DNA of 64,000 nucleotides from NCBI GenBank assembly GCA_027486795.1, contig JAIXOI010000049.1, positions 62,001 through 126,000 of the forward strand, read 5' to 3'. The notes beneath the pieces are model-generated. The model saw nothing but the letters and a program-made list of their open reading frames with translations, made no database searches and was not told where the DNA came from. This DNA comes from Sphingobacteriales bacterium. Lineage in GTDB: Bacteria; Bacteroidota; Bacteroidia; Chitinophagales; CAIOSU01. The translations under genes and the position numbers were made by a program. Positions 1 through 64,000 of the stretch are shown piece after piece. Every line of letters starts with the position of its first letter. Position 1 is the first letter of the stretch.

Positions 1-30
1 CTAAGAATGTAATATAGGGTAAGTAGCGTT

Positions 31-570
31 TCATACGTAGTATGGGGCTATCAAGAAATATACAATGACACCTGTAATAGTAACGTAGAGCCATACAGGC
101 AAGGTTATCTTAGCAATCTTCCGATGCTTTTCAATGTCGCCTGTAAGTGCCCTTAAAAAGGTAAATAAAATAAATGGCAACACCCCAGCTGCAAGTATTA
201 CGTGTGTAATTAGGATAAAGTAGTAAACATACCGCAGCATTCCATCGCCGCCATAAGGGGTTGGTTTAGATAGCGTATGATAGGTAACGTATGATAGCAA
301 GAATACGGTAGAAACAACAAAAGCTGACAGCATCATGGCTCGGTGGTAAGCTATTTGTTTGTTTTTGATAAAATACAAACCGGTAAGCAAAAGTACCGTG
401 GCAATAGAATTAAGCACAGCATGGAACTTAGGGAAAAATTTCAAATCGATGCCTAATTCAATATCGGGCGGGTTGACATAGAATAGTATAATCACTAATA
501 TAGGTACGAGTAAGGAAACGGCAATAATGACCCGTTTGTAAATTGATTCGTTGACAGCTTTGGTTTTCAT
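31..570 (-). CDS. DUF420 membrane protein, last gene of the respiratory operon
   Basis: A 179-residue integral membrane protein with about five hydrophobic segments (near residues 13-31, 50-67, 78-95, 113-138 and 155-175). Conserved histidines occur in or beside helices (for example around 50, 75, 98 and 123), which is the pattern of the DUF420 family (relatives of Bacillus YozB/CtaM). Members of that family are linked to cytochrome oxidase maturation, and DUF420 genes usually sit at the end of oxidase clusters, as here. Only one base separates it from the SCO gene, so the two are probably translationally coupled. The family assignment is by recognition of the sequence; the maturation role is inference from context. 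Confidence 0.85.
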   Translation of the reverse strand: MKTKAVNESIYKRVIIAVSLLVPILVIILFYVNPPDIELGIDLKFFPKFHAVLNSIATVLLLTGLYFIKNKQIAYHRAMMLSAFVVSTVFLLSYVTYHTLSKPTPYGGDGMLRYVYYFILITHVILAAGVLPFILFTFLRALTGDIEKHRKIAKITLPVWLYVTITGVIVYFLIAPYYV

Positions 571-571
571 C

Positions 572-1279
572 TTATCTTTTCAGCGACTCGCGCATTTTCT
601 TTTTGTCCTGATTGGCATTCACTATATCAAGAACAATCAAATCTTGGAATAGTTGCGCCACAGATGCCGAGTCAGTGCCATCGTAGTACCCGCGTATGAA
701 ACCGTCCCTATCTAACAACACGAAGCGCTCACTATGCACAAAGGGCTCGGCAAGGGTGCTGTCTTTGGTCCCAGTTAAATCCATTGCTGGCAGCTTATAG
801 AAGTTGATACAGATATCGTAAAGCGAATCTTTATTGCCTGTAACCACCCACCACATTTTTGGATTTACCCCGTTCAAATCGGCGAATGCTGCCAATACCG
901 GCAACGAATCGATACTTGGGTTTACGGTATGCGATAATAAACGGATAGGAGAGTGGAACTTGGAAAAATTATGTTCTATGGAGTCTTGTAACAATTTCAT
1001 GTTACTAGTCATGCGAGGGCAAATGCCAGGGCAGGTAGTAAAGAAAAAATCGGCAATAACTATTTTGCCCGCTAGTGAATCTCGAGTAATGGTTTTGCCG
1101 TTGTGGGCTTTAAACTCAAAGTTTGGTATCGAAACTTGGCTAAGAGTTGGCAATAGCTTTAAAGGCGACGAAGTGGTCTTATGTAAGAAATAGAAGTAGA
1201 AGAAAAAAGATAATGGGACAACAAGTAACACCAATACCACTATGGACATTGTTTGATACCGAATCCCATTATTGCTCAT
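572..1279 (-). CDS. SCO1/SenC family copper chaperone for cytochrome oxidase
   Basis: A 235-residue membrane-anchored thioredoxin-fold protein. One N-terminal transmembrane helix (about residues 12-32) is followed by a periplasmic domain carrying the copper site CPGIC (Cys83 and Cys87) and the distal ligand His182 in a VHSERF context, followed by LLDRDG. These three residues are the known copper ligands of SCO proteins, which deliver copper to the CuA centre of oxidase subunit II. The gene lies in the cox cluster, 17 bases after subunit IV and directly before the DUF420 gene, as expected for an assembly factor co-expressed with its target. All key residues are intact. Confidence 0.95.
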   Translation of the reverse strand: MSNNGIRYQTMSIVVLVLLVVPLSFFFYFYFLHKTTSSPLKLLPTLSQVSIPNFEFKAHNGKTITRDSLAGKIVIADFFFTTCPGICPRMTSNMKLLQDSIEHNFSKFHSPIRLLSHTVNPSIDSLPVLAAFADLNGVNPKMWWVVTGNKDSLYDICINFYKLPAMDLTGTKDSTLAEPFVHSERFVLLDRDGFIRGYYDGTDSASVAQLFQDLIVLDIVNANQDKKKMRESLKR

Positions 1280-1296
1280 TTCATTTTAGTTTATAC

Positions 1297-1629
1297 TTAG
1301 TTCCAGAACTCGCGCAACGCCAACCATGATTGGCCTTCCATCATGAATGCAATCAAAAACCAGATAAGGAAAAGGCAAGGAGCCAAAATGCTTATCATCA
1401 TAGCACGCATCTCGTAGCGCAAGTGCATAAACTCACCTACAATAAATACAGCTTTCACCGCACTCATCAGAATGAACAACAAGTTCAACACTCCACGACC
1501 CCAGCTTTCGGGCCAGTTAAGCGCAATTGCTACTTCGGCTATAGTAACTACACCCATTATAATAGTAGCAACCCATACGGCGCGTTTTTGTTTCTCGTAA
1601 GCGGCATTATCGTTATGTCCAGCAGCCAT
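1297..1629 (-). CDS. cytochrome c oxidase subunit IV family protein
   Basis: A 110-residue protein with three transmembrane helices (about residues 17-37, 45-66 and 76-97) and a conserved GEFMHL segment after the second helix. Size, topology and position match the prokaryotic cytochrome c oxidase subunit IV family of Bacteroidota oxidase clusters. It probably stabilises the core subunits in the inner membrane; no cofactor ligands are expected. It lies 12 bases downstream of the longer subunit III gene and 17 bases upstream of the SCO gene, within the same transcript. Confidence 0.88.
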   Translation of the reverse strand: MAAGHNDNAAYEKQKRAVWVATIIMGVVTIAEVAIALNWPESWGRGVLNLLFILMSAVKAVFIVGEFMHLRYEMRAMMISILAPCLFLIWFLIAFMMEGQSWLALREFWN

Positions 1630-1641
1630 TGTTGGTTGTTT

Positions 1642-2475
1642 TTATAGTAAGTAGAACGCTAGGAATACAAATACCCATACTAAGTCAACAAAGTGCCAAT
1701 AAAGGCCAACTTTCTCGACCATTTCGTAGTTACCACTGCGTTGGTAAACACCACGAGCACTTTGTATCCAAATCATGATGTTTAGCAACACACCAGTAGT
1801 TACGTGAAAACCGTGAAAACCAGTGATGAAGAAAAACAAGCAGCCAAACAAATAAGTACCAGTGTGCTTGGTAGCATTTTCAGGAATTACATTTCCTTTA
1901 TTGTCCTTGCCATCAGCAGGTAGGTTAAACTCCCCAGTTTCGTGATCATGTACTAGGTTTACGTAGCCCTTGAATACGTCAACGGTTTGACCATCTACCA
2001 CCTCAGGTACGGTATAGTGACCAAAAGGGTTTGAAGTAAAGGTCATTCCTTGGTGTATCAAGTGATTCCATTCCCAAGCTTGACAGCCCAAGAAACCTAG
2101 ACCGCCCAATATGCCTAAGAACATCCAAACCAATACGCCTTTTTGGTTCATACGGTGGCCCTCTTGTACCGCACGCACCACAAATACAGAGCTCAAGATA
2201 AGGATGAACGTCATTACCGTTACAAAGCCTAATGGCAGCTTGGTTCCGTGTAAAAATGGAAATGAATTGAACACCGCATTTGGATCAGGCCATACCTCAG
2301 AGCTTACCCTAAGTGCGGCATACATAATCAAAAATGAAGCGAAGGTAAATGCATCCGAAAGGATGAAATACCACATCATCAATTTTCCGTAACTGGCCTT
2401 CATGGGCTCAGTTCCACCGTTCCAAATATCTTGTATTTGTTCGGTTTCTTTCTCTAAGTGGGTATCAGCAGCCAT
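1642..2475 (-). CDS. cytochrome c oxidase subunit III (long form)
   Basis: A 277-residue multi-pass protein of the heme-copper oxidase subunit III family. Typical segments include CQAWEWNHLI near residues 145-154 and a C-terminal YWHFVDLVWVFVF. A hydrophilic stretch of about 50 residues (roughly 165-215) interrupts the helical core, probably a periplasmic loop. A second, shorter subunit III gene lies immediately upstream in the operon, an arrangement usual in Bacteroidota oxidase clusters. Subunit III supports proton uptake and stability of subunit I. The start gives a 16-base gap to the preceding gene. Confidence 0.92.
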   Translation of the reverse strand: MAADTHLEKETEQIQDIWNGGTEPMKASYGKLMMWYFILSDAFTFASFLIMYAALRVSSEVWPDPNAVFNSFPFLHGTKLPLGFVTVMTFILILSSVFVVRAVQEGHRMNQKGVLVWMFLGILGGLGFLGCQAWEWNHLIHQGMTFTSNPFGHYTVPEVVDGQTVDVFKGYVNLVHDHETGEFNLPADGKDNKGNVIPENATKHTGTYLFGCLFFFITGFHGFHVTTGVLLNIMIWIQSARGVYQRSGNYEMVEKVGLYWHFVDLVWVFVFLAFYLL

Positions 2476-2491
2476 TTATAGTAAAACTGGG

Positions 2492-3109
2492 TTAACTGAA
2501 CATAAAAAATAAAAGCAAATATATCCAGAGTATGTCAACAAAATGCCAATAGGTAGCAAGCAATTCAATGCCAACTCTTTTATTATTATCCGTTTTGAAA
2601 GCGGCCAGCTTAGCTGGGTCGCCAAACAACCACAATGAGCGCACTAGGGCTATCGTCATGGGTAATATGCCTCCAATTACGTGCGCAACGTGCAAGTAAC
2701 TTATAACGTACACAAACGAGCCTGATGGGTTTCCGTTCAAGTACACACCTCTTTGTTCAAGGGCCATCCAGCCTAAATACTGGCTTACCAAAAATGAAAT
2801 GCCTAATGCTAGCGAAATAAATAAAGTGGTGTTGTAGAAGGCTATTTTATCTCGTTTAAATGCCCATACTGCCCCTTGAATAGTAATGCTACTCAACATC
2901 ATAAGCACTGCGCTTAAAATAAATTGGGTCGGCATAATAAACTCTTGCCAATTAGGTGCAGCCTTACGAACAAGGTAAGCGCTGGTAAGACCTGCAAAAG
3001 CCATACACAATACTGATATACCTACCCACAAGGCAAATTTCTGTGGGTGAACCTTAAACGGTTGTACGTTATCGGGCAATATTTCTTTTTTGTAAGCTAG
3101 CGTTCCCAT
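2492..3109 (-). CDS. cytochrome c oxidase subunit III (short form)
   Basis: A 205-residue five-helix protein of the subunit III family, recognised from helix patterns such as SYLHVAHVIGG and the C-terminal YWHFVDILWIYLL. The latter closely matches the end of the longer subunit III paralogue encoded next. It lacks the two N-terminal helices of seven-helix forms. Its start codon overlaps the stop of the heme O synthase gene by one base (position 3109), indicating tight translational coupling. The two subunit III genes could contribute one copy each to the complex or serve alternative assemblies; the sequence does not decide this. Confidence 0.9.
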   Translation of the reverse strand: MGTLAYKKEILPDNVQPFKVHPQKFALWVGISVLCMAFAGLTSAYLVRKAAPNWQEFIMPTQFILSAVLMMLSSITIQGAVWAFKRDKIAFYNTTLFISLALGISFLVSQYLGWMALEQRGVYLNGNPSGSFVYVISYLHVAHVIGGILPMTIALVRSLWLFGDPAKLAAFKTDNNKRVGIELLATYWHFVDILWIYLLLFFMFS

Positions 3110-4008
3110 TATCCTATCCTCCCAATTAACATCGCCATCAAAACTACCGGAAGATATATAATTGATACAAACATCAATTTACGTGCGTCTGCATCTTCAC
3201 AAGTGCGAAACAACTGCGCGGCTTGTAACATAAACATTATTCCGGCCAACAATATTACTATACCACCAATCCAGTGCACCCATCCCATCATTACCGGTAT
3301 CAATGATACTGGTATTAAAACACTGATGTAGATAATGTTCTGCAAGGCAGTAAACTTATCTTTTCCACCTTCTGAAGGTAGTAGTTTAAAACCAGCCTTT
3401 TTATAGTCGGCTTCACCTATCCATGCTATCGACCAAAAGTGCGGGAACTGCCACAAGAATTGCATCATGGTTATAGATAGACCAATTACAGAAATTTCTC
3501 CGGTGGCTGCTACCCAACCAATTAATGGAGGCATAGCACCAGGTATAGCACCAATAAACACCGCAATAGGCGACAGGCGCTTCATAGGGGTGTATATAAA
3601 CGCGTAACTAAACAACGATACTGCACCTAGGAATGCGCTCAGATAGTTAAAAAAGTAACCCAGTATTAATATACCTGCAACACCCATGATACCAGCAGCC
3701 AATATAGCCTCGGTAGAGCTCATGCGGCCAGTGGCTAAAGGGCGGTTTTCGGTACGCTTCATTAATTTATCTAGGTCCTTTTCAAATACTTCATTCAAAG
3801 CATTTGCAGAACCTGTAACTAAAAAACCTCCTAAGAATAATAACAACAAATACCCCAAATCAACATGGCCATAATTGGCTATAGCAAAAGTAATAACCGA
3901 AGAGAATACCACGGTACCAGCCAAACGCAACTTTACCAATTGGCTGTAGTCAGCCAATTTGGCTCGGATGAGCGTTGTTAGTGGGTTGGTTTGTATACGG
4001 GTATTCAC
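3109..4008 (-). CDS. ctaB: protoheme IX farnesyltransferase (heme O synthase)
   Basis: A 299-residue UbiA-family polytopic prenyltransferase with about nine helices. The first prenyl-diphosphate site is visible as NALNEVFEKDLDKL (about residues 65-78), followed by KRTENRPLATGRMS, the signature of CyoE/CtaB proteins. It farnesylates heme B to heme O, the precursor of heme A for the oxidase encoded next to it. No heme A synthase (ctaA) gene is present in this window. Gene order (coxA, ctaB, subunit III) and the one-base overlap with the next gene support co-expression with the oxidase. Confidence 0.95.
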   Translation of the reverse strand: MNTRIQTNPLTTLIRAKLADYSQLVKLRLAGTVVFSSVITFAIANYGHVDLGYLLLLFLGGFLVTGSANALNEVFEKDLDKLMKRTENRPLATGRMSSTEAILAAGIMGVAGILILGYFFNYLSAFLGAVSLFSYAFIYTPMKRLSPIAVFIGAIPGAMPPLIGWVAATGEISVIGLSITMMQFLWQFPHFWSIAWIGEADYKKAGFKLLPSEGGKDKFTALQNIIYISVLIPVSLIPVMMGWVHWIGGIVILLAGIMFMLQAAQLFRTCEDADARKLMFVSIIYLPVVLMAMLIGRIG

Positions 4009-4056
4009 TTTGAGTTTGTGCTATTTAGGTTATGGTTACTTGTAAATGGGTTGTTC

Positions 4057-5937
4057 TTAGTGTTTGCCAGGTATTGCACTACCTACATTCGGTAAATCAG
4101 AGCCATGGTCATGGTCATCAACTTCGCCAGCGCCTAGGGCCTCAGTTTGAGGGATAAAGTCGCGACCGTTAATGCTATAATCGTAAGGCCAACGGTGTAC
4201 TGCAGGTATTTCGCCTACCCAGTTACCGTGTCCAGGGTGAATTGGAGTAGTCCACTCAAGAGTTGTAGCACCATAAGGATTCAACACGGTTACTTTACGG
4301 CCTTTGAAGATGCTGTAGAAGAAGTTGAATACAAACAAGATGTTTACTGCAAACACGATAATAGCGGCAATGGTTATGAATTTGTTCAAATCGGCGTATT
4401 GGTTAAATTGATCGAATACCGAGAAATCGTAGTAACGACGTGGTACGCCCGACATACCTAAGTAATGCATTGGCCAAAATATAGCGTAGCTACCTACTAG
4501 GGTTACATAAAAGTGCACATAGCCCATGCTAGAGTTCATGTAGCGACCAAACATTTTAGGGAACCAGTGATATATACCGGCAAACATACCATAAAATGCT
4601 GCTAAGCCCATTACTATATGGAAGTGAGCAACTACATAGTATGTATCGTGCAATTGTATATCCAAGGTTGAGTTACCAAGATAGATACCAGTAAGACCAC
4701 CTGAAATGAACAGGGATACGAAACCGATGGCGAACAACATAGCAGGGTTCAAGCGGATGCTACCGCGCCACAGGGTGGTAATCCAGTTGAATACTTTGAT
4801 GGCTGATGGTACAGCAATCAACAACGTAAACAATACGAATATGGACGCAACAAACGGATTCAATCCCGACATAAACATGTGGTGAGCCCACACGATAAAC
4901 GATAGGATAGTAATACCTAGGATAGAGAAAACCATCGCCTTGTAACCAAATATCGGTTTACGTGAGTGAACCGACATAACTTCGGATACAATACCCATGG
5001 CAGGCAAGATAATAATATATACCTCTGGGTGACCCAAGAACCAGAACAAGTGTTGGAACAAAATTGGGCTACCGCCAGAATGTTGCAGTGCTTCACCAGC
5101 TACATAAATGTCGCTAAGGAAGAAGCTCGTGCCCAACAAACGGTCGAACTCAAGCAAAATTGCGGCGCCGAACAATACTGGGAATGATAGCAAACCAATG
5201 ATAGCAGTAAAAAAGAACGCCCAAACGGTAAGTGGCATACGGAAGAAGTCCATGCCTTTAGTGCGCATGTTGATTACAGTGGTTACATAGTTAAGGCCAC
5301 CTAACGCTACCGATACAATGAATAATGCAATGCTTATCAACCACAAATCCATACCAAGGCCTGAACCAAGACTAGCTTGTGGCAATGCACTTAGTGGTGG
5401 GTATGCTGTCCAACCACCTGATGCAGGACCAGTTTGGATAAACAAAGAGAACAACATCACGCAGCTTGAAAGCACGAACATCCAGAAGGATAACATGTTC
5501 ATAAATGGCGAGGCCATATCTCTAGCACCTACTTGAAGCGGAATGAGGAAATTACTGAAAGTACCACTCAAACCTGCGGTTAGTACAAAGAATACCAGAA
5601 TAGTACCGTGCATGGTAACCAACGCGTAGTAAAACTCAGCACTTAGTTTGCCACCTTCGGCCCAGCTACCTAAAAACCACTCCAAAATTGGGAATGATTC
5701 TTCGGGCCATGCTAGTTGCAAACGAAAGAAGATGGAAAACAGACCACCTACTATAGCCCATGCCATACCAAGGAACAGGAACTGTTTCCCAATAACCTTG
5801 TGGTCTTGACTAAAAATGTATTTCTCAATAAAATTCAGCTCATGGTGACCATGATCGTCGTGCCCGTGATGGTGGTCATGCCCGTGACCGTGCGTATCAT
5901 GTCCAACTTCAATCGCTGGGTTATGTAATTCAGCCAT
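4057..5937 (-). CDS. ctaD: cytochrome c oxidase subunit I, A1 type
   Basis: A 626-residue catalytic subunit with 12 helices. The full ligand set is present: His110 and His440 for low-spin heme a, His438 for heme a3, and His303, His352 and His353 for CuB. Tyr307 in GHPEVY is the residue cross-linked to a CuB histidine, and Glu305 is the D-channel glutamate that marks the A1 type. It reduces oxygen to water and pumps protons. Unusual is a histidine/aspartate-rich cytoplasmic N-terminus (residues 11-32, about half histidine) and a smaller HDHG motif near the C-terminus. It lies 11 bases after coxB. There is no fused subunit III domain. Confidence 0.97.
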   Translation of the reverse strand: MAELHNPAIEVGHDTHGHGHDHHHGHDDHGHHELNFIEKYIFSQDHKVIGKQFLFLGMAWAIVGGLFSIFFRLQLAWPEESFPILEWFLGSWAEGGKLSAEFYYALVTMHGTILVFFVLTAGLSGTFSNFLIPLQVGARDMASPFMNMLSFWMFVLSSCVMLFSLFIQTGPASGGWTAYPPLSALPQASLGSGLGMDLWLISIALFIVSVALGGLNYVTTVINMRTKGMDFFRMPLTVWAFFFTAIIGLLSFPVLFGAAILLEFDRLLGTSFFLSDIYVAGEALQHSGGSPILFQHLFWFLGHPEVYIIILPAMGIVSEVMSVHSRKPIFGYKAMVFSILGITILSFIVWAHHMFMSGLNPFVASIFVLFTLLIAVPSAIKVFNWITTLWRGSIRLNPAMLFAIGFVSLFISGGLTGIYLGNSTLDIQLHDTYYVVAHFHIVMGLAAFYGMFAGIYHWFPKMFGRYMNSSMGYVHFYVTLVGSYAIFWPMHYLGMSGVPRRYYDFSVFDQFNQYADLNKFITIAAIIVFAVNILFVFNFFYSIFKGRKVTVLNPYGATTLEWTTPIHPGHGNWVGEIPAVHRWPYDYSINGRDFIPQTEALGAGEVDDHDHGSDLPNVGSAIPGKH

Positions 5938-5948
5938 TGTAATAAAAT

Positions 5949-7082
5949 TTATAAGCTTGAAATAACGTTCTTTTTACTCTCTACTTCGGTATCAACACTT
6001 CCGTTCTCTACAGCAGGAGTTACGGTTGTTGAGTCAGTTGCCTCGGTTGGCGCAGTTCCTTCTGCTGGCGTTGCTGCAGGAGCCGGGTTTAGTGTTGCTT
6101 TAATGGCATCATAAAACGGTTTTTGCTCAGCCAACCATGCGTTGTATTCTTCGGTTTCTAAAACTTTAACAATAAAGCGCATATTGTAGTGGGCACGTCC
6201 GCACAGCTCGGCACAAGCCAACTCATAATCAAATTCTTGATTGCCACGCAAGTCGCGCATTTCTTGTGTGCTATGGGTAGGCGTCATCCAAAACTGGGTA
6301 GGAATACCTGGCACACAGTCCATTTTAATCATAAAATGGGTTAGATAAAAACTGTGCAATACGTCTTTAGCTCCCAATTTAAAAAGCACGGGCTTGTTTT
6401 TTTCCAAGACAATTTCAGTAGGCATTAAATCGTCATGACTTTTTGCATCGTTCCAATCAATGCCCAATGAGTTTTCGCCGCTTATCAATTCAAACTCTCG
6501 TTTGCCTAACAACGAATCACTACCAGGATAACGCACCGTCCAGTTAAATTGTTGAGCGGTTACCTCTACTATTCGAGCATCTGCTGGGGCATCGGCGGTT
6601 ATTTCATACCAAGTTTCGATACCACGTGCTACCAAAACGGTAAGTACGATGGCCGGAATCACGGTCCAAACTATTTCTAGTTTGTTATCGTGCGAAAAGT
6701 GCTGGGCTTTGTTGCCTTTGCGAGCACGATATTTGTACGAAAACCAAAACAATAATGCTTGCGTAATTACGAAGGCGATACCGCATATAATGGATGTAAT
6801 CCAGAACATGCTGTTTATAGAGTCGCCATGTTTTGATGCAGGAGTAAAGTTCCTATTGCCTTGCAGTAATTTATCCTCCACAAGCCACCATCCCAAAAAT
6901 ACGGCTATCAAGCCTGTAATCATTAGGAACATCATTAAAAAACCATGGGTGTTGTTAGTGCTTTCAGAAGTGTCACCTTCTTTATCACCTTTCAATATAC
7001 CCATCAACTCACTTGTTTTCGCCAATTGAAAGACAATTACGAAAATGAGTACAATTGCTACTATACCTATCAAAGTATTCAT
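5949..7082 (-). CDS. ctaC: cytochrome c oxidase subunit II (CuA subunit)
   Basis: A 377-residue protein with the cupredoxin CuA domain. Ligands visible are His243 (VLHSF), Cys290, Glu292, Cys294, His298 and Met301 in CAELCGRAHYNM. Three hydrophobic segments precede it (about residues 2-20, 47-66 and 93-115), one more than the usual hairpin. The C-terminal 65 residues are low-complexity, rich in Ala, Thr, Pro and Glu, with no CxxCH. The oxidase is therefore aa3 rather than caa3 and must receive electrons from a separate or tethered cytochrome c. It lies 11 bases upstream of coxA and 9 bases downstream of actF. Confidence 0.95.
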   Translation of the reverse strand: MNTLIGIVAIVLIFVIVFQLAKTSELMGILKGDKEGDTSESTNNTHGFLMMFLMITGLIAVFLGWWLVEDKLLQGNRNFTPASKHGDSINSMFWITSIICGIAFVITQALLFWFSYKYRARKGNKAQHFSHDNKLEIVWTVIPAIVLTVLVARGIETWYEITADAPADARIVEVTAQQFNWTVRYPGSDSLLGKREFELISGENSLGIDWNDAKSHDDLMPTEIVLEKNKPVLFKLGAKDVLHSFYLTHFMIKMDCVPGIPTQFWMTPTHSTQEMRDLRGNQEFDYELACAELCGRAHYNMRFIVKVLETEEYNAWLAEQKPFYDAIKATLNPAPAATPAEGTAPTEATDSTTVTPAVENGSVDTEVESKKNVISSL

Positions 7083-7091
7083 TGCGGACTA

Positions 7092-8330
7092 TTATTTTAA
7101 CGTATGATGCGTGATACTTTCTCTCAAATAAGGGTTGTTCACCGGTATCAATGACTGCTTGGTAAGGGTATTGAACACTACGAAAATGAATATGCCAATA
7201 AATGTTGAAAGCATTCCAAATTCAATCAATCCGAAACCTGCATGCGACTCGTGTGTTTTGTGGTCTGTCATGGTACCTGGGGCAATTTGGTTGTAAAAAT
7301 CTATCCAGTGACCAAGGAACAACACAACAGCAACAAACACCAATAGCTCAACATTCCTTTTTGATTTCCTCCTAATTAGAACAAGGAACGGGAAGAAAAA
7401 GTTGACGGATAAGCTGGTAAAAAATAGAAATTTAAATAGCGGATTGCTGAAACGTTGTGCGAAGTATGCGGTTTCTTCTGGCATGTTGCCATACCATATC
7501 AACATAAACTGGCTAAACCATAGGTAGGTGTAGAAAACGCTGAATCCGAACATGAACATTGCCAAGTTGTGGTAGTGTTCTTCGTTTACATCTTTCAAGT
7601 ACCCTTGTGTTTTTAGATAAGCTACAGTTACTATCATTATGGCAAGCGCACCTACCATATAGCTAGCAAAATTGTACCATCCAAATAGCGTGCTATACCA
7701 GTGTGGGTCTACACTCATTGATATATCCCAAGCACCAGTTGAACTGGTTACTGCAAAAATCAAGATAAAAATGGCAGCAATGTATTTACTTTTCTGGTAC
7801 GTTGCCGATACGCCAAGGATATCTTCTTTCTTTGAGATGTTGCGCATGGCAAATATTGCGGCAGTCCAAAGCGCTACATATGATACAATACGTATGGCAT
7901 AGAACACTGGGTTTAAGTAAACCGATTTGCCTGTAGTTTCTGCAATTAGCGCATCATAATTAGGGCTTGCAGGATCGTGTATACCTTCAGCAGCCCAGAA
8001 GTACAAGTGGTGACCGTGAAATAGCGTGCCTACAAGTATGATTAAAAGAAATATACCCATTACTGGCACTATAGAACCCATAGCCTCTGGAATGCGCTTA
8101 ATGAGTACGTGCCATCCACCGTAACCAATTTGGTGGGCCGCAATAAGAAATATAGAAGCGAGGCCGATACCTGTAAAATAATAGGTATCGATCAATAAGT
8201 TCGACCATACCCTGTCAATACCGTGTCCACCGGCTAGGAGAGCCCCAACGATGACAGCCAAAAGACCGATACCTAGAAATAAGGCTGCGGTTTTTTTGAG
8301 TCCGGATGAAAAATTATATGTTTCAGTCAT
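7092..8330 (-). CDS. actF: alternative complex III subunit ActF (NrfD-like membrane subunit)
   Basis: A 412-residue polytopic protein with about ten helices, recognised as the second quinol:cytochrome c oxidoreductase membrane subunit from its position after the ActE cytochrome and motifs such as AMFMFGFSVFYTYLWFSQ (about residues 256-273), followed by a FMLIWYGNMPEE segment. It resembles ActC in fold but shares little sequence with it. ActF helps form the membrane core of alternative complex III; whether it binds quinone itself is unsettled in the family. It precedes coxB by 9 bases, which physically links complex III and oxidase genes. Confidence 0.9.
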   Translation of the reverse strand: MTETYNFSSGLKKTAALFLGIGLLAVIVGALLAGGHGIDRVWSNLLIDTYYFTGIGLASIFLIAAHQIGYGGWHVLIKRIPEAMGSIVPVMGIFLLIILVGTLFHGHHLYFWAAEGIHDPASPNYDALIAETTGKSVYLNPVFYAIRIVSYVALWTAAIFAMRNISKKEDILGVSATYQKSKYIAAIFILIFAVTSSTGAWDISMSVDPHWYSTLFGWYNFASYMVGALAIMIVTVAYLKTQGYLKDVNEEHYHNLAMFMFGFSVFYTYLWFSQFMLIWYGNMPEETAYFAQRFSNPLFKFLFFTSLSVNFFFPFLVLIRRKSKRNVELLVFVAVVLFLGHWIDFYNQIAPGTMTDHKTHESHAGFGLIEFGMLSTFIGIFIFVVFNTLTKQSLIPVNNPYLRESITHHTLK

Positions 8331-8375
8331 TGCGAAATGCGCTTATAGTTTATTGGGATGTTGCGTCGTTACTTA

Positions 8376-9095
8376 TTAATTACCGGTTGCGGTGCTATCT
8401 GCTGGTGCTGCTGCCGTGGTAGAGGCTGCATTTTTAGCAAATGGTCCTACGTTTACCAATTGTTGAATGTAGTAAATAACCTTCCACCTATCATCGGTAG
8501 TTAAAACGTATGAATAGCTACCCATTAAGTTTTTACCATAGGTAATGCTATGGAACATTTGTCCTTCCGAAATGGTGGGTAAACGATCGGCATAAGATGG
8601 CACAGGTGGGTAGGCTTGGGTTTGCACAATGCTACCGTCGCCCAAACCTTTCTCGCCATGGCATACCATGCAGTGTATGGTGTAAAGGTATTTACCACGC
8701 TCCAACACTTCTTTTTCAGGTTGGAAAGGGTTCTTCAAATTGTTGGTAGAAGCAAGGTAGTTGCTATCGGTATTGGCGTAATGGGTTTTGTATAGATACG
8801 AGGCCAACACTTTATCATCGCCAATATTGGTGGCTGGCAACAAACCTCTAGCAATTGTGTGCGCTACGGGCAAGCGAGCCTCAAAGCTATCTACCGCACC
8901 AAGGCTATCCTTGCCAAATGATGGGTTTTTAGTGTATGTTTCGTAAGCCTGAGAGTATGCCATATCTGGCACAAAAGTGCGTCCTGGGGTGCGGTTGTCG
9001 CTGCCACAAGATGCAAGGGCCAACATCAGGGCACCTACAAGGCTCAATCGTACTGTTTGATGAATATTCATGTCAACCAAGTGGTTATCTTTCAT
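8376..9095 (-). CDS. actE: alternative complex III subunit ActE, monoheme cytochrome c lipoprotein
   Basis: A 239-residue lipoprotein cytochrome. A hydrophobic signal ends in the lipobox LASC (Cys30), so the mature protein is probably lipid-anchored on the periplasmic side. The heme c motif CMVCH is at 142-146, with GEKGLGDG following, and a methionine near 193 (KNLMGSYS) is a plausible sixth ligand. The C-terminus is Ala/Thr/Ser-rich. The first start leaves only 3 bases after actD; an internal ATG at 9071 would give a more typical lipoprotein signal of 21 residues, so the start is uncertain. The subunit is thought to pass electrons out of ACIII to the oxidase. Confidence 0.92.
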   Translation of the reverse strand: MKDNHLVDMNIHQTVRLSLVGALMLALASCGSDNRTPGRTFVPDMAYSQAYETYTKNPSFGKDSLGAVDSFEARLPVAHTIARGLLPATNIGDDKVLASYLYKTHYANTDSNYLASTNNLKNPFQPEKEVLERGKYLYTIHCMVCHGEKGLGDGSIVQTQAYPPVPSYADRLPTISEGQMFHSITYGKNLMGSYSYVLTTDDRWKVIYYIQQLVNVGPFAKNAASTTAAAPADSTATGN

Positions 9096-9098
9096 TTA

Positions 9099-9632
9099 TT
9101 ATTTCTCTTCATCAAAATCACGCACTTTGATTTCGGCTACACCAGTTTTGGTGAAGGTATCGTTGATGCGTGAGTAATCTTCAGGAGTGGTATCTTCCGT
9201 TACCTTTATGGCCATACCGAACAAATAATCGGTAGTGCGCTCATCATAAATTTTCGGTTTAGCGGAAATAGACAATCCACAACGTATAAAAAAGGCTACT
9301 ACCATTGATATGGCTGCAAACAATACAGTCAACTCAAAAGTGATAGGTATGTAAGAAGGTAATGACAAATAAGGCTTACCACCATAGTTGGTAGGGTAGC
9401 TAGAGGTTGCTGCCCAAATCATAAATGAAATAGCAATAGTGAAACCAGTAGCACCGCCAACAAAACCTACCGTATGTAAACGGCTTTGTCTGTGACCAAG
9501 TGCGTCATCTAATCCGTGAACCGGAAATGGTGTAACCACTTCGTGGATGTGGAAGCCAGCTTGCTTTACTTTCTTAACGGCAGAAAGCAACACTTCTTCG
9601 TCATCGTACAGTCCTACTACGTATTTATCCAT
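9099..9632 (-). CDS. actD: alternative complex III subunit ActD (DUF3341)
   Basis: A 177-residue DUF3341 protein with two transmembrane helices (about residues 57-77 and 97-117). The N-terminal part resembles a heavy-metal-associated or ferredoxin-like fold and carries the family features VGLYDDEE and a VHGLDDALGHRQSRL-type stretch. No cofactor motif is present. ActD is an accessory structural subunit of alternative complex III. It lies between actC (21 bases) and actE (3 bases), the standard order. Confidence 0.92.
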   Translation of the reverse strand: MDKYVVGLYDDEEVLLSAVKKVKQAGFHIHEVVTPFPVHGLDDALGHRQSRLHTVGFVGGATGFTIAISFMIWAATSSYPTNYGGKPYLSLPSYIPITFELTVLFAAISMVVAFFIRCGLSISAKPKIYDERTTDYLFGMAIKVTEDTTPEDYSRINDTFTKTGVAEIKVRDFDEEK

Positions 9633-9653
9633 TGGATGTAGCTTGTTTCTTAA

Positions 9654-11111
9654 TTAGTCAATTTTTACATCGTGGTGAGCACCAGCTAGGTCTCCACCTT
9701 CGGCGTAACCGCCTTTGGCCATTGCATCATCTTTTGCTTTCTGCTTAACACGGGCAGCAGCACCTGATGATTTCAAGATTGATTTTACCTCTGCTATAGC
9801 TATTACTGGGAACGCCCTAGCAAACAACAAGAACAAGGTAAAAAACAACCCGATGGTACCCACATAGATACCTACTTCAACCCAACTTGGGTAGTAATCG
9901 GCCCAGCTTGATGGGATATAATCGCGGTACAAAGAAGTTACGATGATTACAAAACGCTCGAACCACATACCGATGTTAACGGTGATAGATAGGAAGAACG
10001 TTAGGTATAAGTTGCGGCGTAGTTTTTTAATCCAGAAGAACTGCGGGCTGATTACGTTGCAGGTCATCATGATGTAGTATGCCCAAGCCATAGGGCCCAA
10101 TGCGCGGTTGTAAAAAGCAAACCACTCATAAATGAAACCAGAGTACCAAGCAGTCCACAATTCAGTGATGTAGGCTATACCTACAATAGAGCCTGTAAGT
10201 AGGATGATTTTGTTCATTGCTTCAATGTGAGCAATGGTAATATAATCTTCTAGCTTCAAAACCTTGCGGGTAATCAACATCAACGTTAATACCATCGCGA
10301 AGCCCGAGAAGATTGCACCTGCAACGAAGTACGGAGGGAAGATGGTGGTGTGCCAGCCAGGGATAACCGATGTTGCAAAGTCAAATGATACGATCGTGTG
10401 TACTGATAATACTAGAGGGGTTGATAAACCAGCAAGTACTAGTGATAGTGATTCAAAACGTTGCCAGTGTTTGGCTTCACCGCGCCAGCCGAAGCTAAGC
10501 GCATTGTATATGGCTTTGCGAATTTTGCCTTTAGAGCGGTCGCGGATGGTACCAAAATCGGGCAACAAACCAGAGTACCAGAACAACAGCGATACGGTAA
10601 AGTAAGTAGAAATGGCAAATACGTCCCACATTAACGGCGATTGGAAGTTAGGCCAAAGCGGACCGCGTGAGTTTGGATAAGGGAAGATAAAGAACGCCAT
10701 CCATGGACGACCCATGTGGATACCTGGAAACTGTGCTGCGCATATAACCGCAAAGATGGTCATCGCTTCTGCAGCGCGGTTGATACCGGTACGCCACTTT
10801 TGGCGGAACAACAACAATACCGCCGAGATAAGGGTACCAGCGTGGCCAATACCTACCCACCAAACGAAGTTGGTAATGTCATAAGCCCAACCTACCGTCT
10901 TGTTCAAGTTCCATACGCCGATACCGTAATACACGGTCCACGCTACACAGAAAAAGTAGAATGCGGCCAAACTTCCGGCAATGCTAATAGCAATTACCCA
11001 ACTCAATGGCGGAAAACCTTGCGTGCTTCTTACTATATCCGTGGTGATTTGTTTATAATCCTTATCACCAAGTATCAGAGGCTCGCGTATGGGTGATTCG
11101 TAAGATCCCAT
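9654..11111 (-). CDS. actC: alternative complex III subunit ActC (NrfD/PsrC quinol-binding subunit)
   Basis: A 485-residue ten-helix NrfD/PsrC-family protein. Recognisable parts are the N-terminal REPLILGD, WWVGIGHAGTLISA near residue 90 and HTIVSFDFA near 240. The latter two carry conserved histidine and aspartate residues of the quinol-oxidising side in characterised ACIII. The last 45 residues are a charged, Ala/Lys/Gly-rich tail. ActC sits under the ActB Fe-S subunit and oxidises menaquinol. The gene follows actB by 23 bases and precedes actD by 21. Confidence 0.94.
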   Translation of the reverse strand: MGSYESPIREPLILGDKDYKQITTDIVRSTQGFPPLSWVIAISIAGSLAAFYFFCVAWTVYYGIGVWNLNKTVGWAYDITNFVWWVGIGHAGTLISAVLLLFRQKWRTGINRAAEAMTIFAVICAAQFPGIHMGRPWMAFFIFPYPNSRGPLWPNFQSPLMWDVFAISTYFTVSLLFWYSGLLPDFGTIRDRSKGKIRKAIYNALSFGWRGEAKHWQRFESLSLVLAGLSTPLVLSVHTIVSFDFATSVIPGWHTTIFPPYFVAGAIFSGFAMVLTLMLITRKVLKLEDYITIAHIEAMNKIILLTGSIVGIAYITELWTAWYSGFIYEWFAFYNRALGPMAWAYYIMMTCNVISPQFFWIKKLRRNLYLTFFLSITVNIGMWFERFVIIVTSLYRDYIPSSWADYYPSWVEVGIYVGTIGLFFTLFLLFARAFPVIAIAEVKSILKSSGAAARVKQKAKDDAMAKGGYAEGGDLAGAHHDVKID

Positions 11112-11134
11112 GCTGTGTTATTTGTTATTTCTAA

Positions 11135-14100
11135 TTAATGATGTCCTTCTTCACTATGACTGTCGTGCGATGCAGGTGCTTCAGTGCCGTGTGCCTCACC
11201 ACCAGTGTGGTGCGCTTCAGCTCCGGGCGGATGCATGGTATTATTGCTCAACAGGTTTACTGCTTTCAATTGCTCTTTGTCGTTGATATTACGCACCCGG
11301 GTAAGGTAAGTAATAGACGGAAGCGTGTGTATTTCCTCGATAACTTTAAACCCGCGCTCGTTGTTGCTCATCAAAGTTGCCGCAGATTCTGGGTTGTTTA
11401 CATCACCAAATACAATTGCACCAGTTACACAAGCGCTTTGGCAAGCTGTTTTGATGTCGCCATCTTGCAGTTTACGACCTTGTTTTTTGGCGGTAAGTTT
11501 GCCCTCTTGTATGCGCTGCACGCAGAAAGAACATTTCTCCATTACACCACGAGAACGAACCGTTACATCAGGGTTCAATACCATGCGTGTAAGGTCACCT
11601 GTCATTTGGTGTGGATCGTAGTTGTTTTCTAGCGCACCTGTGAGTGTAAAGCTATCGGCACCCCAGTAATCGAACCAGTTGAAACGACGTACTTTATAAG
11701 GGCAGTTGTTTGCGCAATAACGGGTACCGATACAACGATTGTAGGCCATTTGGTTCAAGCCTTCGCTGCTGTGGTTGGTTGCCGATACTGGGCAAACGTT
11801 TTCGCATGGTGCGTTTTCGCAATGTTGGCACATCATCGGTTGGAAAACCGCTGATGGGTTTTCAACATCGCCAAAGTAGTAGCGGTCAATACGCAACCAG
11901 TGCATCTCGCGATACAAGGTTATCTCTTTCTTACCTACTACTGGTATATTGTTTTCGGCATTACAAGCTACTACGCAAGCACCGCAACCAAAACATGCGT
12001 TTAGGTCAATGCCCATTCCCCATTTGTGTCCAGGAAACTCGTGGTAGCCATATAATGTTTGCAAGTGCTCTTTTACGTGTGCACGGTCATGATTACCAGC
12101 GGCAGGGTCGTGTGCATACTCTTCTAGCGTGGTAGTTTTTACTATACCGCGTTGGTTCAAACCGTCGCTTACGCTAAAGTGTGTTTGTGTTTGGCCTAGT
12201 TTGTAGTCGTTACCGGTTACGGTAAAACTCGCATCGTTGGCATAGCGGCTTTGGCCACCATTGCTATATTTAGTAAGGAAAGGGTAAACATTAGCACCTA
12301 CTTCGCCAGCTTTACCTACCACTTCGCGACCATAGCCCAACGCTACCGCAATAGTACCATCAGGCATACCTGGCTGAATGTGCACTGGCAATTCAACTTC
12401 GGTACCGTTTACGGTAAGTTTAATGGTTTGAACGGTGCGGCCATAGCTCTTACGCGTGCGGTCGGCAGTAAAGTCAAGTCCATTAGCTTCAGCAAACTTC
12501 AACGATACGCAAGCGTAGTTGTCCCAAGTTATTTTAGATACCGGATCGGGCAATTCTTGCAACCAAGGGTTGTCAGTGTCCTTACCATCACCAATGGCGG
12601 TCTTTTCGTACATTACTACTTCAAGGCCACCCGATTTTACGTTTTTCAACGCTGCAGCTCCCGCAGCGGCAACATCTATAGTGCCTGCTGTAACGGTTAC
12701 TGTTGGGGTATAAGTAAACACGCCATCGTGCACCGAGCGATCCCAGAAGTGACCAAATAGGTTCAATCCGGTACTCTTGGTAAAGATGTTGTTATTCCAG
12801 TTCTCACGAACAAAATCGTAGTATGATTGATTGATGCCCGCAAATTTCAACAAGCTTTCGCCAGCCGAACGGGTATCGAACAATGGGTCGATTGTAGGTT
12901 GGATGATGCTAATGTGGCCGTTGCGCGGTTCAGCATCTCCCCAGCTCTCTAAGTAATGGTGGTCGGGAGCCAAAAACTGACAAAGGGTATCGGTTTCGGT
13001 CTGTTTGTCGTTCAAAGAAACAGTCAACTCCACTTTGCCAAGGGCTTCGATGAATTTATCACCTTTAGCTAGGTTGTAAGCTGGGTTGCTATTGATGATA
13101 ATCAGACCTTTTACAGTTCCTGCTTCAACATCGGCTACCAATTTGTTATATGCGGTATCGTTACCTTGGCGTAGGTTGCTATATTCGTTAAGGTCGATAG
13201 TAGTGCCGTAGTTACCAAGTAATTGGTTCAACGCATTTACAATCAACTGCACGTTTACATCGTTTGAGCCACTAACCACCAATGAAGCACCTTTAGCTTC
13301 TACTAAGTCGTTGGCTGCGTTTTTCAAGCTTTCGCTGTAAGCCGATTCTAGCTTGCCACCGCTAATGCTGGTACCGCCCAATTTGGCAGCTACCAAGTTG
13401 TACAAGGTAATAGCCGCTGCGGTTTCTTCTGATGGTTTTACTGGTACACGAACGTCGGCGTTCAGACCAGTTAAGCTTGCGTAAGACTCTACCTGATAGT
13501 GGCGAGACATCTTAGCGTTGTCTTTGCTTACTTTACGGGTTAGGCCATAATTGTAAGCATATTCAGTTGGGCTAATCCAAGTACCTAAGAAATCGGCACC
13601 TAAACTAACTACCACCTTAGCTTTCTCGAAACGGTAGTTTGGCACCACACGCAAGCCGAAGCTTTGCTCATTGGCATCTAACAAACCGCTGTAAGATACT
13701 GCATCGTATTGCACCAACTCCGTACCTGGAAATTGCTCAATAAATTTGGCAATAGCGGCTTTAAGAGATGGGCTGATTATAGTTGAAGACAAAATACGGA
13801 TAGTGCCACCTGCTGCTTTGATAGCTTGTAGTTTTTCAACTACAGCTTTATCAAGCTCAGCCCAATTAGTTGCTTTTTTATTGGCAACTGGGCCGCGTGG
13901 GCGGTGCATATCATATAGGCTCAGTACAGAAGCTTGTGCCGATGCATCAGTACCGCCGTAGGTAATTTGGGATAGGTTGTTACCCTCAATTTTGATAGGG
14001 CGGCCTTCGCGGGTTTTTACCAATACGCTGCAATAGTTGCCACCGTCAACATACGATGATGCGTAGTAATTGGCTATACCTGGGGTAATTTCATCAGGTT

Positions 14101-14332
14101 TTACCAAGTAAGGTATTGACTTGCGCACAGGCATTTCGCAACCGGCAGCAATAGTAGCAGCACCTACGCTAAATCCTAAAACTTTCAGGAAGTCGCGACG
14201 GCTAGCACTGGCCTGTTGTAGTTTTGCACCGAATCCAGGAAGTTCTTCAGGAAATTCCTTACCGGCTTGCTGCATGAACTCGGGCTCGTGGAACTTTTCG
14301 TCCAAGCCTTTCCAAAATTGTTGTTCAGCCAT
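11135..14332 (-). CDS. actB: alternative complex III subunit ActB (molybdopterin-oxidoreductase-like, Fe-S)
   Basis: A 1065-residue periplasmic subunit. A twin-arginine-like RRDFLK (45-50) leads a hydrophobic stretch ending AAGC (Cys65), consistent with Tat export and lipidation at that cysteine. Residues of about 90-720 resemble a molybdopterin oxidoreductase domain, which in this family binds no Mo cofactor. A ferredoxin-like part follows (about 775-975) with four cysteine clusters, including CFGCGACVVAC, CQHCENAPCENVC, CIGTRYCANNC and CSFC...CQSAC. The tail is His-rich (AEAHHTGGEAHG). It relays electrons from ActC to the ActA hemes. The family is annotated as a TAT-variant-translocated molybdopterin oxidoreductase. 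Confidence 0.95.
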   Translation of the reverse strand: MAEQQFWKGLDEKFHEPEFMQQAGKEFPEELPGFGAKLQQASASRRDFLKVLGFSVGAATIAAGCEMPVRKSIPYLVKPDEITPGIANYYASSYVDGGNYCSVLVKTREGRPIKIEGNNLSQITYGGTDASAQASVLSLYDMHRPRGPVANKKATNWAELDKAVVEKLQAIKAAGGTIRILSSTIISPSLKAAIAKFIEQFPGTELVQYDAVSYSGLLDANEQSFGLRVVPNYRFEKAKVVVSLGADFLGTWISPTEYAYNYGLTRKVSKDNAKMSRHYQVESYASLTGLNADVRVPVKPSEETAAAITLYNLVAAKLGGTSISGGKLESAYSESLKNAANDLVEAKGASLVVSGSNDVNVQLIVNALNQLLGNYGTTIDLNEYSNLRQGNDTAYNKLVADVEAGTVKGLIIINSNPAYNLAKGDKFIEALGKVELTVSLNDKQTETDTLCQFLAPDHHYLESWGDAEPRNGHISIIQPTIDPLFDTRSAGESLLKFAGINQSYYDFVRENWNNNIFTKSTGLNLFGHFWDRSVHDGVFTYTPTVTVTAGTIDVAAAGAAALKNVKSGGLEVVMYEKTAIGDGKDTDNPWLQELPDPVSKITWDNYACVSLKFAEANGLDFTADRTRKSYGRTVQTIKLTVNGTEVELPVHIQPGMPDGTIAVALGYGREVVGKAGEVGANVYPFLTKYSNGGQSRYANDASFTVTGNDYKLGQTQTHFSVSDGLNQRGIVKTTTLEEYAHDPAAGNHDRAHVKEHLQTLYGYHEFPGHKWGMGIDLNACFGCGACVVACNAENNIPVVGKKEITLYREMHWLRIDRYYFGDVENPSAVFQPMMCQHCENAPCENVCPVSATNHSSEGLNQMAYNRCIGTRYCANNCPYKVRRFNWFDYWGADSFTLTGALENNYDPHQMTGDLTRMVLNPDVTVRSRGVMEKCSFCVQRIQEGKLTAKKQGRKLQDGDIKTACQSACVTGAIVFGDVNNPESAATLMSNNERGFKVIEEIHTLPSITYLTRVRNINDKEQLKAVNLLSNNTMHPPGAEAHHTGGEAHGTEAPASHDSHSEEGHH

Positions 14333-14362
14333 TATATCTTGATTCTAGATGATGCTAATTGA

Positions 14363-15736
14363 TTAATAGTGGCACTTTTGGCACTCGGTGCCACCAATTT
14401 TCTCTACCGTTACATTCTTCATCTCTCCGTCTTTCAAACGCTCGTGATATACTTGGAATGTTTCGTAGTAAGGGTTTTGGGTAAACTTAACCTCCGATTC
14501 GCGGTGGCAATTAATACACCAGCCCATTGACAATGGAGAGAATTGGTACAACTCAGGCATGGTTTCAACTGGCCCGTGGCAGGTTTGACACTCAATACCA
14601 CCAGCGGTTACGTGCTGCGAGTGGTTGAAGTAAACGTGGTCGGGTAGGTTGTGTATGCGTGTCCACTCAATTGGCTTTTGCACTTGTGCCAACACCGCTT
14701 CAATATCGTTTTTGGTGGCGGTTACTTTGCTATCACTCAACCAAACAGTCAAGATACTATCAACGTATGCCTTGTCTTGGTTGGCATAATCTTCGAAGTA
14801 AGTACCAGAAATTGGGTTGAAACCAGCGGCAGCATATATTTTCGAAATCTCGATTTTACCGTATTTACCGTTTTTAGGGTCATCGCCTTTAATGCCTTTG
14901 TGGCAATTCATACATACGTTGCTAGAAGGTATGTTTGAGTGTTTGCTTTCTGCGGCGCTACTGTGGCAATATTGGCAATCTATTTTGTTTATACCAGAGT
15001 GCAACTCGTGCGAGAATTTGATGGGTTGCTCTGGCATGTAACCTTGTTGGCGACCCAAGTCAATAGCACCGGTTACGGTGGCATTACCAATGTAAATAAC
15101 GATAAGCAAGGTAAGAGCAGCACGAAGCTTCTTGTTTTTCCAGAAAGGAACTGCCGCAGGAATCGGCTGGCCTTCTTTCTCAAGCACCATTCGGTTCAGT
15201 AAGTTTGAAACGCGCACCAACACTATTGCTACAATAACCAACAGTGCGATTAAACCCCAAATCATGTAAGTGGTGTAAGGGTTTTCGGCAGTTGATGCTG
15301 CTGTGCCTGCTGCAGGTTCAACAGGTTTTGGTGGTGCAGGTGGCGTTAGGATGTAAGCCAAAAGGTTCTCCAAATCGGCATCTTGCAATGCTGGGAACTG
15401 GGTCATGGCCGATGCATCGTAGTTTTGCATAGCCACCGCATAGGGGTTACCTGCATTTACCGGGTCTTGCCAGTTTTTAATCCAGCGCTTCAACCAGTCA
15501 CGGCCAGATACACCAGCATGCTCGCCGCCATCAGTCCAGCGTTTCTCCACACCCTCAAGTGCAGGACCTACTAGTTTGGCGTTTAGCTTGTGGCAGCTTG
15601 CGCAATTTGCTTTAAATAACTTTTCGCCTGCAAGAACTTGCTCGCTTGGTGCATCCTGGGCGTGCACCAAACTTGGTGCTACCATTAAGGCAAAAAGTAG
15701 TAAGAAACTTAAATAGGAATATCTGTTAACGTTCAT
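14363..15736 (-). CDS. actA: alternative complex III subunit ActA with six heme c motifs
   Basis: A 457-residue multiheme cytochrome and the first gene of the operon. After a signal peptide (cut near VHAQ, residue 27) there is a class I monoheme domain with CASCH at 45-49. A Pro/Ala linker and two hydrophobic segments (157-180 and 205-224) come next, then a periplasmic domain with five CxxCH motifs: 254-258, 275-279, 383-387, 407-411 and 452-456, the last being almost the C-terminus. The pentaheme domain is the part matching the ACIII core. The extra N-terminal monoheme domain is a plausible tethered carrier to CoxB, which lacks its own heme c. It starts about 50 bases downstream of the operon promoter. 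Confidence 0.94.
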   Translation of the reverse strand: MNVNRYSYLSFLLLFALMVAPSLVHAQDAPSEQVLAGEKLFKANCASCHKLNAKLVGPALEGVEKRWTDGGEHAGVSGRDWLKRWIKNWQDPVNAGNPYAVAMQNYDASAMTQFPALQDADLENLLAYILTPPAPPKPVEPAAGTAASTAENPYTTYMIWGLIALLVIVAIVLVRVSNLLNRMVLEKEGQPIPAAVPFWKNKKLRAALTLLIVIYIGNATVTGAIDLGRQQGYMPEQPIKFSHELHSGINKIDCQYCHSSAAESKHSNIPSSNVCMNCHKGIKGDDPKNGKYGKIEISKIYAAAGFNPISGTYFEDYANQDKAYVDSILTVWLSDSKVTATKNDIEAVLAQVQKPIEWTRIHNLPDHVYFNHSQHVTAGGIECQTCHGPVETMPELYQFSPLSMGWCINCHRESEVKFTQNPYYETFQVYHERLKDGEMKNVTVEKIGGTECQKCHY

Positions 15737-15792
15737 CTCGAACTTGTGTTTTCCCTTGAATTGTCAGCCTTTTGTCAAAATTTTGGCTGCGG

Positions 15793-15823
15793 CAAAGTTA
15801 TGCATCAAAACCTAATCAAACAA
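15793..15823 (-). promoter_or_regulatory. Bacteroidota-type promoter of the act-cox operon
   Basis: Read on the minus strand there is TTG (15823-15821), a 20-base spacer, and TAACTTTG (15800-15793). This fits the Bacteroidota sigma factor consensus of TTG around -33 and TAnnTTTG around -7. The implied transcript start is roughly 50 bases upstream of the actA ATG at 15736. No other match of this quality occurs inside the operon, where gaps are 48 bases or less, so all 14 genes are probably driven from here. Confidence 0.7.
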
Positions 15824-16050
15824 CAAAAGAAAATAAAAAAATGTTGTTTGGAAATAGTCTAAATAACAAACACAATCATTGGGCAATCAACCGTTTGCAA
15901 TTAATAAAATAATGCTATTTTTCTATATTCGGTCAATTGTCAACAATATGTTTGTTTCTCTATCGGCGGTAAAATTACGGATACTACTGCATTTGTAGTA
16001 CTGCGGAGTGAACTTTTTCGGGGTTATTGACATTAATCACCAGCACAAAC

Positions 16051-16078
16051 AAAAAAGGTGCAGCAAACGCTGCACCTT
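16051..16078 (-). terminator. rho-independent terminator of the tail-specific protease gene
   Basis: Perfect 10-base stem AAGGTGCAGC / GCTGCACCTT (16055-16064 and 16069-16078) with a four-base loop. On the minus strand it is followed by a T-run (complement of 16051-16056). It lies 28 bases past the stop codon of the protease gene and upstream of the act-cox promoter, insulating the two units. Confidence 0.85.
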
Positions 16079-16105
16079 AATGATGTTGGGCACTATTGCG
16101 TGTTG

Positions 16106-18232
16106 TTATTTCTGGGTTACTACTCGATTCTTGGGCAACTCTATAATGTCTTTAATTACACAAACCGACTCAAGCAAGTAAATATCCTTTTGGATGTCTT
16201 TGTGCCATGATTCGTTTCTCTCCTTTTTGCTTTCATCGGCGTTAATGCCTGCCTTATCGGCATCTGGGGTGTATACGGTCATGGGTTGCACGGTTTCGTT
16301 GGCTGCATCGTACCTTTTGCCTTCTTCCAGCTCTTTTTTCTGGCGGTCTTGGTATAGGCCCAAGTGCAAGCTGTACACGCTGTTTTTGCGGTAATCGCCC
16401 AGGCGTTCGGCATTTTCAAGTACCAAACCAAATAGTTTATCGCTGGTTATGCGGGTTTTGCTCTTGGTGGTTACCTTATCAAAGTTGCTCATGCTATCGT
16501 TCCAAAGTTGGTACGGTACTGGTTTTATCACGTCCCAAGGCAATGGATAGTTCTCATCCTTTTCGCCCATATCCAAAGTGCTGTATAGGCTTGGCAAAAT
16601 TACATCGGGCACCACACCTTCCAACTGGGTGGTTTGCCCGTTGATGCGGTAAAACTTTTGGGTAGTTAGTTTGATAACCCCTAGTGGTTTAATGCTGCTC
16701 AATTCGGGCGAGAGGTTTTCGTCCAAATCGATAAAACGCTGCACGGTGCCTTTGCCAAAAGTAGCGCTGCTGCCAATAACCACGGCGCGCTTGTAATCTT
16801 GCATAGCGGCTGCCAAAATTTCGGACGCCGATGCGCTGAACTCGTTTACCAATATCACCAACGGACCATCATACACTAGGTTGGGGTCGCGGTCTTCCAG
16901 CAGGTAAGGGTTGCCCATCCTCGATTTTACTTGCACCACTGGTCCGCTTTCAATAAACAGCCCAGCCATATCTACCACGTCTTGCAACGAGCCGCCGCCA
17001 TTGTTGCGCAAGTCGATAATCAATCCTTCTACGCCCTGTTTTTTTAGCTTTATTACTTCTTTGCGCACATCGTCGCCGCTATTGGCGCCACCGCTGCGGC
17101 TAAAATCGGCATAAAACTTAGGCAAGCTTATGTAGCCAACTTTATTTTTTTCGCCATCTTTCTGTATAATGGCCGATTTGGCATAAGTTTCTTCCAATAT
17201 TACCACATCGCGAATAATAGGGACTATTTTGATACTACCGTCTACTTTTTTTACCGTTAGGCGCACTTCGGTGCCTTTGGCCCCGCGAATCAATTGCACG
17301 GCCTCATCAACGGCCATATCAACAATATCAACGGGTTCGTCTTTGCCCTGGGCTACTTTTAGTATAATGTCGCCAACTTTTAGGTCGCCTTGTTTCCAGC
17401 TTGGGCTGCCTGCTACTATACTGGTTACTTTTATATAGCTACCTTCTTCTTGCAGCGTAGCACCAATACCTTCCAGTTTGCCGCTCATTGATATATCAAA
17501 GTTCTCTTTGTCTTTGGGGGGCAAAAATGAGGTATGAGGGTCGAACGACATGGCTATGCTGTTCAAGAAAATGCTGCGGTAATCGTCCAGGTTTTGGCGC
17601 GTCATGCGGTGAAACCAATCGGTGTGGGTTTTTAGCACCCGTTCGCGGGCGTCTTTTTCAAAATCGGCAAGGGTTTTCTTCTTTATCTCGTCGTCTTTCT
17701 CCGCTTTGCTTTGCTCCTCTAGCTTATCGGCCAAGCGGGTAAGCACTTGAAACTTGAGCTGTTTGCGCCATAGTTCTTTCAGTTCTTTTTCATCTTTGGC
17801 GTAGCCCCTTTTGTCAGCATCAGTTTCAATGTCCTCAATCTTATCAAAATTAAACGGTTGGGCCAGTATCTCTTGGTACCATCCTTCCACTTGTTTTTGG
17901 CGTTTTTGGTATACGCTTACCGTAAGGTCAAAAAACTCGTAGCTGCCACCTTTCATTTGCTCATCGAGCTTGCGGCGATAGCTTGCAAAAGCTTCAATAT
18001 CGCCTTGCGTAAAAAAACGCTTGCCGTAATCAATGTTCTTTAAGAATAGGTCATAAACACGCTCACTGAATTTATCGTCGATGGCGATATCGGCATAGTG
18101 GTTTTGCTGTATGCCGTTTACGATCATTTCCAACAGCACCTTATCCTTTTGGGATGCGGTAGAGGGGCGGAATGAGGCAGCAGTGAATATGATGCCAGCA
18201 GTGGCTAAAACAAGGAATATTCTTGAGAACAT
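16106..18232 (-). CDS. carboxy-terminal processing (tail-specific) protease, S41 family
   Basis: A 708-residue periplasmic serine protease of the Prc/Tsp type. A signal-anchor is at residues 3-22, and a long helical N-terminal domain with TRQNLDDYRSIFLNSIAM leads to a PDZ domain (about 245-335) for substrate C-termini. The S41 catalytic domain shows the nucleophile in NEFSASASE (near 464) and the lysine in SSATFGKGT (near 490). A C-terminal helical extension (DUF3340-like) ends the protein. Prc degrades proteins tagged or exposed at the C-terminus and matures envelope proteins. The length matches the long Prc class, not the short CtpA class. It is monocistronic, with its own terminator. Confidence 0.93.
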   Translation of the reverse strand: MFSRIFLVLATAGIIFTAASFRPSTASQKDKVLLEMIVNGIQQNHYADIAIDDKFSERVYDLFLKNIDYGKRFFTQGDIEAFASYRRKLDEQMKGGSYEFFDLTVSVYQKRQKQVEGWYQEILAQPFNFDKIEDIETDADKRGYAKDEKELKELWRKQLKFQVLTRLADKLEEQSKAEKDDEIKKKTLADFEKDARERVLKTHTDWFHRMTRQNLDDYRSIFLNSIAMSFDPHTSFLPPKDKENFDISMSGKLEGIGATLQEEGSYIKVTSIVAGSPSWKQGDLKVGDIILKVAQGKDEPVDIVDMAVDEAVQLIRGAKGTEVRLTVKKVDGSIKIVPIIRDVVILEETYAKSAIIQKDGEKNKVGYISLPKFYADFSRSGGANSGDDVRKEVIKLKKQGVEGLIIDLRNNGGGSLQDVVDMAGLFIESGPVVQVKSRMGNPYLLEDRDPNLVYDGPLVILVNEFSASASEILAAAMQDYKRAVVIGSSATFGKGTVQRFIDLDENLSPELSSIKPLGVIKLTTQKFYRINGQTTQLEGVVPDVILPSLYSTLDMGEKDENYPLPWDVIKPVPYQLWNDSMSNFDKVTTKSKTRITSDKLFGLVLENAERLGDYRKNSVYSLHLGLYQDRQKKELEEGKRYDAANETVQPMTVYTPDADKAGINADESKKERNESWHKDIQKDIYLLESVCVIKDIIELPKNRVVTQK

Positions 18233-18441
18233 CGTGTCAAGTTGATTTTACAGAACTAATATAGAACATTATACAATAAACGGTAACCAAAATAGACGGG
18301 GATATGTTTTAATTCGCTTAAAACGCTCTATCCGATTGCAAACCTACCGAATGCTGGTGGTATTAGCAGTAATTGTGCCAAAAGTTGGGGTAGGGGGTTA
18401 TTAAATAATGTTAAGGTGGGTAAGCAGCCGAGATGCAAGTA

Positions 18442-19071
18442 TCAAATTCTATTGTAGACTTCTTTCAAAACCTGAGCTATATCCAGCTCCAGGGTGCAAT
18501 TTTCGGCGATGGTAAAAGACTTGGTGTCATTTAGTTCTACATAACTACCAACAGAGAGTACATAAATGTTGTGCTTCCTCATTTCAGGGTCAATGATAAT
18601 GTAATAAGGAACACCCTGCTCTTGGTACAATTCGTATTTCAAGTGGCGGTCTTTAAAAGCAGTTGCATCAGAGAGCAACTCTACAATTAGAATAGGAGGC
18701 TTGGTAATAAAGTTATCCGTTAAGTTGCAAACCACTACTAAATCAGGTCTTACTACGGTATTGTTATTTATCCGCCAATCTAATTCATACAGCACTTCAC
18801 AATTGTTGCTGCAGCCTTTAATCTTACTAAGACTTAAAACGAATTGCACGTGAAGCTTGCTCGCAAAACGTTGGTGCTTAGCCGATTCCGAAGGACTCAT
18901 GGAATATGGGTAGCCATCAATCAACTCCCAATTCCCCTGCCACATGTCGTAGTCGGCCAAGGTATGGTTTGGGTTGTAATCATGTGCTCGCATATACCAA
19001 AGATAAAGGTTTTGGGTTTGAACAGCCAATTGATATCCTTCAGAAAATTTCATCCATGTAAACGTTTTCAT
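18442..19071 (-). CDS. Uma2 family (DUF820) putative endonuclease
   Basis: A 209-residue protein of the Uma2 restriction-endonuclease-like fold. Residues consistent with a PD-(D/E)xK site are RPD (Asp110), IVELLS (Glu131) and lysines at 140 and 145, followed by GVPYYIIIDPE. These families are very numerous in cyanobacteria and scattered in Bacteroidota; their biological role is not established. It is divergent from a toxin-antitoxin pair, whose promoter -33 box overlaps this start codon. The gene has no recognised partner of its own. The fold call is confident, the nuclease activity inferred. Confidence 0.85.
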   Translation of the reverse strand: MKTFTWMKFSEGYQLAVQTQNLYLWYMRAHDYNPNHTLADYDMWQGNWELIDGYPYSMSPSESAKHQRFASKLHVQFVLSLSKIKGCSNNCEVLYELDWRINNNTVVRPDLVVVCNLTDNFITKPPILIVELLSDATAFKDRHLKYELYQEQGVPYYIIIDPEMRKHNIYVLSVGSYVELNDTKSFTIAENCTLELDIAQVLKEVYNRI

Positions 19072-19103
19072 TTGGTATCGCGTTTTATATTTGGCTATAT
19101 TTG
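19071..19103 (+). promoter_or_regulatory. promoter of the toxin-antitoxin operon, overlapping the Uma2 start codon
   Basis: TTTG (19071-19074), a 21-base spacer, and TATATTTG (19096-19103), a full match to the Bacteroidota TTTG / TAnnTTTG consensus. A second TATATTTG at 19086-19093 overlaps the spacer, so two start sites or an alternative register are possible. The antitoxin ATG follows at 19120. Because the -33 box covers the start codon of the divergent Uma2 gene, a repressor bound here could affect both genes. Confidence 0.65.
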
Positions 19104-19119
19104 ATAAACAACTTGGGCT

Positions 19120-19326
19120 ATGAAAGAAGTAACCATAAAAGTACCAGAGGAGCAGTTTCGTTTTTTTATGGAACTGTTACAGCAACTTGGGTTAGAGACT
19201 TCGGATGAAGAAACTTTTGAAGTGCCTGAGGTTCATAAGGACATTGTGCGCAATCGTTTAAAAAACCTGAAGGTTGATAACCTAAAGGATTGGGATGAGG
19301 TGAAAGAAAAATTTACCTTTAGATGA
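19120..19326 (+). CDS. small antitoxin-like protein, partner of the ParE-type toxin
   Basis: A 68-residue acidic protein (MKEVTIKVPEEQFRFF start) with an N-terminal beta strand and a predicted helix (about 9-25), then VHKDIVRNRLKNL and a C-terminal WDEVKEKF. It overlaps the toxin gene by four bases, the typical antitoxin-toxin coupling. It is not one of the classical RelB or Phd sequences I can name; the antitoxin role is inferred from size, acidity, position and overlap. The C-terminal half is likely to wrap the toxin, while the N-terminal strand may form a ribbon-helix-helix-like DNA-binding dimer. Confidence 0.8.
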   Translation: MKEVTIKVPEEQFRFFMELLQQLGLETSDEETFEVPEVHKDIVRNRLKNLKVDNLKDWDEVKEKFTFR

Positions 19327-19628
19327 AACGGTTTAAATTGTTGATTTTAGATGAGGCGATTGATGAAATACAGGAAGCGATTGACTGGTACGATGAGCAA
19401 CAAGCGGGAATTGGGAAGAAATTTTATACAGCGATTAACGACCAAGTTAAATTACTAAAACGCACACCTTTTTTTGGCATACGATATGACCAAGTGCGAT
19501 GCAAAAAGGTTAGGAGGTTTCCTTACCTTATTCATTATCGAGTTGATGAAGCAACCCAGTTAGTTACAGTAATTGGTGTCCTCCATACTTCACTTGACCC
19601 CGACCAGTATTGGAAAACCCATAAATAG
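19323..19628 (+). CDS. RelE/ParE family toxin
   Basis: A 101-residue basic protein of the ParE/RelE superfamily. Family features are DEAIDEIQEAIDWYDEQQ (about 9-26) in the paired N-terminal helices, IGKKFYTAI, then TPFFGIRY, RRFPYLIHYRV and a C-terminal VIGVLHTSLDPDQYW. The arginine and tyrosine around RRFPYLIHY belong to the conserved core. ParE members poison DNA gyrase and RelE members cleave mRNA on the ribosome; this sequence looks closer to ParE. It is expressed with the antitoxin gene it overlaps. Confidence 0.9.
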   Translation: MKRFKLLILDEAIDEIQEAIDWYDEQQAGIGKKFYTAINDQVKLLKRTPFFGIRYDQVRCKKVRRFPYLIHYRVDEATQLVTVIGVLHTSLDPDQYWKTHK

Positions 19629-19761
19629 TGCAACCATAGGCTACCGATAGTTTCCAACTGGTGGTTATATTATACGCAGTCTGCGACAGGCATATAACGC
19701 AGTGCACTTAAAAAATCCTAAACACCACCAAGCAAACCATGTTAATCAAAGTTCTATGCCT

Positions 19762-19769
19762 TAACTTTG
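19762..19769 (+). promoter_or_regulatory. -7 box of the glyA promoter; decides the start codon
   Basis: TAACTTTG matches the Bacteroidota -7 consensus TAnnTTTG exactly; no clear TTG lies at the expected -33 distance. It overlaps a possible TTG start at 19767, which therefore should be upstream of or at the transcript start and cannot be the real initiation codon. The ATG at 19794 is 24 bases downstream and is the likely start. Confidence 0.6.
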
Positions 19770-19793
19770 CAGCACTTAACCCAAACATCCATT

Positions 19794-21086
19794 ATGATAC
19801 CTAGAGATGAAGTAGTTTTTGGCTGGATAGCAAAAGAAAAGCTCCGCCAACAGAACGGTATAGAGCTTATTGCCAGCGAAAACTTTACCAGCCAACAGGT
19901 AATGGATGCCATGGGCAGCGTGTTTACCAATAAATATGCCGAGGGGTACCCTGGCAAACGCTATTATGGCGGTTGCGAGTTTGTGGATGAGGTAGAGACC
20001 CTAGCCATTGATCGTGCTAAAGAACTATACGGTGCCGAGTATGCCAACGTGCAGCCGCACAGTGGCGCACAGGCCAATGCTGCCGTTATGCTAGCGTTGT
20101 TACAACCAGGCGATAGCATCTTGGGTTTCGATTTGTCGCACGGGGGGCACTTGACCCACGGCTCGTCGGTTAATTTTTCGGGTAAGTTATACAAGCCGCA
20201 CTTTTATGGTGTGGAGCAGGCTACTGGCCGCATTGATATGGACAAGGTGGAAGCCATTGCGCTTGAAGCCAAACCTAAGTTGATTATTTGTGGCGCTTCG
20301 GCATACTCACGCGAGTGGGAATATGCCCGTTTCCGTGCCATTGCCGATAAAGTAGGTGCTTTCCTTTTGGCCGATATGGCCCACCCAGCAGGCTTGATAG
20401 CCGCCAAGCTATTGGATAGCCCAATACCGCACTGCCATGTAGTAACTACCACTACCCACAAAACCCTTCGCGGCCCTCGAGGCGGATTGATTTTGATGGG
20501 GAAAGATTTCGAAAACCCATTTGGCCTTACCACCCCTAAAGGCGAAGTGCGCATGATGAGCAGCATTATGGATGGTGCCGTTTTTCCGGGTACGCAAGGC
20601 GGACCGTTGGAACATGTAATTGCCGGTAAAGCTATCGCTTTTGGCGAGGCCCTTACTGAAGACTACCGCGCATACTGCCGTCAAGTAATAGCCAACGCGC
20701 AAGCTATGGCTGGTGAGTTGGTGAAGCGCGGCTATCACCTTATTAGCGGTGGCACCGACAACCACTTGATGCTGATTGACTTGCACAACAAGGATATTAA
20801 TGGCAAAAAAGCCGAGCAAACTTTGGGCAAAGCTGAAATAACCGTGAACAAAAACATGGTACCTTTCGATGATCGCTCGCCGTTTGTTACTTCTGGTATC
20901 CGCATAGGTACGCCAGCCGTTACTACCCGCGGTATGAAGGAAGCCGAAATGGTGCAGATTATTGATATGATTGACCGCCTAATAATGAATCCTGACGACG
21001 AAAGCGTTATTGCTGCGGTAAAAGCCGAAGTGCATGCACTAGCTGCCCGTTTTCCGCTATATGCTGCTGAAGGCGTGATGCATTAA
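19794..21086 (+). CDS. glyA: serine hydroxymethyltransferase
   Basis: A 430-residue PLP enzyme of fold type I that interconverts serine and glycine with tetrahydrofolate, the main cellular source of one-carbon units. The PLP lysine is Lys223 in [13 protein letters not shown]. Other conserved features are YPGKRYYGG near the N-terminus, [17 protein letters not shown] and [11 protein letters not shown]. The chosen ATG at 19794 follows a good -7 box and gives the normal N-terminus ([12 protein letters not shown]). An upstream TTG would add nine residues but lies inside that box. A hairpin with a T-run follows the stop. Confidence 0.97.
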
Positions 21087-21093
21087 TGGTAGG

Positions 21094-21276
21094 TTTAAAA
21101 TTAAAAATTCAAGATTTAAAATTGGCAATCGGGATTACTGGTTGCCATTTTTTTTTATTGCTCGGTTTGAGTTAGTTATCATTCAAATAGGTGCGATTAA
21201 GTAGTATTAATGACTATTCTTTGGCGGTATCAATTAATTTTCCAATTTTCAATTTTGAATTTTAAATTATCCAATT
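21094..21276. repeat. AT-rich inverted repeat between glyA and the TPR gene
   Basis: The left arm at 21094-21125 (TTTAAAATTAAAAATTCAAG then ATTTAAAATTGG) is roughly the inverse of the right arm at 21242-21276 (CCAATTTTCAATTTTGAATT then TTAAATTATCCAATT). The intervening 115 bases contain the glyA terminator. The arms resemble other intergenic elements made of AATTTGAAAATG-type words at 39.4, 54.05 and 61.03 kb. Confidence 0.6.
21123..21156 (+). terminator. probable terminator of glyA
   Basis: A six-base stem TGGCAA / TTGCCA (21123-21128 and 21142-21147) around a 13-base loop, directly followed by about nine T residues. The stem is short, but the T-run and the position 37 bases after the glyA stop support a rho-independent terminator. 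It is embedded in an AT-rich inverted repeat. Confidence 0.5.
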
Positions 21277-22378
21277 GAAGGCTGCGCTTTATATAACGAT
21301 GCTCACTTTAAGTTTTGGCGCTTTTGCCCAAGGCAATAAGCTGCTAGAGAGAGGCATCAAAAGTTTTGAGGCGGGCAATCAGACCGAGGCACTGGAGTAT
21401 TTCAATCAGCACCTTATAAAGGTACCTGGCTCTCAAGCGGCCTATTACAATCGGGCGCAGGTTTTTTTTGCTATGGATAGCCTCCTATTGGCATTGGAGG
21501 ATATGACCTACGCTGAACCGGAATTTGCCATAGAAGCCAACTATTGGCAATTGAAGGGCCTAATATTAATGAAACTAGAGCGCTACCAAAACGCCATGGC
21601 CGCATTTGACAGTACCCTTATTCGAAACTTTTTAGATAGAGATGCTTTTTTCAATCGTGGATACTGCTGGTTTAAGTTGGATTTCCCGAAAAAGGCCATA
21701 ACCGACTACGACGAAGCCCTAAAGCTTGACCCTTCTTTTCCCGAAGCATATTATAACAGGGCGCTTGCGTACCGGCAAGAAGATAATGACTCGGCGGCAT
21801 TGGCCGATTTGGATAGGGTAATACTGCTAAGCCCGCTGTTTTTAAAAGCCAATCTGGAGCGGGCGAACCTGTATTTTGAAATGGGTGCATACGTAACTGC
21901 CGAAGAAGATTATACTAAGTACCTAGAGGTGTATACCGATGATGCACTGGCATTGAACAATAGGGGCCTTACCCGGTCGAGGACCAATAACCATGTGGGG
22001 GCCATTGATGATTTTAGCGTAGCTATAGAGATAATGCCCGAGCGAGGTAGTTTCTATTTTAATCGTGCTACGGAGCGCTTTTTTATCAAGGATTTTGAAG
22101 CAGCCATTGAGGATTTTACCGATGCCATAGAGAAAATGGAAGATTCACAAGCGGCTTACTATTTTAGGGGTAAATTGTACTACGAAAACAAGGATTACGA
22201 TAAGGCAATTGAAGATTTAAAAAAGGCCCACGAGTTGAAACCCGATGACCGCCGCACGACCGAACTATTATTTACTGCTCGCATGGTGCTGCTATTCTCC
22301 CGTTATTGGATTTACATCTTGGCCTTTTTGGTGCTCTTCATCAACGGCTTTAGGCTTTATAGAAGGAATAAAGGGTGA
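21275..22378 (+). CDS. secreted/periplasmic tetratricopeptide-repeat protein
   Basis: A 367-residue protein with an N-terminal signal (KAALYITMLTLSFGAFAQ), about nine TPR units of 34 residues between roughly residues 20 and 330, and a C-terminal hydrophobic anchor (about 339-357) followed by a short basic tail YRRNKG. Typical TPR positions are seen in AITDYDEALKLDPSFPEAYY and AIEDLKKAHELKPDDR. Such proteins act as docking scaffolds in the cell envelope; no enzymatic domain is present. The start is probably TTG at 21275, because it gives the complete signal peptide; the alternative is ATG at 21299, which would shorten it. It is convergent with lpxB. Confidence 0.88.
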   Translation: MKAALYITMLTLSFGAFAQGNKLLERGIKSFEAGNQTEALEYFNQHLIKVPGSQAAYYNRAQVFFAMDSLLLALEDMTYAEPEFAIEANYWQLKGLILMKLERYQNAMAAFDSTLIRNFLDRDAFFNRGYCWFKLDFPKKAITDYDEALKLDPSFPEAYYNRALAYRQEDNDSAALADLDRVILLSPLFLKANLERANLYFEMGAYVTAEEDYTKYLEVYTDDALALNNRGLTRSRTNNHVGAIDDFSVAIEIMPERGSFYFNRATERFFIKDFEAAIEDFTDAIEKMEDSQAAYYFRGKLYYENKDYDKAIEDLKKAHELKPDDRRTTELLFTARMVLLFSRYWIYILAFLVLFINGFRLYRRNKG

Positions 22379-22400
22379 GTACCTTAGGATATATTTCTAG

Positions 22401-22560
22401 GAATGTTTCGCTCCTACGGAGCTTACAGACAGCTAATAATTTTTTCTACAGACATTAAACCCCGATGGGGTTTATCAGTTACAATGGGTACTGCTTTTTA
22501 TTTGAAGAAATAGTGATTGCTTTGTAATGTTTCCCTCCTAAAAAGGAGGGTAGGGAGGTG
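22401..22560. repeat. cluster of dispersed palindromic repeats between convergent genes
   Basis: Three short palindromes lie in the gap between the TPR gene and lpxB: a CGCTCCTACGGAGC-type word (22409-22422), AAACCCCGATGGGGTTT (22457-22473), and CCCTCCTAAAAAGGAGGG (22533-22550) followed by TAGGGAGGTG. The first two are introduced by GAATGTTT and TTTCTACAGACATT words that I recognise as recurrent in Bacteroidota intergenic DNA. They could fold into transcript hairpins in both directions, so they may also terminate the two convergent genes. No open frame is supported in this gap. Confidence 0.65.
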
Positions 22561-22626
22561 TAATTCGTAGTGCTAAAACACCAATTTGATTAGTCTGAGT
22601 TCGAGAGAGACAAAATACCAATAACA

Positions 22627-23736
22627 TTATACTTTATTCAACTCCGCCCACATTAATTGCGCTGCTTTGGCGCTCGCGCCTGGGCCACCAAGTTTCTCCC
22701 GAAGCCTTTCATAATCCTGTTGCATTTGAGTTCGTTTGGCGGGTTGCAGCAGTTCCTTTAAGGTAGTTTCCAGCCTTGCTTCGGTAAGGTCGTTTTGTAT
22801 TAATTCTTCCACCACCTTTCTGTCCATTATCAAGTTTACCAAAGCTATGTAAGGCACTTTTATCACTTGCTTGGCAATCAGGTAGGAGAGGGTGCCGCCC
22901 TTGTAGCATACTACTTGCGGAGTATTGAGCAATGCTGTTTCAAGGGTAGCGGTGCCGCTAGTTACCAAAGCGGCTTGGCTATGCTCCAAAAGGGCATAGG
23001 TTTCGTCGTTTACTAATTGGTAGGGCAATCTATGTGCCGCGGTATTGTAAAAATCGGCGTCAATGTGGCTTAAACCCGCCACCACAAAATCATATTCGGG
23101 GAAACGATTCACCACTGATAATAATATTGGCAGCATCCTTTGTATCTCTTGTTTGCGGCTGCCGGGCAATAGTGCAATTAATGGTTTTTTGCCTAAGTTG
23201 TTTCTTACTAGAAAATTACTGCTGGGTTGACGTTGTTCTAAGGCATCCAAAAGTGGATGCCCGACAAAATCCACTGGGTAGTCCCACTTTTTATAGAAGG
23301 CTGCTTCAAAAGGCAAAATAACGTACATTTTGTCTACAGTCTTTTTGATGCCATGCACCCGCCCTTCTTTCCAAGCCCAAATTTGTGGCGAAATGTAATA
23401 AAACACCTTGATGCCCTGCTTTTTCAAGAACTTGGCTATGCGTAGGTTAAAGCCGGGGTAGTCAATCAAAATAACCACATCGGGTTGGTAGGCTAGTATG
23501 TCCTTTTTGCAAAAACTAATGTTGCGAAGGATGGTGCGCAGATTCATTACCACTTCGGCAAAGCCCATAAAGGCTAAGTCTTTGTAGTGCTTTATCAGTT
23601 CGCCGCCCTGAGCCTGCATTTTATCGCCACCCCAAAACCTAAACTGGGCATTGGTATCCACTACCTTTAGCTCTCGCATGAGGTTGGCGGCATGTAGGTC
23701 GCCCGATGCCTCGCCAGCTATGAGGTAGTATTTCAT
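22627..23736 (-). CDS. lpxB: lipid-A-disaccharide synthase
   Basis: A 369-residue GT-B glycosyltransferase of family GT19, which joins UDP-diacylglucosamine and lipid X to form the lipid A disaccharide at the inner membrane. Family motifs are AGEASGDLHAANL at the N-terminus, FWGGDKMQAQGGE, DYPGFNLRIA, ISPQIWAWKEGR, VGHPLLDA, LLPGSRKQEI and the late VTSGTATLE. All are intact and the length is normal. Its start overlaps the stop of the small membrane-protein gene by one base, so it belongs to the surE operon. Confidence 0.97.
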   Translation of the reverse strand: MKYYLIAGEASGDLHAANLMRELKVVDTNAQFRFWGGDKMQAQGGELIKHYKDLAFMGFAEVVMNLRTILRNISFCKKDILAYQPDVVILIDYPGFNLRIAKFLKKQGIKVFYYISPQIWAWKEGRVHGIKKTVDKMYVILPFEAAFYKKWDYPVDFVGHPLLDALEQRQPSSNFLVRNNLGKKPLIALLPGSRKQEIQRMLPILLSVVNRFPEYDFVVAGLSHIDADFYNTAAHRLPYQLVNDETYALLEHSQAALVTSGTATLETALLNTPQVVCYKGGTLSYLIAKQVIKVPYIALVNLIMDRKVVEELIQNDLTEARLETTLKELLQPAKRTQMQQDYERLREKLGGPGASAKAAQLMWAELNKV

Positions 23737-24023
23737 TAAAAGAAACGGTCGTGATAGAAGACAATAGCTATTGCTGCTAAAAATATAGTAGCGCCAATAA
23801 CGCCTTTCATGGAGTTTGCTTTGTCGGCGGCATTAAAAATAAGGAAAGGCAATAGGTTGGAGCAAACAGCTACAATAGCTATGAATTGCTCCGAAAAGCC
23901 AGTCCCGTTCGGGAAAACGTGCTCGATAAGGATGACGTTTGTTTCATTGAATATTACATAGAATATTACCGAGCAAACCAGTCCGGCCAAAAAGCCTGCG
24001 GCTAAATTATCTTGTCTTAGCAT
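23736..24023 (-). CDS. small membrane protein between surE and lpxB
   Basis: A 95-residue protein with three hydrophobic segments (about 7-27, 46-62 and 73-91). It has no motif I can name. It overlaps surE by 17 bases and lpxB by one base, which is strong evidence that it is translated. The arrangement surE, small membrane protein, lpxB recurs in Bacteroidota as far as I recall, which suggests an envelope-related role, but nothing in the sequence shows what it does. Confidence 0.8.
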   Translation of the reverse strand: MLRQDNLAAGFLAGLVCSVIFYVIFNETNVILIEHVFPNGTGFSEQFIAIVAVCSNLLPFLIFNAADKANSMKGVIGATIFLAAIAIVFYHDRFF

Positions 24024-24795
24024 CCAGTGTCCAGTTGTTGTTTATAAAAGGAATTGCGTGGTGAGCCGTCATATCAAATTGGGTTGGTACTAATGATATG
24101 TAGCTATTGTGCAGTGCCCACTCATCGGTATCTTGTCCTTTATCTTCCACTATAAATTTCCCTTTAAGCCAATAATATTCTTCTCCACGAGGATCTTTAC
24201 GTTTGTCGTAGTCTTCTTCCCAACGTGCACGTGCTTGCCTACAAACCTTAACTCCCTTTATATGCTTTAACGGCAGTTTTGGAATATTTACGTTCAATAA
24301 CGTTCCATCTGGTAGTCCATATTGCAATACCTGCTGCGAAATTATTTTAGCGAAGTGCGCTGCCGCACTAAAATCGGCGTGGTATTCATGGTCGAGCAGC
24401 GAAAAACCGATGGCCGGTATGCCTTCAATGGCCGCTTCAACGGCTGCCGACATGGTGCCACTATATATTACATTGATTGATGAGTTGGAGCCATGATTGA
24501 TACCCGATACGCATAAATCGGCAGGTGCTACCAATAGTTTGTCTTTGGCCAGTTTTACACAGTCGGCAGGGGTACCGCTGCATTGGTAAGCTTCTATACC
24601 TTCAAACACATTTACCTTTACCAGCCTCAATGGGTTGGAAATGGTTATGGCATGCCCCATGCCCGATTGTGGGCTATCGGGCGCTACTACTATTACTCGG
24701 CCTAGGCTACGCACAGCCTCTACCAGCGCTTTTAGCCCAGGTGCGGTTATGCCATCATCGTTGGTTACTAGTATTACAGGTTGCTTTGGAGCCAT
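24007..24795 (-). CDS. surE: 5'/3'-nucleotidase SurE
   Basis: A 262-residue metal-dependent nucleoside monophosphatase of the SurE family. The metal site is visible as TNDDGITAPG (Asp13, Asp14), with PDSPQSGMGHAIT containing the conserved serines, and SGINHGSNSSINVIYSGTM-type sequence contributing the asparagine ligand near residue 98. SurE is a broad phosphatase associated with stationary-phase survival and nucleotide salvage. It is the first gene of a three-gene overlapping operon with lpxB. The upstream region contains a dispersed inverted repeat rather than a clear promoter. Confidence 0.95.
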   Translation of the reverse strand: MAPKQPVILVTNDDGITAPGLKALVEAVRSLGRVIVVAPDSPQSGMGHAITISNPLRLVKVNVFEGIEAYQCSGTPADCVKLAKDKLLVAPADLCVSGINHGSNSSINVIYSGTMSAAVEAAIEGIPAIGFSLLDHEYHADFSAAAHFAKIISQQVLQYGLPDGTLLNVNIPKLPLKHIKGVKVCRQARARWEEDYDKRKDPRGEEYYWLKGKFIVEDKGQDTDEWALHNSYISLVPTQFDMTAHHAIPFINNNWTLDAKTR

Positions 24796-24816
24796 TTCTA
24801 TTTTAGAATTTTAGAT

Positions 24817-24898
24817 TTACGAGGTACGATTTTTATTTAACCTCCCCTCATTCATTTTACCTCAATCATTTCAATCGTACTTCGTACCTCGCACATCA
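24817..24898. repeat. dispersed inverted repeat with CGTACTTCGTAC words (copy 1)
   Basis: The left arm TTACGAGGTACGAT (24817-24830) is the inverse of ATCGTACTTCGTACCTCG (24874-24891). The string CAATCGTACTTCGTAC plus a trailing ACATCA reappears at 44277-44310 in front of gltX. It lies directly upstream of surE. Confidence 0.7.
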
Positions 24899-25027
24899 AA
24901 CAATAACCAAGGCTGCACCGAAAATAAGAAATCCAGCGGTAAAGAACAGGAAACTATTTGGCAATATCTTACTGGCTTTTACATCAATAATTTGTTGCAA
25001 GTAGCAGGCTAGGTGTTTTAACTGCAT
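24896..25027 (-). CDS. possible 43-residue membrane microprotein or gene remnant
   Basis: On the minus strand an ATG at 25027 opens MQLKHLACYLQQIIDVKA and then a hydrophobic helix (FLFFTAGFLIFGAALVIV) ending at a TGA at 24898-24896. The frame is open a further 14 codons upstream of the ATG, with a second hydrophobic stretch but no common start codon. It could be a short membrane protein, or the end of a degraded gene. It fills the gap between surE and the giant secreted protein gene, and no promoter is evident. Treat it as tentative. Confidence 0.3.
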   Translation of the reverse strand: MQLKHLACYLQQIIDVKASKILPNSFLFFTAGFLIFGAALVIV

Positions 25028-25083
25028 AGCGGCTAAACAAACAATGAAGTATATGGTGGTTTCGAAAGGCTAATTGGTCAAAT

Positions 25084-25110
25084 CAACCCATAACCCGTAA
25101 CTCGCAACTA
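25084..25110 (+). repeat. dispersed TAACTCGCAACT-type repeat (copy 1)
   Basis: CAACCCATAACCCGTAACTC followed by GCAACTA, an array of AACCCgtAACTCgCAAC-type words. A close relative, TTAACCCGCAACTAGTAACT followed by CGCAACCCC, is at 39441-39469. The copies share AACCCG and TAACTCGCAAC. Confidence 0.55.
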
Positions 25111-25111
25111 A

Positions 25112-25143
25112 AAAGGGGCAGCTACTTTCGCAACTGCCCCTTT
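25112..25143 (-). terminator. terminator of the giant T9SS protein gene
   Basis: Ten-base stem AAAGGGGCAG / CTGCCCCTTT (25112-25121 and 25134-25143) around a 12-base loop. On the minus strand it is followed by T residues complementary to the A-run at 25110-25114. It lies 20 bases beyond the stop codon at 25164. Confidence 0.8.
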
Positions 25144-25163
25144 AGGTATCGGTATGGTAAGTA

Positions 25164-28100
25164 CTACCTTAATTTTACCAATTTAAATGAGCGGCTTTCT
25201 TTCAAGCTTTGCAATTCTACAAAGTAGATACCGCCCGCCAAGTTTTCATTTGCATCCAAACGGATTTCATTGGCACCTGCCACAATTTGAACTTCTTGTT
25301 GGCTAATGGTTTTACCAAGCATATCGCGCATGCTTAAGGTAATGGTGTAATCATAAGCCGCTTCGAAACGCACAAACACCTCGTTGCTGAATGGGTTAGG
25401 ATATACCGTTACCGATTCGCTGAAGATAGGCTCATCAATGCCTGTGCAGTAGGTTACATTAAATTGCACATTAGCGGTATTGGCGCAACCGCTTGCGTCG
25501 GTATAGGTATAGGTTACATTATTCAAACCATATTGGCCATTGCCAGGATTGAAGGTACTGCCCACAACGCCAACACCAGCGAAAGTACCACCGGCAGGTG
25601 TACCTACTAGGGTCACCGCTGGGTCGCTTACGCAATACAAGCTATCCAAGCCAGTTAAGGTTACGTTAGGTAGGCTAGCCACTGTTACTTCTACCTCATC
25701 AGTAGCGGTACAGCCATTAGCATCGGTTACTGTTACGGTATAGGTAGTGGCACCAGAAGGTGTAACGGTAGCCTCAGCAGTATTATCGCCATTGCTCCAT
25801 TGGTAAGCCACGCCACCTGTAGCAGTAAGCGTTACAGTAGCACCAGCACATGATACCGCATCGTTTCCAGCGCTGGCATTTGGTGCGGTATAGGCTTCAA
25901 CCTCAACTTCATCGGTACTTGCACAACCGTTGGCATCAATACCTGTTACAGTGTAGGTTGTATTTGTGGTAGGGCTTACGGTGTAGGTAGCAGTAGCTGG
26001 GCCACCTGTCCACTGGAACGAGTTAACGTTTCCGGATGCGGTAAGCACCACACTACCACCTGGGCAAACGCCAGCATCAACACCAGCATTCACGGCTTCA
26101 GGCACACGTAAACTAACCGAGCCGCCGCCAACACCGCTGCATCCGCTGTTATCGGTTACGGTTACTACAAATCCTCCATTGCTAGTTGCGGTAATAGTTT
26201 GGGTGGTATCACCAGTGTTCCATAGGTAGCTTGAGCCAGGGTATCCGGCATCTAGCGTGGCGGTATCGCCAGGGCAAACACTAAGGTTGGCTACCGTAAC
26301 TACTAAGCCAGTACCAACGGTTACAGTTGCGGTATCAACATCTTCACATCCAAAGTTATTGGTAACGGTAACTATATAGTTGCCGCCATTGTTTACCGTT
26401 ACGCTTTGGGTGTTATCGCCAGTGCTCCAAGCAAAGGTGGCACCTGTGTTGCCTGCACTTAAAGTAGTAGTGCTACCTACACAAATAGTAGGGTCGGGCA
26501 AGGTAACTGTTGGCACAACATTTACGGTAACGGTGCTGCTACCTGCGCCAGTGCAATTGCTCGCATCGGTAACCACAACGGTGTAAGTACCTGGTGCCGA
26601 TACTTGAATGGTTTGAGACAATGCACCAGTGCTCCATACATACGATGCACCGGGGTTGCCCGCATTCAAGGTAGCAGTGTCGCCAGGGCAAATGCCCGGG
26701 TTACCTGGGTTTACGGTAAGGCTAGTACTAATACCAACCGTTGCAGTATCGGTATCGGTGCAACCCGATGCAAGGGTTACCGTTACAATATAGTCTCCAG
26801 CAGCGTTAACGTTAATGGTTTGGCTTGTAGCACTTGTGCTCCATGCAAAGGTTGCACCAGCATTACCTGCATCCAAAGTAGTATTGCTGCCTTGGCAAAT
26901 AGTTGGGTCGGGCAAGGCCACAACTGGGGTTGGCAATACGGTTACCAATACGGTATCGCGGTCTACACATCCACTAGCACTAGTTACACGCACATTGTAT
27001 GCTGTGGTAGCTCCTGGGCTAACGGTGATACTAGCGGTTGTTTGGCCATTGTTCCATAGGTAGCTTGCGCCGCCTGTGGCAGTAAGTGTTGCTGTCCCGC
27101 CCAAGCAAATACTGGTATCATTTCCAGCACTAGCATTTGGGGTCGGATTGACAGTTACATCTTGCGTTTCGCTATAGGTGCAACTAGTAGGTATAAAGGC
27201 GGTGCAATCAGAGAATGCTGACCAACCATTGTCTCCACGACCCGGAACGGTAATACCGCTGGTGCCATTCGCATTTTCGATACCTTGGGTAGCCGTTGGG
27301 AAGCTTGCATCTGCGTTACAATCCAAGCACAATATTTGTACAATATTAGAGCCTTCGTTCAACAATATTTGGAACCGAACGGTTGAGGCAGTTGAACCGA
27401 AGTGATAGCTGGTATTGAAGTTTACTACAAATACACGGTTTGGCGCAGTGCCTACGGTAAAGTAATCAACTGATGGGGAAAACAAATCGTCCCACATACC
27501 GGCTATTACGTCATTGGGTACGCCAGCGGTTGGCAACAAGGTATTGCCAAGTGCGCTACCTGTGGTTGCAACGTCAAAGGTTATCCAACCGTTTGAGCTT
27601 ATTTTGATTCCGGTGCGGTTTTGGCCATAAAACTTAAATGTGAACGGCAGATTGATAGCCGAGCTCAATACATCATCGCCTAAGGTAATGGTTGTAGGTG
27701 ATACTGGTGTAATTGGGTTAAACGAACAATTGGTATCTAGTTGGTAGGTAATAAACGAATCAACCAGGTAAGTTAATGTATGGATACCGGCACCTGCCGC
27801 GCTAGGCTGGAATTGACCGTTGGATACGCCGGGGCCTACAAAGGTACCGCCAGCAGGTGATACCGATAGGGCAACACGGTTAGTATCTTCGGCGCAGTAT
27901 GGACCGCCCGGGCTATTGAAAGTAACAGCTACGCTTACAACTCCTAATGTAAGGCTGGCTGTATCTCTGCAACCAGTGGTAGGGTTTTGGTATATGTAAG
28001 TAACTGTGTGGCTACCAGCACCCGCCGCAGAAGGGCTGAATATATTACCTGTTACACCATTGCCGGCGTACGTACCACCTGCTGGGCTGCCGAATAAGGT

Positions 28101-31100
28101 ATCGGGCAAATCGTAGATGCAATAAAGCGGCCTAACGGTATTTAGGGTAACCACTGGTTGTGGGTTCACCAAAACAGTATCCCTATCGGTATTGGTGCAA
28201 CCGTTGGCATCGGTATAGCTGTAGGTAAGTACTTTGGTACCCGCGCCTCCATTACTAGGTACAAAGGTGCTACCCACTATACCACTGCCGCTAAAGGTAC
28301 CGCCTGCTGGCAAACCAAATAGTTGAACTGGGGTCGATTCGGTAACGCAGTATGTTGCCCCGGCACCAGCTATTGCTACCAATGGTAGGGGGTTCACGGT
28401 AATGGTTACGGTATCGGCATACGAGCACAGCCCGTCAACATAAGAAACCACATAAGTAGTAGTATTGGTCGGAGTGGCTACCGGCACTGGCGATGTGGCA
28501 TCGTTAAGGCCCACTGCAGGTGTCCAAGCATAAGTTCCGCTAGAAGGCAGCACCGCATTTATAGCAAAGTTATCGAACCCTACCCAGTTGTTCCAACCAT
28601 CACCATCATCATAAACGAAACGGATGTGCAAAGCTGAGTTTAGATATGGGGTAAGGTTATAAGTTCTATTATCAGCCAAGTCCCAAGTAGCACCGCCTAT
28701 ATCACTGTTGCCGCTTTGCAGCACTTGGTAGGCTGTTCCATCCCATACCGCTATTGAAAAGTCGCTGCTATATACGTTAGAGAATTCAAATGCATCGAAG
28801 AATACGTCTAAATTCAATTCGGCAGAAATAAAGTTTGAAGCATCAATTGCTGGCGACCTTAGTTCTACAATGTTATAGTTATTGTTGCCCACATTGTCGT
28901 CGTCAAAAAAGGCCAAGCAAGTACCATTGATACCCGTAAAGGTAGGGCCGTTGCCACTTGGTGGGTTTCCTATTCTCCAGTCTGCAGTGCCTTGACTACG
29001 ACTTAAAGTCCAGCCTGAAGGTAACGCACAGGCGTTAAAATTCTCGAACTGAACCGTGCCCGTTAAAGATGCACCAGGGTCGCCCAAGCGCACTGCTTGG
29101 CCCGCACAAATAGTAGTATCGTTACCGGCAAATACACCAGTTGTACACACTGGGGTACAATCGGTAGAAAGACCCAATGCCGTAACGTTACAGCCTGCAG
29201 CGGTATCGTTGGCCAATACCACATCAACTACTGCGTTGTTTGCAAAAGGCCCTGCGGTATAGGTGCCAGCGGCAGTTACTGGTAGGGTCGTTGCGTTTAA
29301 GCTATTGCTAATGTTTAGCGATGGGCCGCTGCCAATATCGGTAACTACTACATCAATATAGAAACTGGTACCATCAGTGCCGTTGCAATATGCATTGATG
29401 GTTGCAGCCGGGTTTACACATGGGTTTTGAATAATACAACTGGTAGTGCGGCCGGTTTCGGTTAAGAAACAAGCACCACTAGCGCTGTTGGTCAATGTTA
29501 TATCAACTAGAGTACCTGGCGTAAATGGTCCAAGTACATAATCTCCGGTTGTGTTCGCGGTTACTACTGTTGCGTTGGCAGAGTTAGTGATATTTAACGA
29601 TGGAGCATTGCCAAAATTGGTAACAGTTGCAATCACAAAGAAGGCACTGTTGGCAGGGTTACAACTATCGCGGAACGTTGCCACTGGAGCGGTGCAGGCA
29701 TATGGCCTAAGTGTAGGCTCCAAGCACCAAGTTAACAACCTACCATTGTCACCGTTGCTGGCATCAACAATTTTCATTTCCCACAATCCGCCAATCGCTT
29801 TTCCGTTGAACACAGATAATGGGCGGAAAGGCAAGTACGGTCCTCTGGCTAATGCACTTGAATCGGTGCCAGTGACGGGGCCGCAAATAATTGGGTTTAA
29901 TGCCGAATCATCGAATTTTGCGTTGATGTTATTTTGGCTACATGCGGCACTCACGCTTGTCGGACGACTTACGATGGTGTCGACAGTACCAGTGCTTAAA
30001 TGGGTAAGGATAACAAAAATGTCGCCAACATAAGTATGCCTTAGGTTAACAATTACGTTAAGGTCAGTTATGGTATCAAGTGGGTTTGAAGTAATGTTCA
30101 AGGTATCCCTAGTGATGGCAAGTGCACTGTTAATGGTATCGTTTGCTATCGAAGTATACGTGCCGCTGCAAGAGTCAATTGCAGCAGTATTTGGGCCATA
30201 GCAGGTTGTGGTGAGGCTAAAATTACCTACAGCAGTTGATAATCCAGTCACTAAAACATAATAAGTAGTGCCCAATATCGATTGGAAGCCCAAACGTGAA
30301 CTATTGTTCGAGCATCCAGTGGCATAGTTGTCGTTACCGGTTACACAAGTAAAGGTACCGCAACTACCAGTGTATACATTTAGTTTGGTATCGAAGTTTG
30401 CTGCATTACAGGTTGATAGCACTACAAACTGGCCTGTGCCAACGTAAGAATACCATACACCAAACGAACCAGGTGTTGTAGTACAAGAGGTGGTAGGCTC
30501 GCCTGTGCCAGTTGCGCCAGTAGTACTGCCAGTAACAGTAGCGCCGCAAGTGATAGGTGTGGCATTAGCACAAAGGTCGTTAGCAGGTGGTGGGGTACAT
30601 ACAATGCTAAGGTCGAAGTTGCCATTAGCACCAGAGTTGCCACTTACTAGCACATAATATTGTGTACCTAAGACAGAGTTAAAGCTTAACGCTGAAGAGC
30701 TTGAGTTTGCAGAGCAGGTTGCATTGTTGTCGTTTCCGGTTACGCAAACTGGGCTAGCACATGTGCCAGAGTATACATTGAGTTTTGTATCGAAGTTTGT
30801 ACCAGCAGCGCAGGTGGACAGCGAAATGCCATCGCCTGTGCCAACAAAGCTATACCATACGCCATAGGCACCTGGTGTAACGCTGCCGCAGGCTGTTGTT
30901 GGGTCACCGTTGCCTGTCGCAACTACGTTGCTACCCGATACGGTGCCAGTGGCACAAGTAATGGCTAAGGCGCGAATACATGAATCGTTAGCAGCTTGCC
31001 CGGCGGCACAGCTAATATTCAAACCAAAGTTGCCAGTGGCGGTGCCTAATCCTGAAACTACTATATAGTAAGTTGTGTCTAATACCGTTTGGAATTTTAC

Positions 31101-32285
31101 CTCAGAGCTGCCGGTTGCGCCTGTGCAAGCGGTATTGTTGTCGTTACCCGTAATGCAGGTAAAGCTGCCACACACCCCACGATAAACGTTCAATTTAGTA
31201 TCGAAGTTTGAAGAGTCGCAGGTTGAAAGGGTAACAAACTGACCTGTACCCGCAAAAGTGTACCAAACCGATGCGGTGCCCGGTGCGGTAATACAAGTAG
31301 CTGGGTTGCCAGTATTGGTAGCTCCATTGTTAGTTCCATATACGGTACCCGATGTGCAAGATATGGCTATGGCATTGGCGCAATCGTCATTGGCTAGAGG
31401 GGTAACACAGGTAACAGCCAACGAAAAGTTGCCTGTAGCGCTGCCAAAGCCAGTAACCAATATGTAGTAGGTAGTGCCTAAAACACTGTTAAAAGTAGCT
31501 TGCGAAGTGGCGGTATTGGCAGCGCAACCTGAGTTGTCGTCATTGCCTATTACGCAGGTAAATGTTCCGCAACTGCCCGTATAAATATTCAACTTGGTAT
31601 CGAGCGCGTTGGCCGAACAGGTGCTCACGGTTACAATATCACCAGTACCCACATAGCTATACCAAACACCCAACGAACCCGGGGTAGTAGTGCAACTTGT
31701 TGTTGGTTCGCCAGTGCCTGTAGCGCCTACATTACTGCCCGAAACAGTGCTTCCGCAACTTACCACTGTTGCATTGGCGCAAAGGTCGTTAGCAGGCAAT
31801 GGTGCGCAACTAATACCCAAAGTAAAGTTGCCTGTTTCGGTACCAAAACCAGTTACCAATACAAAGTATTCAGTGCCTAGCGTACTTACAAAAGATACTT
31901 GCGACGAAGCCCCATTGGCAGTACAGCCTGAATTGTCGTCATTACCGATAACGCAGGTAAAAGTTCCACACGTGCCGGTGTAAACATTCAGCTTGGTATC
32001 CATTGTAGGAGTGGCAGCAGCACAAGTAGTAAGTGTTACGATGTCGCCTGTGCCAACATATCTATACCACACACCAAAACTACCGGGGGTAGTAGTGCAG
32101 GAGGTGGTAGGTTCGCCAGTGCCTGTTGCAGCAATATTGGTACCGCTATATGGGCCAGCACCACAAGTAATGGTTACGGCGTTAGCGCACAAATCGTTGG
32201 CGGGCTGGGCAAATGCCGCAAACGATGCAGTGATGAGCAGGCACACCATTAGTGTGCGCGCACTCAGTTTTGTAAAAAATTTCAT
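25164..32285 (-). CDS. giant secreted multidomain repeat protein with T9SS type A sorting domain
   Basis: A 2373-residue extracellular protein. A signal peptide (1-27) is followed by five tandem units of about 135 residues (28-700). Each opens with ANDxC and contains GVWYxYVGTG, DTKLNVYTGxC and GNFxL, consistent with PPC-type beta domains. A P-domain like that of proprotein convertases follows (about 700-860; LRHTYVGDIFVILTH, GLWEMKIVDASNGD). Later parts include a MAM/choice-of-anchor-like segment (about 1080-1240), a nidogen-like segment near 1530-1660 and many Ig/PKD-like units with LYCVxxPAGGTF or ICxGxTxTLxA patterns. The C-terminal 88 residues are a T9SS type A sorting domain (VYPNPFSNE to FKLVKLR), so the protein is exported by the Por system and probably surface-bound. 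No catalytic residues are visible; adhesin or matrix role is inference. Confidence 0.92.
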   Translation of the reverse strand: MKFFTKLSARTLMVCLLITASFAAFAQPANDLCANAVTITCGAGPYSGTNIAATGTGEPTTSCTTTPGSFGVWYRYVGTGDIVTLTTCAAATPTMDTKLNVYTGTCGTFTCVIGNDDNSGCTANGASSQVSFVSTLGTEYFVLVTGFGTETGNFTLGISCAPLPANDLCANATVVSCGSTVSGSNVGATGTGEPTTSCTTTPGSLGVWYSYVGTGDIVTVSTCSANALDTKLNIYTGSCGTFTCVIGNDDNSGCAANTATSQATFNSVLGTTYYILVTGFGSATGNFSLAVTCVTPLANDDCANAIAISCTSGTVYGTNNGATNTGNPATCITAPGTASVWYTFAGTGQFVTLSTCDSSNFDTKLNVYRGVCGSFTCITGNDNNTACTGATGSSEVKFQTVLDTTYYIVVSGLGTATGNFGLNISCAAGQAANDSCIRALAITCATGTVSGSNVVATGNGDPTTACGSVTPGAYGVWYSFVGTGDGISLSTCAAGTNFDTKLNVYSGTCASPVCVTGNDNNATCSANSSSSALSFNSVLGTQYYVLVSGNSGANGNFDLSIVCTPPPANDLCANATPITCGATVTGSTTGATGTGEPTTSCTTTPGSFGVWYSYVGTGQFVVLSTCNAANFDTKLNVYTGSCGTFTCVTGNDNYATGCSNNSSRLGFQSILGTTYYVLVTGLSTAVGNFSLTTTCYGPNTAAIDSCSGTYTSIANDTINSALAITRDTLNITSNPLDTITDLNVIVNLRHTYVGDIFVILTHLSTGTVDTIVSRPTSVSAACSQNNINAKFDDSALNPIICGPVTGTDSSALARGPYLPFRPLSVFNGKAIGGLWEMKIVDASNGDNGRLLTWCLEPTLRPYACTAPVATFRDSCNPANSAFFVIATVTNFGNAPSLNITNSANATVVTANTTGDYVLGPFTPGTLVDITLTNSASGACFLTETGRTTSCIIQNPCVNPAATINAYCNGTDGTSFYIDVVVTDIGSGPSLNISNSLNATTLPVTAAGTYTAGPFANNAVVDVVLANDTAAGCNVTALGLSTDCTPVCTTGVFAGNDTTICAGQAVRLGDPGASLTGTVQFENFNACALPSGWTLSRSQGTADWRIGNPPSGNGPTFTGINGTCLAFFDDDNVGNNNYNIVELRSPAIDASNFISAELNLDVFFDAFEFSNVYSSDFSIAVWDGTAYQVLQSGNSDIGGATWDLADNRTYNLTPYLNSALHIRFVYDDGDGWNNWVGFDNFAINAVLPSSGTYAWTPAVGLNDATSPVPVATPTNTTTYVVSYVDGLCSYADTVTITVNPLPLVAIAGAGATYCVTESTPVQLFGLPAGGTFSGSGIVGSTFVPSNGGAGTKVLTYSYTDANGCTNTDRDTVLVNPQPVVTLNTVRPLYCIYDLPDTLFGSPAGGTYAGNGVTGNIFSPSAAGAGSHTVTYIYQNPTTGCRDTASLTLGVVSVAVTFNSPGGPYCAEDTNRVALSVSPAGGTFVGPGVSNGQFQPSAAGAGIHTLTYLVDSFITYQLDTNCSFNPITPVSPTTITLGDDVLSSAINLPFTFKFYGQNRTGIKISSNGWITFDVATTGSALGNTLLPTAGVPNDVIAGMWDDLFSPSVDYFTVGTAPNRVFVVNFNTSYHFGSTASTVRFQILLNEGSNIVQILCLDCNADASFPTATQGIENANGTSGITVPGRGDNGWSAFSDCTAFIPTSCTYSETQDVTVNPTPNASAGNDTSICLGGTATLTATGGASYLWNNGQTTASITVSPGATTAYNVRVTSASGCVDRDTVLVTVLPTPVVALPDPTICQGSNTTLDAGNAGATFAWSTSATSQTINVNAAGDYIVTVTLASGCTDTDTATVGISTSLTVNPGNPGICPGDTATLNAGNPGASYVWSTGALSQTIQVSAPGTYTVVVTDASNCTGAGSSTVTVNVVPTVTLPDPTICVGSTTTLSAGNTGATFAWSTGDNTQSVTVNNGGNYIVTVTNNFGCEDVDTATVTVGTGLVVTVANLSVCPGDTATLDAGYPGSSYLWNTGDTTQTITATSNGGFVVTVTDNSGCSGVGGGSVSLRVPEAVNAGVDAGVCPGGSVVLTASGNVNSFQWTGGPATATYTVSPTTNTTYTVTGIDANGCASTDEVEVEAYTAPNASAGNDAVSCAGATVTLTATGGVAYQWSNGDNTAEATVTPSGATTYTVTVTDANGCTATDEVEVTVASLPNVTLTGLDSLYCVSDPAVTLVGTPAGGTFAGVGVVGSTFNPGNGQYGLNNVTYTYTDASGCANTANVQFNVTYCTGIDEPIFSESVTVYPNPFSNEVFVRFEAAYDYTITLSMRDMLGKTISQQEVQIVAGANEIRLDANENLAGGIYFVELQSLKESRSFKLVKLR
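30185..32204 (-). repeat. five tandem ~405-base coding repeats
   Basis: The region encodes five copies of a roughly 135-residue module in the giant secreted protein (residues 28-700). Copies 1, 2 and 5 share near-identical stretches such as GTGEPTTSCTTTPGS, indicating recent duplication or gene conversion. Copies 3 and 4 have diverged. Copy-number variation between strains is likely here. Confidence 0.85.
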
Positions 32286-32448
32286 AGAACGTCGGATTGT
32301 CGGATTGTCAAATTTTATCTAAGTGTTGTCAAGATAGCAAATTTTTTTACGTTGCCCTAACAATTTAGGCAAGAAAAATAAAACTAATGTATAATTATAC
32401 ATGATTGTTTTAAACTAACAGGCGTTAGTTTATTCTACGCTTTTACAC

Positions 32449-35400
32449 CTAGCGTAATAACATTAGACTGCCAGTTACCCTTTCGGTTCGTTGGTCGAGG
32501 TAGATTATATATACAATGTACACATAACTGCCTACTGGTGCCAATTGGCCATTATGGGTGCCATCCCAAGTAGCATTCAAGTTATCGCCATAAAATACTT
32601 GGCCACCCCACCTATTGAATATGGTAACGGTTGCTGACTTAATACCGATACCAAAAATTTGGTAGAAGTCATTTACACCGTCGCCGTTAGGGGTAAAGGC
32701 ATTGGGAATGTAATAAGGATCGGGACCGTAGTTTACCATCAACTGCAAGGTGTCGTAATACAGACAACCATTGACATTAAGCTCAATCACGTAGGCTCGG
32801 TTTCTGATGGCCGTTAAAACAGGGTCAACACAATCATCACAGCTCATCCACTCCGATGGGTTCCAAAAAACGGAGCTGACATCATTGGGCCTTACACCGC
32901 TTACTTGAGCCGTAAAGGTGGTGTCATACCCATATATTACCGATAAGGTATCGGGTACCAAAACGCTCATTTCTGGCTGTTCGGTGATGGTAAAGTTGAT
33001 GGAGGTATCGCAACCCTTACTGTCAACTACAAATACATCGTAGTTGCCGGGTCCTAAATTGCCTACATATTTAGTGTTTGTCGAGTCTAAATTTGCCCAA
33101 GTAACATAGTATGGTTTTCTGCCGCCAGTAATAATCACCTCTGCGTTACCAGTGCTATCGCCAAAGCAATCCGAAGAATCAGAAACGAACGATACGCTCA
33201 ATGGTTCTTTGGCCACCAAGGTTACATCAACCGTGTCGGCACAGCCATTGGCATCAGTAGCCGTTAACGTATACGTGCCATATATAAGGTTTGAGGTAAT
33301 ATCCTTGGTAGTGTCGCCACTGCTCCAATTATACACAAACGGAGGCGTGCCGCCATTAGTATTGTTGGTTATGCTACCTTCTAATATGGTGCCATCGCAA
33401 GCAGTGCTATCAATGCTTTGGTTTAATATGGTTCTAAAGCGGGTCGGCTCAAAAACATTATAGGAGCGGGTCGTGGTGCAATTGTAGTTGTCGGTAATGG
33501 TTACCACGTAGGTTGCCCCATCTAAGTTGCTAAGGCTGGTGCCCGTTGCATTGTTGGCATTGGCCGACCATACATATTGGTACGGAGCCGTAGCACCCGA
33601 AACGGTAATATCAATGCTGCCATCGTTTGCACCAAAGCAAGTTACATTATTAATCACTCTGCTAATGGCAAAACTATCGGGTTGCGAAACGATTGCGGTG
33701 GTGCTGTCTTTACAGCCATTTCGGTCAGTTACAGTTACCGAGTAGGTGCCAGCAACTACGAATGTAAGATTTTGATTCACGCGGCCATTGCTCCAACGGT
33801 AGCCATAAGTAGGCGTGCCACCGTTTACAGCAAGGGCTATGCTGCCATCAAAGCCACCATAACACAATACGCTATCGGGAGTTGCGGTAAGGCTAAGCAA
33901 CGCTGGCTCGGTTACTGTTATATTGGTAAGGCTAAGCAAACAGCCATTGTTATCGGTAATGTCTACATCATAGCTGCCAGCTATCAGCCCGGTGTTGGTT
34001 GCCGATACTGCTGCGTTGCTCCAAGAATAAAGGTAGGGTGGGGTGCCACCGCTTACCGCCAGGGCAATAGCGCCATTGCTCAACCCATTACAGGTAACAT
34101 TGGTAACCGTGGGTATAGCTGCCAAAGGTGCAGGTTCGCTTATAATAAACGTAAAGTTATCGCTGCAGTTGTTAACATCGGTTATGGTTACACCATAAAT
34201 ACCCGGGGCAAGATTAAAGGCTGTATCGGTATTTTGTGCAGGTATAGTGCTCCAAACAGTACTAAATGGAGGCTGTCCACCTGAGGGCACTGCCCAAGCT
34301 TTGCCATTATTTGCACCATTGCAGTTTATATCCGTAAAGCCAGTGCTGGTAGTAAAACTAGGGGTACTTACTACGGTTGCATTTACTACAGCGCTGCAGC
34401 CGTTGGCATCGGTTACGGTAGCCGTATAGGTGGCAGGTGGCAAATTAGTAGCCGTTGCGGTGTTTTGCGGCGGAACCGTGTTCCAAGCAAATGAGTATGG
34501 CGGTGTTCCGCCCACGCCAACTGCATAGGTATTCCCAGAGCCTGCGGCACCACAATTGGTTGTGTCGGCAGTGGCGGTAGGAGCCAGCAAGGTAGGTTGT
34601 ACTATAGTTATCTGCACAGTGTCGGCACAGCCAGCTGGGCCAGTGCCTATTAGTTCATAAATTCCAGGGCTTAAATTAAAGGCTGTATCTCCGCTTTGTG
34701 GCGGAACGGTATTCCAGTTGTAAGTAAAGTTGGCATTGCCGCTTATTACCCAAGCTTTTCCATTGGCTAGGCCATTGCAGGTAATGTCTCTTTTGCCGAG
34801 GCTTATGGTTAGGTTTGAGTTGGAGCCAACTGTTACGGTAGCCGTATCTGCACACCCTGCCAAACCAGTACCTATTACTTGGTAGGTACCAGCAGCCAAT
34901 GCATAGGCAGTATCACCGTTTTGGGCTGGGACGGTATTCCACACATAAGCAAGACTAGGGCTCGCATTTACTACCCAAGCTTTGCCATCAGCAGCACCAG
35001 CGCATGTTTCGTTTGAGCTATTGGTTACAATATTAAGATTGCCACCTGAGTTTACAATTATGGTAGTTATGGCATCGCAACCCAAAGCATCGGTTACGGT
35101 TACATTTATGGGTCCGTCGCAAAGCGAAGTTACCGTATCGCTTGTGGCTGCATTGCTCCAAGCATAAGTATAGGGCGCAATACCACCTTGGCCTACTGCC
35201 ACAGCAGCTCCATCGCATGCATTCGGGCACGACTCATCAGTTACTGTAATCAAAGGTTGCTCGCAGCATTCTAAAATCGAACTAAATCGGAAAGGCGGAT
35301 TGGCTGTGCAAGACAAATTGCTCCATGAACCAGTTTGCCCATCGCCAAATTGCGATATACTTACACTTAAATCGGTATTGGCCGCTTGGCATTGGTTTGG

Positions 35401-36288
35401 GGCTAGGTTAGGTACCGTTGCCGTGAAACAAAACGTCCAAGTGTTATTGGTACAGTTATCTCCAAAATTATTTCCTGGGTTTCCATCCAATGGCCCGCCT
35501 GCATTTGAGTCGTAAAAATAACCTGGCCCAGCTATGGTCCCAGTTGCCGAACTGGTTACCGAAGTTCTCCAAAGCCATACACCATTGCCATCGCAAGAGG
35601 CTGGGCCAGAAACTGGAGCGAGACTACCGGCCTGCCAACCGCCACCTAACTGAATGGAAATGCCATGGAACCAGTTTGCGTTGCGTTGATTGAAATCGGT
35701 TACCGAGTAGCAAAAAGTTACCACGGTGCCAGGGTTGTAGCTGCCGCTAGATGGCGGCGGGTTGGCGGTAATGTTCGATTGCACTACACACAGGTTTACG
35801 TTCTCCTGTGGTGTAATACAAAGGTTGAACGTTCCTTGCACATTGGTGCCGTTTCCGCTTACCTGAATGTAATAAGTTGTGTTTTGAATAGTAGGCCTAA
35901 TGGTGGTATTGATGCCACCTGCATTGGTTACCCTTGAACAACCCAAACCCGAAAGCGAGCCACAGTTGCCGCTGTATATGCCGATGTTGTAGCTTGATAG
36001 GGTGCCCGTTAAGCTGATGACTAGCTCGTTTGAGTTAGTGGGGGTGGTAATAGTAAACCATACATCGTCGGCCGCCGATGCCATTGAGCCACCAGAGCCG
36101 CAGTTGTTTTGAAAAGGGTACGGAAACTCCGGGTTGGCACCAACATTGGTACCCGCTGCGCAAAGTTGTTGGTTGAGCCCTGGCGAACCCATGCTTATGG
36201 CATTTTGGCACAAGTCGTTGGCGGGTTGGGCCATTAAGGCAATACTAAAAGCTAGCAACCACGAAAAGAGAAGTAATGTCTTTTTCAT
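32449..36288 (-). CDS. secreted SprB-repeat protein with gliding-motility-type (T9SS type B) C-terminal domain
   Basis: A 1279-residue surface protein. A signal peptide (1-20, ending ALMAQ) precedes a PPC-like N-terminal domain (PANDLCQNA onward, to about 160) and an uncharacterised domain (about 165-345). Then come about ten SprB-like repeats of 65-75 residues between about 345 and 1080, with cores such as CNGxxNGxAxxxxxGGTPPYxYxWS and PGxYxVTVTDxNGC. The last 90 residues form the type B sorting domain (YIPNAFTPNGDGVND, IFNRWGGQVFYGD, GTHNGQLAPVGSYVY), also called the gliding motility-associated C-terminal domain. Export is by T9SS; relatives include the SprB adhesin. Its ATG overlaps the stop of the small gene upstream. 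Confidence 0.94.
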   Translation of the reverse strand: MKKTLLLFSWLLAFSIALMAQPANDLCQNAISMGSPGLNQQLCAAGTNVGANPEFPYPFQNNCGSGGSMASAADDVWFTITTPTNSNELVISLTGTLSSYNIGIYSGNCGSLSGLGCSRVTNAGGINTTIRPTIQNTTYYIQVSGNGTNVQGTFNLCITPQENVNLCVVQSNITANPPPSSGSYNPGTVVTFCYSVTDFNQRNANWFHGISIQLGGGWQAGSLAPVSGPASCDGNGVWLWRTSVTSSATGTIAGPGYFYDSNAGGPLDGNPGNNFGDNCTNNTWTFCFTATVPNLAPNQCQAANTDLSVSISQFGDGQTGSWSNLSCTANPPFRFSSILECCEQPLITVTDESCPNACDGAAVAVGQGGIAPYTYAWSNAATSDTVTSLCDGPINVTVTDALGCDAITTIIVNSGGNLNIVTNSSNETCAGAADGKAWVVNASPSLAYVWNTVPAQNGDTAYALAAGTYQVIGTGLAGCADTATVTVGSNSNLTISLGKRDITCNGLANGKAWVISGNANFTYNWNTVPPQSGDTAFNLSPGIYELIGTGPAGCADTVQITIVQPTLLAPTATADTTNCGAAGSGNTYAVGVGGTPPYSFAWNTVPPQNTATATNLPPATYTATVTDANGCSAVVNATVVSTPSFTTSTGFTDINCNGANNGKAWAVPSGGQPPFSTVWSTIPAQNTDTAFNLAPGIYGVTITDVNNCSDNFTFIISEPAPLAAIPTVTNVTCNGLSNGAIALAVSGGTPPYLYSWSNAAVSATNTGLIAGSYDVDITDNNGCLLSLTNITVTEPALLSLTATPDSVLCYGGFDGSIALAVNGGTPTYGYRWSNGRVNQNLTFVVAGTYSVTVTDRNGCKDSTTAIVSQPDSFAISRVINNVTCFGANDGSIDITVSGATAPYQYVWSANANNATGTSLSNLDGATYVVTITDNYNCTTTRSYNVFEPTRFRTILNQSIDSTACDGTILEGSITNNTNGGTPPFVYNWSSGDTTKDITSNLIYGTYTLTATDANGCADTVDVTLVAKEPLSVSFVSDSSDCFGDSTGNAEVIITGGRKPYYVTWANLDSTNTKYVGNLGPGNYDVFVVDSKGCDTSINFTITEQPEMSVLVPDTLSVIYGYDTTFTAQVSGVRPNDVSSVFWNPSEWMSCDDCVDPVLTAIRNRAYVIELNVNGCLYYDTLQLMVNYGPDPYYIPNAFTPNGDGVNDFYQIFGIGIKSATVTIFNRWGGQVFYGDNLNATWDGTHNGQLAPVGSYVYIVYIIYLDQRTERVTGSLMLLR

Positions 36289-36692
36289 TTGTTCCCTTTT
36301 TTAGCGTCTTCAACCAATTTTATTTTAAGTCCGTTTGCATCAATGCTTCGAGCTACCGACTCTGTAATGTAACCGTCAGGGTGCAAGGCAAACAAGTTTT
36401 GCTGTTGGTGGGCGTTTGGGGTTACTATTTTGGCATCGCAGGCCAAACCAATTAGTTGCATTTCTTTAACTGAGAGTAACTCAATTATACTACCATCCTC
36501 AAATTGCAGTGCTACCCGTTCGTCGTATTTACGATAGTTGTCAAATCGGCACTTGCTTAGTGCCAGCTCAAATTTGGCCTGGTCATAGGTTTCAACATTC
36601 GAAATTACATAGCCGCCCACATTCTGTGCAAAAGTGCCCAGAGTGCAGCAGGCTATAAATGCAGCCAGGAGCACAATTTTTTTCATTAACAT
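36285..36692 (-). CDS. small secreted protein preceding the type B surface protein
   Basis: A 135-residue protein with a signal peptide ending near TFAQ (residue 23) and no domain I recognise. The mature part has a charged core with two cysteines (near 48 and 89), the segment VALQFEDGSIIELLSVKEM (about 60-78) and a lysine-rich C-terminus. Its stop overlaps the start of the 1279-residue surface protein by four bases (36285-36288), so the two are probably co-translated and may act together. Either of two closely spaced ATGs (MLMKK) could be the start. Function unknown. Confidence 0.82.
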   Translation of the reverse strand: MLMKKIVLLAAFIACCTLGTFAQNVGGYVISNVETYDQAKFELALSKCRFDNYRKYDERVALQFEDGSIIELLSVKEMQLIGLACDAKIVTPNAHQQQNLFALHPDGYITESVARSIDANGLKIKLVEDAKKGNK

Positions 36693-36945
36693 CGGTTTTG
36701 GTAGGAGGTTGCTGTAAATGGGCGGGGATAGACAGCATAGTCCCTTTGTTTGCCTCCTAAATATAGTATTAATTGAGGGTTAATGCAAAATTAATTTTTC
36801 AATTTTGATTGAAACTTTTGATGATTAACGAGCATTCGACTGACAATCAATTTATTAGTTAGTTGGCTTGAAGTTTATTTCGATAATAATCATATTATCG
36901 GTTCATTCGTCGCTTTCGGTTCATCCCCGTATTTTTACATTCCTC

Positions 36946-39396
36946 ATGTACGACCTTTTTGCCGAAATAATTCTTCCCTTAAAACTTCAAGGTACTTTTA
37001 CTTACAAAGTACCAACTGATTTTGCCTTGACCATTCAGCCAGGGCATAGGGTAGTAGTGCAGTTTGGCAGGCAGCAGAAAATGTACACGGCTATTGTGCT
37101 GCGCCTACACAAAAACAAACCCGAACTAGGCATCGTAAAAAGCTTATTGGCTTTGGCTGATGAAGAGCCTGTGGTAATGCCCCGGCAGTTGCAGTTTTGG
37201 CAGTGGATGGCCAGCTATTACTTATGCACTTTAGGAGAGGTAATGAATGCCGCGCTGCCTTCGGCACTGAAACTGGATAGCACCACCATCATTGAGCTAG
37301 ACCCATACTGGGAAGAAATGGAAGACGAGCTCACCGACCGGGAGTTTGTGATAACCGAAACCCTGCGCCACGAAGGCCCCTTAAAAATTGAAGACCTACA
37401 AAAGCAGGTGGACATACGCGCCATTCACACCTTAATAAAAAGCCTTTTGGGCAAAGGGGTGATACTCATAAAAGAGGAGCTGGAAGAGCGCTTTAAGCCT
37501 AAAAAGGAAGTTTACCTATACCCCGCCAGCGACTTAGGGCTAGACGAACTGGCCGCTAGAGGAGAAGAACTAAAACGTGCGCCCAAACAAGAACAGGCGC
37601 TAACCGCTTTTTTGGAAATAATGGCCCTAGAGGGCGAGGCTTCGCGAAAAGCAGTATGCGAAAAAGCTGAGGTAGATACCACGGTGATAAAAAAGCTGAT
37701 TGAGAAGGGATTGATAGTTGCCTATGACAAAACCATAGGTAGGTTGGCTACTATGCCAGAAGGTCCGGCACTGGGCAGTATAGTGCTTACCCCTATTCAG
37801 CAACGGGCTCTAAACGAATTGGAAACAGGCTTTGAGAAACACGATGTGGCCCTATTGCACGGCGTAACGGGCAGTGGCAAAACCCTCATTTACCTGCACT
37901 TGGCGCAACAGGCTATTGCCGAGGGCAAACAGGTACTGTATCTGTTGCCTGAGATTGCCCTTACCGCACAAATGATAAACCGCCTGCGCGAAAAGTTTGG
38001 CGATAAGGTGGGTATATACCACAGCAAATTCAACGACCAAGAACGGGTTGAGATTTGGCAGAAAGTGCTTACTGGCGAGTACTCTATTATATTGGGCGCG
38101 CGCTCTGCGGTGTTTTTACCATTCCAGCAATTGGGGTTGGTAATAGTGGACGAAGAGCATGAAAACTCCTACAAACAATACGACCCTGCCCCGCGTTATC
38201 ATGGGCGCGATGCGGCCATTTTCTTAGCATATATGCACCAATGCAAAACCTTGTTGGGCACCGCTACACCGTCGTTGGAAAGTTACTTTAATGGGCGGCA
38301 CGGTAAATATGCCTACATAAGGCTGCTAGAAAGGCACGGAGGCACGCCCTTGCCCGAAATACGGATAGTGGATGTAAAAGATCTCACTAAGCGGAAAATA
38401 ATGAAGTCGCACTTTTCGCAGGTGCTGTTGGACCAAATGCAGCAGAGCTTTGACCACAACGGGCAAGTAATTCTCTTCCAAAACAAACGGGGATTTGCAC
38501 CATACTTAATGTGCGTAAACTGTAGTTGGATACCTAAGTGCCGCAACTGCGATGTTAGCCTTACCTACCACAAGCATAGCGAAACGTTGCGGTGTCACTA
38601 TTGTGGCTACGGCCGAGAGCTGCCGCCCAAGTGCGAAAACTGCGGGCAGGTGCACATCCGTATTTTTGGTTTCGGCACTGAGAAGATAGAGGAGGAGCTA
38701 CCCATCTTTTTCCCGACCATTCGGGTAGCACGGTTTGATTTGGATAGCACCCGTGGAAAAGAGGGCCACAACAAGATAATAGACCAGTTTCAAAACCGTG
38801 AGTTGGATGTGCTAGTGGGCACGCAAATGGTAACCAAGGGCCTTGACTTTGGCGATGTAAACCTGGTGGGTATACTCAGCGCCGACCAACTTTTGTCGTT
38901 CCCTGATTTCCGTTCGCATGAGCGGGCGTTTCAGCTCATGGAGCAAGTGAGCGGCCGTGCAGGCAGGCGCGACAAGCAAGGTTTGGTATTGATACAGGCC
39001 ATGGACCCCGAGCACCCGGTGGTGCTGGCCGTTAAAAACGGTACTTGGGAGCAGCTATACGAAGAAGAACTGAAGGTGCGCCAGGCATTCCACTACCCGC
39101 CCTATACCCGCTTGATTGAAATAACGGTAAAGCATATTGACCGTGCCCTTACCCAAGAGGCCGCCCAGTGGCTTAAGGGTTTACTGCGTCCGCAAGTGAG
39201 CAGCCTTATTATGGGCCCGGTGGCGCCGTTAATCAGCAGGGTAAAAAACCAATACTTACAAAGCATCCTCATCAAAGTACCGAAAGACAGCAAAATGCTG
39301 CCTGCCGATAAAAAAGCCATCGTAACTGCCCTTGAGCAACTGAACCAGCATAAAGAATACAAGAAGGTGATGGTGGTGGTGAATGTAGATCCGTGA
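36946..39396 (+). CDS. priA: primosomal protein N', replication restart helicase PriA
   Basis: An 816-residue superfamily 2 helicase that reloads the replisome at abandoned forks. An N-terminal DNA-binding domain (EIILPLKLQGTFTYKVP) leads to the Walker A GVTGSGKT (306-313), the Walker B-type VDEEHENSYKQ near 401-411, and TATPSLES. Eight cysteines of the two zinc sites follow (about 523-565; CVNC, CRNC, CHYC, CENC). Motifs IV-VI come after, including GTQMVTKGLDF and QVSGRAGRRDKQG. The ATG at 36946 is chosen because it gives the normal PriA N-terminus; an upstream TTG at 36868 would add 26 hydrophobic residues that do not belong to the family. Confidence 0.96.
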   Translation: MYDLFAEIILPLKLQGTFTYKVPTDFALTIQPGHRVVVQFGRQQKMYTAIVLRLHKNKPELGIVKSLLALADEEPVVMPRQLQFWQWMASYYLCTLGEVMNAALPSALKLDSTTIIELDPYWEEMEDELTDREFVITETLRHEGPLKIEDLQKQVDIRAIHTLIKSLLGKGVILIKEELEERFKPKKEVYLYPASDLGLDELAARGEELKRAPKQEQALTAFLEIMALEGEASRKAVCEKAEVDTTVIKKLIEKGLIVAYDKTIGRLATMPEGPALGSIVLTPIQQRALNELETGFEKHDVALLHGVTGSGKTLIYLHLAQQAIAEGKQVLYLLPEIALTAQMINRLREKFGDKVGIYHSKFNDQERVEIWQKVLTGEYSIILGARSAVFLPFQQLGLVIVDEEHENSYKQYDPAPRYHGRDAAIFLAYMHQCKTLLGTATPSLESYFNGRHGKYAYIRLLERHGGTPLPEIRIVDVKDLTKRKIMKSHFSQVLLDQMQQSFDHNGQVILFQNKRGFAPYLMCVNCSWIPKCRNCDVSLTYHKHSETLRCHYCGYGRELPPKCENCGQVHIRIFGFGTEKIEEELPIFFPTIRVARFDLDSTRGKEGHNKIIDQFQNRELDVLVGTQMVTKGLDFGDVNLVGILSADQLLSFPDFRSHERAFQLMEQVSGRAGRRDKQGLVLIQAMDPEHPVVLAVKNGTWEQLYEEELKVRQAFHYPPYTRLIEITVKHIDRALTQEAAQWLKGLLRPQVSSLIMGPVAPLISRVKNQYLQSILIKVPKDSKMLPADKKAIVTALEQLNQHKEYKKVMVVVNVDP

Positions 39397-39400
39397 GTTT

Positions 39401-39469
39401 AATGTGCTAATTTGAAAATGTGGTAATTTGGAAATGGCATGTTAACCCGCAACTAGTAACTCGCAACCC
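39401..39469. repeat. stop-codon-adjacent AT-rich repeat after priA
   Basis: Four bases after the priA stop comes AATGTGCTAATTTGAAAATG then TGGTAATTTGGAAATGGC, a direct repeat of AATTTGgAAATG words. It runs into TTAACCCGCAACTAGTAACT and CGCAACCCC, related to the 25.09 kb element. The same AATTTGAAAATG word builds the elements at 54.04 and 61.03 kb. Confidence 0.6.
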
Positions 39470-39509
39470 CAAAAGGAACATTCCCTGCACAACCTTTGTT
39501 ATCGTTTTG

Positions 39510-39517
39510 TACCTTTG
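39510..39517 (+). promoter_or_regulatory. -7 box of the IscA-like gene promoter
   Basis: TACCTTTG is an exact match to TAnnTTTG. It overlaps a potential TTG start at 39515, which is therefore unlikely to be used; the ATG at 39536, 18 bases downstream, is the probable start. No strong -33 TTG is visible at the expected distance. Confidence 0.55.
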
Positions 39518-39535
39518 AAGGGAGATAAGACCATT

Positions 39536-39862
39536 ATGCTTTTTATATCAGACGCTGCCAAATCGCAAATAGACAAAATCAAGGTAAAGGATAGCCTTAC
39601 CGATCAGCATTTTATACGCGTGAGCGTATTGGCTGGTGGCTGCTCGGGCTTTACCTACGATATGAAGTTTGACAACGAACCCAAGCCCGATGACCAAGTG
39701 TTTGAAGACAAAGGCATCAAATTGGTTACCGACCTCAAGAGTTTCCTTTACGTTTTCAATACCACCCTCGATTTTTCAGATGGATTGGAAGGCAAGGGTT
39801 TTTACTTTGTAAACCCCAACGCCAGCCGCACCTGCGCCTGTGGCGAGAGTTTTGCTGTGTAA
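39536..39862 (+). CDS. iron-sulfur cluster assembly protein of the IscA/HesB (A-type carrier) family
   Basis: A 108-residue A-type carrier. The three conserved cysteines are present: one in LAGGCSGFTY (about residue 37) and two in the C-terminal TCACGESF. A-type carriers accept Fe-S clusters from the scaffold and deliver them to targets. Only this gene of the Fe-S pathway is visible in the window. The ATG at 39536 gives the standard N-terminus (MLFISDAAKSQI); an upstream TTG lies in the promoter box. Confidence 0.94.
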   Translation: MLFISDAAKSQIDKIKVKDSLTDQHFIRVSVLAGGCSGFTYDMKFDNEPKPDDQVFEDKGIKLVTDLKSFLYVFNTTLDFSDGLEGKGFYFVNPNASRTCACGESFAV

Positions 39863-39950
39863 GCATCGCTACATTACCAGCTTGTTTTGTGCTTATTAAT
39901 TGCTTGCCCTTGGCAAAATGTCCGTATTTTGCTACCACAACCTAGCATGT

Positions 39951-40157
39951 ATGGATTTTGAACTAAACGTACAGGACCACATTACCCTCGACAGACTTTT
40001 GAAGCACCTTGGCCTGGTAGAAACAGGCGGCGAGGCGCACATCCGTATTATTGATGGCGAGGTAACCGTAAACGGCGAAACCGAATGGCAAAAACGCAAA
40101 AAGCTGCGCATTGGCGATGTAGTTCAATACAATGGGCACGAAGTGCGTATTAAGTGA
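39951..40157 (+). CDS. small S4-domain RNA-binding protein
   Basis: A 68-residue protein made almost entirely of an S4 domain: ITLDRLLKHLGLVETGGEAH, then IIDGEVTVNGE, then RKKLRIGDVVQYNG. The same pattern is seen in YbcJ-like and RqcP-like minimal S4 proteins, which bind structured RNA, in some cases on the 50S subunit. The ATG at 39951 starts exactly at the domain; an upstream TTG at 39900 would add 17 unrelated residues. It follows the IscA-like gene by 88 bases. The specific RNA target cannot be deduced. Confidence 0.88.
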   Translation: MDFELNVQDHITLDRLLKHLGLVETGGEAHIRIIDGEVTVNGETEWQKRKKLRIGDVVQYNGHEVRIK

Positions 40158-40268
40158 CTAGTTGATTGGTTATTAGTTACTAGTGCGTGTTGTGATAAAA
40201 ACTCAACCAATAACCAATAACAAATAACTAATAACCAATAACAAATAACAAATAACCAATACCCAACT
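40156..40268. repeat. stop-codon-adjacent ATAACCAATAAC inverted repeat (copy 1)
   Basis: Begins at the stop codon of the S4 gene. The left arm ACTAGTTGATTGGTTATTAG then TTACTA (40157-40182) is the inverse of words in the right arm, an array of CAACCAATAACCAATAACAA followed by ATAACTAATAACCAATAAC-type units (40204-40262). Related elements follow gltX (45.86 kb) and acnA (50.35 kb). Confidence 0.7.
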
Positions 40269-40272
40269 ACCT

Positions 40273-41463
40273 ATGAATTTTCGCCTACCGCTCAGTATCA
40301 TATTTACCTTGTTTATTGCATTGCAATTGCCCGGCCAATGTATATCCAATAGCGAGTGGACGCAAATAATACCTAGCAAAACGTTGCCAGCTGAGGTAGA
40401 GCGCAGGCACGCCAACAACAACCTCGATTTGGTTGCTTTCGAGGGCCGTTATTTTGTGGGTATAAGGGTTGCACCCAGCCACTTTGCCTCTAAAAAGGCA
40501 CGCATGTATGTGCTAAGTACCACCGATTTTGCAACCTGGAAACTGGAGCAAAGCATTAACTTGCAAACCGATGTGCGCGAACCGCGCTTTTACCAGCGCA
40601 ACGACACCTTGTTTTTTACCTACTTTAAGCTGGGTACCAACATGTTTAAGTTTCAGCCGCAGGGCATATACCAAATGCACTATAATAAAAATAGCTGGTC
40701 GGCGGCAAGGGATCTCAATATACCCTTTGGTTATGTGCCTTGGCGCGTAAAGGTGCACGAAGGGTTGCTGTACATGTCGTCGTATGAGGGTATATACGAG
40801 TACCAATTGGATATACCTTGCCCTACACGCATATTTGTGAGCCACGATGCCTATAGCTGGAAACCCATAAGCGAGGCACCGCAGATTATGCATCCTCGAG
40901 CCTCGGCAGAAGGTGAGTTTGTGTTTGTGCCGAATGGCGACCTGTGGGGCATATCACGCCTAGAGTTTGATGGCTCGTACATTGTGCATGCCAAAAAAGA
41001 CTCGATTGACAAGTGGGAAAAATGGTGGTCGCCGCATAAATTCGATAGCCCATTGATGTTCATTCACAACGGCCTTATCATACTTATTGCCCGCCGCAAC
41101 CTGGATGGCGATGGCAAGTTTTACCGCAAAGAGGGCAGATACAAAAAGAACTTGGTGCGCTACTCGTTGCATAAAAAGACCACAGCCGTATATGTGATGG
41201 ATACCACAAACAAAGCCCTGCTGCACATTATCGACCTAAAAAGTACCGGAGACTGTGCCTTTGCTGGGGTAGCACGGATAGATAACAACACCTACCACCT
41301 GCTCAATTACAGCAGCAACATCAATAAGCGCAAAAAGAGCTGGCTAATAGGCCAATTGGGCCGCACCTACATATACCACACTAAGCTCACCATTGGCGAT
41401 TGTAACCTGCCGGATTTAGAGCCGCTGCATGTTTATCCGTTTGTGAAGAGTGAGGTGCACTGA
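40273..41463 (+). CDS. secreted beta-propeller-like protein of unknown function
   Basis: A 396-residue exported protein (signal MNFRLPLSIIFTLFIALQLP, then GQC near residue 24, possibly a lipobox-like context). The mature part has repeated blade-like patterns such as YVLSTTDFATWKLEQS, FVSHDAYSWKPIS and WGISRLEFDGSYIV. These resemble the S/T-x-D/N-xx-xW Asp-box style of sialidase-like six-bladed propellers. Catalytic arginines of sialidases cannot be assigned with confidence, so substrate and activity are unknown. It may be a carbohydrate-binding or hydrolytic surface protein. It has no operon partner. Confidence 0.75.
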   Translation: MNFRLPLSIIFTLFIALQLPGQCISNSEWTQIIPSKTLPAEVERRHANNNLDLVAFEGRYFVGIRVAPSHFASKKARMYVLSTTDFATWKLEQSINLQTDVREPRFYQRNDTLFFTYFKLGTNMFKFQPQGIYQMHYNKNSWSAARDLNIPFGYVPWRVKVHEGLLYMSSYEGIYEYQLDIPCPTRIFVSHDAYSWKPISEAPQIMHPRASAEGEFVFVPNGDLWGISRLEFDGSYIVHAKKDSIDKWEKWWSPHKFDSPLMFIHNGLIILIARRNLDGDGKFYRKEGRYKKNLVRYSLHKKTTAVYVMDTTNKALLHIIDLKSTGDCAFAGVARIDNNTYHLLNYSSNINKRKKSWLIGQLGRTYIYHTKLTIGDCNLPDLEPLHVYPFVKSEVH

Positions 41464-41973
41464 GGGAGTTCTTTCTCCATAACCGCGTCATTGCGAAAAA
41501 TGGCCATGAGCTTTCCGCGAAACGACGTTTTGAAGCAACCTCCAAGAAGATGCATTGTGTTGGCAAGTAACCATTAACACTAGTCCTTGTTTCCAACGAG
41601 GACTCGCTAACTGCGAGCTTCCAGCTCGCTACATTACCCGTACACATAGTGTGCGAGCCACAGGCTCGGCGTTATGGCATCCTCGCTACAAGCGAGGACG
41701 AGGAATGGTTTTTCTATCGAAATTGGATGATCTGTTACGTGTGCTATAATCGCAAAAATTGCCAACACCAGCCACACACTCACCGCTCTTGATAGACCAT
41801 AATGTTTATTGCTTTGTATGGAGATTAAATGCTCATTTACTTCAACAATATGCATTTTCTTCCAAAACAAAGTGACCGATTGAAAGACAATAAAGAGGGC
41901 AAAAAACAATGCTATAATCATAATCTAGCCACTAAGCTGTTTAACTTTAAGTGTAAACCTATAACAACGCAGT
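41464..41973. repeat. 510-base intergenic region with dispersed GTCATTGCGA and AGCGAGG repeats
   Basis: Two repeat types are visible. At 41486-41548 is CGTCATTGCGA...GAAGCAACCTCC, whose inverse copy is at 50221-50284. At 41585-41715 is a run of short inverted words around GCGAGC, GAGGACTCGC and CCTCGCTACAAGCGAGG. The second block extends into the 3' end of a possible small minus-strand gene. The rest is AT-rich and without other recognisable content. Confidence 0.65.
41634..41921 (-). CDS. possible small membrane protein with a repeat-derived C-terminus
   Basis: A 95-residue frame whose first 65 residues look protein-like: one hydrophobic helix (about 2-20), a charged stretch KKMHIVEVNEHLISIQ, and a second helix (47-62). 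The last 25 residues are encoded by the dispersed AGCGAGG repeat, suggesting that the repeat invaded the 3' end of a gene and supplied a new stop. No family is recognised and no promoter is evident, so it may equally be a remnant. Confidence 0.35.
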   Translation of the reverse strand: MIIALFFALFIVFQSVTLFWKKMHIVEVNEHLISIQSNKHYGLSRAVSVWLVLAIFAIIAHVTDHPISIEKPFLVLACSEDAITPSLWLAHYVYG

Positions 41974-42867
41974 TTACCTAACCACCACAAACCGCTGTGT
42001 TTGTTGATGAATGCCATCATCAACCACAATTAGATATATACCATTAGTTAGAGCGGATACATCAACGGTTTCTTTGTTTAAGCCAGCAATTGCATTCAAC
42101 GTGGCATGATTAACTACTTGACCAAACATGTTTAATATTTGCCAACGCACTAGATTTGACTTGCTGGTCTTAAAAGATACGGTAACTGAGCTGCTAGTCG
42201 GGTTTGGGTATAACTGAAATGCCTCAATCTCGCCAATTTCTACAATACTTGAAATTATACCACAAGTATCGCAGTAAGTGCCAAACTCATCTAAGGTGCA
42301 AGAAGCTAAGCCCGAAGCACAACTGGCAACAAGTGTGCTTGCGGCAGTGTCAACGGCTAAACAAATGGTGCTAGCACTGTCAACCACTCTTAGGTATAAC
42401 TTATAGCCGTAATCATTTAAATTGAGGGCAACTACAACAGGTTGCGGCAATGCGGAGGAAGTGATGGTTGCATTACCAAAGATGGTTATTTTGTATAAAC
42501 CCACCGAATCGGTAGTAACACCACCCAACCACAAACAAGTATTCCCTTGATTGGTAATGGGGTAGGGCTGTCCAAAGTATATGCTCTCGCTTTCATATTT
42601 AATTCCACAAGGTAAGTTGGCTACCCCGGTTATGGTAAAGTCTTCAACTTTTGCTGCAATCCCATTGTGAACAAATGAGTCAAGATTAACAAACTGTACG
42701 CTTGCCTGAGTACATGTACCTTTCTCGAAACACGGCAGCGAGTCATAGCTTGGGTATAGCCCTGGCAGGATGTACTGGCTATCGACACTACACAATGGCA
42801 GCTCAACCAGTTGTGCATTTACAACTAGCCCCATTGCTAGGCTCAATAGTAATAGTAAAGTTTTCAT
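41974..42867 (-). CDS. secreted protein with T9SS type A sorting domain
   Basis: A 297-residue protein with a signal peptide (KTLLLLLSLAMGLVVNAQ, residues 2-19), a cysteine-containing central region of unknown fold and a C-terminal sorting domain of about 80 residues (LYPNPTSSSVTVSF, ILNMFGQVV, GIYLIVVDDG, QRFVVVR). The central part begins LPLCSVDSQYILPGLYPSYD and contains GNTCLWLGG, which suggests a cell-surface or secreted lectin-like or enzyme domain I cannot identify. The ATG at 42867 is chosen since it starts the signal peptide; an upstream in-frame ATG at 42954 lies in a tandem intergenic repeat. Confidence 0.85.
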   Translation of the reverse strand: MKTLLLLLSLAMGLVVNAQLVELPLCSVDSQYILPGLYPSYDSLPCFEKGTCTQASVQFVNLDSFVHNGIAAKVEDFTITGVANLPCGIKYESESIYFGQPYPITNQGNTCLWLGGVTTDSVGLYKITIFGNATITSSALPQPVVVALNLNDYGYKLYLRVVDSASTICLAVDTAASTLVASCASGLASCTLDEFGTYCDTCGIISSIVEIGEIEAFQLYPNPTSSSVTVSFKTSKSNLVRWQILNMFGQVVNHATLNAIAGLNKETVDVSALTNGIYLIVVDDGIHQQTQRFVVVR

Positions 42868-42920
42868 ACTCAATTTTTTATGTAATATACAAATTGGTGC
42901 ATAAAAAATGTAGGTTTTGC

Positions 42921-42976
42921 CAATCAGCACATCAGCACATAAGCACATAAGCACATTGCCTAATCAGCACATCAAC
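42921..42976. repeat. tandem AATCAGCACATAAGCACAT repeat
   Basis: Short direct repeats CAATCAGCACATCAGCACAT, then AAGCACATAAGCACATTGCC and TAATCAGCACATCAACC, filling the gap between homogentisate dioxygenase and the T9SS protein gene. The unit is about 9-10 bases with imperfect copies. Its function is unknown; it may belong to the same class of stop-adjacent intergenic repeats, as it begins next to the dioxygenase stop codon (42977). Confidence 0.65.
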
Positions 42977-44131
42977 CTATTCCACCCAGCTCTTCCAGTA
43001 CCCAGGGTTCTCAATATTAAGTGCTTGTTTGGTGAGTTTTAGGGGGCGGAAGGTATCAACCATTACTGCCAGTTCTTTGGTCTCTTTGGCGCCAATGCTC
43101 TTCTCCACCGTGCCCGGGTGCGGCCCGTGCGGAATGCCCAACGGATGCAGGGTTATCATGCCACGGGTTACGTGCTTGCGGCTCATAAAGTCACCATCAA
43201 CATAGTACAGCACCTCGTCGCTATCTACGTTGCTGTGGTTGTATGGGGCCGGTATGCTGTCGGGGTGGTAATCGTATAGGCGCGGCACAAACGAGCATAT
43301 CACAAAGCCAGCCGTCTCAAAGGTTTGGTGCACTGGCGGTGGCTGGTGTACGCGGCCGGTTATGGGCTCAAAATCGTGAATAGAGAAGGCGTAAGGGTAT
43401 AGGTAGCCGTCCCAGCCAATGGCATCAAAAGGGTGCGTGGCATATTTGTAAGGGTATATGTGGTCTTGCTTTTTGATAAGGATAGAGAACTCGCCTTTTT
43501 CGTCGTGGGTCTGTAGGTTCACGGGTTTGCGTATGTCGCGCTCACAAAAGGGCGAGTGCTCCAAAAGTTGGCCAAAGTGGTTGCGGTAGCGCTTAGGTGT
43601 GCGCACGGGACTAAACGACTCTACAATGAACAGCCTATTGCTAGGCGTATCAAAGTGCAGTTGGTATATGGTGCCACGCGGTATTACCACATAGTCGCCA
43701 TAGCCAAAGGTAAGGTTGCCGTATAGGGTCTTGAGCGTGCCACTGCCTTCGTGAATGAATATCACCTCATCGGCCGACGAGTTTTTGAAGAAGTAATCCG
43801 TCATACTCTCGCGCGGCGCGGCTAGGCTAATATACACGTCATTGTTTACCAGTACTGGCTTACGGCTGTGCAAGTAATCGTCGCGGCGGTCTATCTTAAA
43901 ACCCTCCAGCGAGCGGTGCATCATGTTCTTGTCATCGGCTATTTCCGGTGCCACCGAATATGGCGTACCTATCTTGCTGATGAGGGTAGGCGGGTGCATG
44001 TGGTACACCAGTGAGTACACATCAGAGAAGCCCTCCGTTGATACCAGTTCCTCGCTGTACAGCGTGCCATCGGGCTTGCGAAACTGCGTGTGGCGCTTGT
44101 GGGGTATGTTGCCTAAAGTATGATAATGCAT
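42977..44131 (-). CDS. hmgA: homogentisate 1,2-dioxygenase
   Basis: A 384-residue cupin-fold iron dioxygenase that opens the homogentisate ring to maleylacetoacetate in phenylalanine/tyrosine degradation. The iron ligands are in NHSNVDSDEVLYY (His and Glu, about residues 299-307) and in LGIPHGPHPG (His near 336). Other conserved stretches are YHMHPPT, FIHEGSGTL, GDYVVIPRG and SFVPRLYDYHPDS. It is shorter than the human enzyme (445) but typical of the bacterial form in this phylum. No maleylacetoacetate isomerase or fumarylacetoacetase lies beside it. Confidence 0.95.
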   Translation of the reverse strand: MHYHTLGNIPHKRHTQFRKPDGTLYSEELVSTEGFSDVYSLVYHMHPPTLISKIGTPYSVAPEIADDKNMMHRSLEGFKIDRRDDYLHSRKPVLVNNDVYISLAAPRESMTDYFFKNSSADEVIFIHEGSGTLKTLYGNLTFGYGDYVVIPRGTIYQLHFDTPSNRLFIVESFSPVRTPKRYRNHFGQLLEHSPFCERDIRKPVNLQTHDEKGEFSILIKKQDHIYPYKYATHPFDAIGWDGYLYPYAFSIHDFEPITGRVHQPPPVHQTFETAGFVICSFVPRLYDYHPDSIPAPYNHSNVDSDEVLYYVDGDFMSRKHVTRGMITLHPLGIPHGPHPGTVEKSIGAKETKELAVMVDTFRPLKLTKQALNIENPGYWKSWVE

Positions 44132-44153
44132 AGCGGGTATTTTAGGGTTACTA

Positions 44154-44161
44154 CAAATGTA
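44154..44161 (-). promoter_or_regulatory. -7 box of the hmgA promoter
   Basis: On the minus strand TACATTTG, an exact TAnnTTTG match, 22 bases upstream of the hmgA ATG. No clear -33 TTG at the proper distance. Confidence 0.45.
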
Positions 44162-44190
44162 ACAAAAACCATGGGTTGCGAGTGGCCGAG

Positions 44191-44237
44191 GTCTGAATCA
44201 GAATTAGCAGAATTGAAGAATCACCGAATTAAGGGGA
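44191..44237. repeat. dispersed GAATCAGAATTAGCAGAATT-type repeat
   Basis: CTGAATCAGAATTAGCAGAA followed by TTGAAGAATCACCGAATTAA is built of imperfect GAATyA / AGAATT units. I recognise similar strings (CTGAATCAGGATTAACAGAA) as intergenic repeats in many unrelated bacterial genomes. It sits between the divergent hmgA and gltX genes. Only one copy is visible in this window. Confidence 0.5.
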
Positions 44238-44276
44238 TGTGGGCCTAATGCGAAATTGTGTGCCCTTAACATTTCA

Positions 44277-44310
44277 CAATCGTACTTCGTACTTTGTACC
44301 TCGTACATCA
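44277..44310. repeat. dispersed CGTACTTCGTAC repeat (copy 2)
   Basis: CAATCGTACTTCGTACTTTG followed by TACCTCGTACATCA, nearly identical to 24872-24898 except for an extra CTTTGTA unit. It lies immediately upstream of the gltX -7 box, and its internal TTTG at 44293-44296 is placed where a -33 element could be (23-base spacer), so the repeat may supply part of the promoter. Confidence 0.65.
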
Positions 44311-44319
44311 TTTAATCCC

Positions 44320-44327
44320 TAACTTTG
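44320..44327 (+). promoter_or_regulatory. -7 box of the gltX promoter, implying a leaderless or nearly leaderless mRNA
   Basis: TAACTTTG, identical to the glyA and act-cox boxes, ends only four bases before the gltX ATG at 44332. With a start point 5-7 bases downstream, transcription would begin at or next to the ATG. The N-terminus predicted from this ATG (MKPRVRFAPSPTGPLHIGG) is normal for the enzyme, so a downstream start is not likely. Confidence 0.6.
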
Positions 44328-44331
44328 CCCC

Positions 44332-45864
44332 ATGAAACCGAGAGTACGTTTTGCGCCCAGCCCCACGGGTCCGTTGCATATTGGTGGGGTACGCACCGCC
44401 TTGTACAATTACTTGCTGGCACAGCAGCTAGGGGGCACTTTTATATTGCGCATTGAAGATACCGACCAAGAGCGCTATGTGCCGGGTGCGGAAGATTATA
44501 TTATCGAGACCTTGGCATGGTGCGGGCTTACCGTGCAAGAGGGTCCGCACGTAGGTGGGCCGCATGCGCCTTACCGCCAAAGCGAGCGCAAGCCTATGTA
44601 CCGCCAGTATGCCGACCAGCTCATTGCTTCTGGCAATGCATACTATGCCTTCGATACCAAAGAAGAACTGGATGCCATACGCGAAAGCATGACTGAGGGT
44701 GGCAACAGCACCTTTAAATACGATAGCAATACCCGCCAAAAGCTCAGCAATTCGCTTACCTTATCAGCCGATGAGGTTAACAAACGTTTGGAGCGCGGCG
44801 ATGACTATGTGATACGCTTGAAAGTAAACGCCAATGAGGACGTAACCTTTATGGACGAAATTCGTGGGGAGGTGAGTTTTAACACCAGCCAATTGGATGA
44901 TAAAGTGCTATTAAAATCGGATGGCATGCCTACTTACCACATGGCCAATGTAGTGGATGACCACCTAATGGAGATAACCCATGTAATAAGAGGGGAGGAA
45001 TGGCTGCCATCGGCACCTACACACGTACTGCTATACCGTGCCTTTGGCTGGCAAGCAACCATGCCTAAATTTGCCCACTTGCCCTTGATTTTGAAACCAG
45101 ACGGCAACGGCAAACTCAGCAAACGAGATGGCGACCGACTGGGCTTTCCGGTGTTTTCGCTAGACTGGACGAACCCTGAAACGGGCGAAGTATCGTCGGG
45201 TTTTCGCGAAAGGGGCTTTTTACCAGAGCCGTTTTTGAATATGCTCGCCTTTTTGGGCTGGAACCCAGGCACGGAGCAGGAAGTGTTCAATAGGGCCGAA
45301 TTGATAGCAGCGTTCAGTTTAGAGCGCATCAACAAAGCAGGGGCAAAGTTTGATTTTGAGAAGGCTAAGTGGTTTAACCAGCAATATATCAAAACCATTG
45401 AGCCAGCTACTTTGGCCGATATGGTTAAACCACAGCTAACCGCCAAGGGCATAGTGGTAAGCAATGCTTTCTTAACGGAAGCCAGTAGATTGCTAGCAGA
45501 ACGACTCACTTTTTTAAATGATTTTTGGGAGCAGGGGCATTTCTTTTTTCAGCAGCCCGATAAGTACGATGAGGGTAATTTGAAGAAGAAATGGAAAGAA
45601 GGCAAAAAGGAGTTCTTCCCGGAGTTGGTTGCGCGCTTTCAAAACCTTCCAGACTTTACCGCAACTGCGTTAGAGGCAGAGACTAAAGCGTTTATGGAAA
45701 CCCACAGCCTAGGTTTTGGCGATGTGTTGCCCGTGTTGCGCATTATGCTTACTGGCACTATGCAAGGGCCTTCGGTGTTCGACACTGCGGTATTAATTGG
45801 CCGCGAAGAAACCGTAAGCCGCATGAATAAAGGCTTGGAGGTGTTTAATGAGCTCGTTTTGTAG
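44332..45864 (+). CDS. gltX: glutamate--tRNA ligase
   Basis: A 510-residue class I aminoacyl-tRNA synthetase that charges tRNA-Glu. The HIGH motif is HIGG (16-19) in PSPTGPLHIGGVRTALYN and the KMSKS motif is KLSKRDGD near 261. LRIEDTDQER is also present. The C-terminal anticodon-binding domain follows from about 330. Length is normal for Bacteroidota. The promoter box lies almost at the ATG, and the stop codon merges into a dispersed repeat. Confidence 0.97.
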   Translation: MKPRVRFAPSPTGPLHIGGVRTALYNYLLAQQLGGTFILRIEDTDQERYVPGAEDYIIETLAWCGLTVQEGPHVGGPHAPYRQSERKPMYRQYADQLIASGNAYYAFDTKEELDAIRESMTEGGNSTFKYDSNTRQKLSNSLTLSADEVNKRLERGDDYVIRLKVNANEDVTFMDEIRGEVSFNTSQLDDKVLLKSDGMPTYHMANVVDDHLMEITHVIRGEEWLPSAPTHVLLYRAFGWQATMPKFAHLPLILKPDGNGKLSKRDGDRLGFPVFSLDWTNPETGEVSSGFRERGFLPEPFLNMLAFLGWNPGTEQEVFNRAELIAAFSLERINKAGAKFDFEKAKWFNQQYIKTIEPATLADMVKPQLTAKGIVVSNAFLTEASRLLAERLTFLNDFWEQGHFFFQQPDKYDEGNLKKKWKEGKKEFFPELVARFQNLPDFTATALEAETKAFMETHSLGFGDVLPVLRIMLTGTMQGPSVFDTAVLIGREETVSRMNKGLEVFNELVL

Positions 45865-45985
45865 TTATTTGTTGATTGGTTAACCAGTTTATTGGTATAT
45901 TAGTAAGACAGGAAGTTGGTATGTTTATTGCCACTAAGCGTGGAATCACAAAACCAATCAACCAATAACCAATAACAAATAACTA
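45862..45985. repeat. stop-codon-adjacent ATAACCAATAAC inverted repeat (copy 2)
   Basis: The left arm starts with the gltX stop codon itself: TAGTTATTTGTTGATTGGTT followed by AACC (45862-45885). The right arm at 45951-45985 is AAACCAATCAACCAATAACC followed by AATAACAAATAACTA, its inverse. About 65 unrelated bases separate the arms. The same words are found after the S4 gene and acnA. The right arm ends 5 bases before the next ATG (45991). Confidence 0.75.
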
Positions 45986-45990
45986 ACCCT

Positions 45991-46188
45991 ATGCCAAAGA
46001 AAAAACCAAAGGAAGGAATGCCACAAGTACATGAAGACTTGCAGGGCTTTGAGATGAAGATTAACGAGTTTGGTCAAATTATAACCAATACACCAATTGA
46101 AAAACTGAACAATTTTCTGAATAAGAACGTTGACGACAAGAAATTAAAGGACAGAGATGACCTTGATGGGGTGAAAAGTGCCAAGTAA
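45991..46188 (+). CDS. small charged protein of unknown function
   Basis: A 65-residue protein with a basic N-terminus (MPKKKPKEGMP), a central segment HEDLQGFEMKINEFGQIITN (16-35) that looks conserved, and a Lys/Asp-rich tail (KKLKDRDDLDG). I recall short proteins of this type next to housekeeping genes in Bacteroidota, but no function is known to me. It has no signal or membrane helix, so it is cytoplasmic. It starts right after the gltX-associated repeat. Confidence 0.65.
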   Translation: MPKKKPKEGMPQVHEDLQGFEMKINEFGQIITNTPIEKLNNFLNKNVDDKKLKDRDDLDGVKSAK

Positions 46189-46243
46189 GATTAAATTTCT
46201 TAAAAAAAATCACTTTTCCGCTTTTCAGTTTGTTTTGAAAACT

Positions 46244-46251
46244 TAATTTTG
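46244..46251 (+). promoter_or_regulatory. -7 box upstream of the acidic protein gene
   Basis: TAATTTTG matches TAnnTTTG and lies 81 bases before the ATG at 46333, giving an unusually long leader for this organism. No paired -33 element at the standard spacing. Confidence 0.45.
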
Positions 46252-46332
46252 CTGTATCTTAGAATCAGTTAAAGGCTTAGGCCGTATTGAAATCGATTTA
46301 ATCACAAACACTTAAATAAAAACGTCAAAGCC

Positions 46333-46605
46333 ATGCCAGGTAAAAAAAATGGAGGTTACGATCCAGATGAAGAAGAGGATGACGACCTCGATACCAATGA
46401 TTTCGATGATGATGATGATGATTTAGATGATCTCGATGACGACGATGATGATGATTTTGATGCCGAGCCTAAAAAGCCAGCAGCAAAAAAGCCATTGGGT
46501 AAGCCAGGTAAAAAATCAAAATCGGAAGACGATGATGAGTTTGAAGAATTCAACCATCGCTTCGAAGATTTTGACAAGTTCGATGACGACGACGACGATT
46601 ATTAA
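46333..46605 (+). CDS. highly acidic aspartate-rich small protein
   Basis: A 90-residue protein in which roughly 40 percent of residues are Asp or Glu. Two acidic blocks (residues 9-48 and 65-90) flank a lysine/proline-rich hinge (KKPAAKKPLGKPGKKSK). The DNA is a run of GAT/GAC codons. Small acidic proteins with similar layout occur widely in Bacteroidota; histone-like or chaperone buffering of basic proteins is conceivable but unproven. A strong terminator follows 32 bases after the stop, supporting a real monocistronic gene. Confidence 0.78.
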   Translation: MPGKKNGGYDPDEEEDDDLDTNDFDDDDDDLDDLDDDDDDDFDAEPKKPAAKKPLGKPGKKSKSEDDDEFEEFNHRFEDFDKFDDDDDDY

Positions 46606-46637
46606 TCGTTAGTTGCCCCTAATAAGTAAATGTATTC

Positions 46638-46670
46638 AATCCGCTATGGCTTGCCATAGCGGATTTTTTT
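46638..46670 (+). terminator. terminator of the acidic protein gene
   Basis: Perfect 13-base stem AATCCGCTATGGC / GCCATAGCGGATT (46638-46650 and 46653-46665) with a two-base spacer, followed by TTTTT. Strong rho-independent structure on the plus strand. Confidence 0.88.
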
Positions 46671-46812
46671 TATGGGTAACGGTTTGGGCAGCCTTGAGCA
46701 CAACTTTCTTTGTGTCAAAACATGGTAGCTCCTATACCCATGGGCGTGGTTGGGTGATTGCGCTGCCCATCAGTAGAAACCCTATTTTAGGCACCTTGTG
46801 TAATACAGTTGA

Positions 46813-46820
46813 TACCTTCG
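46813..46820 (+). promoter_or_regulatory. probable -7 box of the first secreted paralogue gene
   Basis: TACCTTCG differs from TAnnTTTG at one position and lies 24 bases before the ATG at 46845. It favours that ATG over an in-frame upstream alternative at 46809. Confidence 0.35.
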
Positions 46821-46844
46821 CCGTTCTATTGCAAATTGCCCCAT

Positions 46845-47690
46845 ATGAGAAATACACTCCTGTTGCTAGTTGTATGTTTTGCCCTGCCTACTTTCGCGGC
46901 TAATACGGTTTCATTGAAAGATGCATTAGCCCAAGGCCTAATAAGTGTAAAGGCCATTGGTGAAGGCGGATATACGGGTAAGGTAATGGCCCTTGAAATA
47001 AGCAGCCTGTACAAGAAAGACCTTGTGGTAGATATACCTGCTGGCCTGCAACTCAACTCAGAAGATAGCACCATACAGGACCTTATTATTACCGACACGC
47101 GCCTTTTGGAGCTGGCTGCTGGTAGCAAGCGCAGGCTTATTATCAATGCCATGTGCATACAGCCGAGCAATGGGTCGCCGTATGCCAATAGCGTGTTTAT
47201 ATTAGGTGCCATGGCCAACGATACGTTGGTAAAACTAGCCCAGTACTTAGCCACTAAAGGCTACCAAGACGATTTGGGCCAATCGGCCATTTGGGCTATG
47301 GTAAATAACGAAGGGCTCGAAAACGTATATGGCAGCGACCCAACCCGCCTGCAAGATTTGCTACAATACATGCACCTGCTTACAGGTAAGCCACTGCCAT
47401 GGTACAACAAAGAGAAGGCCGCCCCGCCTGTGGGCCAAGTATATACCCAAGAACCTGCCATCATCCATGCCAACTTTGAGTTTAAGCTAGCCATGGCGGG
47501 CACGGCACGCTTAGCCATATACAATGAGGCTGGCGAAGTGGTGTACGTTATCAAGGATAACATGATGGTAAAAAGTGGCAAAAGCACCATGAAATTCCGC
47601 ATTGAGGTGCGTGGGTACGAAGTGGGCAAATACTTTGTGCGCCTTGAGCTTAATGGCAAGTTGCAAGAAGAGAAGGTGTTTGAGTTGTAA
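46845..47690 (+). CDS. secreted protein of unknown function, paralogue 1 of a tandem pair
   Basis: A 281-residue exported protein (signal RNTLLLLVVCFALPTFA, about 2-18). The N-terminal domain (about 22-165) contains VSLKDALAQGLI, IPAGLQLNSED, QDLIITDTRLLEL, AMCIQPSNGSP and LGQSAIW. The linker includes GLENVYG and PWYNKEK. A C-terminal beta domain (about 205-281) has the style of FlgD/T9SS-like Ig modules (LAIYNEAGEVVYV, GKYFVRLELNGK) but lacks the YPNP start of sorting domains. The next gene encodes a protein of exactly the same length. No family with known function recognised. Confidence 0.85.
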   Translation: MRNTLLLLVVCFALPTFAANTVSLKDALAQGLISVKAIGEGGYTGKVMALEISSLYKKDLVVDIPAGLQLNSEDSTIQDLIITDTRLLELAAGSKRRLIINAMCIQPSNGSPYANSVFILGAMANDTLVKLAQYLATKGYQDDLGQSAIWAMVNNEGLENVYGSDPTRLQDLLQYMHLLTGKPLPWYNKEKAAPPVGQVYTQEPAIIHANFEFKLAMAGTARLAIYNEAGEVVYVIKDNMMVKSGKSTMKFRIEVRGYEVGKYFVRLELNGKLQEEKVFEL

Positions 47691-47735
47691 GTGCTGCTAG
47701 TTATCATTAAAGCTAAGTATCCTAAATAGCACCCC

Positions 47736-48581
47736 ATGAAGAATTTATTGCTAATAATGACATTGGTTGCCAGCCTATCTGTTATTGAGGCAAAGGATAT
47801 CGATTTGCAAGATGCCATTGAACAGGGTATTGTAAAAGCTAGTGTTAAAGGTGTCGGTGGGCACCTGGGTAAAGTATTGGCACTAGAGGTAACCAATATT
47901 CAAAATAGAACTGTTTACATCAATATCCCTGTCGGGCTTCAGTTCCTTTCAGAGGATGAGGGGCTGCAAGACCTTATTAATACCCAAGGTACACGCTTGG
48001 TAATAGCCGCCGGCAGAGTAAATAAACTAATGCTAAATGCCATGTGTATACAACCCAGCAATGGTTCACCTTCGGTGGGGAGTAGCTTTTTAGTAGGTAC
48101 ACTTGCTACAGGGGCATTGCTAGAGTTGGTGCAATATATCTCCCAGAAACAGTACCTAGACAATCTCGGGCAATCGGCGGTATGGACTTTGATACGGGGC
48201 GAAGGGCTAGAAAACGTCTATGGGCCAGACCAAAATAAACTGAATGATTTGGTGCAGTTTATGAGCCAGTTAACAGATAAAGAAGTGCCGTGGTACAACA
48301 AAGAAAAACTACCGCCGCCTCCCGGACAAGTATTTAGCGCCGAGCCATCTATATTGCATGGCATCTATACCTTTCATTTGGAGCAGAAAGGTTTTGCCAA
48401 TTTGGCGGTGTACGACTCAACGGGTAAAGAGGTGTTTCTGTTTTTAGAACACTTTGAAGTACTACCCGGCGATAACCGCCTTAAATTTAAGCTTACCGTA
48501 AAGGGCTATAAAGCTGGTAAATACTATGCGCGGCTGTTTCTAGATGGGGTAATGAAGGAGGAGAAAATGTTTGAGATATAG
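47736..48581 (+). CDS. secreted protein of unknown function, paralogue 2 of a tandem pair
   Basis: A 281-residue paralogue of the protein encoded just upstream, starting 45 bases after its stop. It shares AMCIQPSNGSP, LGQSAVW, GLENVYG, PWYNKEK and PPxGQV, and both end in KxFE-hydrophobic (KMFEI here). Differences are spread over the whole length, so this is an old duplication, not a recent one. The signal peptide (KNLLLIMTLVASLSVIEA) is intact. Conserved single cysteine in AMCIQ. Probably an envelope protein; no catalytic site recognised. Confidence 0.85.
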   Translation: MKNLLLIMTLVASLSVIEAKDIDLQDAIEQGIVKASVKGVGGHLGKVLALEVTNIQNRTVYINIPVGLQFLSEDEGLQDLINTQGTRLVIAAGRVNKLMLNAMCIQPSNGSPSVGSSFLVGTLATGALLELVQYISQKQYLDNLGQSAVWTLIRGEGLENVYGPDQNKLNDLVQFMSQLTDKEVPWYNKEKLPPPPGQVFSAEPSILHGIYTFHLEQKGFANLAVYDSTGKEVFLFLEHFEVLPGDNRLKFKLTVKGYKAGKYYARLFLDGVMKEEKMFEI

Positions 48582-48692
48582 GGTTAAGCATGCCCCTTTA
48601 GCAAGCTAATCGCCGCGAAGCCAAACTATGGTTAATTGAGTTGAAAGATTTTGGCGGCGGAGTTGTTCAGGGCTGGTGGAAGGTGGTGTGAG

Positions 48693-49511
48693 CTATTCAT
48701 ATATATTCCAACTGACGCAATTTAGCACGCCATCTTGTTTGGCAATTTCGGTGGCATATACTGGTAATATTTTACTTTCGGGAAAGCATTTCCCAATAAA
48801 ATCAAGTACTATTTCATCTTCTTTTAAACCAAATGAGGGTATCAGTATAAGCCCCTTAACCTGCAGATAATTGATGTAAATTCCGACTGCTGTTTTTGTC
48901 AAGACCATTGGCATTTCGGCACAATTTAGTTTGTTCTCTTTTAACACTTTAGTAAGCCGGTACCGAAAAGAGGGAGATTCTTTAGAAAGGTCATTTACTA
49001 AAACCGTATCTCCATTTATAAACCTAATCATTCCATCTGCATGACCTGTATAATCATCATAGTGATGAGGCACGATAATGACAGATGCATTTAAAATTTC
49101 CTCTAACTCTGATAATAACTGGAAGGGTTCAATATTTGGATTCTCGTCAAATACTTTATCTGTTACTATTACTTTCTCAGCACACTTAATCACATTACCT
49201 CCGTCAAGATTGATACTACTAAAACGCGGCTCAACTCCATTTTTTAAGCATACAATTTTAGGGTCGGATTTCAGATTTTTGTATTTATGTTCATTCAAGT
49301 AACTAGGGTCATACCTAAATTGAATAAATTCCTCAGTAGAAACTTGCACTGGCATGTAATCTCTGCACCAAATATCTTTGGTGCTAGCTAAATTTTTTAC
49401 TACTACATTGTTTCCACTTAAAATTTTGTCTATTGCCCGAAACTCCTTGATATACTTTGATGCAAAAAGCTCAGAGAAATAGACGGTATTAGTTTCCCAA
49501 TCTGGTATCAT
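48693..49511 (-). CDS. agmatine deiminase family protein (guanidino-group modifying enzyme)
   Basis: A 272-residue pentein-fold protein of the peptidylarginine/agmatine deiminase superfamily. Catalytic elements are IWCRDYMP (Asp51), LDGGN near 103, GHADG (His157, Asp159) and the nucleophile Cys265 in GVLNCVSWN, eight residues from the C-terminus. It is shorter than classical agmatine deiminases (about 340-370) because it lacks their N-terminal part; similar short versions exist in Bacteroidota. The substrate could be agmatine or another guanidine compound. It overlaps the upstream gene by four bases and is AT-richer than its neighbours. Confidence 0.88.
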   Translation of the reverse strand: MIPDWETNTVYFSELFASKYIKEFRAIDKILSGNNVVVKNLASTKDIWCRDYMPVQVSTEEFIQFRYDPSYLNEHKYKNLKSDPKIVCLKNGVEPRFSSINLDGGNVIKCAEKVIVTDKVFDENPNIEPFQLLSELEEILNASVIIVPHHYDDYTGHADGMIRFINGDTVLVNDLSKESPSFRYRLTKVLKENKLNCAEMPMVLTKTAVGIYINYLQVKGLILIPSFGLKEDEIVLDFIGKCFPESKILPVYATEIAKQDGVLNCVSWNIYE

Positions 49512-50104
49512 TCTGCCAATTCGTTTATTTCTAAACCTATCCAGTGACTTTCGGGATAAGATAATTTTCCTTTGTCAGTAAAGTAGCGGTAAGGCTTGCT
49601 GAGAAATTTATCGTCAATAATATAATTTTTAGTTACAGCAGGTTTTAACCCATGGCGGGTTGTGGTGTATATTGCAGGTGCTATAAATGAGTTGGGGACA
49701 AGTTGAATAGTGCCTTGTATTTCGGCCTTCCCTAATAACTCGAACAATCTAAACCAAACTTTTAGTGGGCCATTAATATACCTACTTTTACCATCAAGTT
49801 TGTCATCTAAAATACCTCTTATTAGTATTCCTCCTACTTGGCCGCTTTTTTCGTCTCCTTCAGCCTGAAAGGTAATATCTACACCTTGATTGTGCATACG
49901 CCATTCACCAGCATTGCGGTTATGCTCGTGGGTGGTATAATCTTGGTGCTCATCACTCCAAAAGTAGAATTCAATCTCAGTGATGCGTAACTTATGTTCA
50001 TTTACTTTTATGGCTGAACGAAATATGTCCTTAGCTATTCGATCGAAAGAGATTTTTATAGAAGCCTCATCCGTTCTATCTATTTTTAAATTTAATTTAG
50101 TCAT
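49508..50104 (-). CDS. unknown protein with alkyladenine-DNA-glycosylase-like motif order
   Basis: A 198-residue cytoplasmic protein. I do not recognise it as a named family. The order of motifs follows the AAG/MPG fold: LRITEIEFYFW (40-49; compare RIVETEAY, where the second Glu is catalytic and Tyr stacks on the base), then HEHNRN (59-64), a glycine in HNQGVD, GGILIRGI (91-98), NGPLKVWFRLF (111-121) and TRHG with KPYRYF (149-175). Glu45 and Tyr47 would be the active-site equivalents. This alignment is by eye and inferential. Its last four bases overlap the agmatine deiminase start, so the two are translationally coupled. A full consensus promoter precedes it. Confidence 0.72.
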   Translation of the reverse strand: MTKLNLKIDRTDEASIKISFDRIAKDIFRSAIKVNEHKLRITEIEFYFWSDEHQDYTTHEHNRNAGEWRMHNQGVDITFQAEGDEKSGQVGGILIRGILDDKLDGKSRYINGPLKVWFRLFELLGKAEIQGTIQLVPNSFIAPAIYTTTRHGLKPAVTKNYIIDDKFLSKPYRYFTDKGKLSYPESHWIGLEINELAE

Positions 50105-50139
50105 TTTATTTTGTTTTAAAATTAATAATTATTATACTA

Positions 50140-50169
50140 CAAAGCTAAATGATTTAATTGAGAGAACAA
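50140..50169 (-). promoter_or_regulatory. promoter of the AAG-like/deiminase cassette
   Basis: On the minus strand TTG (50169-50167, at the end of a T-run), a 19-base spacer and TAGCTTTG (50147-50140). This is one of the best consensus promoters in the window, 36 bases upstream of the ATG at 50104. Confidence 0.65.
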
Positions 50170-50220
50170 AAAAAGTGGATATTTATGGGTTCGGGCTAGC
50201 TATTTCCCCCACAGCAAGGG

Positions 50221-50284
50221 GATTGCTTCAAGCCTGTCTACTTCATAGTTAGGGGAAGGCTGTTCAGGCTTTCGCAATGACGGG
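50221..50284 (-). repeat. dispersed GTCATTGCGAA...GAAGCAATC repeat (inverse copy)
   Basis: On the minus strand it reads CCCGTCATTGCGAAAGCCTG ... TTGAAGCAATC, matching 41486-41548 (CGTCATTGCGA ... GAAGCAACC) at both ends with a different middle. Such CGTCATTGCGA...GAAGCAATC elements are recurrent in many bacterial genomes. It sits between the cassette promoter and the acnA terminator. Confidence 0.7.
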
Positions 50285-50301
50285 TTGGGTGGAATACCAA
50301 C

Positions 50302-50338
50302 AAAAAAAGCGCCCCGCATCAACGATGCGGGGCGCTTT
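50302..50338 (-). terminator. terminator of acnA
   Basis: Perfect 15-base GC-rich stem AAAGCGCCCCGCATC / GATGCGGGGCGCTTT (50306-50320 and 50324-50338) with a three-base loop, followed on the minus strand by seven T residues (complement of 50302-50308). The strongest terminator in the window. Confidence 0.92.
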
Positions 50339-50345
50339 AATATCG

Positions 50346-50386
50346 GCTAGTTACTAATAACTAATCAACTAATAACAAATTAACTA
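50346..50386 (-). repeat. stop-codon-adjacent repeat after acnA (copy 3)
   Basis: On the minus strand the acnA stop codon opens the element: TAGTTAATTTGTTATTAGTT followed by GATTAGTTATTAGTAACTAG. It is made of TAGTTA, TTATTAG and GTTGATTAG words, as in the elements after gltX and the S4 gene. It carries stop codons in all three frames and ends with a palindromic TAGTAACTAG-type word. A conventional terminator follows it. Confidence 0.7.
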
Positions 50387-52663
50387 CTTTCCAGCAGCCA
50401 AAGCAGCTTCTTCTTTGATTTTGTTCAAAGCGCTACCGGCTTTAAACCACTCAATTTGCTGCTCGTTGTAAGTGTGGTTTACGGTGATGCTCTCGCTGCT
50501 GCCGTCTTTATGGTTTAGTACCAACGTAAGTGGCACACCAGGCGCGAAAGTAGTAAGACCCACGATGTCGATGCTGTCGTCCTCTTGGATTTTATCGTAG
50601 TCGGCTGGGTTGGCAAAGGTCAAGCCCAACATACCTTGCTTCTTCAAGTTGGTTTCGTGTATGCGGGCAAACGAGCGCACCAATACGGCACGTACGGCCA
50701 AGTGGCGCGGCTGCATGGCTGCATGCTCGCGGCTACTACCTTCGCCGTAGTTCTCGTCGCCCACAACTATGCTACCAATGCCAGCAGCTTTGTAAGCACG
50801 GGCGGCGGTAGGTACCTCTACATACTCACCGGTCAATTGGTTTTTCACTGCGTTCACCTTCTCGTTAAAGAAGTTGGTAGCACCGGTTAGGGTGTTGTTG
50901 GCAATGTTATCCAAGTGGCCACGGAAACGCAACCATGGACCAGCCATCGAAATGTGGTCGGTAGTACATTTGCCTTTAGCTTTAATCAAAAGCTTCAAGC
51001 CTTTAATGTCGGTACCTTCCCAAGGTTTAAAGCCTTCCAATAGTTGCAAGCGCTCAGATGTTGGGTCAACTATAATCTGCACGGTTGAGCCGTCGGCAGC
51101 CGGGGCTTGGTAGCCTGGGTCCTCAGCGTCAAAGCCTTTTGGCGGTAATTCCAAGCCAGTTGGCTCGTCCAATTTCACAGCCACGCCATCACGGTTAATG
51201 AGGGTATCGGTAATTGGGTTAAAGGTCAAATCGCCTGCAATGGCAAATGCGGTAACAATTTCAGGCGAAGCCACAAAAGAGTGGGTATTCGGGTTGCCAT
51301 CGTTACGTTTCGCAAAGTTACGGTTGAACGAAGTGATGATAGAGTTTTTACGGTTCGGGTCGTTAGTGTGGCGGCTCCATTGGCCAATGCACGGGCCGCA
51401 AGCGTTTGCCATTACTACGCCACCAATTTTCTCGAAAGTATCCAAAAATCCGTCGCGCTCTACGGTGTAGCGTACTACTTCTGAGCCCGGGGTAATGGTA
51501 TATTCTGCCTTTACTTTCAGGTTTTTATCGATTGCCTGTTTCGCCAAAGAAGCGGCACGGCTAATGTCTTCGTAAGAAGAATTGGTGCAGCTACCAATCA
51601 AACCAACTTCCAATTCTTGCGGATAGTTGTTGTCGCGCACGGCTTGTGCAAATTTCGACAAAGGCCAAGCCAAATCCGGGGTGAAAGGGCCGTTAATGTG
51701 CGGCTCTAGCTCGGTAAGGTTGATTTCGATAACTTGATCGAAATAAGCCTCAGGGTTAGCGTATACTTCAGCGTCGGCAATCAAATGCTCGCGAACGGCA
51801 TCAGCAGCAGCAGCCACATCGGCACGGTCGGTAGAAATCAAATAACGTTTCATGCTATCGTCGTATCCGAAGATAGAGGTGGTAGCGCCAATTTCGGCAC
51901 CCATGTTACAGATGGTACCTTTGCCTGTGCAGCTAAAGGTTTCGGCACCTGGGCCAAAATATTCAACAATAGCACCAGTACCGCCTTTTACGGTAAGGAT
52001 GCCAGCAACTTTAAGTATCACGTCTTTAGCCGAAGTCCAACCGCTCATTTTGCCGGTTAGTTTCACACCAATTAATTTAGGGAATTTCAGCTCCCAAGCC
52101 ATGCCGGCCATTACGTCAACCGCATCGGCACCACCTACGCCAATGGCTACCATACCCAAACCACCCGCGTTAACGGTGTGGCTATCGGTACCAATCATCA
52201 TACCACCGGGGAAAGCATAGTTTTCCAAGATAACTTGGTGAATGATACCAGCACCTGGTTTCCAGAAACCGATACCATATTTATTCGAAACCGAACCCAA
52301 GAAGTTAAACACCTCTTTGTTCACTTCCAACGAAGTAGTTAAATCTTTGGCAGCACCATCCTTGGCCAAAATCAGGTGGTCGCAGTGCACAGTAGAAGGC
52401 ACGGCAGCTTGTGGCTTGCCAGCTTGCATAAATTGCAACAGGGCCATTTGGGCAGTGGCGTCTTGCATAGCAACGCGGTCGGGGGCAAAATCAACGTACG
52501 ATTTGCCGCGCTGGAAGTTCTCGGCTTCTTGCGAAGCATACAAGTGAGCGTAAAGAATTTTTTCGGTAAGGGTAAGTGGACGACCTACTACCTCACGGGC
52601 TTTAGCTACGCGGGCAGGCAATGCATCGTACACCTTTTGGATCATTTTAAAATCAAATGCCAT
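50384..52663 (-). CDS. acnA: aconitate hydratase
   Basis: A 759-residue Fe-S hydro-lyase of the TCA cycle, converting citrate to isocitrate. Cluster cysteines are in [10 protein letters not shown] near 365 and [11 protein letters not shown] near 425-435. Other conserved parts are [39 protein letters not shown], and the C-terminal swivelling domain with [19 protein letters not shown]. The sequence is of the mitochondrial-type aconitase subgroup, commonly labelled acnA or simply aconitate hydratase in Bacteroidota. It is monocistronic, with a -7 box upstream and a strong terminator. Confidence 0.95.
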
Positions 52664-52706
52664 GATAATATGGGTTTACAAGTGGTGCTTGAAAGTTTTC
52701 ACGGTG

Positions 52707-52714
52707 CAAAATTA
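52707..52714 (-). promoter_or_regulatory. -7 box of the acnA promoter
   Basis: On the minus strand TAATTTTG, an exact TAnnTTTG match, 43 bases upstream of the acnA ATG. The expected -33 TTG is not clear. Confidence 0.5.
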
Positions 52715-52820
52715 CTAATAATTACGTGTAACTTCATGCACTATTATGTATACTTTGTCCACCTTTTCCAATAGTTACAGCTCAGTTATAGTTCTGTAGC
52801 GGTAGATATTATAGTTAGCA

Positions 52821-54038
52821 ATGAACCTTTGGCACAATATACTTTTGGCTTGGCGCAATATCAGGGGCAATATGCTCCGGTTTGTGCTCACGTTTATGAT
52901 TATTGCAATTGGCCTGTCAGCTATTGTGGGTATTCTTACCGCGGTAGATAGCATGAAGTTTTATTTGGTAAACAACCTCTCGCGGGTGGGCGGTACCAGT
53001 TTCACTATCCGAAGCAAGAAAAAGCAAGATGAGGGCGAAAAACCTTCGCCACAGGTAATGTACAAAGAAGCGGCAGGCTTTAAGGAACTGTTTATTATGG
53101 AGGATGTAAAAGTATCCATATCAACCAACGCTAGCCAAGCCGCTACTGCCAAATATCGGTACGAAAAAACCAACCCTAACGTGAGCGTAATGGGTATTGA
53201 CGAAAACTATATTGATATATCAGGCTATGAGTTTCAGTTGGGCCGAAACTTCTCGATACAAGAAATACAGAGCGGCAATAATATAGCCATAATTGGTGCT
53301 GAAATAGCCAACAAACTCTTTGCTAAGCCCGATTCTGCCATTAATGCTATTATATCGGTCGGCACATTCCGCTATCAGGTTATTGGGGTGCTAGAGGCCA
53401 AGGGCAATAGCATAATGAGCAACGACAACCTGATACTGATAAGCGAACTAAACGCTCGCCGAAACTTCAACCGCGACAACCGGCCCTACGTAGTAACGGT
53501 AGCCATGGACGACCCGGAAAGGATGGATGCCGTAATGGACGAAGCGACAGGCGTATTTAGAACAGTGCGGCACTTGCACCCGCTTGAGGACGATAATTTT
53601 GAAATGAACCGCAGCGATAGGATTGCCCAAAGTATCATCGAAAATACTCAGTACATTCAAATGGCTGCCTACCTTATTGGGTTTATTACTTTCTTCGGTT
53701 CGGGCATTGCGTTGATGAATATAATGCTGGTTTCGGTAAGCGAGCGCACGCGTGAGATTGGCATACACAAAGCCATTGGCGCTCGCAGTGGCCATATTGT
53801 TACCCAGTTTTTGGTAGAGACCTTGGTCATTTGCCAAACGGGTGGGGTAGTGGGTATTATGTTGGGCATCATGTTTGGCAATATACTGTCTGTGGTGTTG
53901 GATGTGGGCTTTATTATGCCTTGGCAATGGATAGGCGGCGGGTTCTTCTTTTGCCTGTTAATAGGCCTGGCAGCGGGCATTTACCCTGCAATCAAAGCCA
54001 GTAGGTTGGATCCAATTGAGGCATTGAGATATGAGTAG
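52821..54038 (+). CDS. ABC transporter permease of the MacB/FtsX type
   Basis: A 405-residue inner-membrane permease. The first transmembrane helix (about 20-40) is followed by a large periplasmic MacB-type core domain (about 45-270). Three C-terminal helices form the FtsX domain (about 280-300, 330-355 and 370-390), with the conserved [20 protein letters not shown] motif that contacts the ATPase. The C-terminus [16 protein letters not shown] is also typical. No ATP-binding subunit or membrane-fusion protein gene is adjacent, so its partner is encoded elsewhere. Substrate unknown; relatives export peptides, lipids or lipoproteins or act in mechanotransmission. Confidence 0.92.
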
Positions 54039-54125
54039 TTAATTTGAAAATTTGAAAATGTGCCAATTTGAAAATGGCTTCATCCTCATTTTCAAATTTC
54101 CAAATTGTATCATTTTCAAATTGGT
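54036..54125. repeat. stop-codon-adjacent AT-rich palindrome between convergent genes
   Basis: Begins at the permease stop: TAGTTAATTTGAAAATTTGA then AAATGTGCCAATTTGAAAATG (54036-54076). The opposite arm CATTTTCAAATTTCCAAATT then GTATCATTTTCAAATTGG is at 54087-54124. It reaches the ligA stop codon at 54125, so it fills the whole convergent gap and could fold into a long hairpin in either transcript. Related words follow priA and the M28 gene. Confidence 0.75.
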
Positions 54126-56233
54126 TACCCTATCATTTCCAAAAACGTATCCTCATCAATTACCTGAATGCTCGGTATGCTTTGGGCTTTGGTGAGCTTG
54201 CTACCTGCGCCTGGGCCAGCTACCAAGTAATCTAAGTTTTTGCTTACGCCGCTAATGAGTTTGCCGCCGTTTTGTTCAACCAAGGCCTGAGCTTCGTCTC
54301 TGGTAAATTTGGTAAGCGTGCCCGTGAATAAGAAACTCTTGCCATCCAGTTTATTGTTGGCAGGTACTACTTCTTCCAGCTGGGTTTCAATGTTCACGCC
54401 CAGTTCTTTCAGCTTTTTAAGCAACTCAATATTGGCATCGGTATGAAAGAACTCGTAAACGCTCTCCGCAACCTTCGGGCCCACTTCGTCTACCTCCATC
54501 AATTGCTCCTGTGTCCAGTTTTCGAAATCGAGGGCAGAGCCTACTTTTTTGGCTAACACTTTAGCTGTGGTAGCACCAATATGCCTAATGCCAAGGGCTG
54601 TTATCAAGCGCCAAAGCGGGTGGTTTTTGCTGGCTTCAATACCTACTTTTAGGTTTGCTACACTCTTTGCTTTCCAACCTTCTAGAGCAAGTATGCGGTC
54701 ATAGTCCAATTGGTAGATGTCCTCCAATTGATTGATGATACCTTCTGCCATAAAACGTTTCACAATGTCTTTGCCGAGTCCGTCAATGTCCATAGCACCT
54801 TTGCTCACAAAGTGTATTACACGCTCTTCTTGCTGCACGGGGCACTCAATATTCACGCAGCGCCATATGGCTTCACCTTCGGGCTTCACTAAGGTTGAGT
54901 TGCACGAAGGGCATTCACGCGGGAAATCAATAGCCGTTTCCGCGCCAGTTCGGGCGGTAGTTACTACCCCAGCAATATAGGGTATTACATCGCCAGCGCG
55001 CTCAACCACTACCGTATCGCCAATTTTGATGTCTTTCTCCAGTATAAAATCTTCGTTGTGCAACGATATGGAGCTAATGGTAACTCCTGCCAGCGGCACT
55101 GGCGTTATCTTAGCCACTGGCGTAACGGCACCAGTACGGCCTACCTGAAACTCCACGCGCTCCAATATACTTTGCGCTTGGCGAGCCTTAAATTTAAAGG
55201 CTATGGCCCAACGGGGGTGGTGCGCGGTGCTGCCGGTTTCTTGTTGTTTCTGGTAATCATTCAACTTTATTACCATGCCATCAATCTCAATAGGGTAGGC
55301 ATTCCGTTTTTCTTCCCAATTGCCTACGTGGGCAACTACTTGGGGTATAGTAGGGTATAGGCCAATCTCCTTCACTGGGGCATTAAAGCCCAGCTTATGA
55401 AGTGTTTCGATGCTTTCGAAATGGGTTTTCAACCCTCTGCCTAAAACATTGTTACCATCCTTGTCAATGGCGTAGCCTATTTGGTATATCACCGCTTCTA
55501 ACCCGCGCCTAGCTACTTCGGCACTATCTTTTAAGCGCAATGCACCCGATGCGGTGTTACGCGAATTTTGGAAAGTCTTTAATCCTTGCTCGCGACGTTT
55601 TTCGTTCATTTCGGCAAATACTTCATTGCGTATAACTACCTCACCTCGCACTTCGGCCTTTACAATACCGTATTTAGAAAACTCCGCCCTCAACGGAATA
55701 GATTTGATTACTTTGGCATTGTTAGTTATGTCCTCACCCATCACGCCATCGCCACGGGTTGCGGCGCGCACCATTAGGTCGTTCTCATAAACTATCGCTA
55801 TGCTGGAGCCATCAAACTTAGGTTCCACGCAATATTCTATTCCCTCGTTGCCTACCAACTTGCGCAATCGGTTGTCAAACTCAGTTAGGTCTTCCTCATT
55901 ATAGCTGTTGTCCAACGATAGCATGGGTAAGTTGTGCTCAACAGCTACAAACTCTTCTGTCAATCCTTGTGCCACTCGCTGCGTTGGCGATTCAGGGGTT
56001 TGTAAGGCAGGGTAGTTGGCTTCTATTTGCTTTAGGCGCTTAAACAGTTGGTCGTAATCAAAATCCGACACTACTGCTTCCGATTGCACATAGTATCTCC
56101 AGTCGTGGTACTTTATCGCATCGCGCAGGTCACTTACTTCTTTATCGGCAGCCTCTTGGTTCTGGGCTATTGGGCTTGCCAATAGCCTATGGCTTAGGTC
56201 AAGGTATTCACGTTCTTGCGCTGCGGTGTACAT
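54125..56233 (-). CDS. ligA: NAD-dependent DNA ligase
   Basis: A 702-residue essential ligase that seals nicks using NAD. Domain Ia (HDWRYYVQSEAVVSDFDYD, near 43-61) binds NMN. The adenylated lysine is Lys139 in EPKFDGSS. An OB domain and a four-cysteine zinc finger (CPSCNSTL ... CVNIECP) follow. Helix-hairpin-helix repeats (about 500-600) lead to a C-terminal BRCT domain (about 622-700; GKSFLFTGTL, VSKNLDYLVAGPGAGSK). All motifs are intact and the length is normal for the phylum. It has its own promoter. Confidence 0.97.
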   Translation of the reverse strand: MYTAAQEREYLDLSHRLLASPIAQNQEAADKEVSDLRDAIKYHDWRYYVQSEAVVSDFDYDQLFKRLKQIEANYPALQTPESPTQRVAQGLTEEFVAVEHNLPMLSLDNSYNEEDLTEFDNRLRKLVGNEGIEYCVEPKFDGSSIAIVYENDLMVRAATRGDGVMGEDITNNAKVIKSIPLRAEFSKYGIVKAEVRGEVVIRNEVFAEMNEKRREQGLKTFQNSRNTASGALRLKDSAEVARRGLEAVIYQIGYAIDKDGNNVLGRGLKTHFESIETLHKLGFNAPVKEIGLYPTIPQVVAHVGNWEEKRNAYPIEIDGMVIKLNDYQKQQETGSTAHHPRWAIAFKFKARQAQSILERVEFQVGRTGAVTPVAKITPVPLAGVTISSISLHNEDFILEKDIKIGDTVVVERAGDVIPYIAGVVTTARTGAETAIDFPRECPSCNSTLVKPEGEAIWRCVNIECPVQQEERVIHFVSKGAMDIDGLGKDIVKRFMAEGIINQLEDIYQLDYDRILALEGWKAKSVANLKVGIEASKNHPLWRLITALGIRHIGATTAKVLAKKVGSALDFENWTQEQLMEVDEVGPKVAESVYEFFHTDANIELLKKLKELGVNIETQLEEVVPANNKLDGKSFLFTGTLTKFTRDEAQALVEQNGGKLISGVSKNLDYLVAGPGAGSKLTKAQSIPSIQVIDEDTFLEMIG

Positions 56234-56257
56234 TTGTTTCGATTATGTGCCTATTTG

Positions 56258-56290
56258 CAAATGTACCAATGTGCTGACAATAATGTGCAA
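56258..56290 (-). promoter_or_regulatory. promoter of ligA
   Basis: On the minus strand TTG (56290-56288), a 22-base spacer and TACATTTG (56265-56258), a consensus Bacteroidota promoter 25 bases upstream of the ATG at 56233. Confidence 0.6.
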
Positions 56291-56337
56291 CAACTGCTGT
56301 ACAAAGTGCCCAGGTATTTTCCTTAAAATGGTGCAAT

Positions 56338-56364
56338 AAAAAAGGGGCACCAACTGGCACCCCT
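56338..56364 (-). terminator. terminator of the Omp28-like T9SS protein gene
   Basis: Stem AGGGGcaCCA / TGGcaCCCCT (56343-56352 and 56355-56364) with a two-base internal mismatch, flanked by A6 on the left and TATTTTT on the right. It could act in both directions but is positioned 27 bases past the stop of the minus-strand gene. Confidence 0.7.
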
Positions 56365-56390
56365 ATTTTTGTATTATCTATCGTACTGGA

Positions 56391-58778
56391 TTAGCGGTTA
56401 AGCACCAAACGACGAACGCCTGAAATGCCATCGGCAGTTACTTTTACAATGTATACGCCATTGGCTTGATTGGTTAAATCAACCACTTCGCGAACTTGGG
56501 CCGAACCACTCAATGTAGTTTCGCTTACCAAAGCACCAATGGTATTAAATACTTGTATGCTAACGTTGGTATTGTTTGCCAAGTCGGCTTCAACAGTTAC
56601 AGTTCCGCTGGTTGGGTTCGGGTAAACGTCAAAGCTAATGTTGTCAGCTACATTGTTTATACCAACTGCGTTACCTACCCTAAGGTTCTGAACGGTTGAG
56701 CAACCATTGTTGTCAATTACGGTTATTTCGTAAACACCAGATGCTAGGCCAGTAACTGAAGTAGATGTTGAGCCATTGCTCCAACCAATGGTGTAAGGTG
56801 GCCTTCCACCAGAAATATTTAAGGTAACATTGCTAGTGCCGCCGGTGCTTACTACATTCGGGTTCAACATTAGCGGTCCGTATATGGTAATAGACTCAGT
56901 AACGCTTACGCCAGCGTTGTTTTCCATGGTCACGGTGTAAGTGCCAGGAGCCAGGCTGAATACCACTGAACCGGTTTGCCCGTTGCTCCAAGTAAAGGTA
57001 CAATCAGTGCAACCTACAGGTGTTACGAATATCTCTCCTTCTTTACCACCTCCGCAAACACTGTGAGTAATAGATGTAATGTCTATTGCCGCTGCATCCT
57101 GTACAACATTTGTAACAGTTTCGTTGGCGCTATTCAAATCAAATTTCAAAGCATTCAAAATCTCACGATTGCTTAACGAAGCGGCATACTCTTGTACCAC
57201 TGCTACCAAGTGCATGCGATTGGTATTCCAACCAGCAGGTAACGTGTAAGTAAAGGTATTGCTATAGGGAGTAAGAGCAACAATGCTATTTGGTATTACA
57301 CCAGCTTGACCCCAAGCTCCACCCATAAAGTGGCGAGCAACATCTCGGTGTGCAAAGCCTATGATTGGATTTCCAGCTTGGTAGTAAGGGTGACCAGCTG
57401 AACCATTGTAAGCATTAACTTGGTTATACCCCGAGCCAGTGCCAGTTACGCTGTCTTCTATTATGAAAACATTAAAACGGTAGTCTCCAGTTAGGTTCGT
57501 CAAAAATTCGGCGGTTACATTAACCGTCAATTCGCGAGTGCTTGGAACGTATGTATTATCGGCACTGATTGATACAATTGAGGGAGTAGACAACCGTTGT
57601 TGCGCATATTGATTCCAAGCGCTCCTGCTAGATGCAAGATTAGCTTCAGTAGGAAAAAACACCCTATCAACTGTTCCTGATGGAAAACTGCCACCAGTTA
57701 CTGCAGTACCAACAGTATTTCCATCTGGAAAATCCATCGCATCATCATTGTGAACACCCACGCCAATTACATGGTCATTGGCATCAAGAATACCCTCTAA
57801 TACTACCGTACCATCAGGACAGAACTGACACCAAGCTCCTGTATGGTCTTCTACTACCACAAACTTATCGGCAGTGCCAAGCGTAACGTTTACGGTAGCA
57901 GATCCATTATTGTTTGCAGATAAATCAGTTTGTCCATTCGGGAAGCTCAATGAAACACTAAGCGTGTATTCACCGCCAGTAAGGCTAATAAGTGAATTGT
58001 TGTGCGTAACAGATTTGGTAGCACCTGGTGCCAAAGACAAACCATTTACGATTTCAGTTTTTGTTGTTGCACCGCCATCTGCAGTCCAGCTGAAAGTAAA
58101 AGAATTTAAGGTGGCTGTACCATAGTTTTTTACCGTAATAGATACTGGTATCGAACCAACGGTTGACGAGGCAGGAACATCTACTGATACCAATTGCACA
58201 TCATTGGGTGTTGGTTGAAATACTTTAACGTCATCAACTGCTACGCCATCGGCCCATTCGCCTCCATCATTGTGCACAAATGCAATTTTAACGTTGCTTT
58301 GGTTTAAGTATCCGTTTAGGTCAATTGACAAATCTTGCCATGCTGACACACCCGAAATGGTGCTCAATACCGACCAAGTAGAACCGCCATCAATGCTTAT
58401 TTCTACCGTTGCAATTGAGCCATAGGCACCTGTGTAGTAAGTAGAAAAGGTTAGCCTACCAGAAGTCATGGTGGTGAGGTTAAGCGCAGGGGTAATAAGC
58501 ATATCCCTATCAGCTACGTTTTGGGTGGTAGCTTGGTTGTCGTACTTATCATCGTTGCTCGCCGCAAACTTGGTGTGTTCCGGAAACGACATAAAATTGC
58601 TACTTAATGAAGTGTAGGTGCCAAACTCCCAACCTCTAGATGGCGTGCTTTGCTGGCGCAGCCAACCCGATGGCAGTGAACCAGACTCGAAATTTTGATC
58701 GAGCAGTACTACTTGCGAAAAAACGGTAGTGCTTATGAGCATTGATAATAAACTCGTGAGGAGGTAAATACTTTTCAT
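56391..58778 (-). CDS. secreted Omp28-related protein with T9SS type A sorting domain
   Basis: A 795-residue exported protein. Signal peptide to about residue 21 (TTVFSQ), then a choice-of-anchor/MAM-like jelly-roll domain (about 22-190; NFESGSLPSGWL, TFSTYYTG) and a CARDB-like adhesion unit (about 195-295). An Omp28-type domain (about 300-560) follows, with VEDHTGAWCQFCPDGTVV. Its CxxC lies in a thioredoxin-like context, and GVGVHNDDAMDF also belongs to it. Two SprB-like repeats (about 570-700; GGRPPYTIGWSNGS) and a type A sorting domain (FDVYPNPTSGTVTVEA to RRLVLNR) end the protein. Surface or secreted; the CxxC domain suggests redox or metal binding, function unproven. Confidence 0.9.
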   Translation of the reverse strand: MKSIYLLTSLLSMLISTTVFSQVVLLDQNFESGSLPSGWLRQQSTPSRGWEFGTYTSLSSNFMSFPEHTKFAASNDDKYDNQATTQNVADRDMLITPALNLTTMTSGRLTFSTYYTGAYGSIATVEISIDGGSTWSVLSTISGVSAWQDLSIDLNGYLNQSNVKIAFVHNDGGEWADGVAVDDVKVFQPTPNDVQLVSVDVPASSTVGSIPVSITVKNYGTATLNSFTFSWTADGGATTKTEIVNGLSLAPGATKSVTHNNSLISLTGGEYTLSVSLSFPNGQTDLSANNNGSATVNVTLGTADKFVVVEDHTGAWCQFCPDGTVVLEGILDANDHVIGVGVHNDDAMDFPDGNTVGTAVTGGSFPSGTVDRVFFPTEANLASSRSAWNQYAQQRLSTPSIVSISADNTYVPSTRELTVNVTAEFLTNLTGDYRFNVFIIEDSVTGTGSGYNQVNAYNGSAGHPYYQAGNPIIGFAHRDVARHFMGGAWGQAGVIPNSIVALTPYSNTFTYTLPAGWNTNRMHLVAVVQEYAASLSNREILNALKFDLNSANETVTNVVQDAAAIDITSITHSVCGGGKEGEIFVTPVGCTDCTFTWSNGQTGSVVFSLAPGTYTVTMENNAGVSVTESITIYGPLMLNPNVVSTGGTSNVTLNISGGRPPYTIGWSNGSTSTSVTGLASGVYEITVIDNNGCSTVQNLRVGNAVGINNVADNISFDVYPNPTSGTVTVEADLANNTNVSIQVFNTIGALVSETTLSGSAQVREVVDLTNQANGVYIVKVTADGISGVRRLVLNR

Positions 58779-59010
58779 ATAGGATAATTAAGGGTTGTTT
58801 ATAAGTCCTTTACAATTGCTAATGCAATATACTCAAACTCTTAACTTTTTCTTAATCATGGCAATAATTTTTGACCATTTTTTGGGTAAAAACTTGTTTA
58901 TTGTATCGCTTGGTCTAAGTTGCCGTTAAGATGTGTTAAGTAATGGTGTAATTAACTTGCGAAATATGTATTTTTGAAGTACCTTAGTGTTATTGCAAAA
59001 ACTATTAGCG
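58779..59010. promoter_or_regulatory. divergent promoter region with a -7 box for the plus-strand T9SS gene
   Basis: The 232-base gap between two divergent T9SS protein genes is AT-rich. The plus-strand box TATTTTTG (58969-58976) matches TAnnTTTG and lies 34 bases before the ATG at 59011. An alternative GTG at 58987 lies too close to the box. No convincing box is visible for the minus-strand gene. Confidence 0.55.
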
Positions 59011-59730
59011 ATGAAAAAACTTTTAGCTGTATTAATTCTTACGCTCTGTATTAGCGCTGGTACTATCAGCGCTCAGTCTTTTACATTAAGCAGCGATTCG
59101 CTATATGGCACGGCCGATGCCAACCGGGCTGAGTTTGTATTGAACTTGAATATTGATAACGAACTAGCCAATAGGCCTTTGAGCTTAAAATGGAAACGCT
59201 ACGAGAATGTTTTTGCCAATGGCTGGTTAGGCAATCAAATTTGCGTGTATGGCTCTTGCTATTTCTACACCGTTGATACTGGAACGATAATTATATCTGC
59301 AGCCAGCAGGGAGGAGTTTTCAGCTCACTTTGGAAACAACAACCTACCCGGCTCTGGTGTGCAGAAGGTAGTGTTCTACGAAGAATCAGACAGTGCTGGC
59401 ACCGCCGAAACAGTTTATTTTGGTGCTACAATTACCCCTTACACTTCTATTGCTACACCCATGAGCAGTAGCAACAGTCCTTCTGATATTCAGATTTTCC
59501 CAAATCCTGCTAAAGAGTATGTTGTAGTAAAACGCCCAGATTTGTTGAACATTAGCCGCATTGAGGTTTACAATATGCTTGGCCTTAAAGTTATTTCGCA
59601 AGTTGCCGATCAAGACAATGTTAACAGCCGCATTGATTTGCTCGATTTGCAAAAAGGCGTTTACATGATTCGCATTTTCGACAAAAACAATAATGTTATC
59701 CTTACCAAATCGATATCTAAGGTAAGGTAG
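59011..59730 (+). CDS. small secreted protein with T9SS type A sorting domain
   Basis: A 239-residue exported protein: signal KKLLAVLILTLCISAGTISA (2-21), a compact beta-rich domain (about 24-140) with LSLKWKRYENVF and a cysteine pair in ICVYGSCYFY, a short serine-rich linker, and a sorting domain (IQIFPNPAKEYVVVK, VYNMLGLKVISQ, KGVYMIRIFDKN). No enzymatic motif. The N-terminal domain has the look of short T9SS cargo domains common in this phylum whose function is unknown. ATG at 59011 chosen for the signal peptide and promoter spacing. Confidence 0.86.
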   Translation: MKKLLAVLILTLCISAGTISAQSFTLSSDSLYGTADANRAEFVLNLNIDNELANRPLSLKWKRYENVFANGWLGNQICVYGSCYFYTVDTGTIIISAASREEFSAHFGNNNLPGSGVQKVVFYEESDSAGTAETVYFGATITPYTSIATPMSSSNSPSDIQIFPNPAKEYVVVKRPDLLNISRIEVYNMLGLKVISQVADQDNVNSRIDLLDLQKGVYMIRIFDKNNNVILTKSISKVR

Positions 59731-59775
59731 GCAAAAAATATTCTGGAGATAGTATGCTATCTTCCTCACTTACGA

Positions 59776-59806
59776 AAGGCCTCCATTTTGGTGGCCTTTT
59801 TTGTTT
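59776..59806 (+). terminator. terminator of the small T9SS protein gene
   Basis: Stem AAGGCCtCCA / TGGtGGCCTT (59776-59785 and 59789-59798) with one mismatch and a three-base loop, followed by a T-rich tract. It lies between the T9SS gene and the M28 peptidase gene, so the latter needs its own promoter. Confidence 0.82.
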
Positions 59807-59860
59807 AAAAGCGTTACTGGCGTTGTTTATTTTATCCCTTTAACAAAGCATTTCTTCATC

Positions 59861-61030
59861 ATGATACCATTTATCGAAACTGTAGTCGGCCGTTTTGGCG
59901 GCAGGCTTGCCGGAAGCCCAGAGGAAAGGGAGGCGCAGAAATTTGTGAAGGAACATTTCGAAAGTTTGGGTGCTAAGGCCGAAATACAAACTTTTAAGGC
60001 TGCCTTAACGGCTAAATTCTTAGCCCTAAAGATTTTTACGGTTGTTTATTTTTTATGCCTAGCGCTATATTGGGTTTCGCTTCCGGCAGCCTTTGTAGTG
60101 GCGCTGCTAAACGGTGTTTTGTTTGTGGGCCATTTTCTTACCTATCGCAATTGGCTCGATTTCTTGTTTCCACAAATGGAGTCGAGCAACGTGCAAGCTA
60201 CGCTTGAGCCGCAAGGTACCGTAAAGCAAACTATTATCGTTGCAGGCCATATTGATAGTGTTCGCGAGTTTCAGTGGTGGTATCATTTAAAAAATTTTGG
60301 CGGGTTACTTACTGTTTTGGCTGGTGTGCTATATGTTTTTCAAGGCCCATTACTTTTACTGGTTTGGCTTACGGGTATTGCTTGGGCCGATGCTGTTTGG
60401 CTGTTATTGGCCATACTATCGCCAGCTACTTTTAGTATGTACGCAATGCACGGCAAAAAAGTGGTTGATGGTGCTATGGATAACCTTACTGGTGTAGCGG
60501 TAGCTGTTGAAATGGCTAAGGTATTTGCTCATGAGAGCCAACCGGGCAAAAGCCGATTGCAGCACACTCGGTTGCGTTTGGTTAGTTTTGGTAGCGAAGA
60601 GTGCGGATTGCGTGGCTCAAATGCTTATGCAGTGAGCAATAAAGAGCAATTGCTTAACGAGAATGCACTATTGGTAAATATTGACACGATAAAAGACACC
60701 GAGCACCTGAGCATCATTAAACGAGAGCTGAATACACAGGTAAAATATGATAGCCGTTTGGTTGCTGCGGTCAATCAAGCGTTTGTTGATTGTAATGTTC
60801 CGGTAAAGCATATTAACCTTAGCGTGGGTGCTACCGATGGAAGTGCTTTTGGTATACACAATTTGCCAACTATTTCTATAATCGGTATCGATTCGAGCCA
60901 GTTCGACCCTTGCTACCATACGCGCCTTGACACACTTGAGAACTTAAAACCCGAGGCACTTGAGGTGTTTAAGGTGGTTTTGGTAAATTTTATAGAAGGT
61001 TGGGATAGCGGCAAGTATCGGGTTAACTGA
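59861..61030 (+). CDS. M28 family zinc aminopeptidase-like protein with internal membrane hairpins
   Basis: A 389-residue protein with the M28 di-zinc ligand set: His130 and Asp132 (AGHIDS), bridging Asp207 (DGAMDNLTG), catalytic Glu246 with Glu247 (FGSEECG), Asp275 (VNIDTIKD) and His353 (CYHTRLDT). Unusually there are two pairs of hydrophobic segments (about 52-71 with 75-94, and 147-168 with 172-192). The second pair lies between the first and second zinc ligands, where soluble M28 enzymes have a short loop. ATG at 59861 gives the M28-like start; an upstream TTG lies in the terminator. Substrate and topology unknown. Confidence 0.9.
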   Translation: MIPFIETVVGRFGGRLAGSPEEREAQKFVKEHFESLGAKAEIQTFKAALTAKFLALKIFTVVYFLCLALYWVSLPAAFVVALLNGVLFVGHFLTYRNWLDFLFPQMESSNVQATLEPQGTVKQTIIVAGHIDSVREFQWWYHLKNFGGLLTVLAGVLYVFQGPLLLLVWLTGIAWADAVWLLLAILSPATFSMYAMHGKKVVDGAMDNLTGVAVAVEMAKVFAHESQPGKSRLQHTRLRLVSFGSEECGLRGSNAYAVSNKEQLLNENALLVNIDTIKDTEHLSIIKRELNTQVKYDSRLVAAVNQAFVDCNVPVKHINLSVGATDGSAFGIHNLPTISIIGIDSSQFDPCYHTRLDTLENLKPEALEVFKVVLVNFIEGWDSGKYRVN

Positions 61031-61085
61031 AAACTAAAAGTTCCAAGTTGAAAATGGAATGTCAAGTTATCCGAAATTTTGAATT
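61028..61085. repeat. stop-codon-adjacent AT-rich inverted element between convergent genes
   Basis: The M28 stop TGA is followed by AAACTAAAAGTTCCAAGTTG then AAAATGGAATG, and then TCAAGTTATCCGAAATTTTG then AATTCAGTT. Words resemble the AATTTGAAAATG family and ACTGAATTC/GAATTCAGT inverses. It fills the 58-base gap to the stop codon of the barrel protein gene. Confidence 0.5.
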
Positions 61086-61088
61086 CAG

Positions 61089-62246
61089 TTAAAAGGCCTC
61101 GCCGATAGCTAAGTAAAATCCTCGAGAACCATCAGTGCCAAAACCTGCATCAAAGCGCACGTTAATTCGCTCTTTGGCGTCAATTGTGAAACGTAAACCG
61201 CCACCGCCTGCAAATTTTAAGTTATTAAACGCAGGTGAGCTATAACGCCCTGCGGTATTGCCAGCGCTGGCAAAAGCCACTCCAATAAATCTCCAAAAAA
61301 TGGGGAAACGATATTCCGCGGTAAGCGCATACATATGCTGGTCTCGGTTTCGACCGAAAAAGTAGCCACGCATTAACTCATTGCCCCCAAATGTAGCCAT
61401 CATTTTAAATGGGGGCAGGTTGCTGTTTACCTGTGCCACTGCTTGCAAGGCTATTATATGGCTGCCTTTGCCTGGGTTAATATACTTTCTTAGGTCTAGT
61501 CTTAGGCTCGTTAAATCGGTATTGCCACCCAAAAAGCGGGAGTAAGTGTGGTGGCTCAATATCATGTACCAACCTTTAAATGGATATAGGTTATGATCCC
61601 TGGTATCGTATATCATGGCTACTCCCAAGCCAGATGCAGTATATCCTGTTTCGCCCGGTATAATTCGGGTATCGAAAATGCCACCTGCATTGGTTTTCAT
61701 ACTATACACATGCTCAAATCTATATTGGGCTCCCAACTGAAAATGAGGTGCTATTTGCCTTGTGAAGCGGTTTCGGGCTAATAGGTAATCTGATGAAAAG
61801 CGCTCCCCGTCGCTAATATCAGTTTCGTTACCCAATCCAAAAAAAGAATCGGGATAGCGTTGCCACAGCAAGGCACCCGTCATTCTTATCTGCCCTTTTC
61901 GCCAAAAAACATCCCAATTTGGGTTTACTATAAACTGTTTGTTGAGGGTAAACACAAATACAAATCCTACGTTGGAGAGGTTGCCTGTGCTATCGGTACT
62001 GCGGGTTCGGAAAAGCACTTGGGAGCCAAGGCCAAAACCCCAGCGGGTTTCGGGGCTGTAATTGATAAGTGGCACTGGTATTAACCGCACTTTGTAAGGA
62101 TTGCCCGAAGCGCTGAAGTATTGTTTAAACTTACTTTGTTTAGGTACGTTTTGCGCCAAACTTGCAACTGCTACCATAAAGCAACTGACGAATGCCAGCC
62201 ACTTAATAGTATTTTTTACGGAATAGTAAGTTTGCAATACTGGCAT
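61089..62246 (-). CDS. BamA/TamA-family outer membrane beta-barrel protein without POTRA domains
   Basis: A 385-residue outer membrane protein. Signal peptide (to about 32, SLAQ), then a short N-terminal segment and a barrel of the surface-antigen D15 superfamily. Visible features are RWGFGLGSQVLFR, SFFGLGNET, MIYDTRDHNLYPFKGWYM (a hallmark RDxxxFPxxG-like motif), GGNELMRGYFFGR (compare LRGY) and a C-terminal strand ending in Phe (FYLAIGEAF). POTRA domains are absent, so it is a barrel-only relative, not the essential BamA. Such proteins occur with or as phospholipase-like or surface transport partners; function unknown here. Confidence 0.88.
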   Translation of the reverse strand: MPVLQTYYSVKNTIKWLAFVSCFMVAVASLAQNVPKQSKFKQYFSASGNPYKVRLIPVPLINYSPETRWGFGLGSQVLFRTRSTDSTGNLSNVGFVFVFTLNKQFIVNPNWDVFWRKGQIRMTGALLWQRYPDSFFGLGNETDISDGERFSSDYLLARNRFTRQIAPHFQLGAQYRFEHVYSMKTNAGGIFDTRIIPGETGYTASGLGVAMIYDTRDHNLYPFKGWYMILSHHTYSRFLGGNTDLTSLRLDLRKYINPGKGSHIIALQAVAQVNSNLPPFKMMATFGGNELMRGYFFGRNRDQHMYALTAEYRFPIFWRFIGVAFASAGNTAGRYSSPAFNNLKFAGGGGLRFTIDAKERINVRFDAGFGTDGSRGFYLAIGEAF

Positions 62247-62259
62247 AGCGCATAAATAA

Positions 62260-62293
62260 AATAGGCTATCCCAAATTAAAGGGACAGCCTATT
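62260..62293 (-). terminator. probable terminator of the Thr/Pro-rich secreted protein gene
   Basis: Stem AATAGGCTaTCCC / GGGAcAGCCTATT (62260-62272 and 62281-62293) with one mismatch and an eight-base loop. On the minus strand it is followed by TTTATTTATG. It lies 23 bases past the stop of the gene at 62316 and upstream of the barrel gene. Confidence 0.65.
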
Positions 62294-62315
62294 ATGTTAC
62301 ATAGATTTTGTCGGA

Positions 62316-62693
62316 TTATTGCTTTGGTGCTACCGTATTTGATGGCTTTACTACTGGTGTAGTAGTTTTTACTGGAGCAGTAGTACCAACGTTCACACGG
62401 TTGTCAGGGTTTACCACATTGCCACGCGACGGAGCAGTAGTAGTTGATGGGGCTACACCACTTGGTTGCAACTGGCTATTTTCTGTTCTGCCTTTGTCTC
62501 CTTGGCTAGTACGAGTTGATGGGGCAGGAGAAGTGGTGGTAGTTCGTAGGCCAGCGGCATCATTGTTAGGCCTTGGGGCCTCGCTCACCTGAGAGCTTTT
62601 TTTAGGTGCGTTTGTGGTTGGCACAGAGCTTTGCGCTTGAGCAAAAAATACAATGCCAAATACGAAAGTGCCTACAGCGATAAATTTTTTCAT
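62316..62693 (-). CDS. secreted low-complexity Thr/Ser/Pro-rich protein
   Basis: A 125-residue protein. The signal peptide (KKFIAVGTFVFGIVFFAQA) is clear. The mature part is almost all Thr, Ser, Pro, Ala, Asn and Val with repeats such as TTTTSPAPSTRTS and TTAPVKTTTPVVKP. It contains no folded-domain pattern. It may be a disordered envelope or surface peptide, possibly O-glycosylated, given the Thr/Ser-Ala/Val pattern used by Bacteroidota glycosylation. A probable terminator follows. Confidence 0.7.
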   Translation of the reverse strand: MKKFIAVGTFVFGIVFFAQAQSSVPTTNAPKKSSQVSEAPRPNNDAAGLRTTTTSPAPSTRTSQGDKGRTENSQLQPSGVAPSTTTAPSRGNVVNPDNRVNVGTTAPVKTTTPVVKPSNTVAPKQ

Positions 62694-62743
62694 GATGTAC
62701 TGCGTTTAATATTTTGATAACTATACCCTAAAGATACACCTTT

Positions 62744-63412
62744 TTATTGTTCTGGCATACGGGCAATGATGGTTTTGCCACCACGTACTTTTTCTTTTAG
62801 GTTTATTTCTATTTTGGCATCCAATGGCAAGTACAAATCAATTCTTGAGCCAAATTTAATGAACCCGAACTCGGCACCTTGTATCACTTGCTGGCCTTCT
62901 TCAACATAATGCACAATGCGGCGCGCCAAAACACCTGCAACTTGCCTTACCAATACTTCCACGCCATCGTCTTCTATAACGAGTGTGTTCCGCTCATTAT
63001 GGGTCGACGATTTCGGGTTGTAAGCTACCAGGTATTTTCCAGGGTGGTATTTTACATATTTCACTACACCGCTTATTGGGTTCCAGTTGATGTGCACATT
63101 GCTGGGCGACATAAATATGGAAACCAAAAGACGCTTTTCGTTAAAATATTCTACCTCGTGTGTTTCTTCAATAGTTACAATTTTCCCATCGCAAGGGGCT
63201 ACTATGCACTGCGCATCGGTAATCATAGCCCTGCGCGGCTTACGAAAAAAGTACGCTACAAATAGAAAGAATGCTACCGATATGCCCGAAAGCAAATACA
63301 GCCCATTGTACGGCAACAAATTAGAGTAATGGAAGGCCAAATTGAAAGCCGCCAGCACCAAAAAGGTCACCAGTATTATTTTATATCCTTCTTTATGAAT
63401 CGAAAGTGCCAT
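62744..63412 (-). CDS. psd: phosphatidylserine decarboxylase family protein
   Basis: A 222-residue membrane-associated pyruvoyl enzyme forming phosphatidylethanolamine. Two N-terminal hydrophobic segments (about 12-29 and 37-54) precede the catalytic domain. The self-cleavage site is Gly188-Ser189 in FIKFGSRIDL, where the serine becomes the pyruvoyl group. Other conserved parts are VAPCDGKIVTIEE, SIFMSPSNVHINWNPISG and RQVAGVLARRIV. The length matches the short (PSD-B, archaetidylserine-like) class. It has a usual partner, a CDP-alcohol transferase (pssA), which is not visible in this window. Confidence 0.93.
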   Translation of the reverse strand: MALSIHKEGYKIILVTFLVLAAFNLAFHYSNLLPYNGLYLLSGISVAFFLFVAYFFRKPRRAMITDAQCIVAPCDGKIVTIEETHEVEYFNEKRLLVSIFMSPSNVHINWNPISGVVKYVKYHPGKYLVAYNPKSSTHNERNTLVIEDDGVEVLVRQVAGVLARRIVHYVEEGQQVIQGAEFGFIKFGSRIDLYLPLDAKIEINLKEKVRGGKTIIARMPEQ

Positions 63413-63697
63413 GAAATAAGGTTAGCCAGAATTGTTGTTAGCCAACAAAAATACTCCTTTTTTAGCCATAATACTACAACGCTCCGCAAAGCTCAATAGT
63501 TTTCTAAGATATGAAATTGTGTTCTGTTTCGGGTGTCTGGTTTCGATATGGAGCCTCTCTGATAGCGCAGGTGTCTGGTATGTTGTTGGTACCATTGCAG
63601 TTGAAGTGATAACATTGAAAAACGGAAGCATTAACTACCGAACTTCTGCAGTGCTTGTGGCGGCAGTTAGCTATCTTGAGCAAAAATGTAACCTGGC
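63413..63697. other. 285-base intergenic region without a supported gene
   Basis: Between divergent psd and the dehydratase gene. Open frames exist on both strands here, but neither looks like a protein family, and one would overlap the dehydratase start. A direct repeat GTGTCTGGT is present (63533-63541 and 63571-63579). No strong promoter box is seen. Confidence 0.5.
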
Positions 63698-63934
63698 ATG
63701 TGGATAGAGAAAAACAATCAATTGCACCGCACCTTTAAGTTTAGTGACTTTTCAGAGGCATTTGCCTTTATGACACGGGTAGCACTGTTAGCCGAAAAGC
63801 ATAACCACCACCCAACCTGGTCCAACACTTACAACACCTTGGATATTTATCTATCTACCCACGATGCTGGAAATACCATTACTGATAAAGACCATAAGCT
63901 GGCCAGGGCAATTGACGGTTTGTTGGTGGCTTAA
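63698..63934 (+). CDS. phhB: 4a-hydroxytetrahydrobiopterin dehydratase (pterin-4a-carbinolamine dehydratase)
   Basis: A 78-residue PCD/DCoH-family protein that dehydrates 4a-hydroxytetrahydropterin, recycling the cofactor of phenylalanine hydroxylase. The active-site signature is HNHHPTW (residues 35-41), preceded by [19 protein letters not shown] and followed by [19 protein letters not shown]. The C-terminus is KLARAID. It is shorter than enteric forms (about 100), normal for Bacteroidota. It could serve the same Phe/Tyr catabolic route as the homogentisate dioxygenase 20 kb away. Confidence 0.92.
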
Positions 63935-64000
63935 GCAGTGGCAAATTGCTTAGGGCAATGCTCTGGCATAGTTCTTATTGTGCAAAAAAAAGCTGCCTCA

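Follow-up and report, generated by a model that had tools for sequence, protein, structure and literature searches.

Base-excision repair is the setting from which the fold of alkyladenine DNA glycosylase (AAG, or MPG) is known. AAG deprotonates the water through Glu125, keeps it in place with the help of Arg182 and stacks Tyr127 against the base, and hypoxanthine is a base excised by the enzyme (PMC12347255). Glycosylase-based immunity is represented by Brig1, Brig2 and Brig3 with BapA; Brig3, of the UDG superfamily, cuts 5hmC out of phage DNA, and BapA is a hydrolase, encoded by an overlapping gene, whose removal of glucose from the base opens the way for Brig3 (PMC13160076). The gene pair described here shares with these systems an overlapping two-gene operon that joins a base-excising enzyme to a base-altering hydrolase (both activities putative here; PMC11078745, PMC13160076), as well as a patchy distribution and, for some copies, a placing among defence genes. 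The differences lie in the enzymes themselves, as Brigs belong to the UDG superfamily and BapA removes glucose, whereas here an AAG fold is combined with a guanidino-modifying (PAD) fold; the AAG-like protein does not have the Brig-type UDG-superfamily fold.

A divergent AAG-like gene in Bacteroidota

The window (the whole stretch of 64,000 nucleotides that was analysed) carries on its minus strand, at 49508–50104, a gene with an ATG start for a 198-aa protein of divergent AAG/MPG glycosylase fold; the plus strand across 49508–50104 is riddled with stops and the real ORF is that of the minus strand. The protein has no match above cut-off in Pfam, NCBIfam, PHROGs or PADLOC (no useful E-value), and its sequence alone returned nothing useful from plasmids, phages, viral contigs and genome contigs. 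The initial annotation had recognized in it a series of motifs in the order in which they occur in AAG. GGILIRGI, INGPLK and TRHG...KPYRYF are confirmed in the translation, and LRITEIEFY is likewise present, although it starts at residue 39 (39–47) and not at 40. HEHNRN is found at 59–64, but its ‘RN’ is not conserved in relatives and is thus a chance resemblance.

Relatives at 33–40% identity were recovered from 12 genomes by a single-sequence tblastn search of ∼800 genomes of the order and phylum, and an alignment-based search found the family in 15 of 395 genomes of the class; none of the six other genomes of the same taxonomic family yielded the gene. The named relatives all belong to Bacteroidota, other phyla being sampled by a pattern-limited scan only. 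The AAG-like family is patchy and was found here only in Bacteroidota. Across 22 aligned members, Glu45, Gly74 and Arg150 are invariant, and Tyr47 (20/22, otherwise Phe), Asp55 (21/22), Asp76 (20/22), Leu94 (20/22) and Arg96 (21/22, otherwise Lys) are nearly so, with His occupying position 59 in 13 of the 22.

Profile and structural evidence for an AAG fold

The family was compared by hhalign with a profile built from 36 canonical AAGs, among them human AAG as read from a PDB alignment; the human residue numbering was checked. The two profiles align collinearly with a score of 57.3 and a probability of 95.0% (local) or 96.2% (global). As controls, 200 AAG profiles with shuffled columns scored 13.3 ± 2.4 and at most 21.5, the reversed profile scored 10.4 and a profile of the PAD-like partner described below scored 11.7. 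A score of 57.3 against a shuffled maximum of 21.5 places the motif order far beyond chance, and the shuffle and reversal controls rule out a chance motif resemblance to AAG. AlphaFold models of the window protein (pLDDT 87.1, pTM 0.86) and of the relative L010 (pLDDT 89.6, pTM 0.88) are both confident, and in Foldseek searches of the PDB human AAG ranks first for each. For the window model this match has an E-value of 0.043 and a probability of 0.90, and it is followed by methionyl-tRNA formyltransferases, the C-terminal domain of which belongs with AAG to one SCOP structural superfamily. L010 retrieves three human AAG entries at E-values of 1e-4 to 5e-4 (best probability 1.00), with the next unrelated match only at an E-value of 0.67. 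The TM-scores are modest, at 0.42–0.46. The proposal of an AAG-like fold in the initial annotation is thereby upheld, by the profile alignment for the family and by the structural searches for two of its members.

Simpler comparisons do not reach this far. The best member of the family gives a weak, collinear match to PF02245 of 13.5 bits, under the Pfam cut-off of 27, whereas the window protein has no match to PF02245 at all, and a HMMER profile of 12 members did not find AAG among PDB sequences. The relationship is reached only through profile–profile comparison and structure.

The strongest structural matches of all are giant-virus proteins in BFVD, namely Catovirus A0A1V0SB56 (E 3e-9) and Hyperionvirus A0A3G5A9Y1 (E 5e-9), with TM-scores of ∼0.66–0.68 and 22–24% identity; these come from viruses of protists, unlike the Bacteroidota family. 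The Mimivirus Kroon protein A0A0G2YBS4 is also among the closest unnamed giant-virus structural matches in BFVD. Scans of IMG/VR with family, PAD-like or motif queries returned no giant-virus or phage copies, and so the giant-virus link comes from the structure library alone.

A retained hydrolytic centre and a remodelled duplex-invading part

In the profile alignment, Glu45 falls on human Glu125 and Tyr47 on Tyr127, as had been proposed, and Asp55, His59 and Arg96 fall on human Asp132, His136 and Arg182, respectively, with Arg150 on the Arg of RVGV. The positions of GP.., RxG[VL] and K/R-P-x-R-[FY] are shared with AAG, as are the fold and the order of the motifs. Taken with the profile and structural matches, the family shares fold ancestry and the catalytic Glu, Arg and Tyr positions with AAG. 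The central region is rewritten relative to AAG, in agreement with the earlier remark that the family-typical central sequence is not kept. Tyr159 and Tyr162, which are invariant in the 36 AAGs, are not retained in the AAG-like family; the position aligned with Tyr159 (71) is mostly His and also Asn, and that aligned with Tyr162 (73) is mostly Ser or Ala (Tyr in 3 of 22), both with some doubt over one alignment gap. The family is also near neutral (median pI 6.6, net charge −1), whereas AAG is basic (9.05, +4). With the catalytic residues in place and both Tyr159/Tyr162 and the basic charge gone, the hydrolytic centre is kept and the duplex-invading part remodelled. The near-neutral charge and the loss of Tyr162 further suggest that binding of duplex DNA is not obligatory and that a nucleotide or RNA substrate is possible.

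The AAG-like gene is paired with a PAD-like gene

The second gene (48693–49511, minus strand) encodes a 272-aa protein that is a short form of the PF04371 PAD_porph/agmatine-deiminase superfamily, with a score of 91.5 bits against a cut-off of 25 (E 7.7e-26) and with agmatine deiminases and PADs of the PDB matched at an E-value of 3e-10. The two genes overlap in an ATGA (49508–49511, minus strand; gap −4) that contains the AAG-like stop codon and the PAD-like start codon, an arrangement that makes translational coupling likely. The agmatine deiminase equivalog TIGR03380 (agmatine_aguA) scores the PAD-like gene at 46.3 bits, below its cut-off of 381.8. Among eight paired PAD-like members, Asp51, Asp103-Gly-Gly, His157, Asp159 and Cys265 are invariant, and the catalytic Asp, His and Cys positions are those of agmatine deiminases and Porphyromonas-type PADs. 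The PAD-like form differs from these enzymes in its length (about 272–285 aa, compared with 330–390 in PDB relatives) and in forming an operon with glycosylases or nucleases; no PAD or agmatine deiminase is known to act on nucleic acids.

A PAD-family gene directly adjoins the AAG-like gene at 18 of 30 assessable loci. In nearly all of these the PAD-family gene follows the AAG-like one on its strand, −31 to +45 bp away (in two it lies upstream), the genes overlap by 1–4 bp in many loci, and the pairing holds at identities down to ∼30%. The AAG-like gene and the PAD-like gene, whose product has a guanidino/amidino hydrolase fold, thus form a two-gene unit. The other 12 AAG-like loci have no PAD neighbour. 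In two further loci, L043 (6544–7218) and L045 (6563–7234), a related gene instead of a PAD-like one comes after the AAG-like gene. The one in L043 has a weak match to uracil-DNA-glycosylase family 4, a possible two-glycosylase unit. The PAD-less AAG-like genes of L049 and L052 adjoin very long genes, which by eye resemble contractile injection system tape-measure and ATPase proteins.

The two-gene unit is mobile

In the window, the two genes are the only ones carried on an inserted segment of ∼1.7 kb (48584–50295, without strand assignment). The site is empty in the sister genome G005, where the equivalents of window positions 48583 and 50296 are joined with 11 bp between them, one flank being 97% and the other 95% identical. 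The genomes G003 and G004 also lack the AAG-like gene and, together with the empty site in G005, make insertion into the lineage of the window the simplest account. The GC content of the segment is 34–39%, compared with 44–51% in its flanks. A covariance model found no attC-like site at the window copy, and integron carriage of this copy is rejected. No repeats resembling insertion ends were found either. Adjoining the insertion are tandem paralogues, 46% identical, that encode unnamed proteins (46809–47690 and 47736–48581, plus strand), and at 46333–46605 on the same strand a 90-aa ORF, mostly Asp, Glu and Lys, encodes a low-complexity acidic protein.

Insertion of the gene also bears on whether the protein serves ordinary base-excision repair as a divergent AAG standing in for a missing canonical one. 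The catalytic positions are retained and a PF02245 match is absent from the window genome (G000), as such a substitution would have it. The genomes G002, G004 and G005 of the same genus nevertheless lack PF02245 without carrying the AAG-like gene, which leaves the replacement of a lost AAG a weak explanation, while G074, G131 and G490 carry both a PF02245 AAG and the AAG-like gene, and the gene itself is an insertion on a mobile unit. A role in ordinary repair is thus very unlikely. The initial annotation had placed the protein outside the usual context of DNA repair, and both its PAD-like partner and its mobile carrier bear this out, these being also among the traits that set the AAG-like family apart from AAG.

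Elsewhere, a 2.3-kb unit consisting of just the two genes is 93–96% identical across contigs that have unrelated flanks and are labelled Chitinophagales, Flavobacteriales and Bacteroidales. Its edges are formed by ∼140-bp repeats with long imperfect inverted arms and a CGTTA end, in which 12 of 16 consensus pairs show compensatory changes; judged by these sequence features, the edge repeats are attC-like sites. The attC hairpin is present at the cassette edges of L039, L040, L060 and L041 (all AAG-like) and of L171 (UDG-like), and L167 (HNH-like/PAD-like) has an attC-like repeat on one edge and a weak far edge. With the covariance model, attC-like sites recur between the ORFs along L039, a long integron-type array in a Chitinophagales MAG, at 96–232, 868–1004, 2817–2953, 3611–3747, 4293–4426, 4930–5068, 5217–5355, 7512–7648, 8267–8403, 10501–10637, 11473–11612 and 12505–12641. 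A complete Thoeris pair (ThsA, ThsB) occupies the adjacent cassette in L039. The integron integrase TIGR02249 gave sub-threshold, split matches only, one of them, broken, on the contig of L039. The AAG-like protein of the integron cassettes (L039:5395-6660; also L040, L041 and L060) has an extra N-terminal domain of ∼210 aa without a Pfam match. The AAG-like/PAD-like unit is mobile, as the empty site and the near-identical copies in unrelated flanks illustrate.

As integron cassettes join unrelated genes, and as 12 AAG-like loci stand alone, the pairing might be an accident of cassette shuffling between enzymes with unrelated jobs. A single cassette holds both genes, however, rather than two cassettes holding one each, and the pairing of 18 of 30 loci, many with 1–4 bp overlaps and down to ∼30% identity, is hard to reconcile with chance assembly, to which we give very little credence.

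Exchange of the partner of the PAD-like gene

The PAD-like subfamily occurs at 23 places in 22 of 390 genomes of the class. Its neighbour is AAG-like at eight of these, a UDG-superfamily protein at five, HNH-like at three and DUF1801 at one, with no recognised partner at the remaining six. Among the UDG-superfamily partners, that of L156 scores above the TIGR04274 cut-off, those of L151, L159 and L160 have significant scores under it and that of L162 is assigned by eye only; in L151 the gene is convergent with its PAD-like gene. Two of the HNH-like partners have sub-cut-off Pfam HNH matches, and that of L155 is so classed by Cys pairs only. On well-supported branches of the PAD-like tree, the partner label changes at least four times for AAG, at least three for UDG and at least three for HNH, and the nearest relative of the window PAD-like protein (50% identity, support 100/97) is itself partnered by a UDG-superfamily protein. 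The PAD-like gene has thus been repeatedly re-paired with unrelated DNA glycosylases of the UDG superfamily and with HNH-like nucleases. TIGR04274, a deoxyinosine (hypoxanthine) glycosylase, fills the same slot beside the PAD-like gene and has only this slot in common with the AAG-like protein, being of the UDG superfamily and of a fold unrelated to AAG. The best argument that the AAG-like protein, too, excises bases is its replacement by another DNA glycosylase fold next to one and the same PAD-like enzyme.

The exchange of partners also helps to weigh a reading in which the pair acts on small molecules or the nucleotide pool, the N-glycosidase and the guanidine hydrolase together degrading or sanitising a guanidino or amidino nucleoside such as oxidised guanine (guanidinohydantoin) or a nucleoside antibiotic. 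The neutral charge of the family would suit such a role, as would the absence of both the intercalating Tyr162 and the central segment that binds DNA, and the small guanidino compounds that are substrates of the agmatine deiminases among the PDB relatives. Partners of the PAD-like enzyme elsewhere include UDG-superfamily glycosylases and HNH-like nucleases, whose substrate is polymeric nucleic acid, and this makes a nucleotide-pool function quite unlikely.

Toxin–antitoxin cassettes are common in integron arrays, and the pair could be a toxin–immunity or toxin–antitoxin system in which the exchangeable partner inflicts damage on nucleic acid and is kept in check, or has its effect reversed, by the PAD-like protein. 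Nucleic-acid-attacking first genes that are swapped beside a constant second gene, short overlapping operons, integron carriage and patchy distribution would all be expected of it. The invariant PAD-like active site, however, implies catalysis by this protein rather than mere binding, and some AAG-like genes (12 of 30) lack a PAD neighbour, just as some PAD-like genes lack a partner, so that we regard a toxin system as unlikely.

A putative module for the modification and excision of bases

The reading we prefer to these alternatives is that a divergent AAG-fold N-glycosylase and a PAD-like hydrolase form a mobile and probably anti-phage module, and its prospects of being right as a whole are about evenly balanced. 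The AAG-like protein would break an N-glycosidic bond by hydrolysis, its Glu45 and Arg96 holding the water in the manner of AAG, and its substrate would be a base in nucleic acid, since DNA glycosylases and nucleases take its place at other loci. The PAD-like enzyme may work on the same nucleic acid, hydrolysing an amidino/guanidino or exocyclic amino group of the base, either to deaminate the base (e.g. to hypoxanthine) or to remove a modification, after which the partner would excise the altered base or cut. Deamination to hypoxanthine is one concrete option, given that AAG excises hypoxanthine and that TIGR04274 is named for deoxyinosine. The role of the pair, by analogy with Brig3–BapA, the closest system with an established mechanism, would be defence against phage or other foreign DNA. 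Points against this reading are the near-neutral charge and lost Tyr162 of the family, the AAG-like genes that have no PAD neighbour (12 of 30), the PAD-like genes that have no recognised partner (6 of 23), the ordinary chromosomal setting of some units and the fact that PADs and agmatine deiminases are not known to act on nucleic acids.

Defence-type genes are found near several copies, including Thoeris (L050), NERD and UvrD (L062), a type II MTase-like/PglX-like protein directly upstream (L058), TmtA (L059), Vsr with PDC-M27C (L173) and an orphan MTase (L172). The neighbourhood is only suggestive of a defence role, other copies lying among housekeeping genes, with ordinary chromosomal surroundings that include aconitase (window) and ribosomal protein L3 (L042). 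At L176, an AriAB-like (PARIS defence) gene (10449–12023) lies directly upstream of the pair (PAD-like 9541–10404, AAG-like 8738–9454) and on the same strand.

A constant PAD-like hydrolase with an exchangeable base-excising or DNA-cutting partner is apparently an undescribed mobile module. No account of an agmatine deiminase joined with AAG or with a deoxyinosine glycosylase was found in open-licence PubMed Central, and among the papers that wider searches of this source listed, no title or abstract describes the AAG-like/PAD-like pairing. More tentatively, and on balance improbable in this full form, the PAD-like proteins may be the first enzymes of the guanidino-modifying fold to act on DNA or RNA nucleobases, deaminating or demodifying a base, with the exchangeable effector (AAG-fold glycosylase, UDG-fold glycosylase or HNH nuclease) destroying the nucleic acid so marked, in a modular anti-phage system that is spread in part by integrons.

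The family adds to the AAG fold a divergent branch that keeps the catalytic residues, travels as mobile cargo and can evidently be swapped for DNA glycosylases of a different fold. The swapping of partners makes the system testable, as one PAD-like enzyme is combined with several effectors. The family also offers a first lead on the unnamed giant-virus proteins of the same fold. Should phage DNA prove to be the target of the pair, a further fold and a further chemistry would join the glycosylase-based immunity typified by Brig1–3 and BapA.

Follow-up and report, generated by a model that had tools for sequence, protein, structure and literature searches.

A short deiminase recurring beside several unrelated DNA-acting proteins suggests an undescribed defense against foreign DNA

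Several unrelated DNA-acting proteins share one recurrent neighbor, a short and divergent deiminase from the guanidine-modifying superfamily, an arrangement that suggests an undescribed defense against foreign DNA. We describe it from a gene pair in a 64,000-nt stretch of a Sphingobacteriales genome (here called the window), in which the deiminase gene follows that of an AAG-like protein; elsewhere, the deiminase is constant, while the partner is swapped for a deoxyinosine-glycosylase/UDG-like or an HNH-like protein. The initial annotation had coupled the deiminase to the AAG-like protein. That pairing is real, but at least two other kinds of protein can take the place of the AAG-like one, and we therefore define the system by its deiminase. 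The pairing recurs, occurs as fusions, swaps partners, keeps its active sites, is patchily distributed and polymorphic for insertion, and lies in defense-rich surroundings. We consider it likely that a constant deiminase and an exchangeable DNA-acting partner are used in conflict with mobile DNA. That the two would make up a mobile two-part module against foreign DNA, with the trimming by the deiminase discussed below included, is a tentative reading that falls short of probable. The pair and the elements around it are as follows.

49508 to 50104, minus strand: first gene, predicted AAG-fold DNA-glycosylase-like protein of 198 aa (open reading frame, AlphaFold2 model, VIA-align, hhalign, conservation)
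48693 to 49511, minus strand: second gene, short PF04371 (guanidine-modifying superfamily) deiminase of 272 aa (open reading frame, Pfam, model, conservation)
49508 to 49511, minus strand: 4-nt ATGA overlap of the 198-aa and 272-aa genes (sequence)
50140 to 50170, minus strand: Bacteroidota-type promoter, TTTG-N19-TAGCTTTG, just upstream of the pair (pattern match)
50272 to 50281, minus strand: dispersed GTCATTGCGA repeat, within the inserted block and upstream of the promoter (sequence count)
48584 to 50295, no strand: inserted block, absent at the same place in relative G003 (blastn of the window against locus L223)
49970 to 49972, minus strand: codon for E45 of the 198-aa gene (sequence)
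49817 to 49819, minus strand: codon for R96 of the 198-aa gene (sequence)

The layout originally reported for the pair (a four-base overlap, a full-consensus promoter, a higher AT content than in both neighbors, a position between unrelated single genes, and a dispersed repeat just upstream) is borne out in every respect. The open reading frames overlap as described, and the promoter, read from 50170 to 50140, matches what we take to be the Bacteroidota-type consensus. With an 18- to 21-nt spacer, this consensus occurs five times on both strands of the window, the pair's own site included; a sigma70-type scan found no site at the position of the pair's promoter. The GC content is 0.37 in the 198-aa gene and 0.35 in the 272-aa gene, whereas it is 0.43 and 0.49 in the neighboring genes, and stretches of 1712 nt as AT-rich as the inserted block occur at 3 of 623 positions in the window. 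The flanking genes, for a 281-aa protein and an aconitase, are unrelated single genes. The GTCATTGCGA repeat is present in three copies in the window (at 8326, 41487, and 50272) versus 0.08 expected; relative G002 (L224) has two copies close to the corresponding position, none were found in G003 (L223) or G001 (L225), and a longer form of the repeat had no match in the window's genome.

At this locus, the pair is polymorphic among close relatives. In G003, which belongs to the same genus, the flanks are 94.6% and 94.9% identical to the window at the DNA level (blastn), and about 11 nt lie between them, versus 1712 nt in the window. Because flanks of about 95% identity stand only about 11 nt apart in G003, the pair is either a clean 1.7-kb AT-rich insertion in the window or a loss in G003. 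The 198-aa protein has no detectable homologue in the four other genomes of the genus (G001 to G004); by protein search, 1 of 59 other relatives and, across the phylum, 4 of 394 other genomes carry a homologue, and neither tblastn against plasmids and phages nor a first scan of genome contigs with this protein gave a match. Profile searches of 395 genomes of the class recovered the AAG-like family in 15 and the short deiminase branch in 23, the latter at 145 bits or more, a cut that was our own choice. Both gene families are patchily distributed. As a separate matter, the window also carries tandem genes at 46809-47690 and 47736-48581, which encode proteins about 46% identical; both are present in G003, and G001 and G002 have a single match only.

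The 198-aa protein matched no Pfam family at E values up to 1, so that the PF02245 model went unmatched, and it had no PADLOC match and no convincing match in NCBIfam or among PDB sequences. Recognition from sequence alone was thus ruled out, and assignment to AAG therefore needed comparison of folds and profiles. When its AlphaFold2 model (alignment of 31 sequences, pLDDT 84) was compared with known structures using VIA-align, the seven best rows were all human AAG, at Z scores from 12.8 to 11.8, with an rmsd of about 3.2 and about 153 of the 198 residues aligned; the next row was at Z 4.0. The profile of the family aligned with that of 13 canonical Bacteroidota AAGs at a probability of 92.5 and an E value of 5e-7 (hhalign), against a probability of 2.1 in the control comparison with the deiminase profile. 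The name AAG-like, chosen from the letters of the window, thus agrees with both comparisons. In the hhalign alignment, E45, Y47, H59, and R96 pair with canonical E42, Y44, H53, and R101, which we take to be the catalytic Glu and the base-contacting Tyr, His, and Arg; E45, Y47, D55, H59, R96, G112-P113, and R150 align with invariant or nearly invariant positions of canonical AAGs. Among 46 AAG-like rows, position 45 is Glu in 43 (the remaining three being gaps in partial rows), neither R96 nor R150 ever varies, and position 59 is His in 26 and Tyr in 12. Since the canonical stretch YG-x-H-x-x-F-N is replaced by G-x-D-I-T, the base pocket probably differs from that of canonical AAG. Judged by its model, the protein has an AAG fold, keeps AAG-type active-site residues, and is predicted to act as a glycosylase. 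It resembles AAG/MPG (PF02245) in fold and in the aligned Glu, Tyr, His, Arg, Gly-Pro, and Arg positions, but differs in falling below Pfam detection and in sharing an operon with a deiminase. Some AAG-like proteins (L040 6735-8000, L038, L114, L065, L048) are extended at the N terminus by about 200 residues that match no Pfam family, and in L094 a similar stretch is seemingly a separate gene (6706-7302) near the deiminase.

The 272-aa protein matches PF04371 at 91.5 bits, far above the cut-off of 25 (E 7.7e-26), in keeping with its first placement in the agmatine-deiminase family. Its model (pLDDT 93) is closest to agmatine iminohydrolase (Z 29.1) and also matches PPAD (Z 26), PAD4 (Z 20.7), and the amidinotransferases 6u1r (Z 20.0) and 1jdw (Z 19.1). 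By conservation, the catalytic residues are D51, D103, H157, D159, and C265, each present in at least 92 of the 95 deiminase rows: D51, H157, D159, and C265 are never substituted (one row has a gap at D51 and three at C265), and D103 changes once, to Glu, the other 94 rows having Asp. These proteins share the fold and the catalytic Asp, His, Asp, and Cys with AguA and the Porphyromonas-type PAD, but they are shorter (about 270 to 290 aa versus 330 to 370), score far below the AguA cut-off wherever tested (46.3 bits versus 381.8 for TIGR03380 in the case of the 272-aa protein), and are linked to DNA-acting genes. In 21 ordinary agmatine-deiminase-type rows from the same class, the one in the window's genome among them, the positions that are D103, N106, M53, N264, and W268 in the short deiminase hold Glu, Ser, Gly (or Ile), His, and Gln or Met, respectively. 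The median pI of the short deiminases is 5.2, and those of the partners are 6.6, 8.5, and 8.9. The 272-aa protein belongs to a distinct, divergent short branch of PF04371 with an intact active site.

The initial annotation had looked to repeated linkage of the two genes in unrelated loci, as opposed to co-occurrence among close relatives only, and the pairing does recur in unrelated genomes. In four of the five genomes in which protein search found a homologue of the 198-aa protein, the gene after it encodes the short deiminase; at the fifth (L004, 1453-3202), transposase-like genes directly follow the AAG-like gene, at the deiminase's expected place. Eight genomes are common to the AAG-like (15) and short-deiminase (23) sets of 395 (Fisher p 1.8e-7, the two draws being apparently identical). 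A deiminase-family gene adjoins the AAG-like gene in 9 of the 15 AAG-like genomes, counting a split deiminase in G641 and a divergent one in G516; the other six are G291, G773, G759, G548, G400, and G447. Conversely, 16 of 24 short deiminases in the class draw have a partner (hand tally).

We then widened the analysis to all loci of the short deiminase. Five short deiminases were used to scan genome contigs, from which the best 80 of 543 confirmed relatives were taken, and further matches came from viral contigs (3), plasmids (3), and phage records (7, six of them weak); matches below 140 bits were left out before counting, and merging of loci more than 95% identical reduced 132 loci to 97. 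A partner lies within 250 nt of the deiminase at 71 of these 97 loci: AAG-like at 35, HNH-like at 22, and UDG-like at 14, the HNH and UDG counts being partly circular within the first 80 loci, since the models were built from them. A helical domain is the sole neighbor at two loci, and 24 have no recognized partner, including two with less than 300 nt of upstream sequence and L106, in which an AAG-like gene overlaps a frameshifted deiminase. The HNH profile also matched three near-identical viral loci. Exactly 4 nt are shared by 29 same-strand partner-deiminase pairs; several loci, L088, L160, L170, and L171 among them, have the opposite gene order; and the two parts form a single chain in L173 (AAG-like and deiminase, 514 aa) and in L053 (HNH-like and deiminase, 412 aa). 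None of the three partners was found at 21 canonical agmatine-deiminase loci (4.4 to 7 kb each, L226 3 kb). Chance adjacency is ruled out by this control, the fusions, and the Fisher test, and an essential role for AAG is ruled out by the HNH- and UDG-like genes that take its place. Because both stand-alone deiminases and stand-alone AAG-like genes exist, neither part always needs the other.

The two alternative partners are themselves divergent members of their families. The UDG-type partner in L083 passes the DNA-deoxyinosine glycosylase model TIGR04274 (94 bits, cut-off 80), L086 reaches 77.9, L041 reaches 20.6, and L067 has no match, most UDG-like partners being below the cut-off. The HNH-like partner, which Pfam HNH matches weakly (E 0.016 to 0.22), keeps four zinc cysteines and a terminal C-x2-C-N-N-x-K, with C93, C96, C145, C148, N149, N150, and K152 invariant in 18 rows. 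A nearly invariant Arg stands where the canonical HNH motif, as we take it, has a His after Asp; for this reason, its nuclease activity is uncertain. In Bacteroides phage DAC19 (L174), a canonical-looking HNH gene (6891-7391) is followed directly by a divergent deiminase-like gene (7518-8570; 350 aa, 116.8 bits), which gives the pairing a counterpart on the phage side. A small unclassified domain also keeps company with the deiminase at several loci: a separate gene encodes it upstream in L051 and L108, and it is fused to the deiminase in L159 and L172; in L110 it lies upstream of the HNH gene.

Partner exchange is seen most directly between close pairs. The deiminases of L085 and L087 are 91.0% identical, yet their partners, UDG-like and HNH-like, are unrelated; L041 (UDG) and L043 (HNH) repeat this at 85.5% deiminase identity. 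A deiminase tree of 95 rows requires no fewer than 23 switches between AAG, HNH, and UDG partners, this being a quick search with many weak branches from which rows shorter than 200 aa were left out; the two swaps above are independent of the tree.

The genomic surroundings are consistent with a role in defense. For a defense scan, 145 neighbor genes were drawn at random from 262, and as controls we took 103 genes at 20 arbitrary places in 15 genomes carrying one of the two gene families. The module neighbors matched 398 PADLOC families and the controls 20, these figures being counts of families rather than genes, with many models for some restriction families. Named neighbors include GmrSD, Mrr, NERD, and AbiEii-type genes, and putative HsdM, HsdS, and HsdR were assigned by reading sequences. 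Such defense-rich neighborhoods bear out the anticipated linkage, and for the earlier idea of a small defense unit the evidence is that of genomic context only. Membership in a known defense family was ruled out, since neither the 198-aa nor the 272-aa protein matched any family in PADLOC-DB 2.0.0 at E values up to 1. Three plasmids carry the short deiminase. The phage record with the fusion also contains a gene resembling a conjugation coupling protein, for which reason this record may represent a conjugative element. Some partnerless deiminases occupy a repeated chromosomal place beside apparent housekeeping genes.

How such a module could work is suggested by analogy. Among known systems, the Brig3-BapA operon, together with Brig1, comes closest (PMC13160076). 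In Brig3-BapA, a hydrolase strips glucose from a phage base and a DNA glycosylase then removes the base; the Brig3 glycosylase is repurposed from repair and is described there as emerging from uracil DNA glycosylases. Brig3-BapA is a two-gene operon of a DNA glycosylase and a hydrolase in a defense island. The present pair, too, forms an operon and has a glycosylase-like and a deiminase fold; here, however, the constant part is a guanidine-superfamily deiminase, and its partner can be of the AAG-fold, the UDG-type, or the HNH-like kind. By this analogy, both proteins would act in sequence on one DNA substrate: the deiminase, a divergent short enzyme of its superfamily, would hydrolyze a group of guanidine or amidine type, which a modified base in invading DNA would most likely carry; the exchangeable partner (the AAG-fold glycosylase in the window, a deoxyinosine-glycosylase-type protein of the UDG superfamily, or an HNH-like zinc protein) would then excise the trimmed base or cut there. 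Phage protection has been shown for Brig3-BapA (PMC13160076), whereas the deiminase pair is known from genes and predicted folds, and we infer both its substrate and a protective role against phage. A candidate base would be deoxyarchaeosine, which carries an amidine. It is known as a DNA base in phages (PMC6884629), although the main text of that paper, for the terms searched, mentions no Bacteroidota phage, and the literature that we searched named no base with either a guanidine or an amidine in the DNA of phages from Bacteroidota. Against the module reading stand the 24 of 97 partnerless loci, the 6 of 15 AAG-like genomes without an adjacent deiminase, the lack of the canonical His in the HNH-like partner, and the acidic pI of the deiminase, unexpected in a DNA binder, which makes it harder to see this enzyme working on DNA unaided, although the partners are more basic. 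Titles and abstract openings in the open-access literature linked this deiminase family to no DNA glycosylase or HNH gene in defense, which is weak evidence of absence.

Several other readings accommodate part of these data. That the deiminase has been turned onto DNA, where it would make or unmask a specific base that swappable, unrelated effectors then excise or cut, we regard as doubtful; the base would be a purine that has lost its amino group, or else one from which an amidine or guanidine has been trimmed, for instance deoxyarchaeosine. The architecture would then be one of a constant base-converting enzyme with a plug-in DNA-destroying partner. The main rival, which we think unlikely, has the deiminase itself deaminate purines, either within DNA or among free nucleotides, with hypoxanthine made from adenine or xanthine made from guanine (which contains a cyclic guanidine), and has each partner recognize the product. 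The convergence of two unrelated glycosylase partners on deaminated purines speaks for it, given that the L083 partner passes the deoxyinosine glycosylase model and that the AAG fold is known with inosine-containing DNA (title of entry 7xfh); so do the departures from agmatine deiminases at several active-site neighbors (D103, N106, M53, N264, and W268). On the other side, most UDG-like partners match the deoxyinosine model weakly or, in L067, not at all, the enzyme is acidic, and unrestrained action would damage host DNA. Moreover, the short deiminase keeps the acidic residues that presumably hold the cationic guanidinium in its relatives, and we know of no member of the superfamily that acts on a nucleobase. 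Less likely still, the deiminase could convert an arginine in its partner, or in some cellular or phage protein, and so restrain or trigger a DNA-damaging toxin, much as in toxin-antitoxin pairs; small, overlapping, mobile genes, of which the first is variable and the second constant, would suit such a role, and the fold does match protein-arginine deiminases. One enzyme would, however, have to recognize three unrelated folds, the folds of the partners seem to have no one arginine in common, and a single-chain fusion and stand-alone deiminases would be unusual for an antidote; nothing points in particular to the peptide-arginine modification that the initial annotation had offered.

We give even less weight to ordinary repair or metabolism, in which a base-excision enzyme would be the fortuitous companion of a small-molecule deiminase. 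The AAG and deoxyinosine glycosylase families do serve repair, some deiminases stand alone, and the window's genome has no canonical PF02245 gene; but canonical AAG is missing anyway from 20 of 40 sampled genomes, and patchy distribution, insertion polymorphism, partner swapping, plasmid-borne cases, and defense-rich places fit ordinary repair poorly. Improbable, finally, is a pair that installs or remodels a DNA base, with the glycosylase-like fold as base exchanger and the deiminase-fold enzyme as amidinotransferase. Amidinotransferases share the deiminase fold, and a glycosylase-like fold occurs in thymine hypermodification; the deiminases nonetheless match far better (Z 29 versus 20), no downstream gene recurs widely beside the pair (the largest downstream cluster is 5 of 57), and three unrelated DNA-acting partners, one of them HNH-like, suit attack better than a single synthesis route.

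If the module reading, trimming included, is right, deimination would be an added chemistry among the enzymes that bacteria aim at foreign DNA. It would predict guanidine- or amidine-bearing bases in some Bacteroidota phages or plasmids, or deaminated bases made during defense. Natural pairs with nearly identical deiminases and different partners make the module directly testable. The data also suggest that many Bacteroidota genes annotated "agmatine deiminase family protein" do something else. Stand-alone short deiminases lie repeatedly beside an ElbB-like gene (L084/L155, L091/L153, L151, L164), in two cases with an NYN-domain gene on the other side, and these could possibly be a domesticated branch that has no DNA-acting partner.
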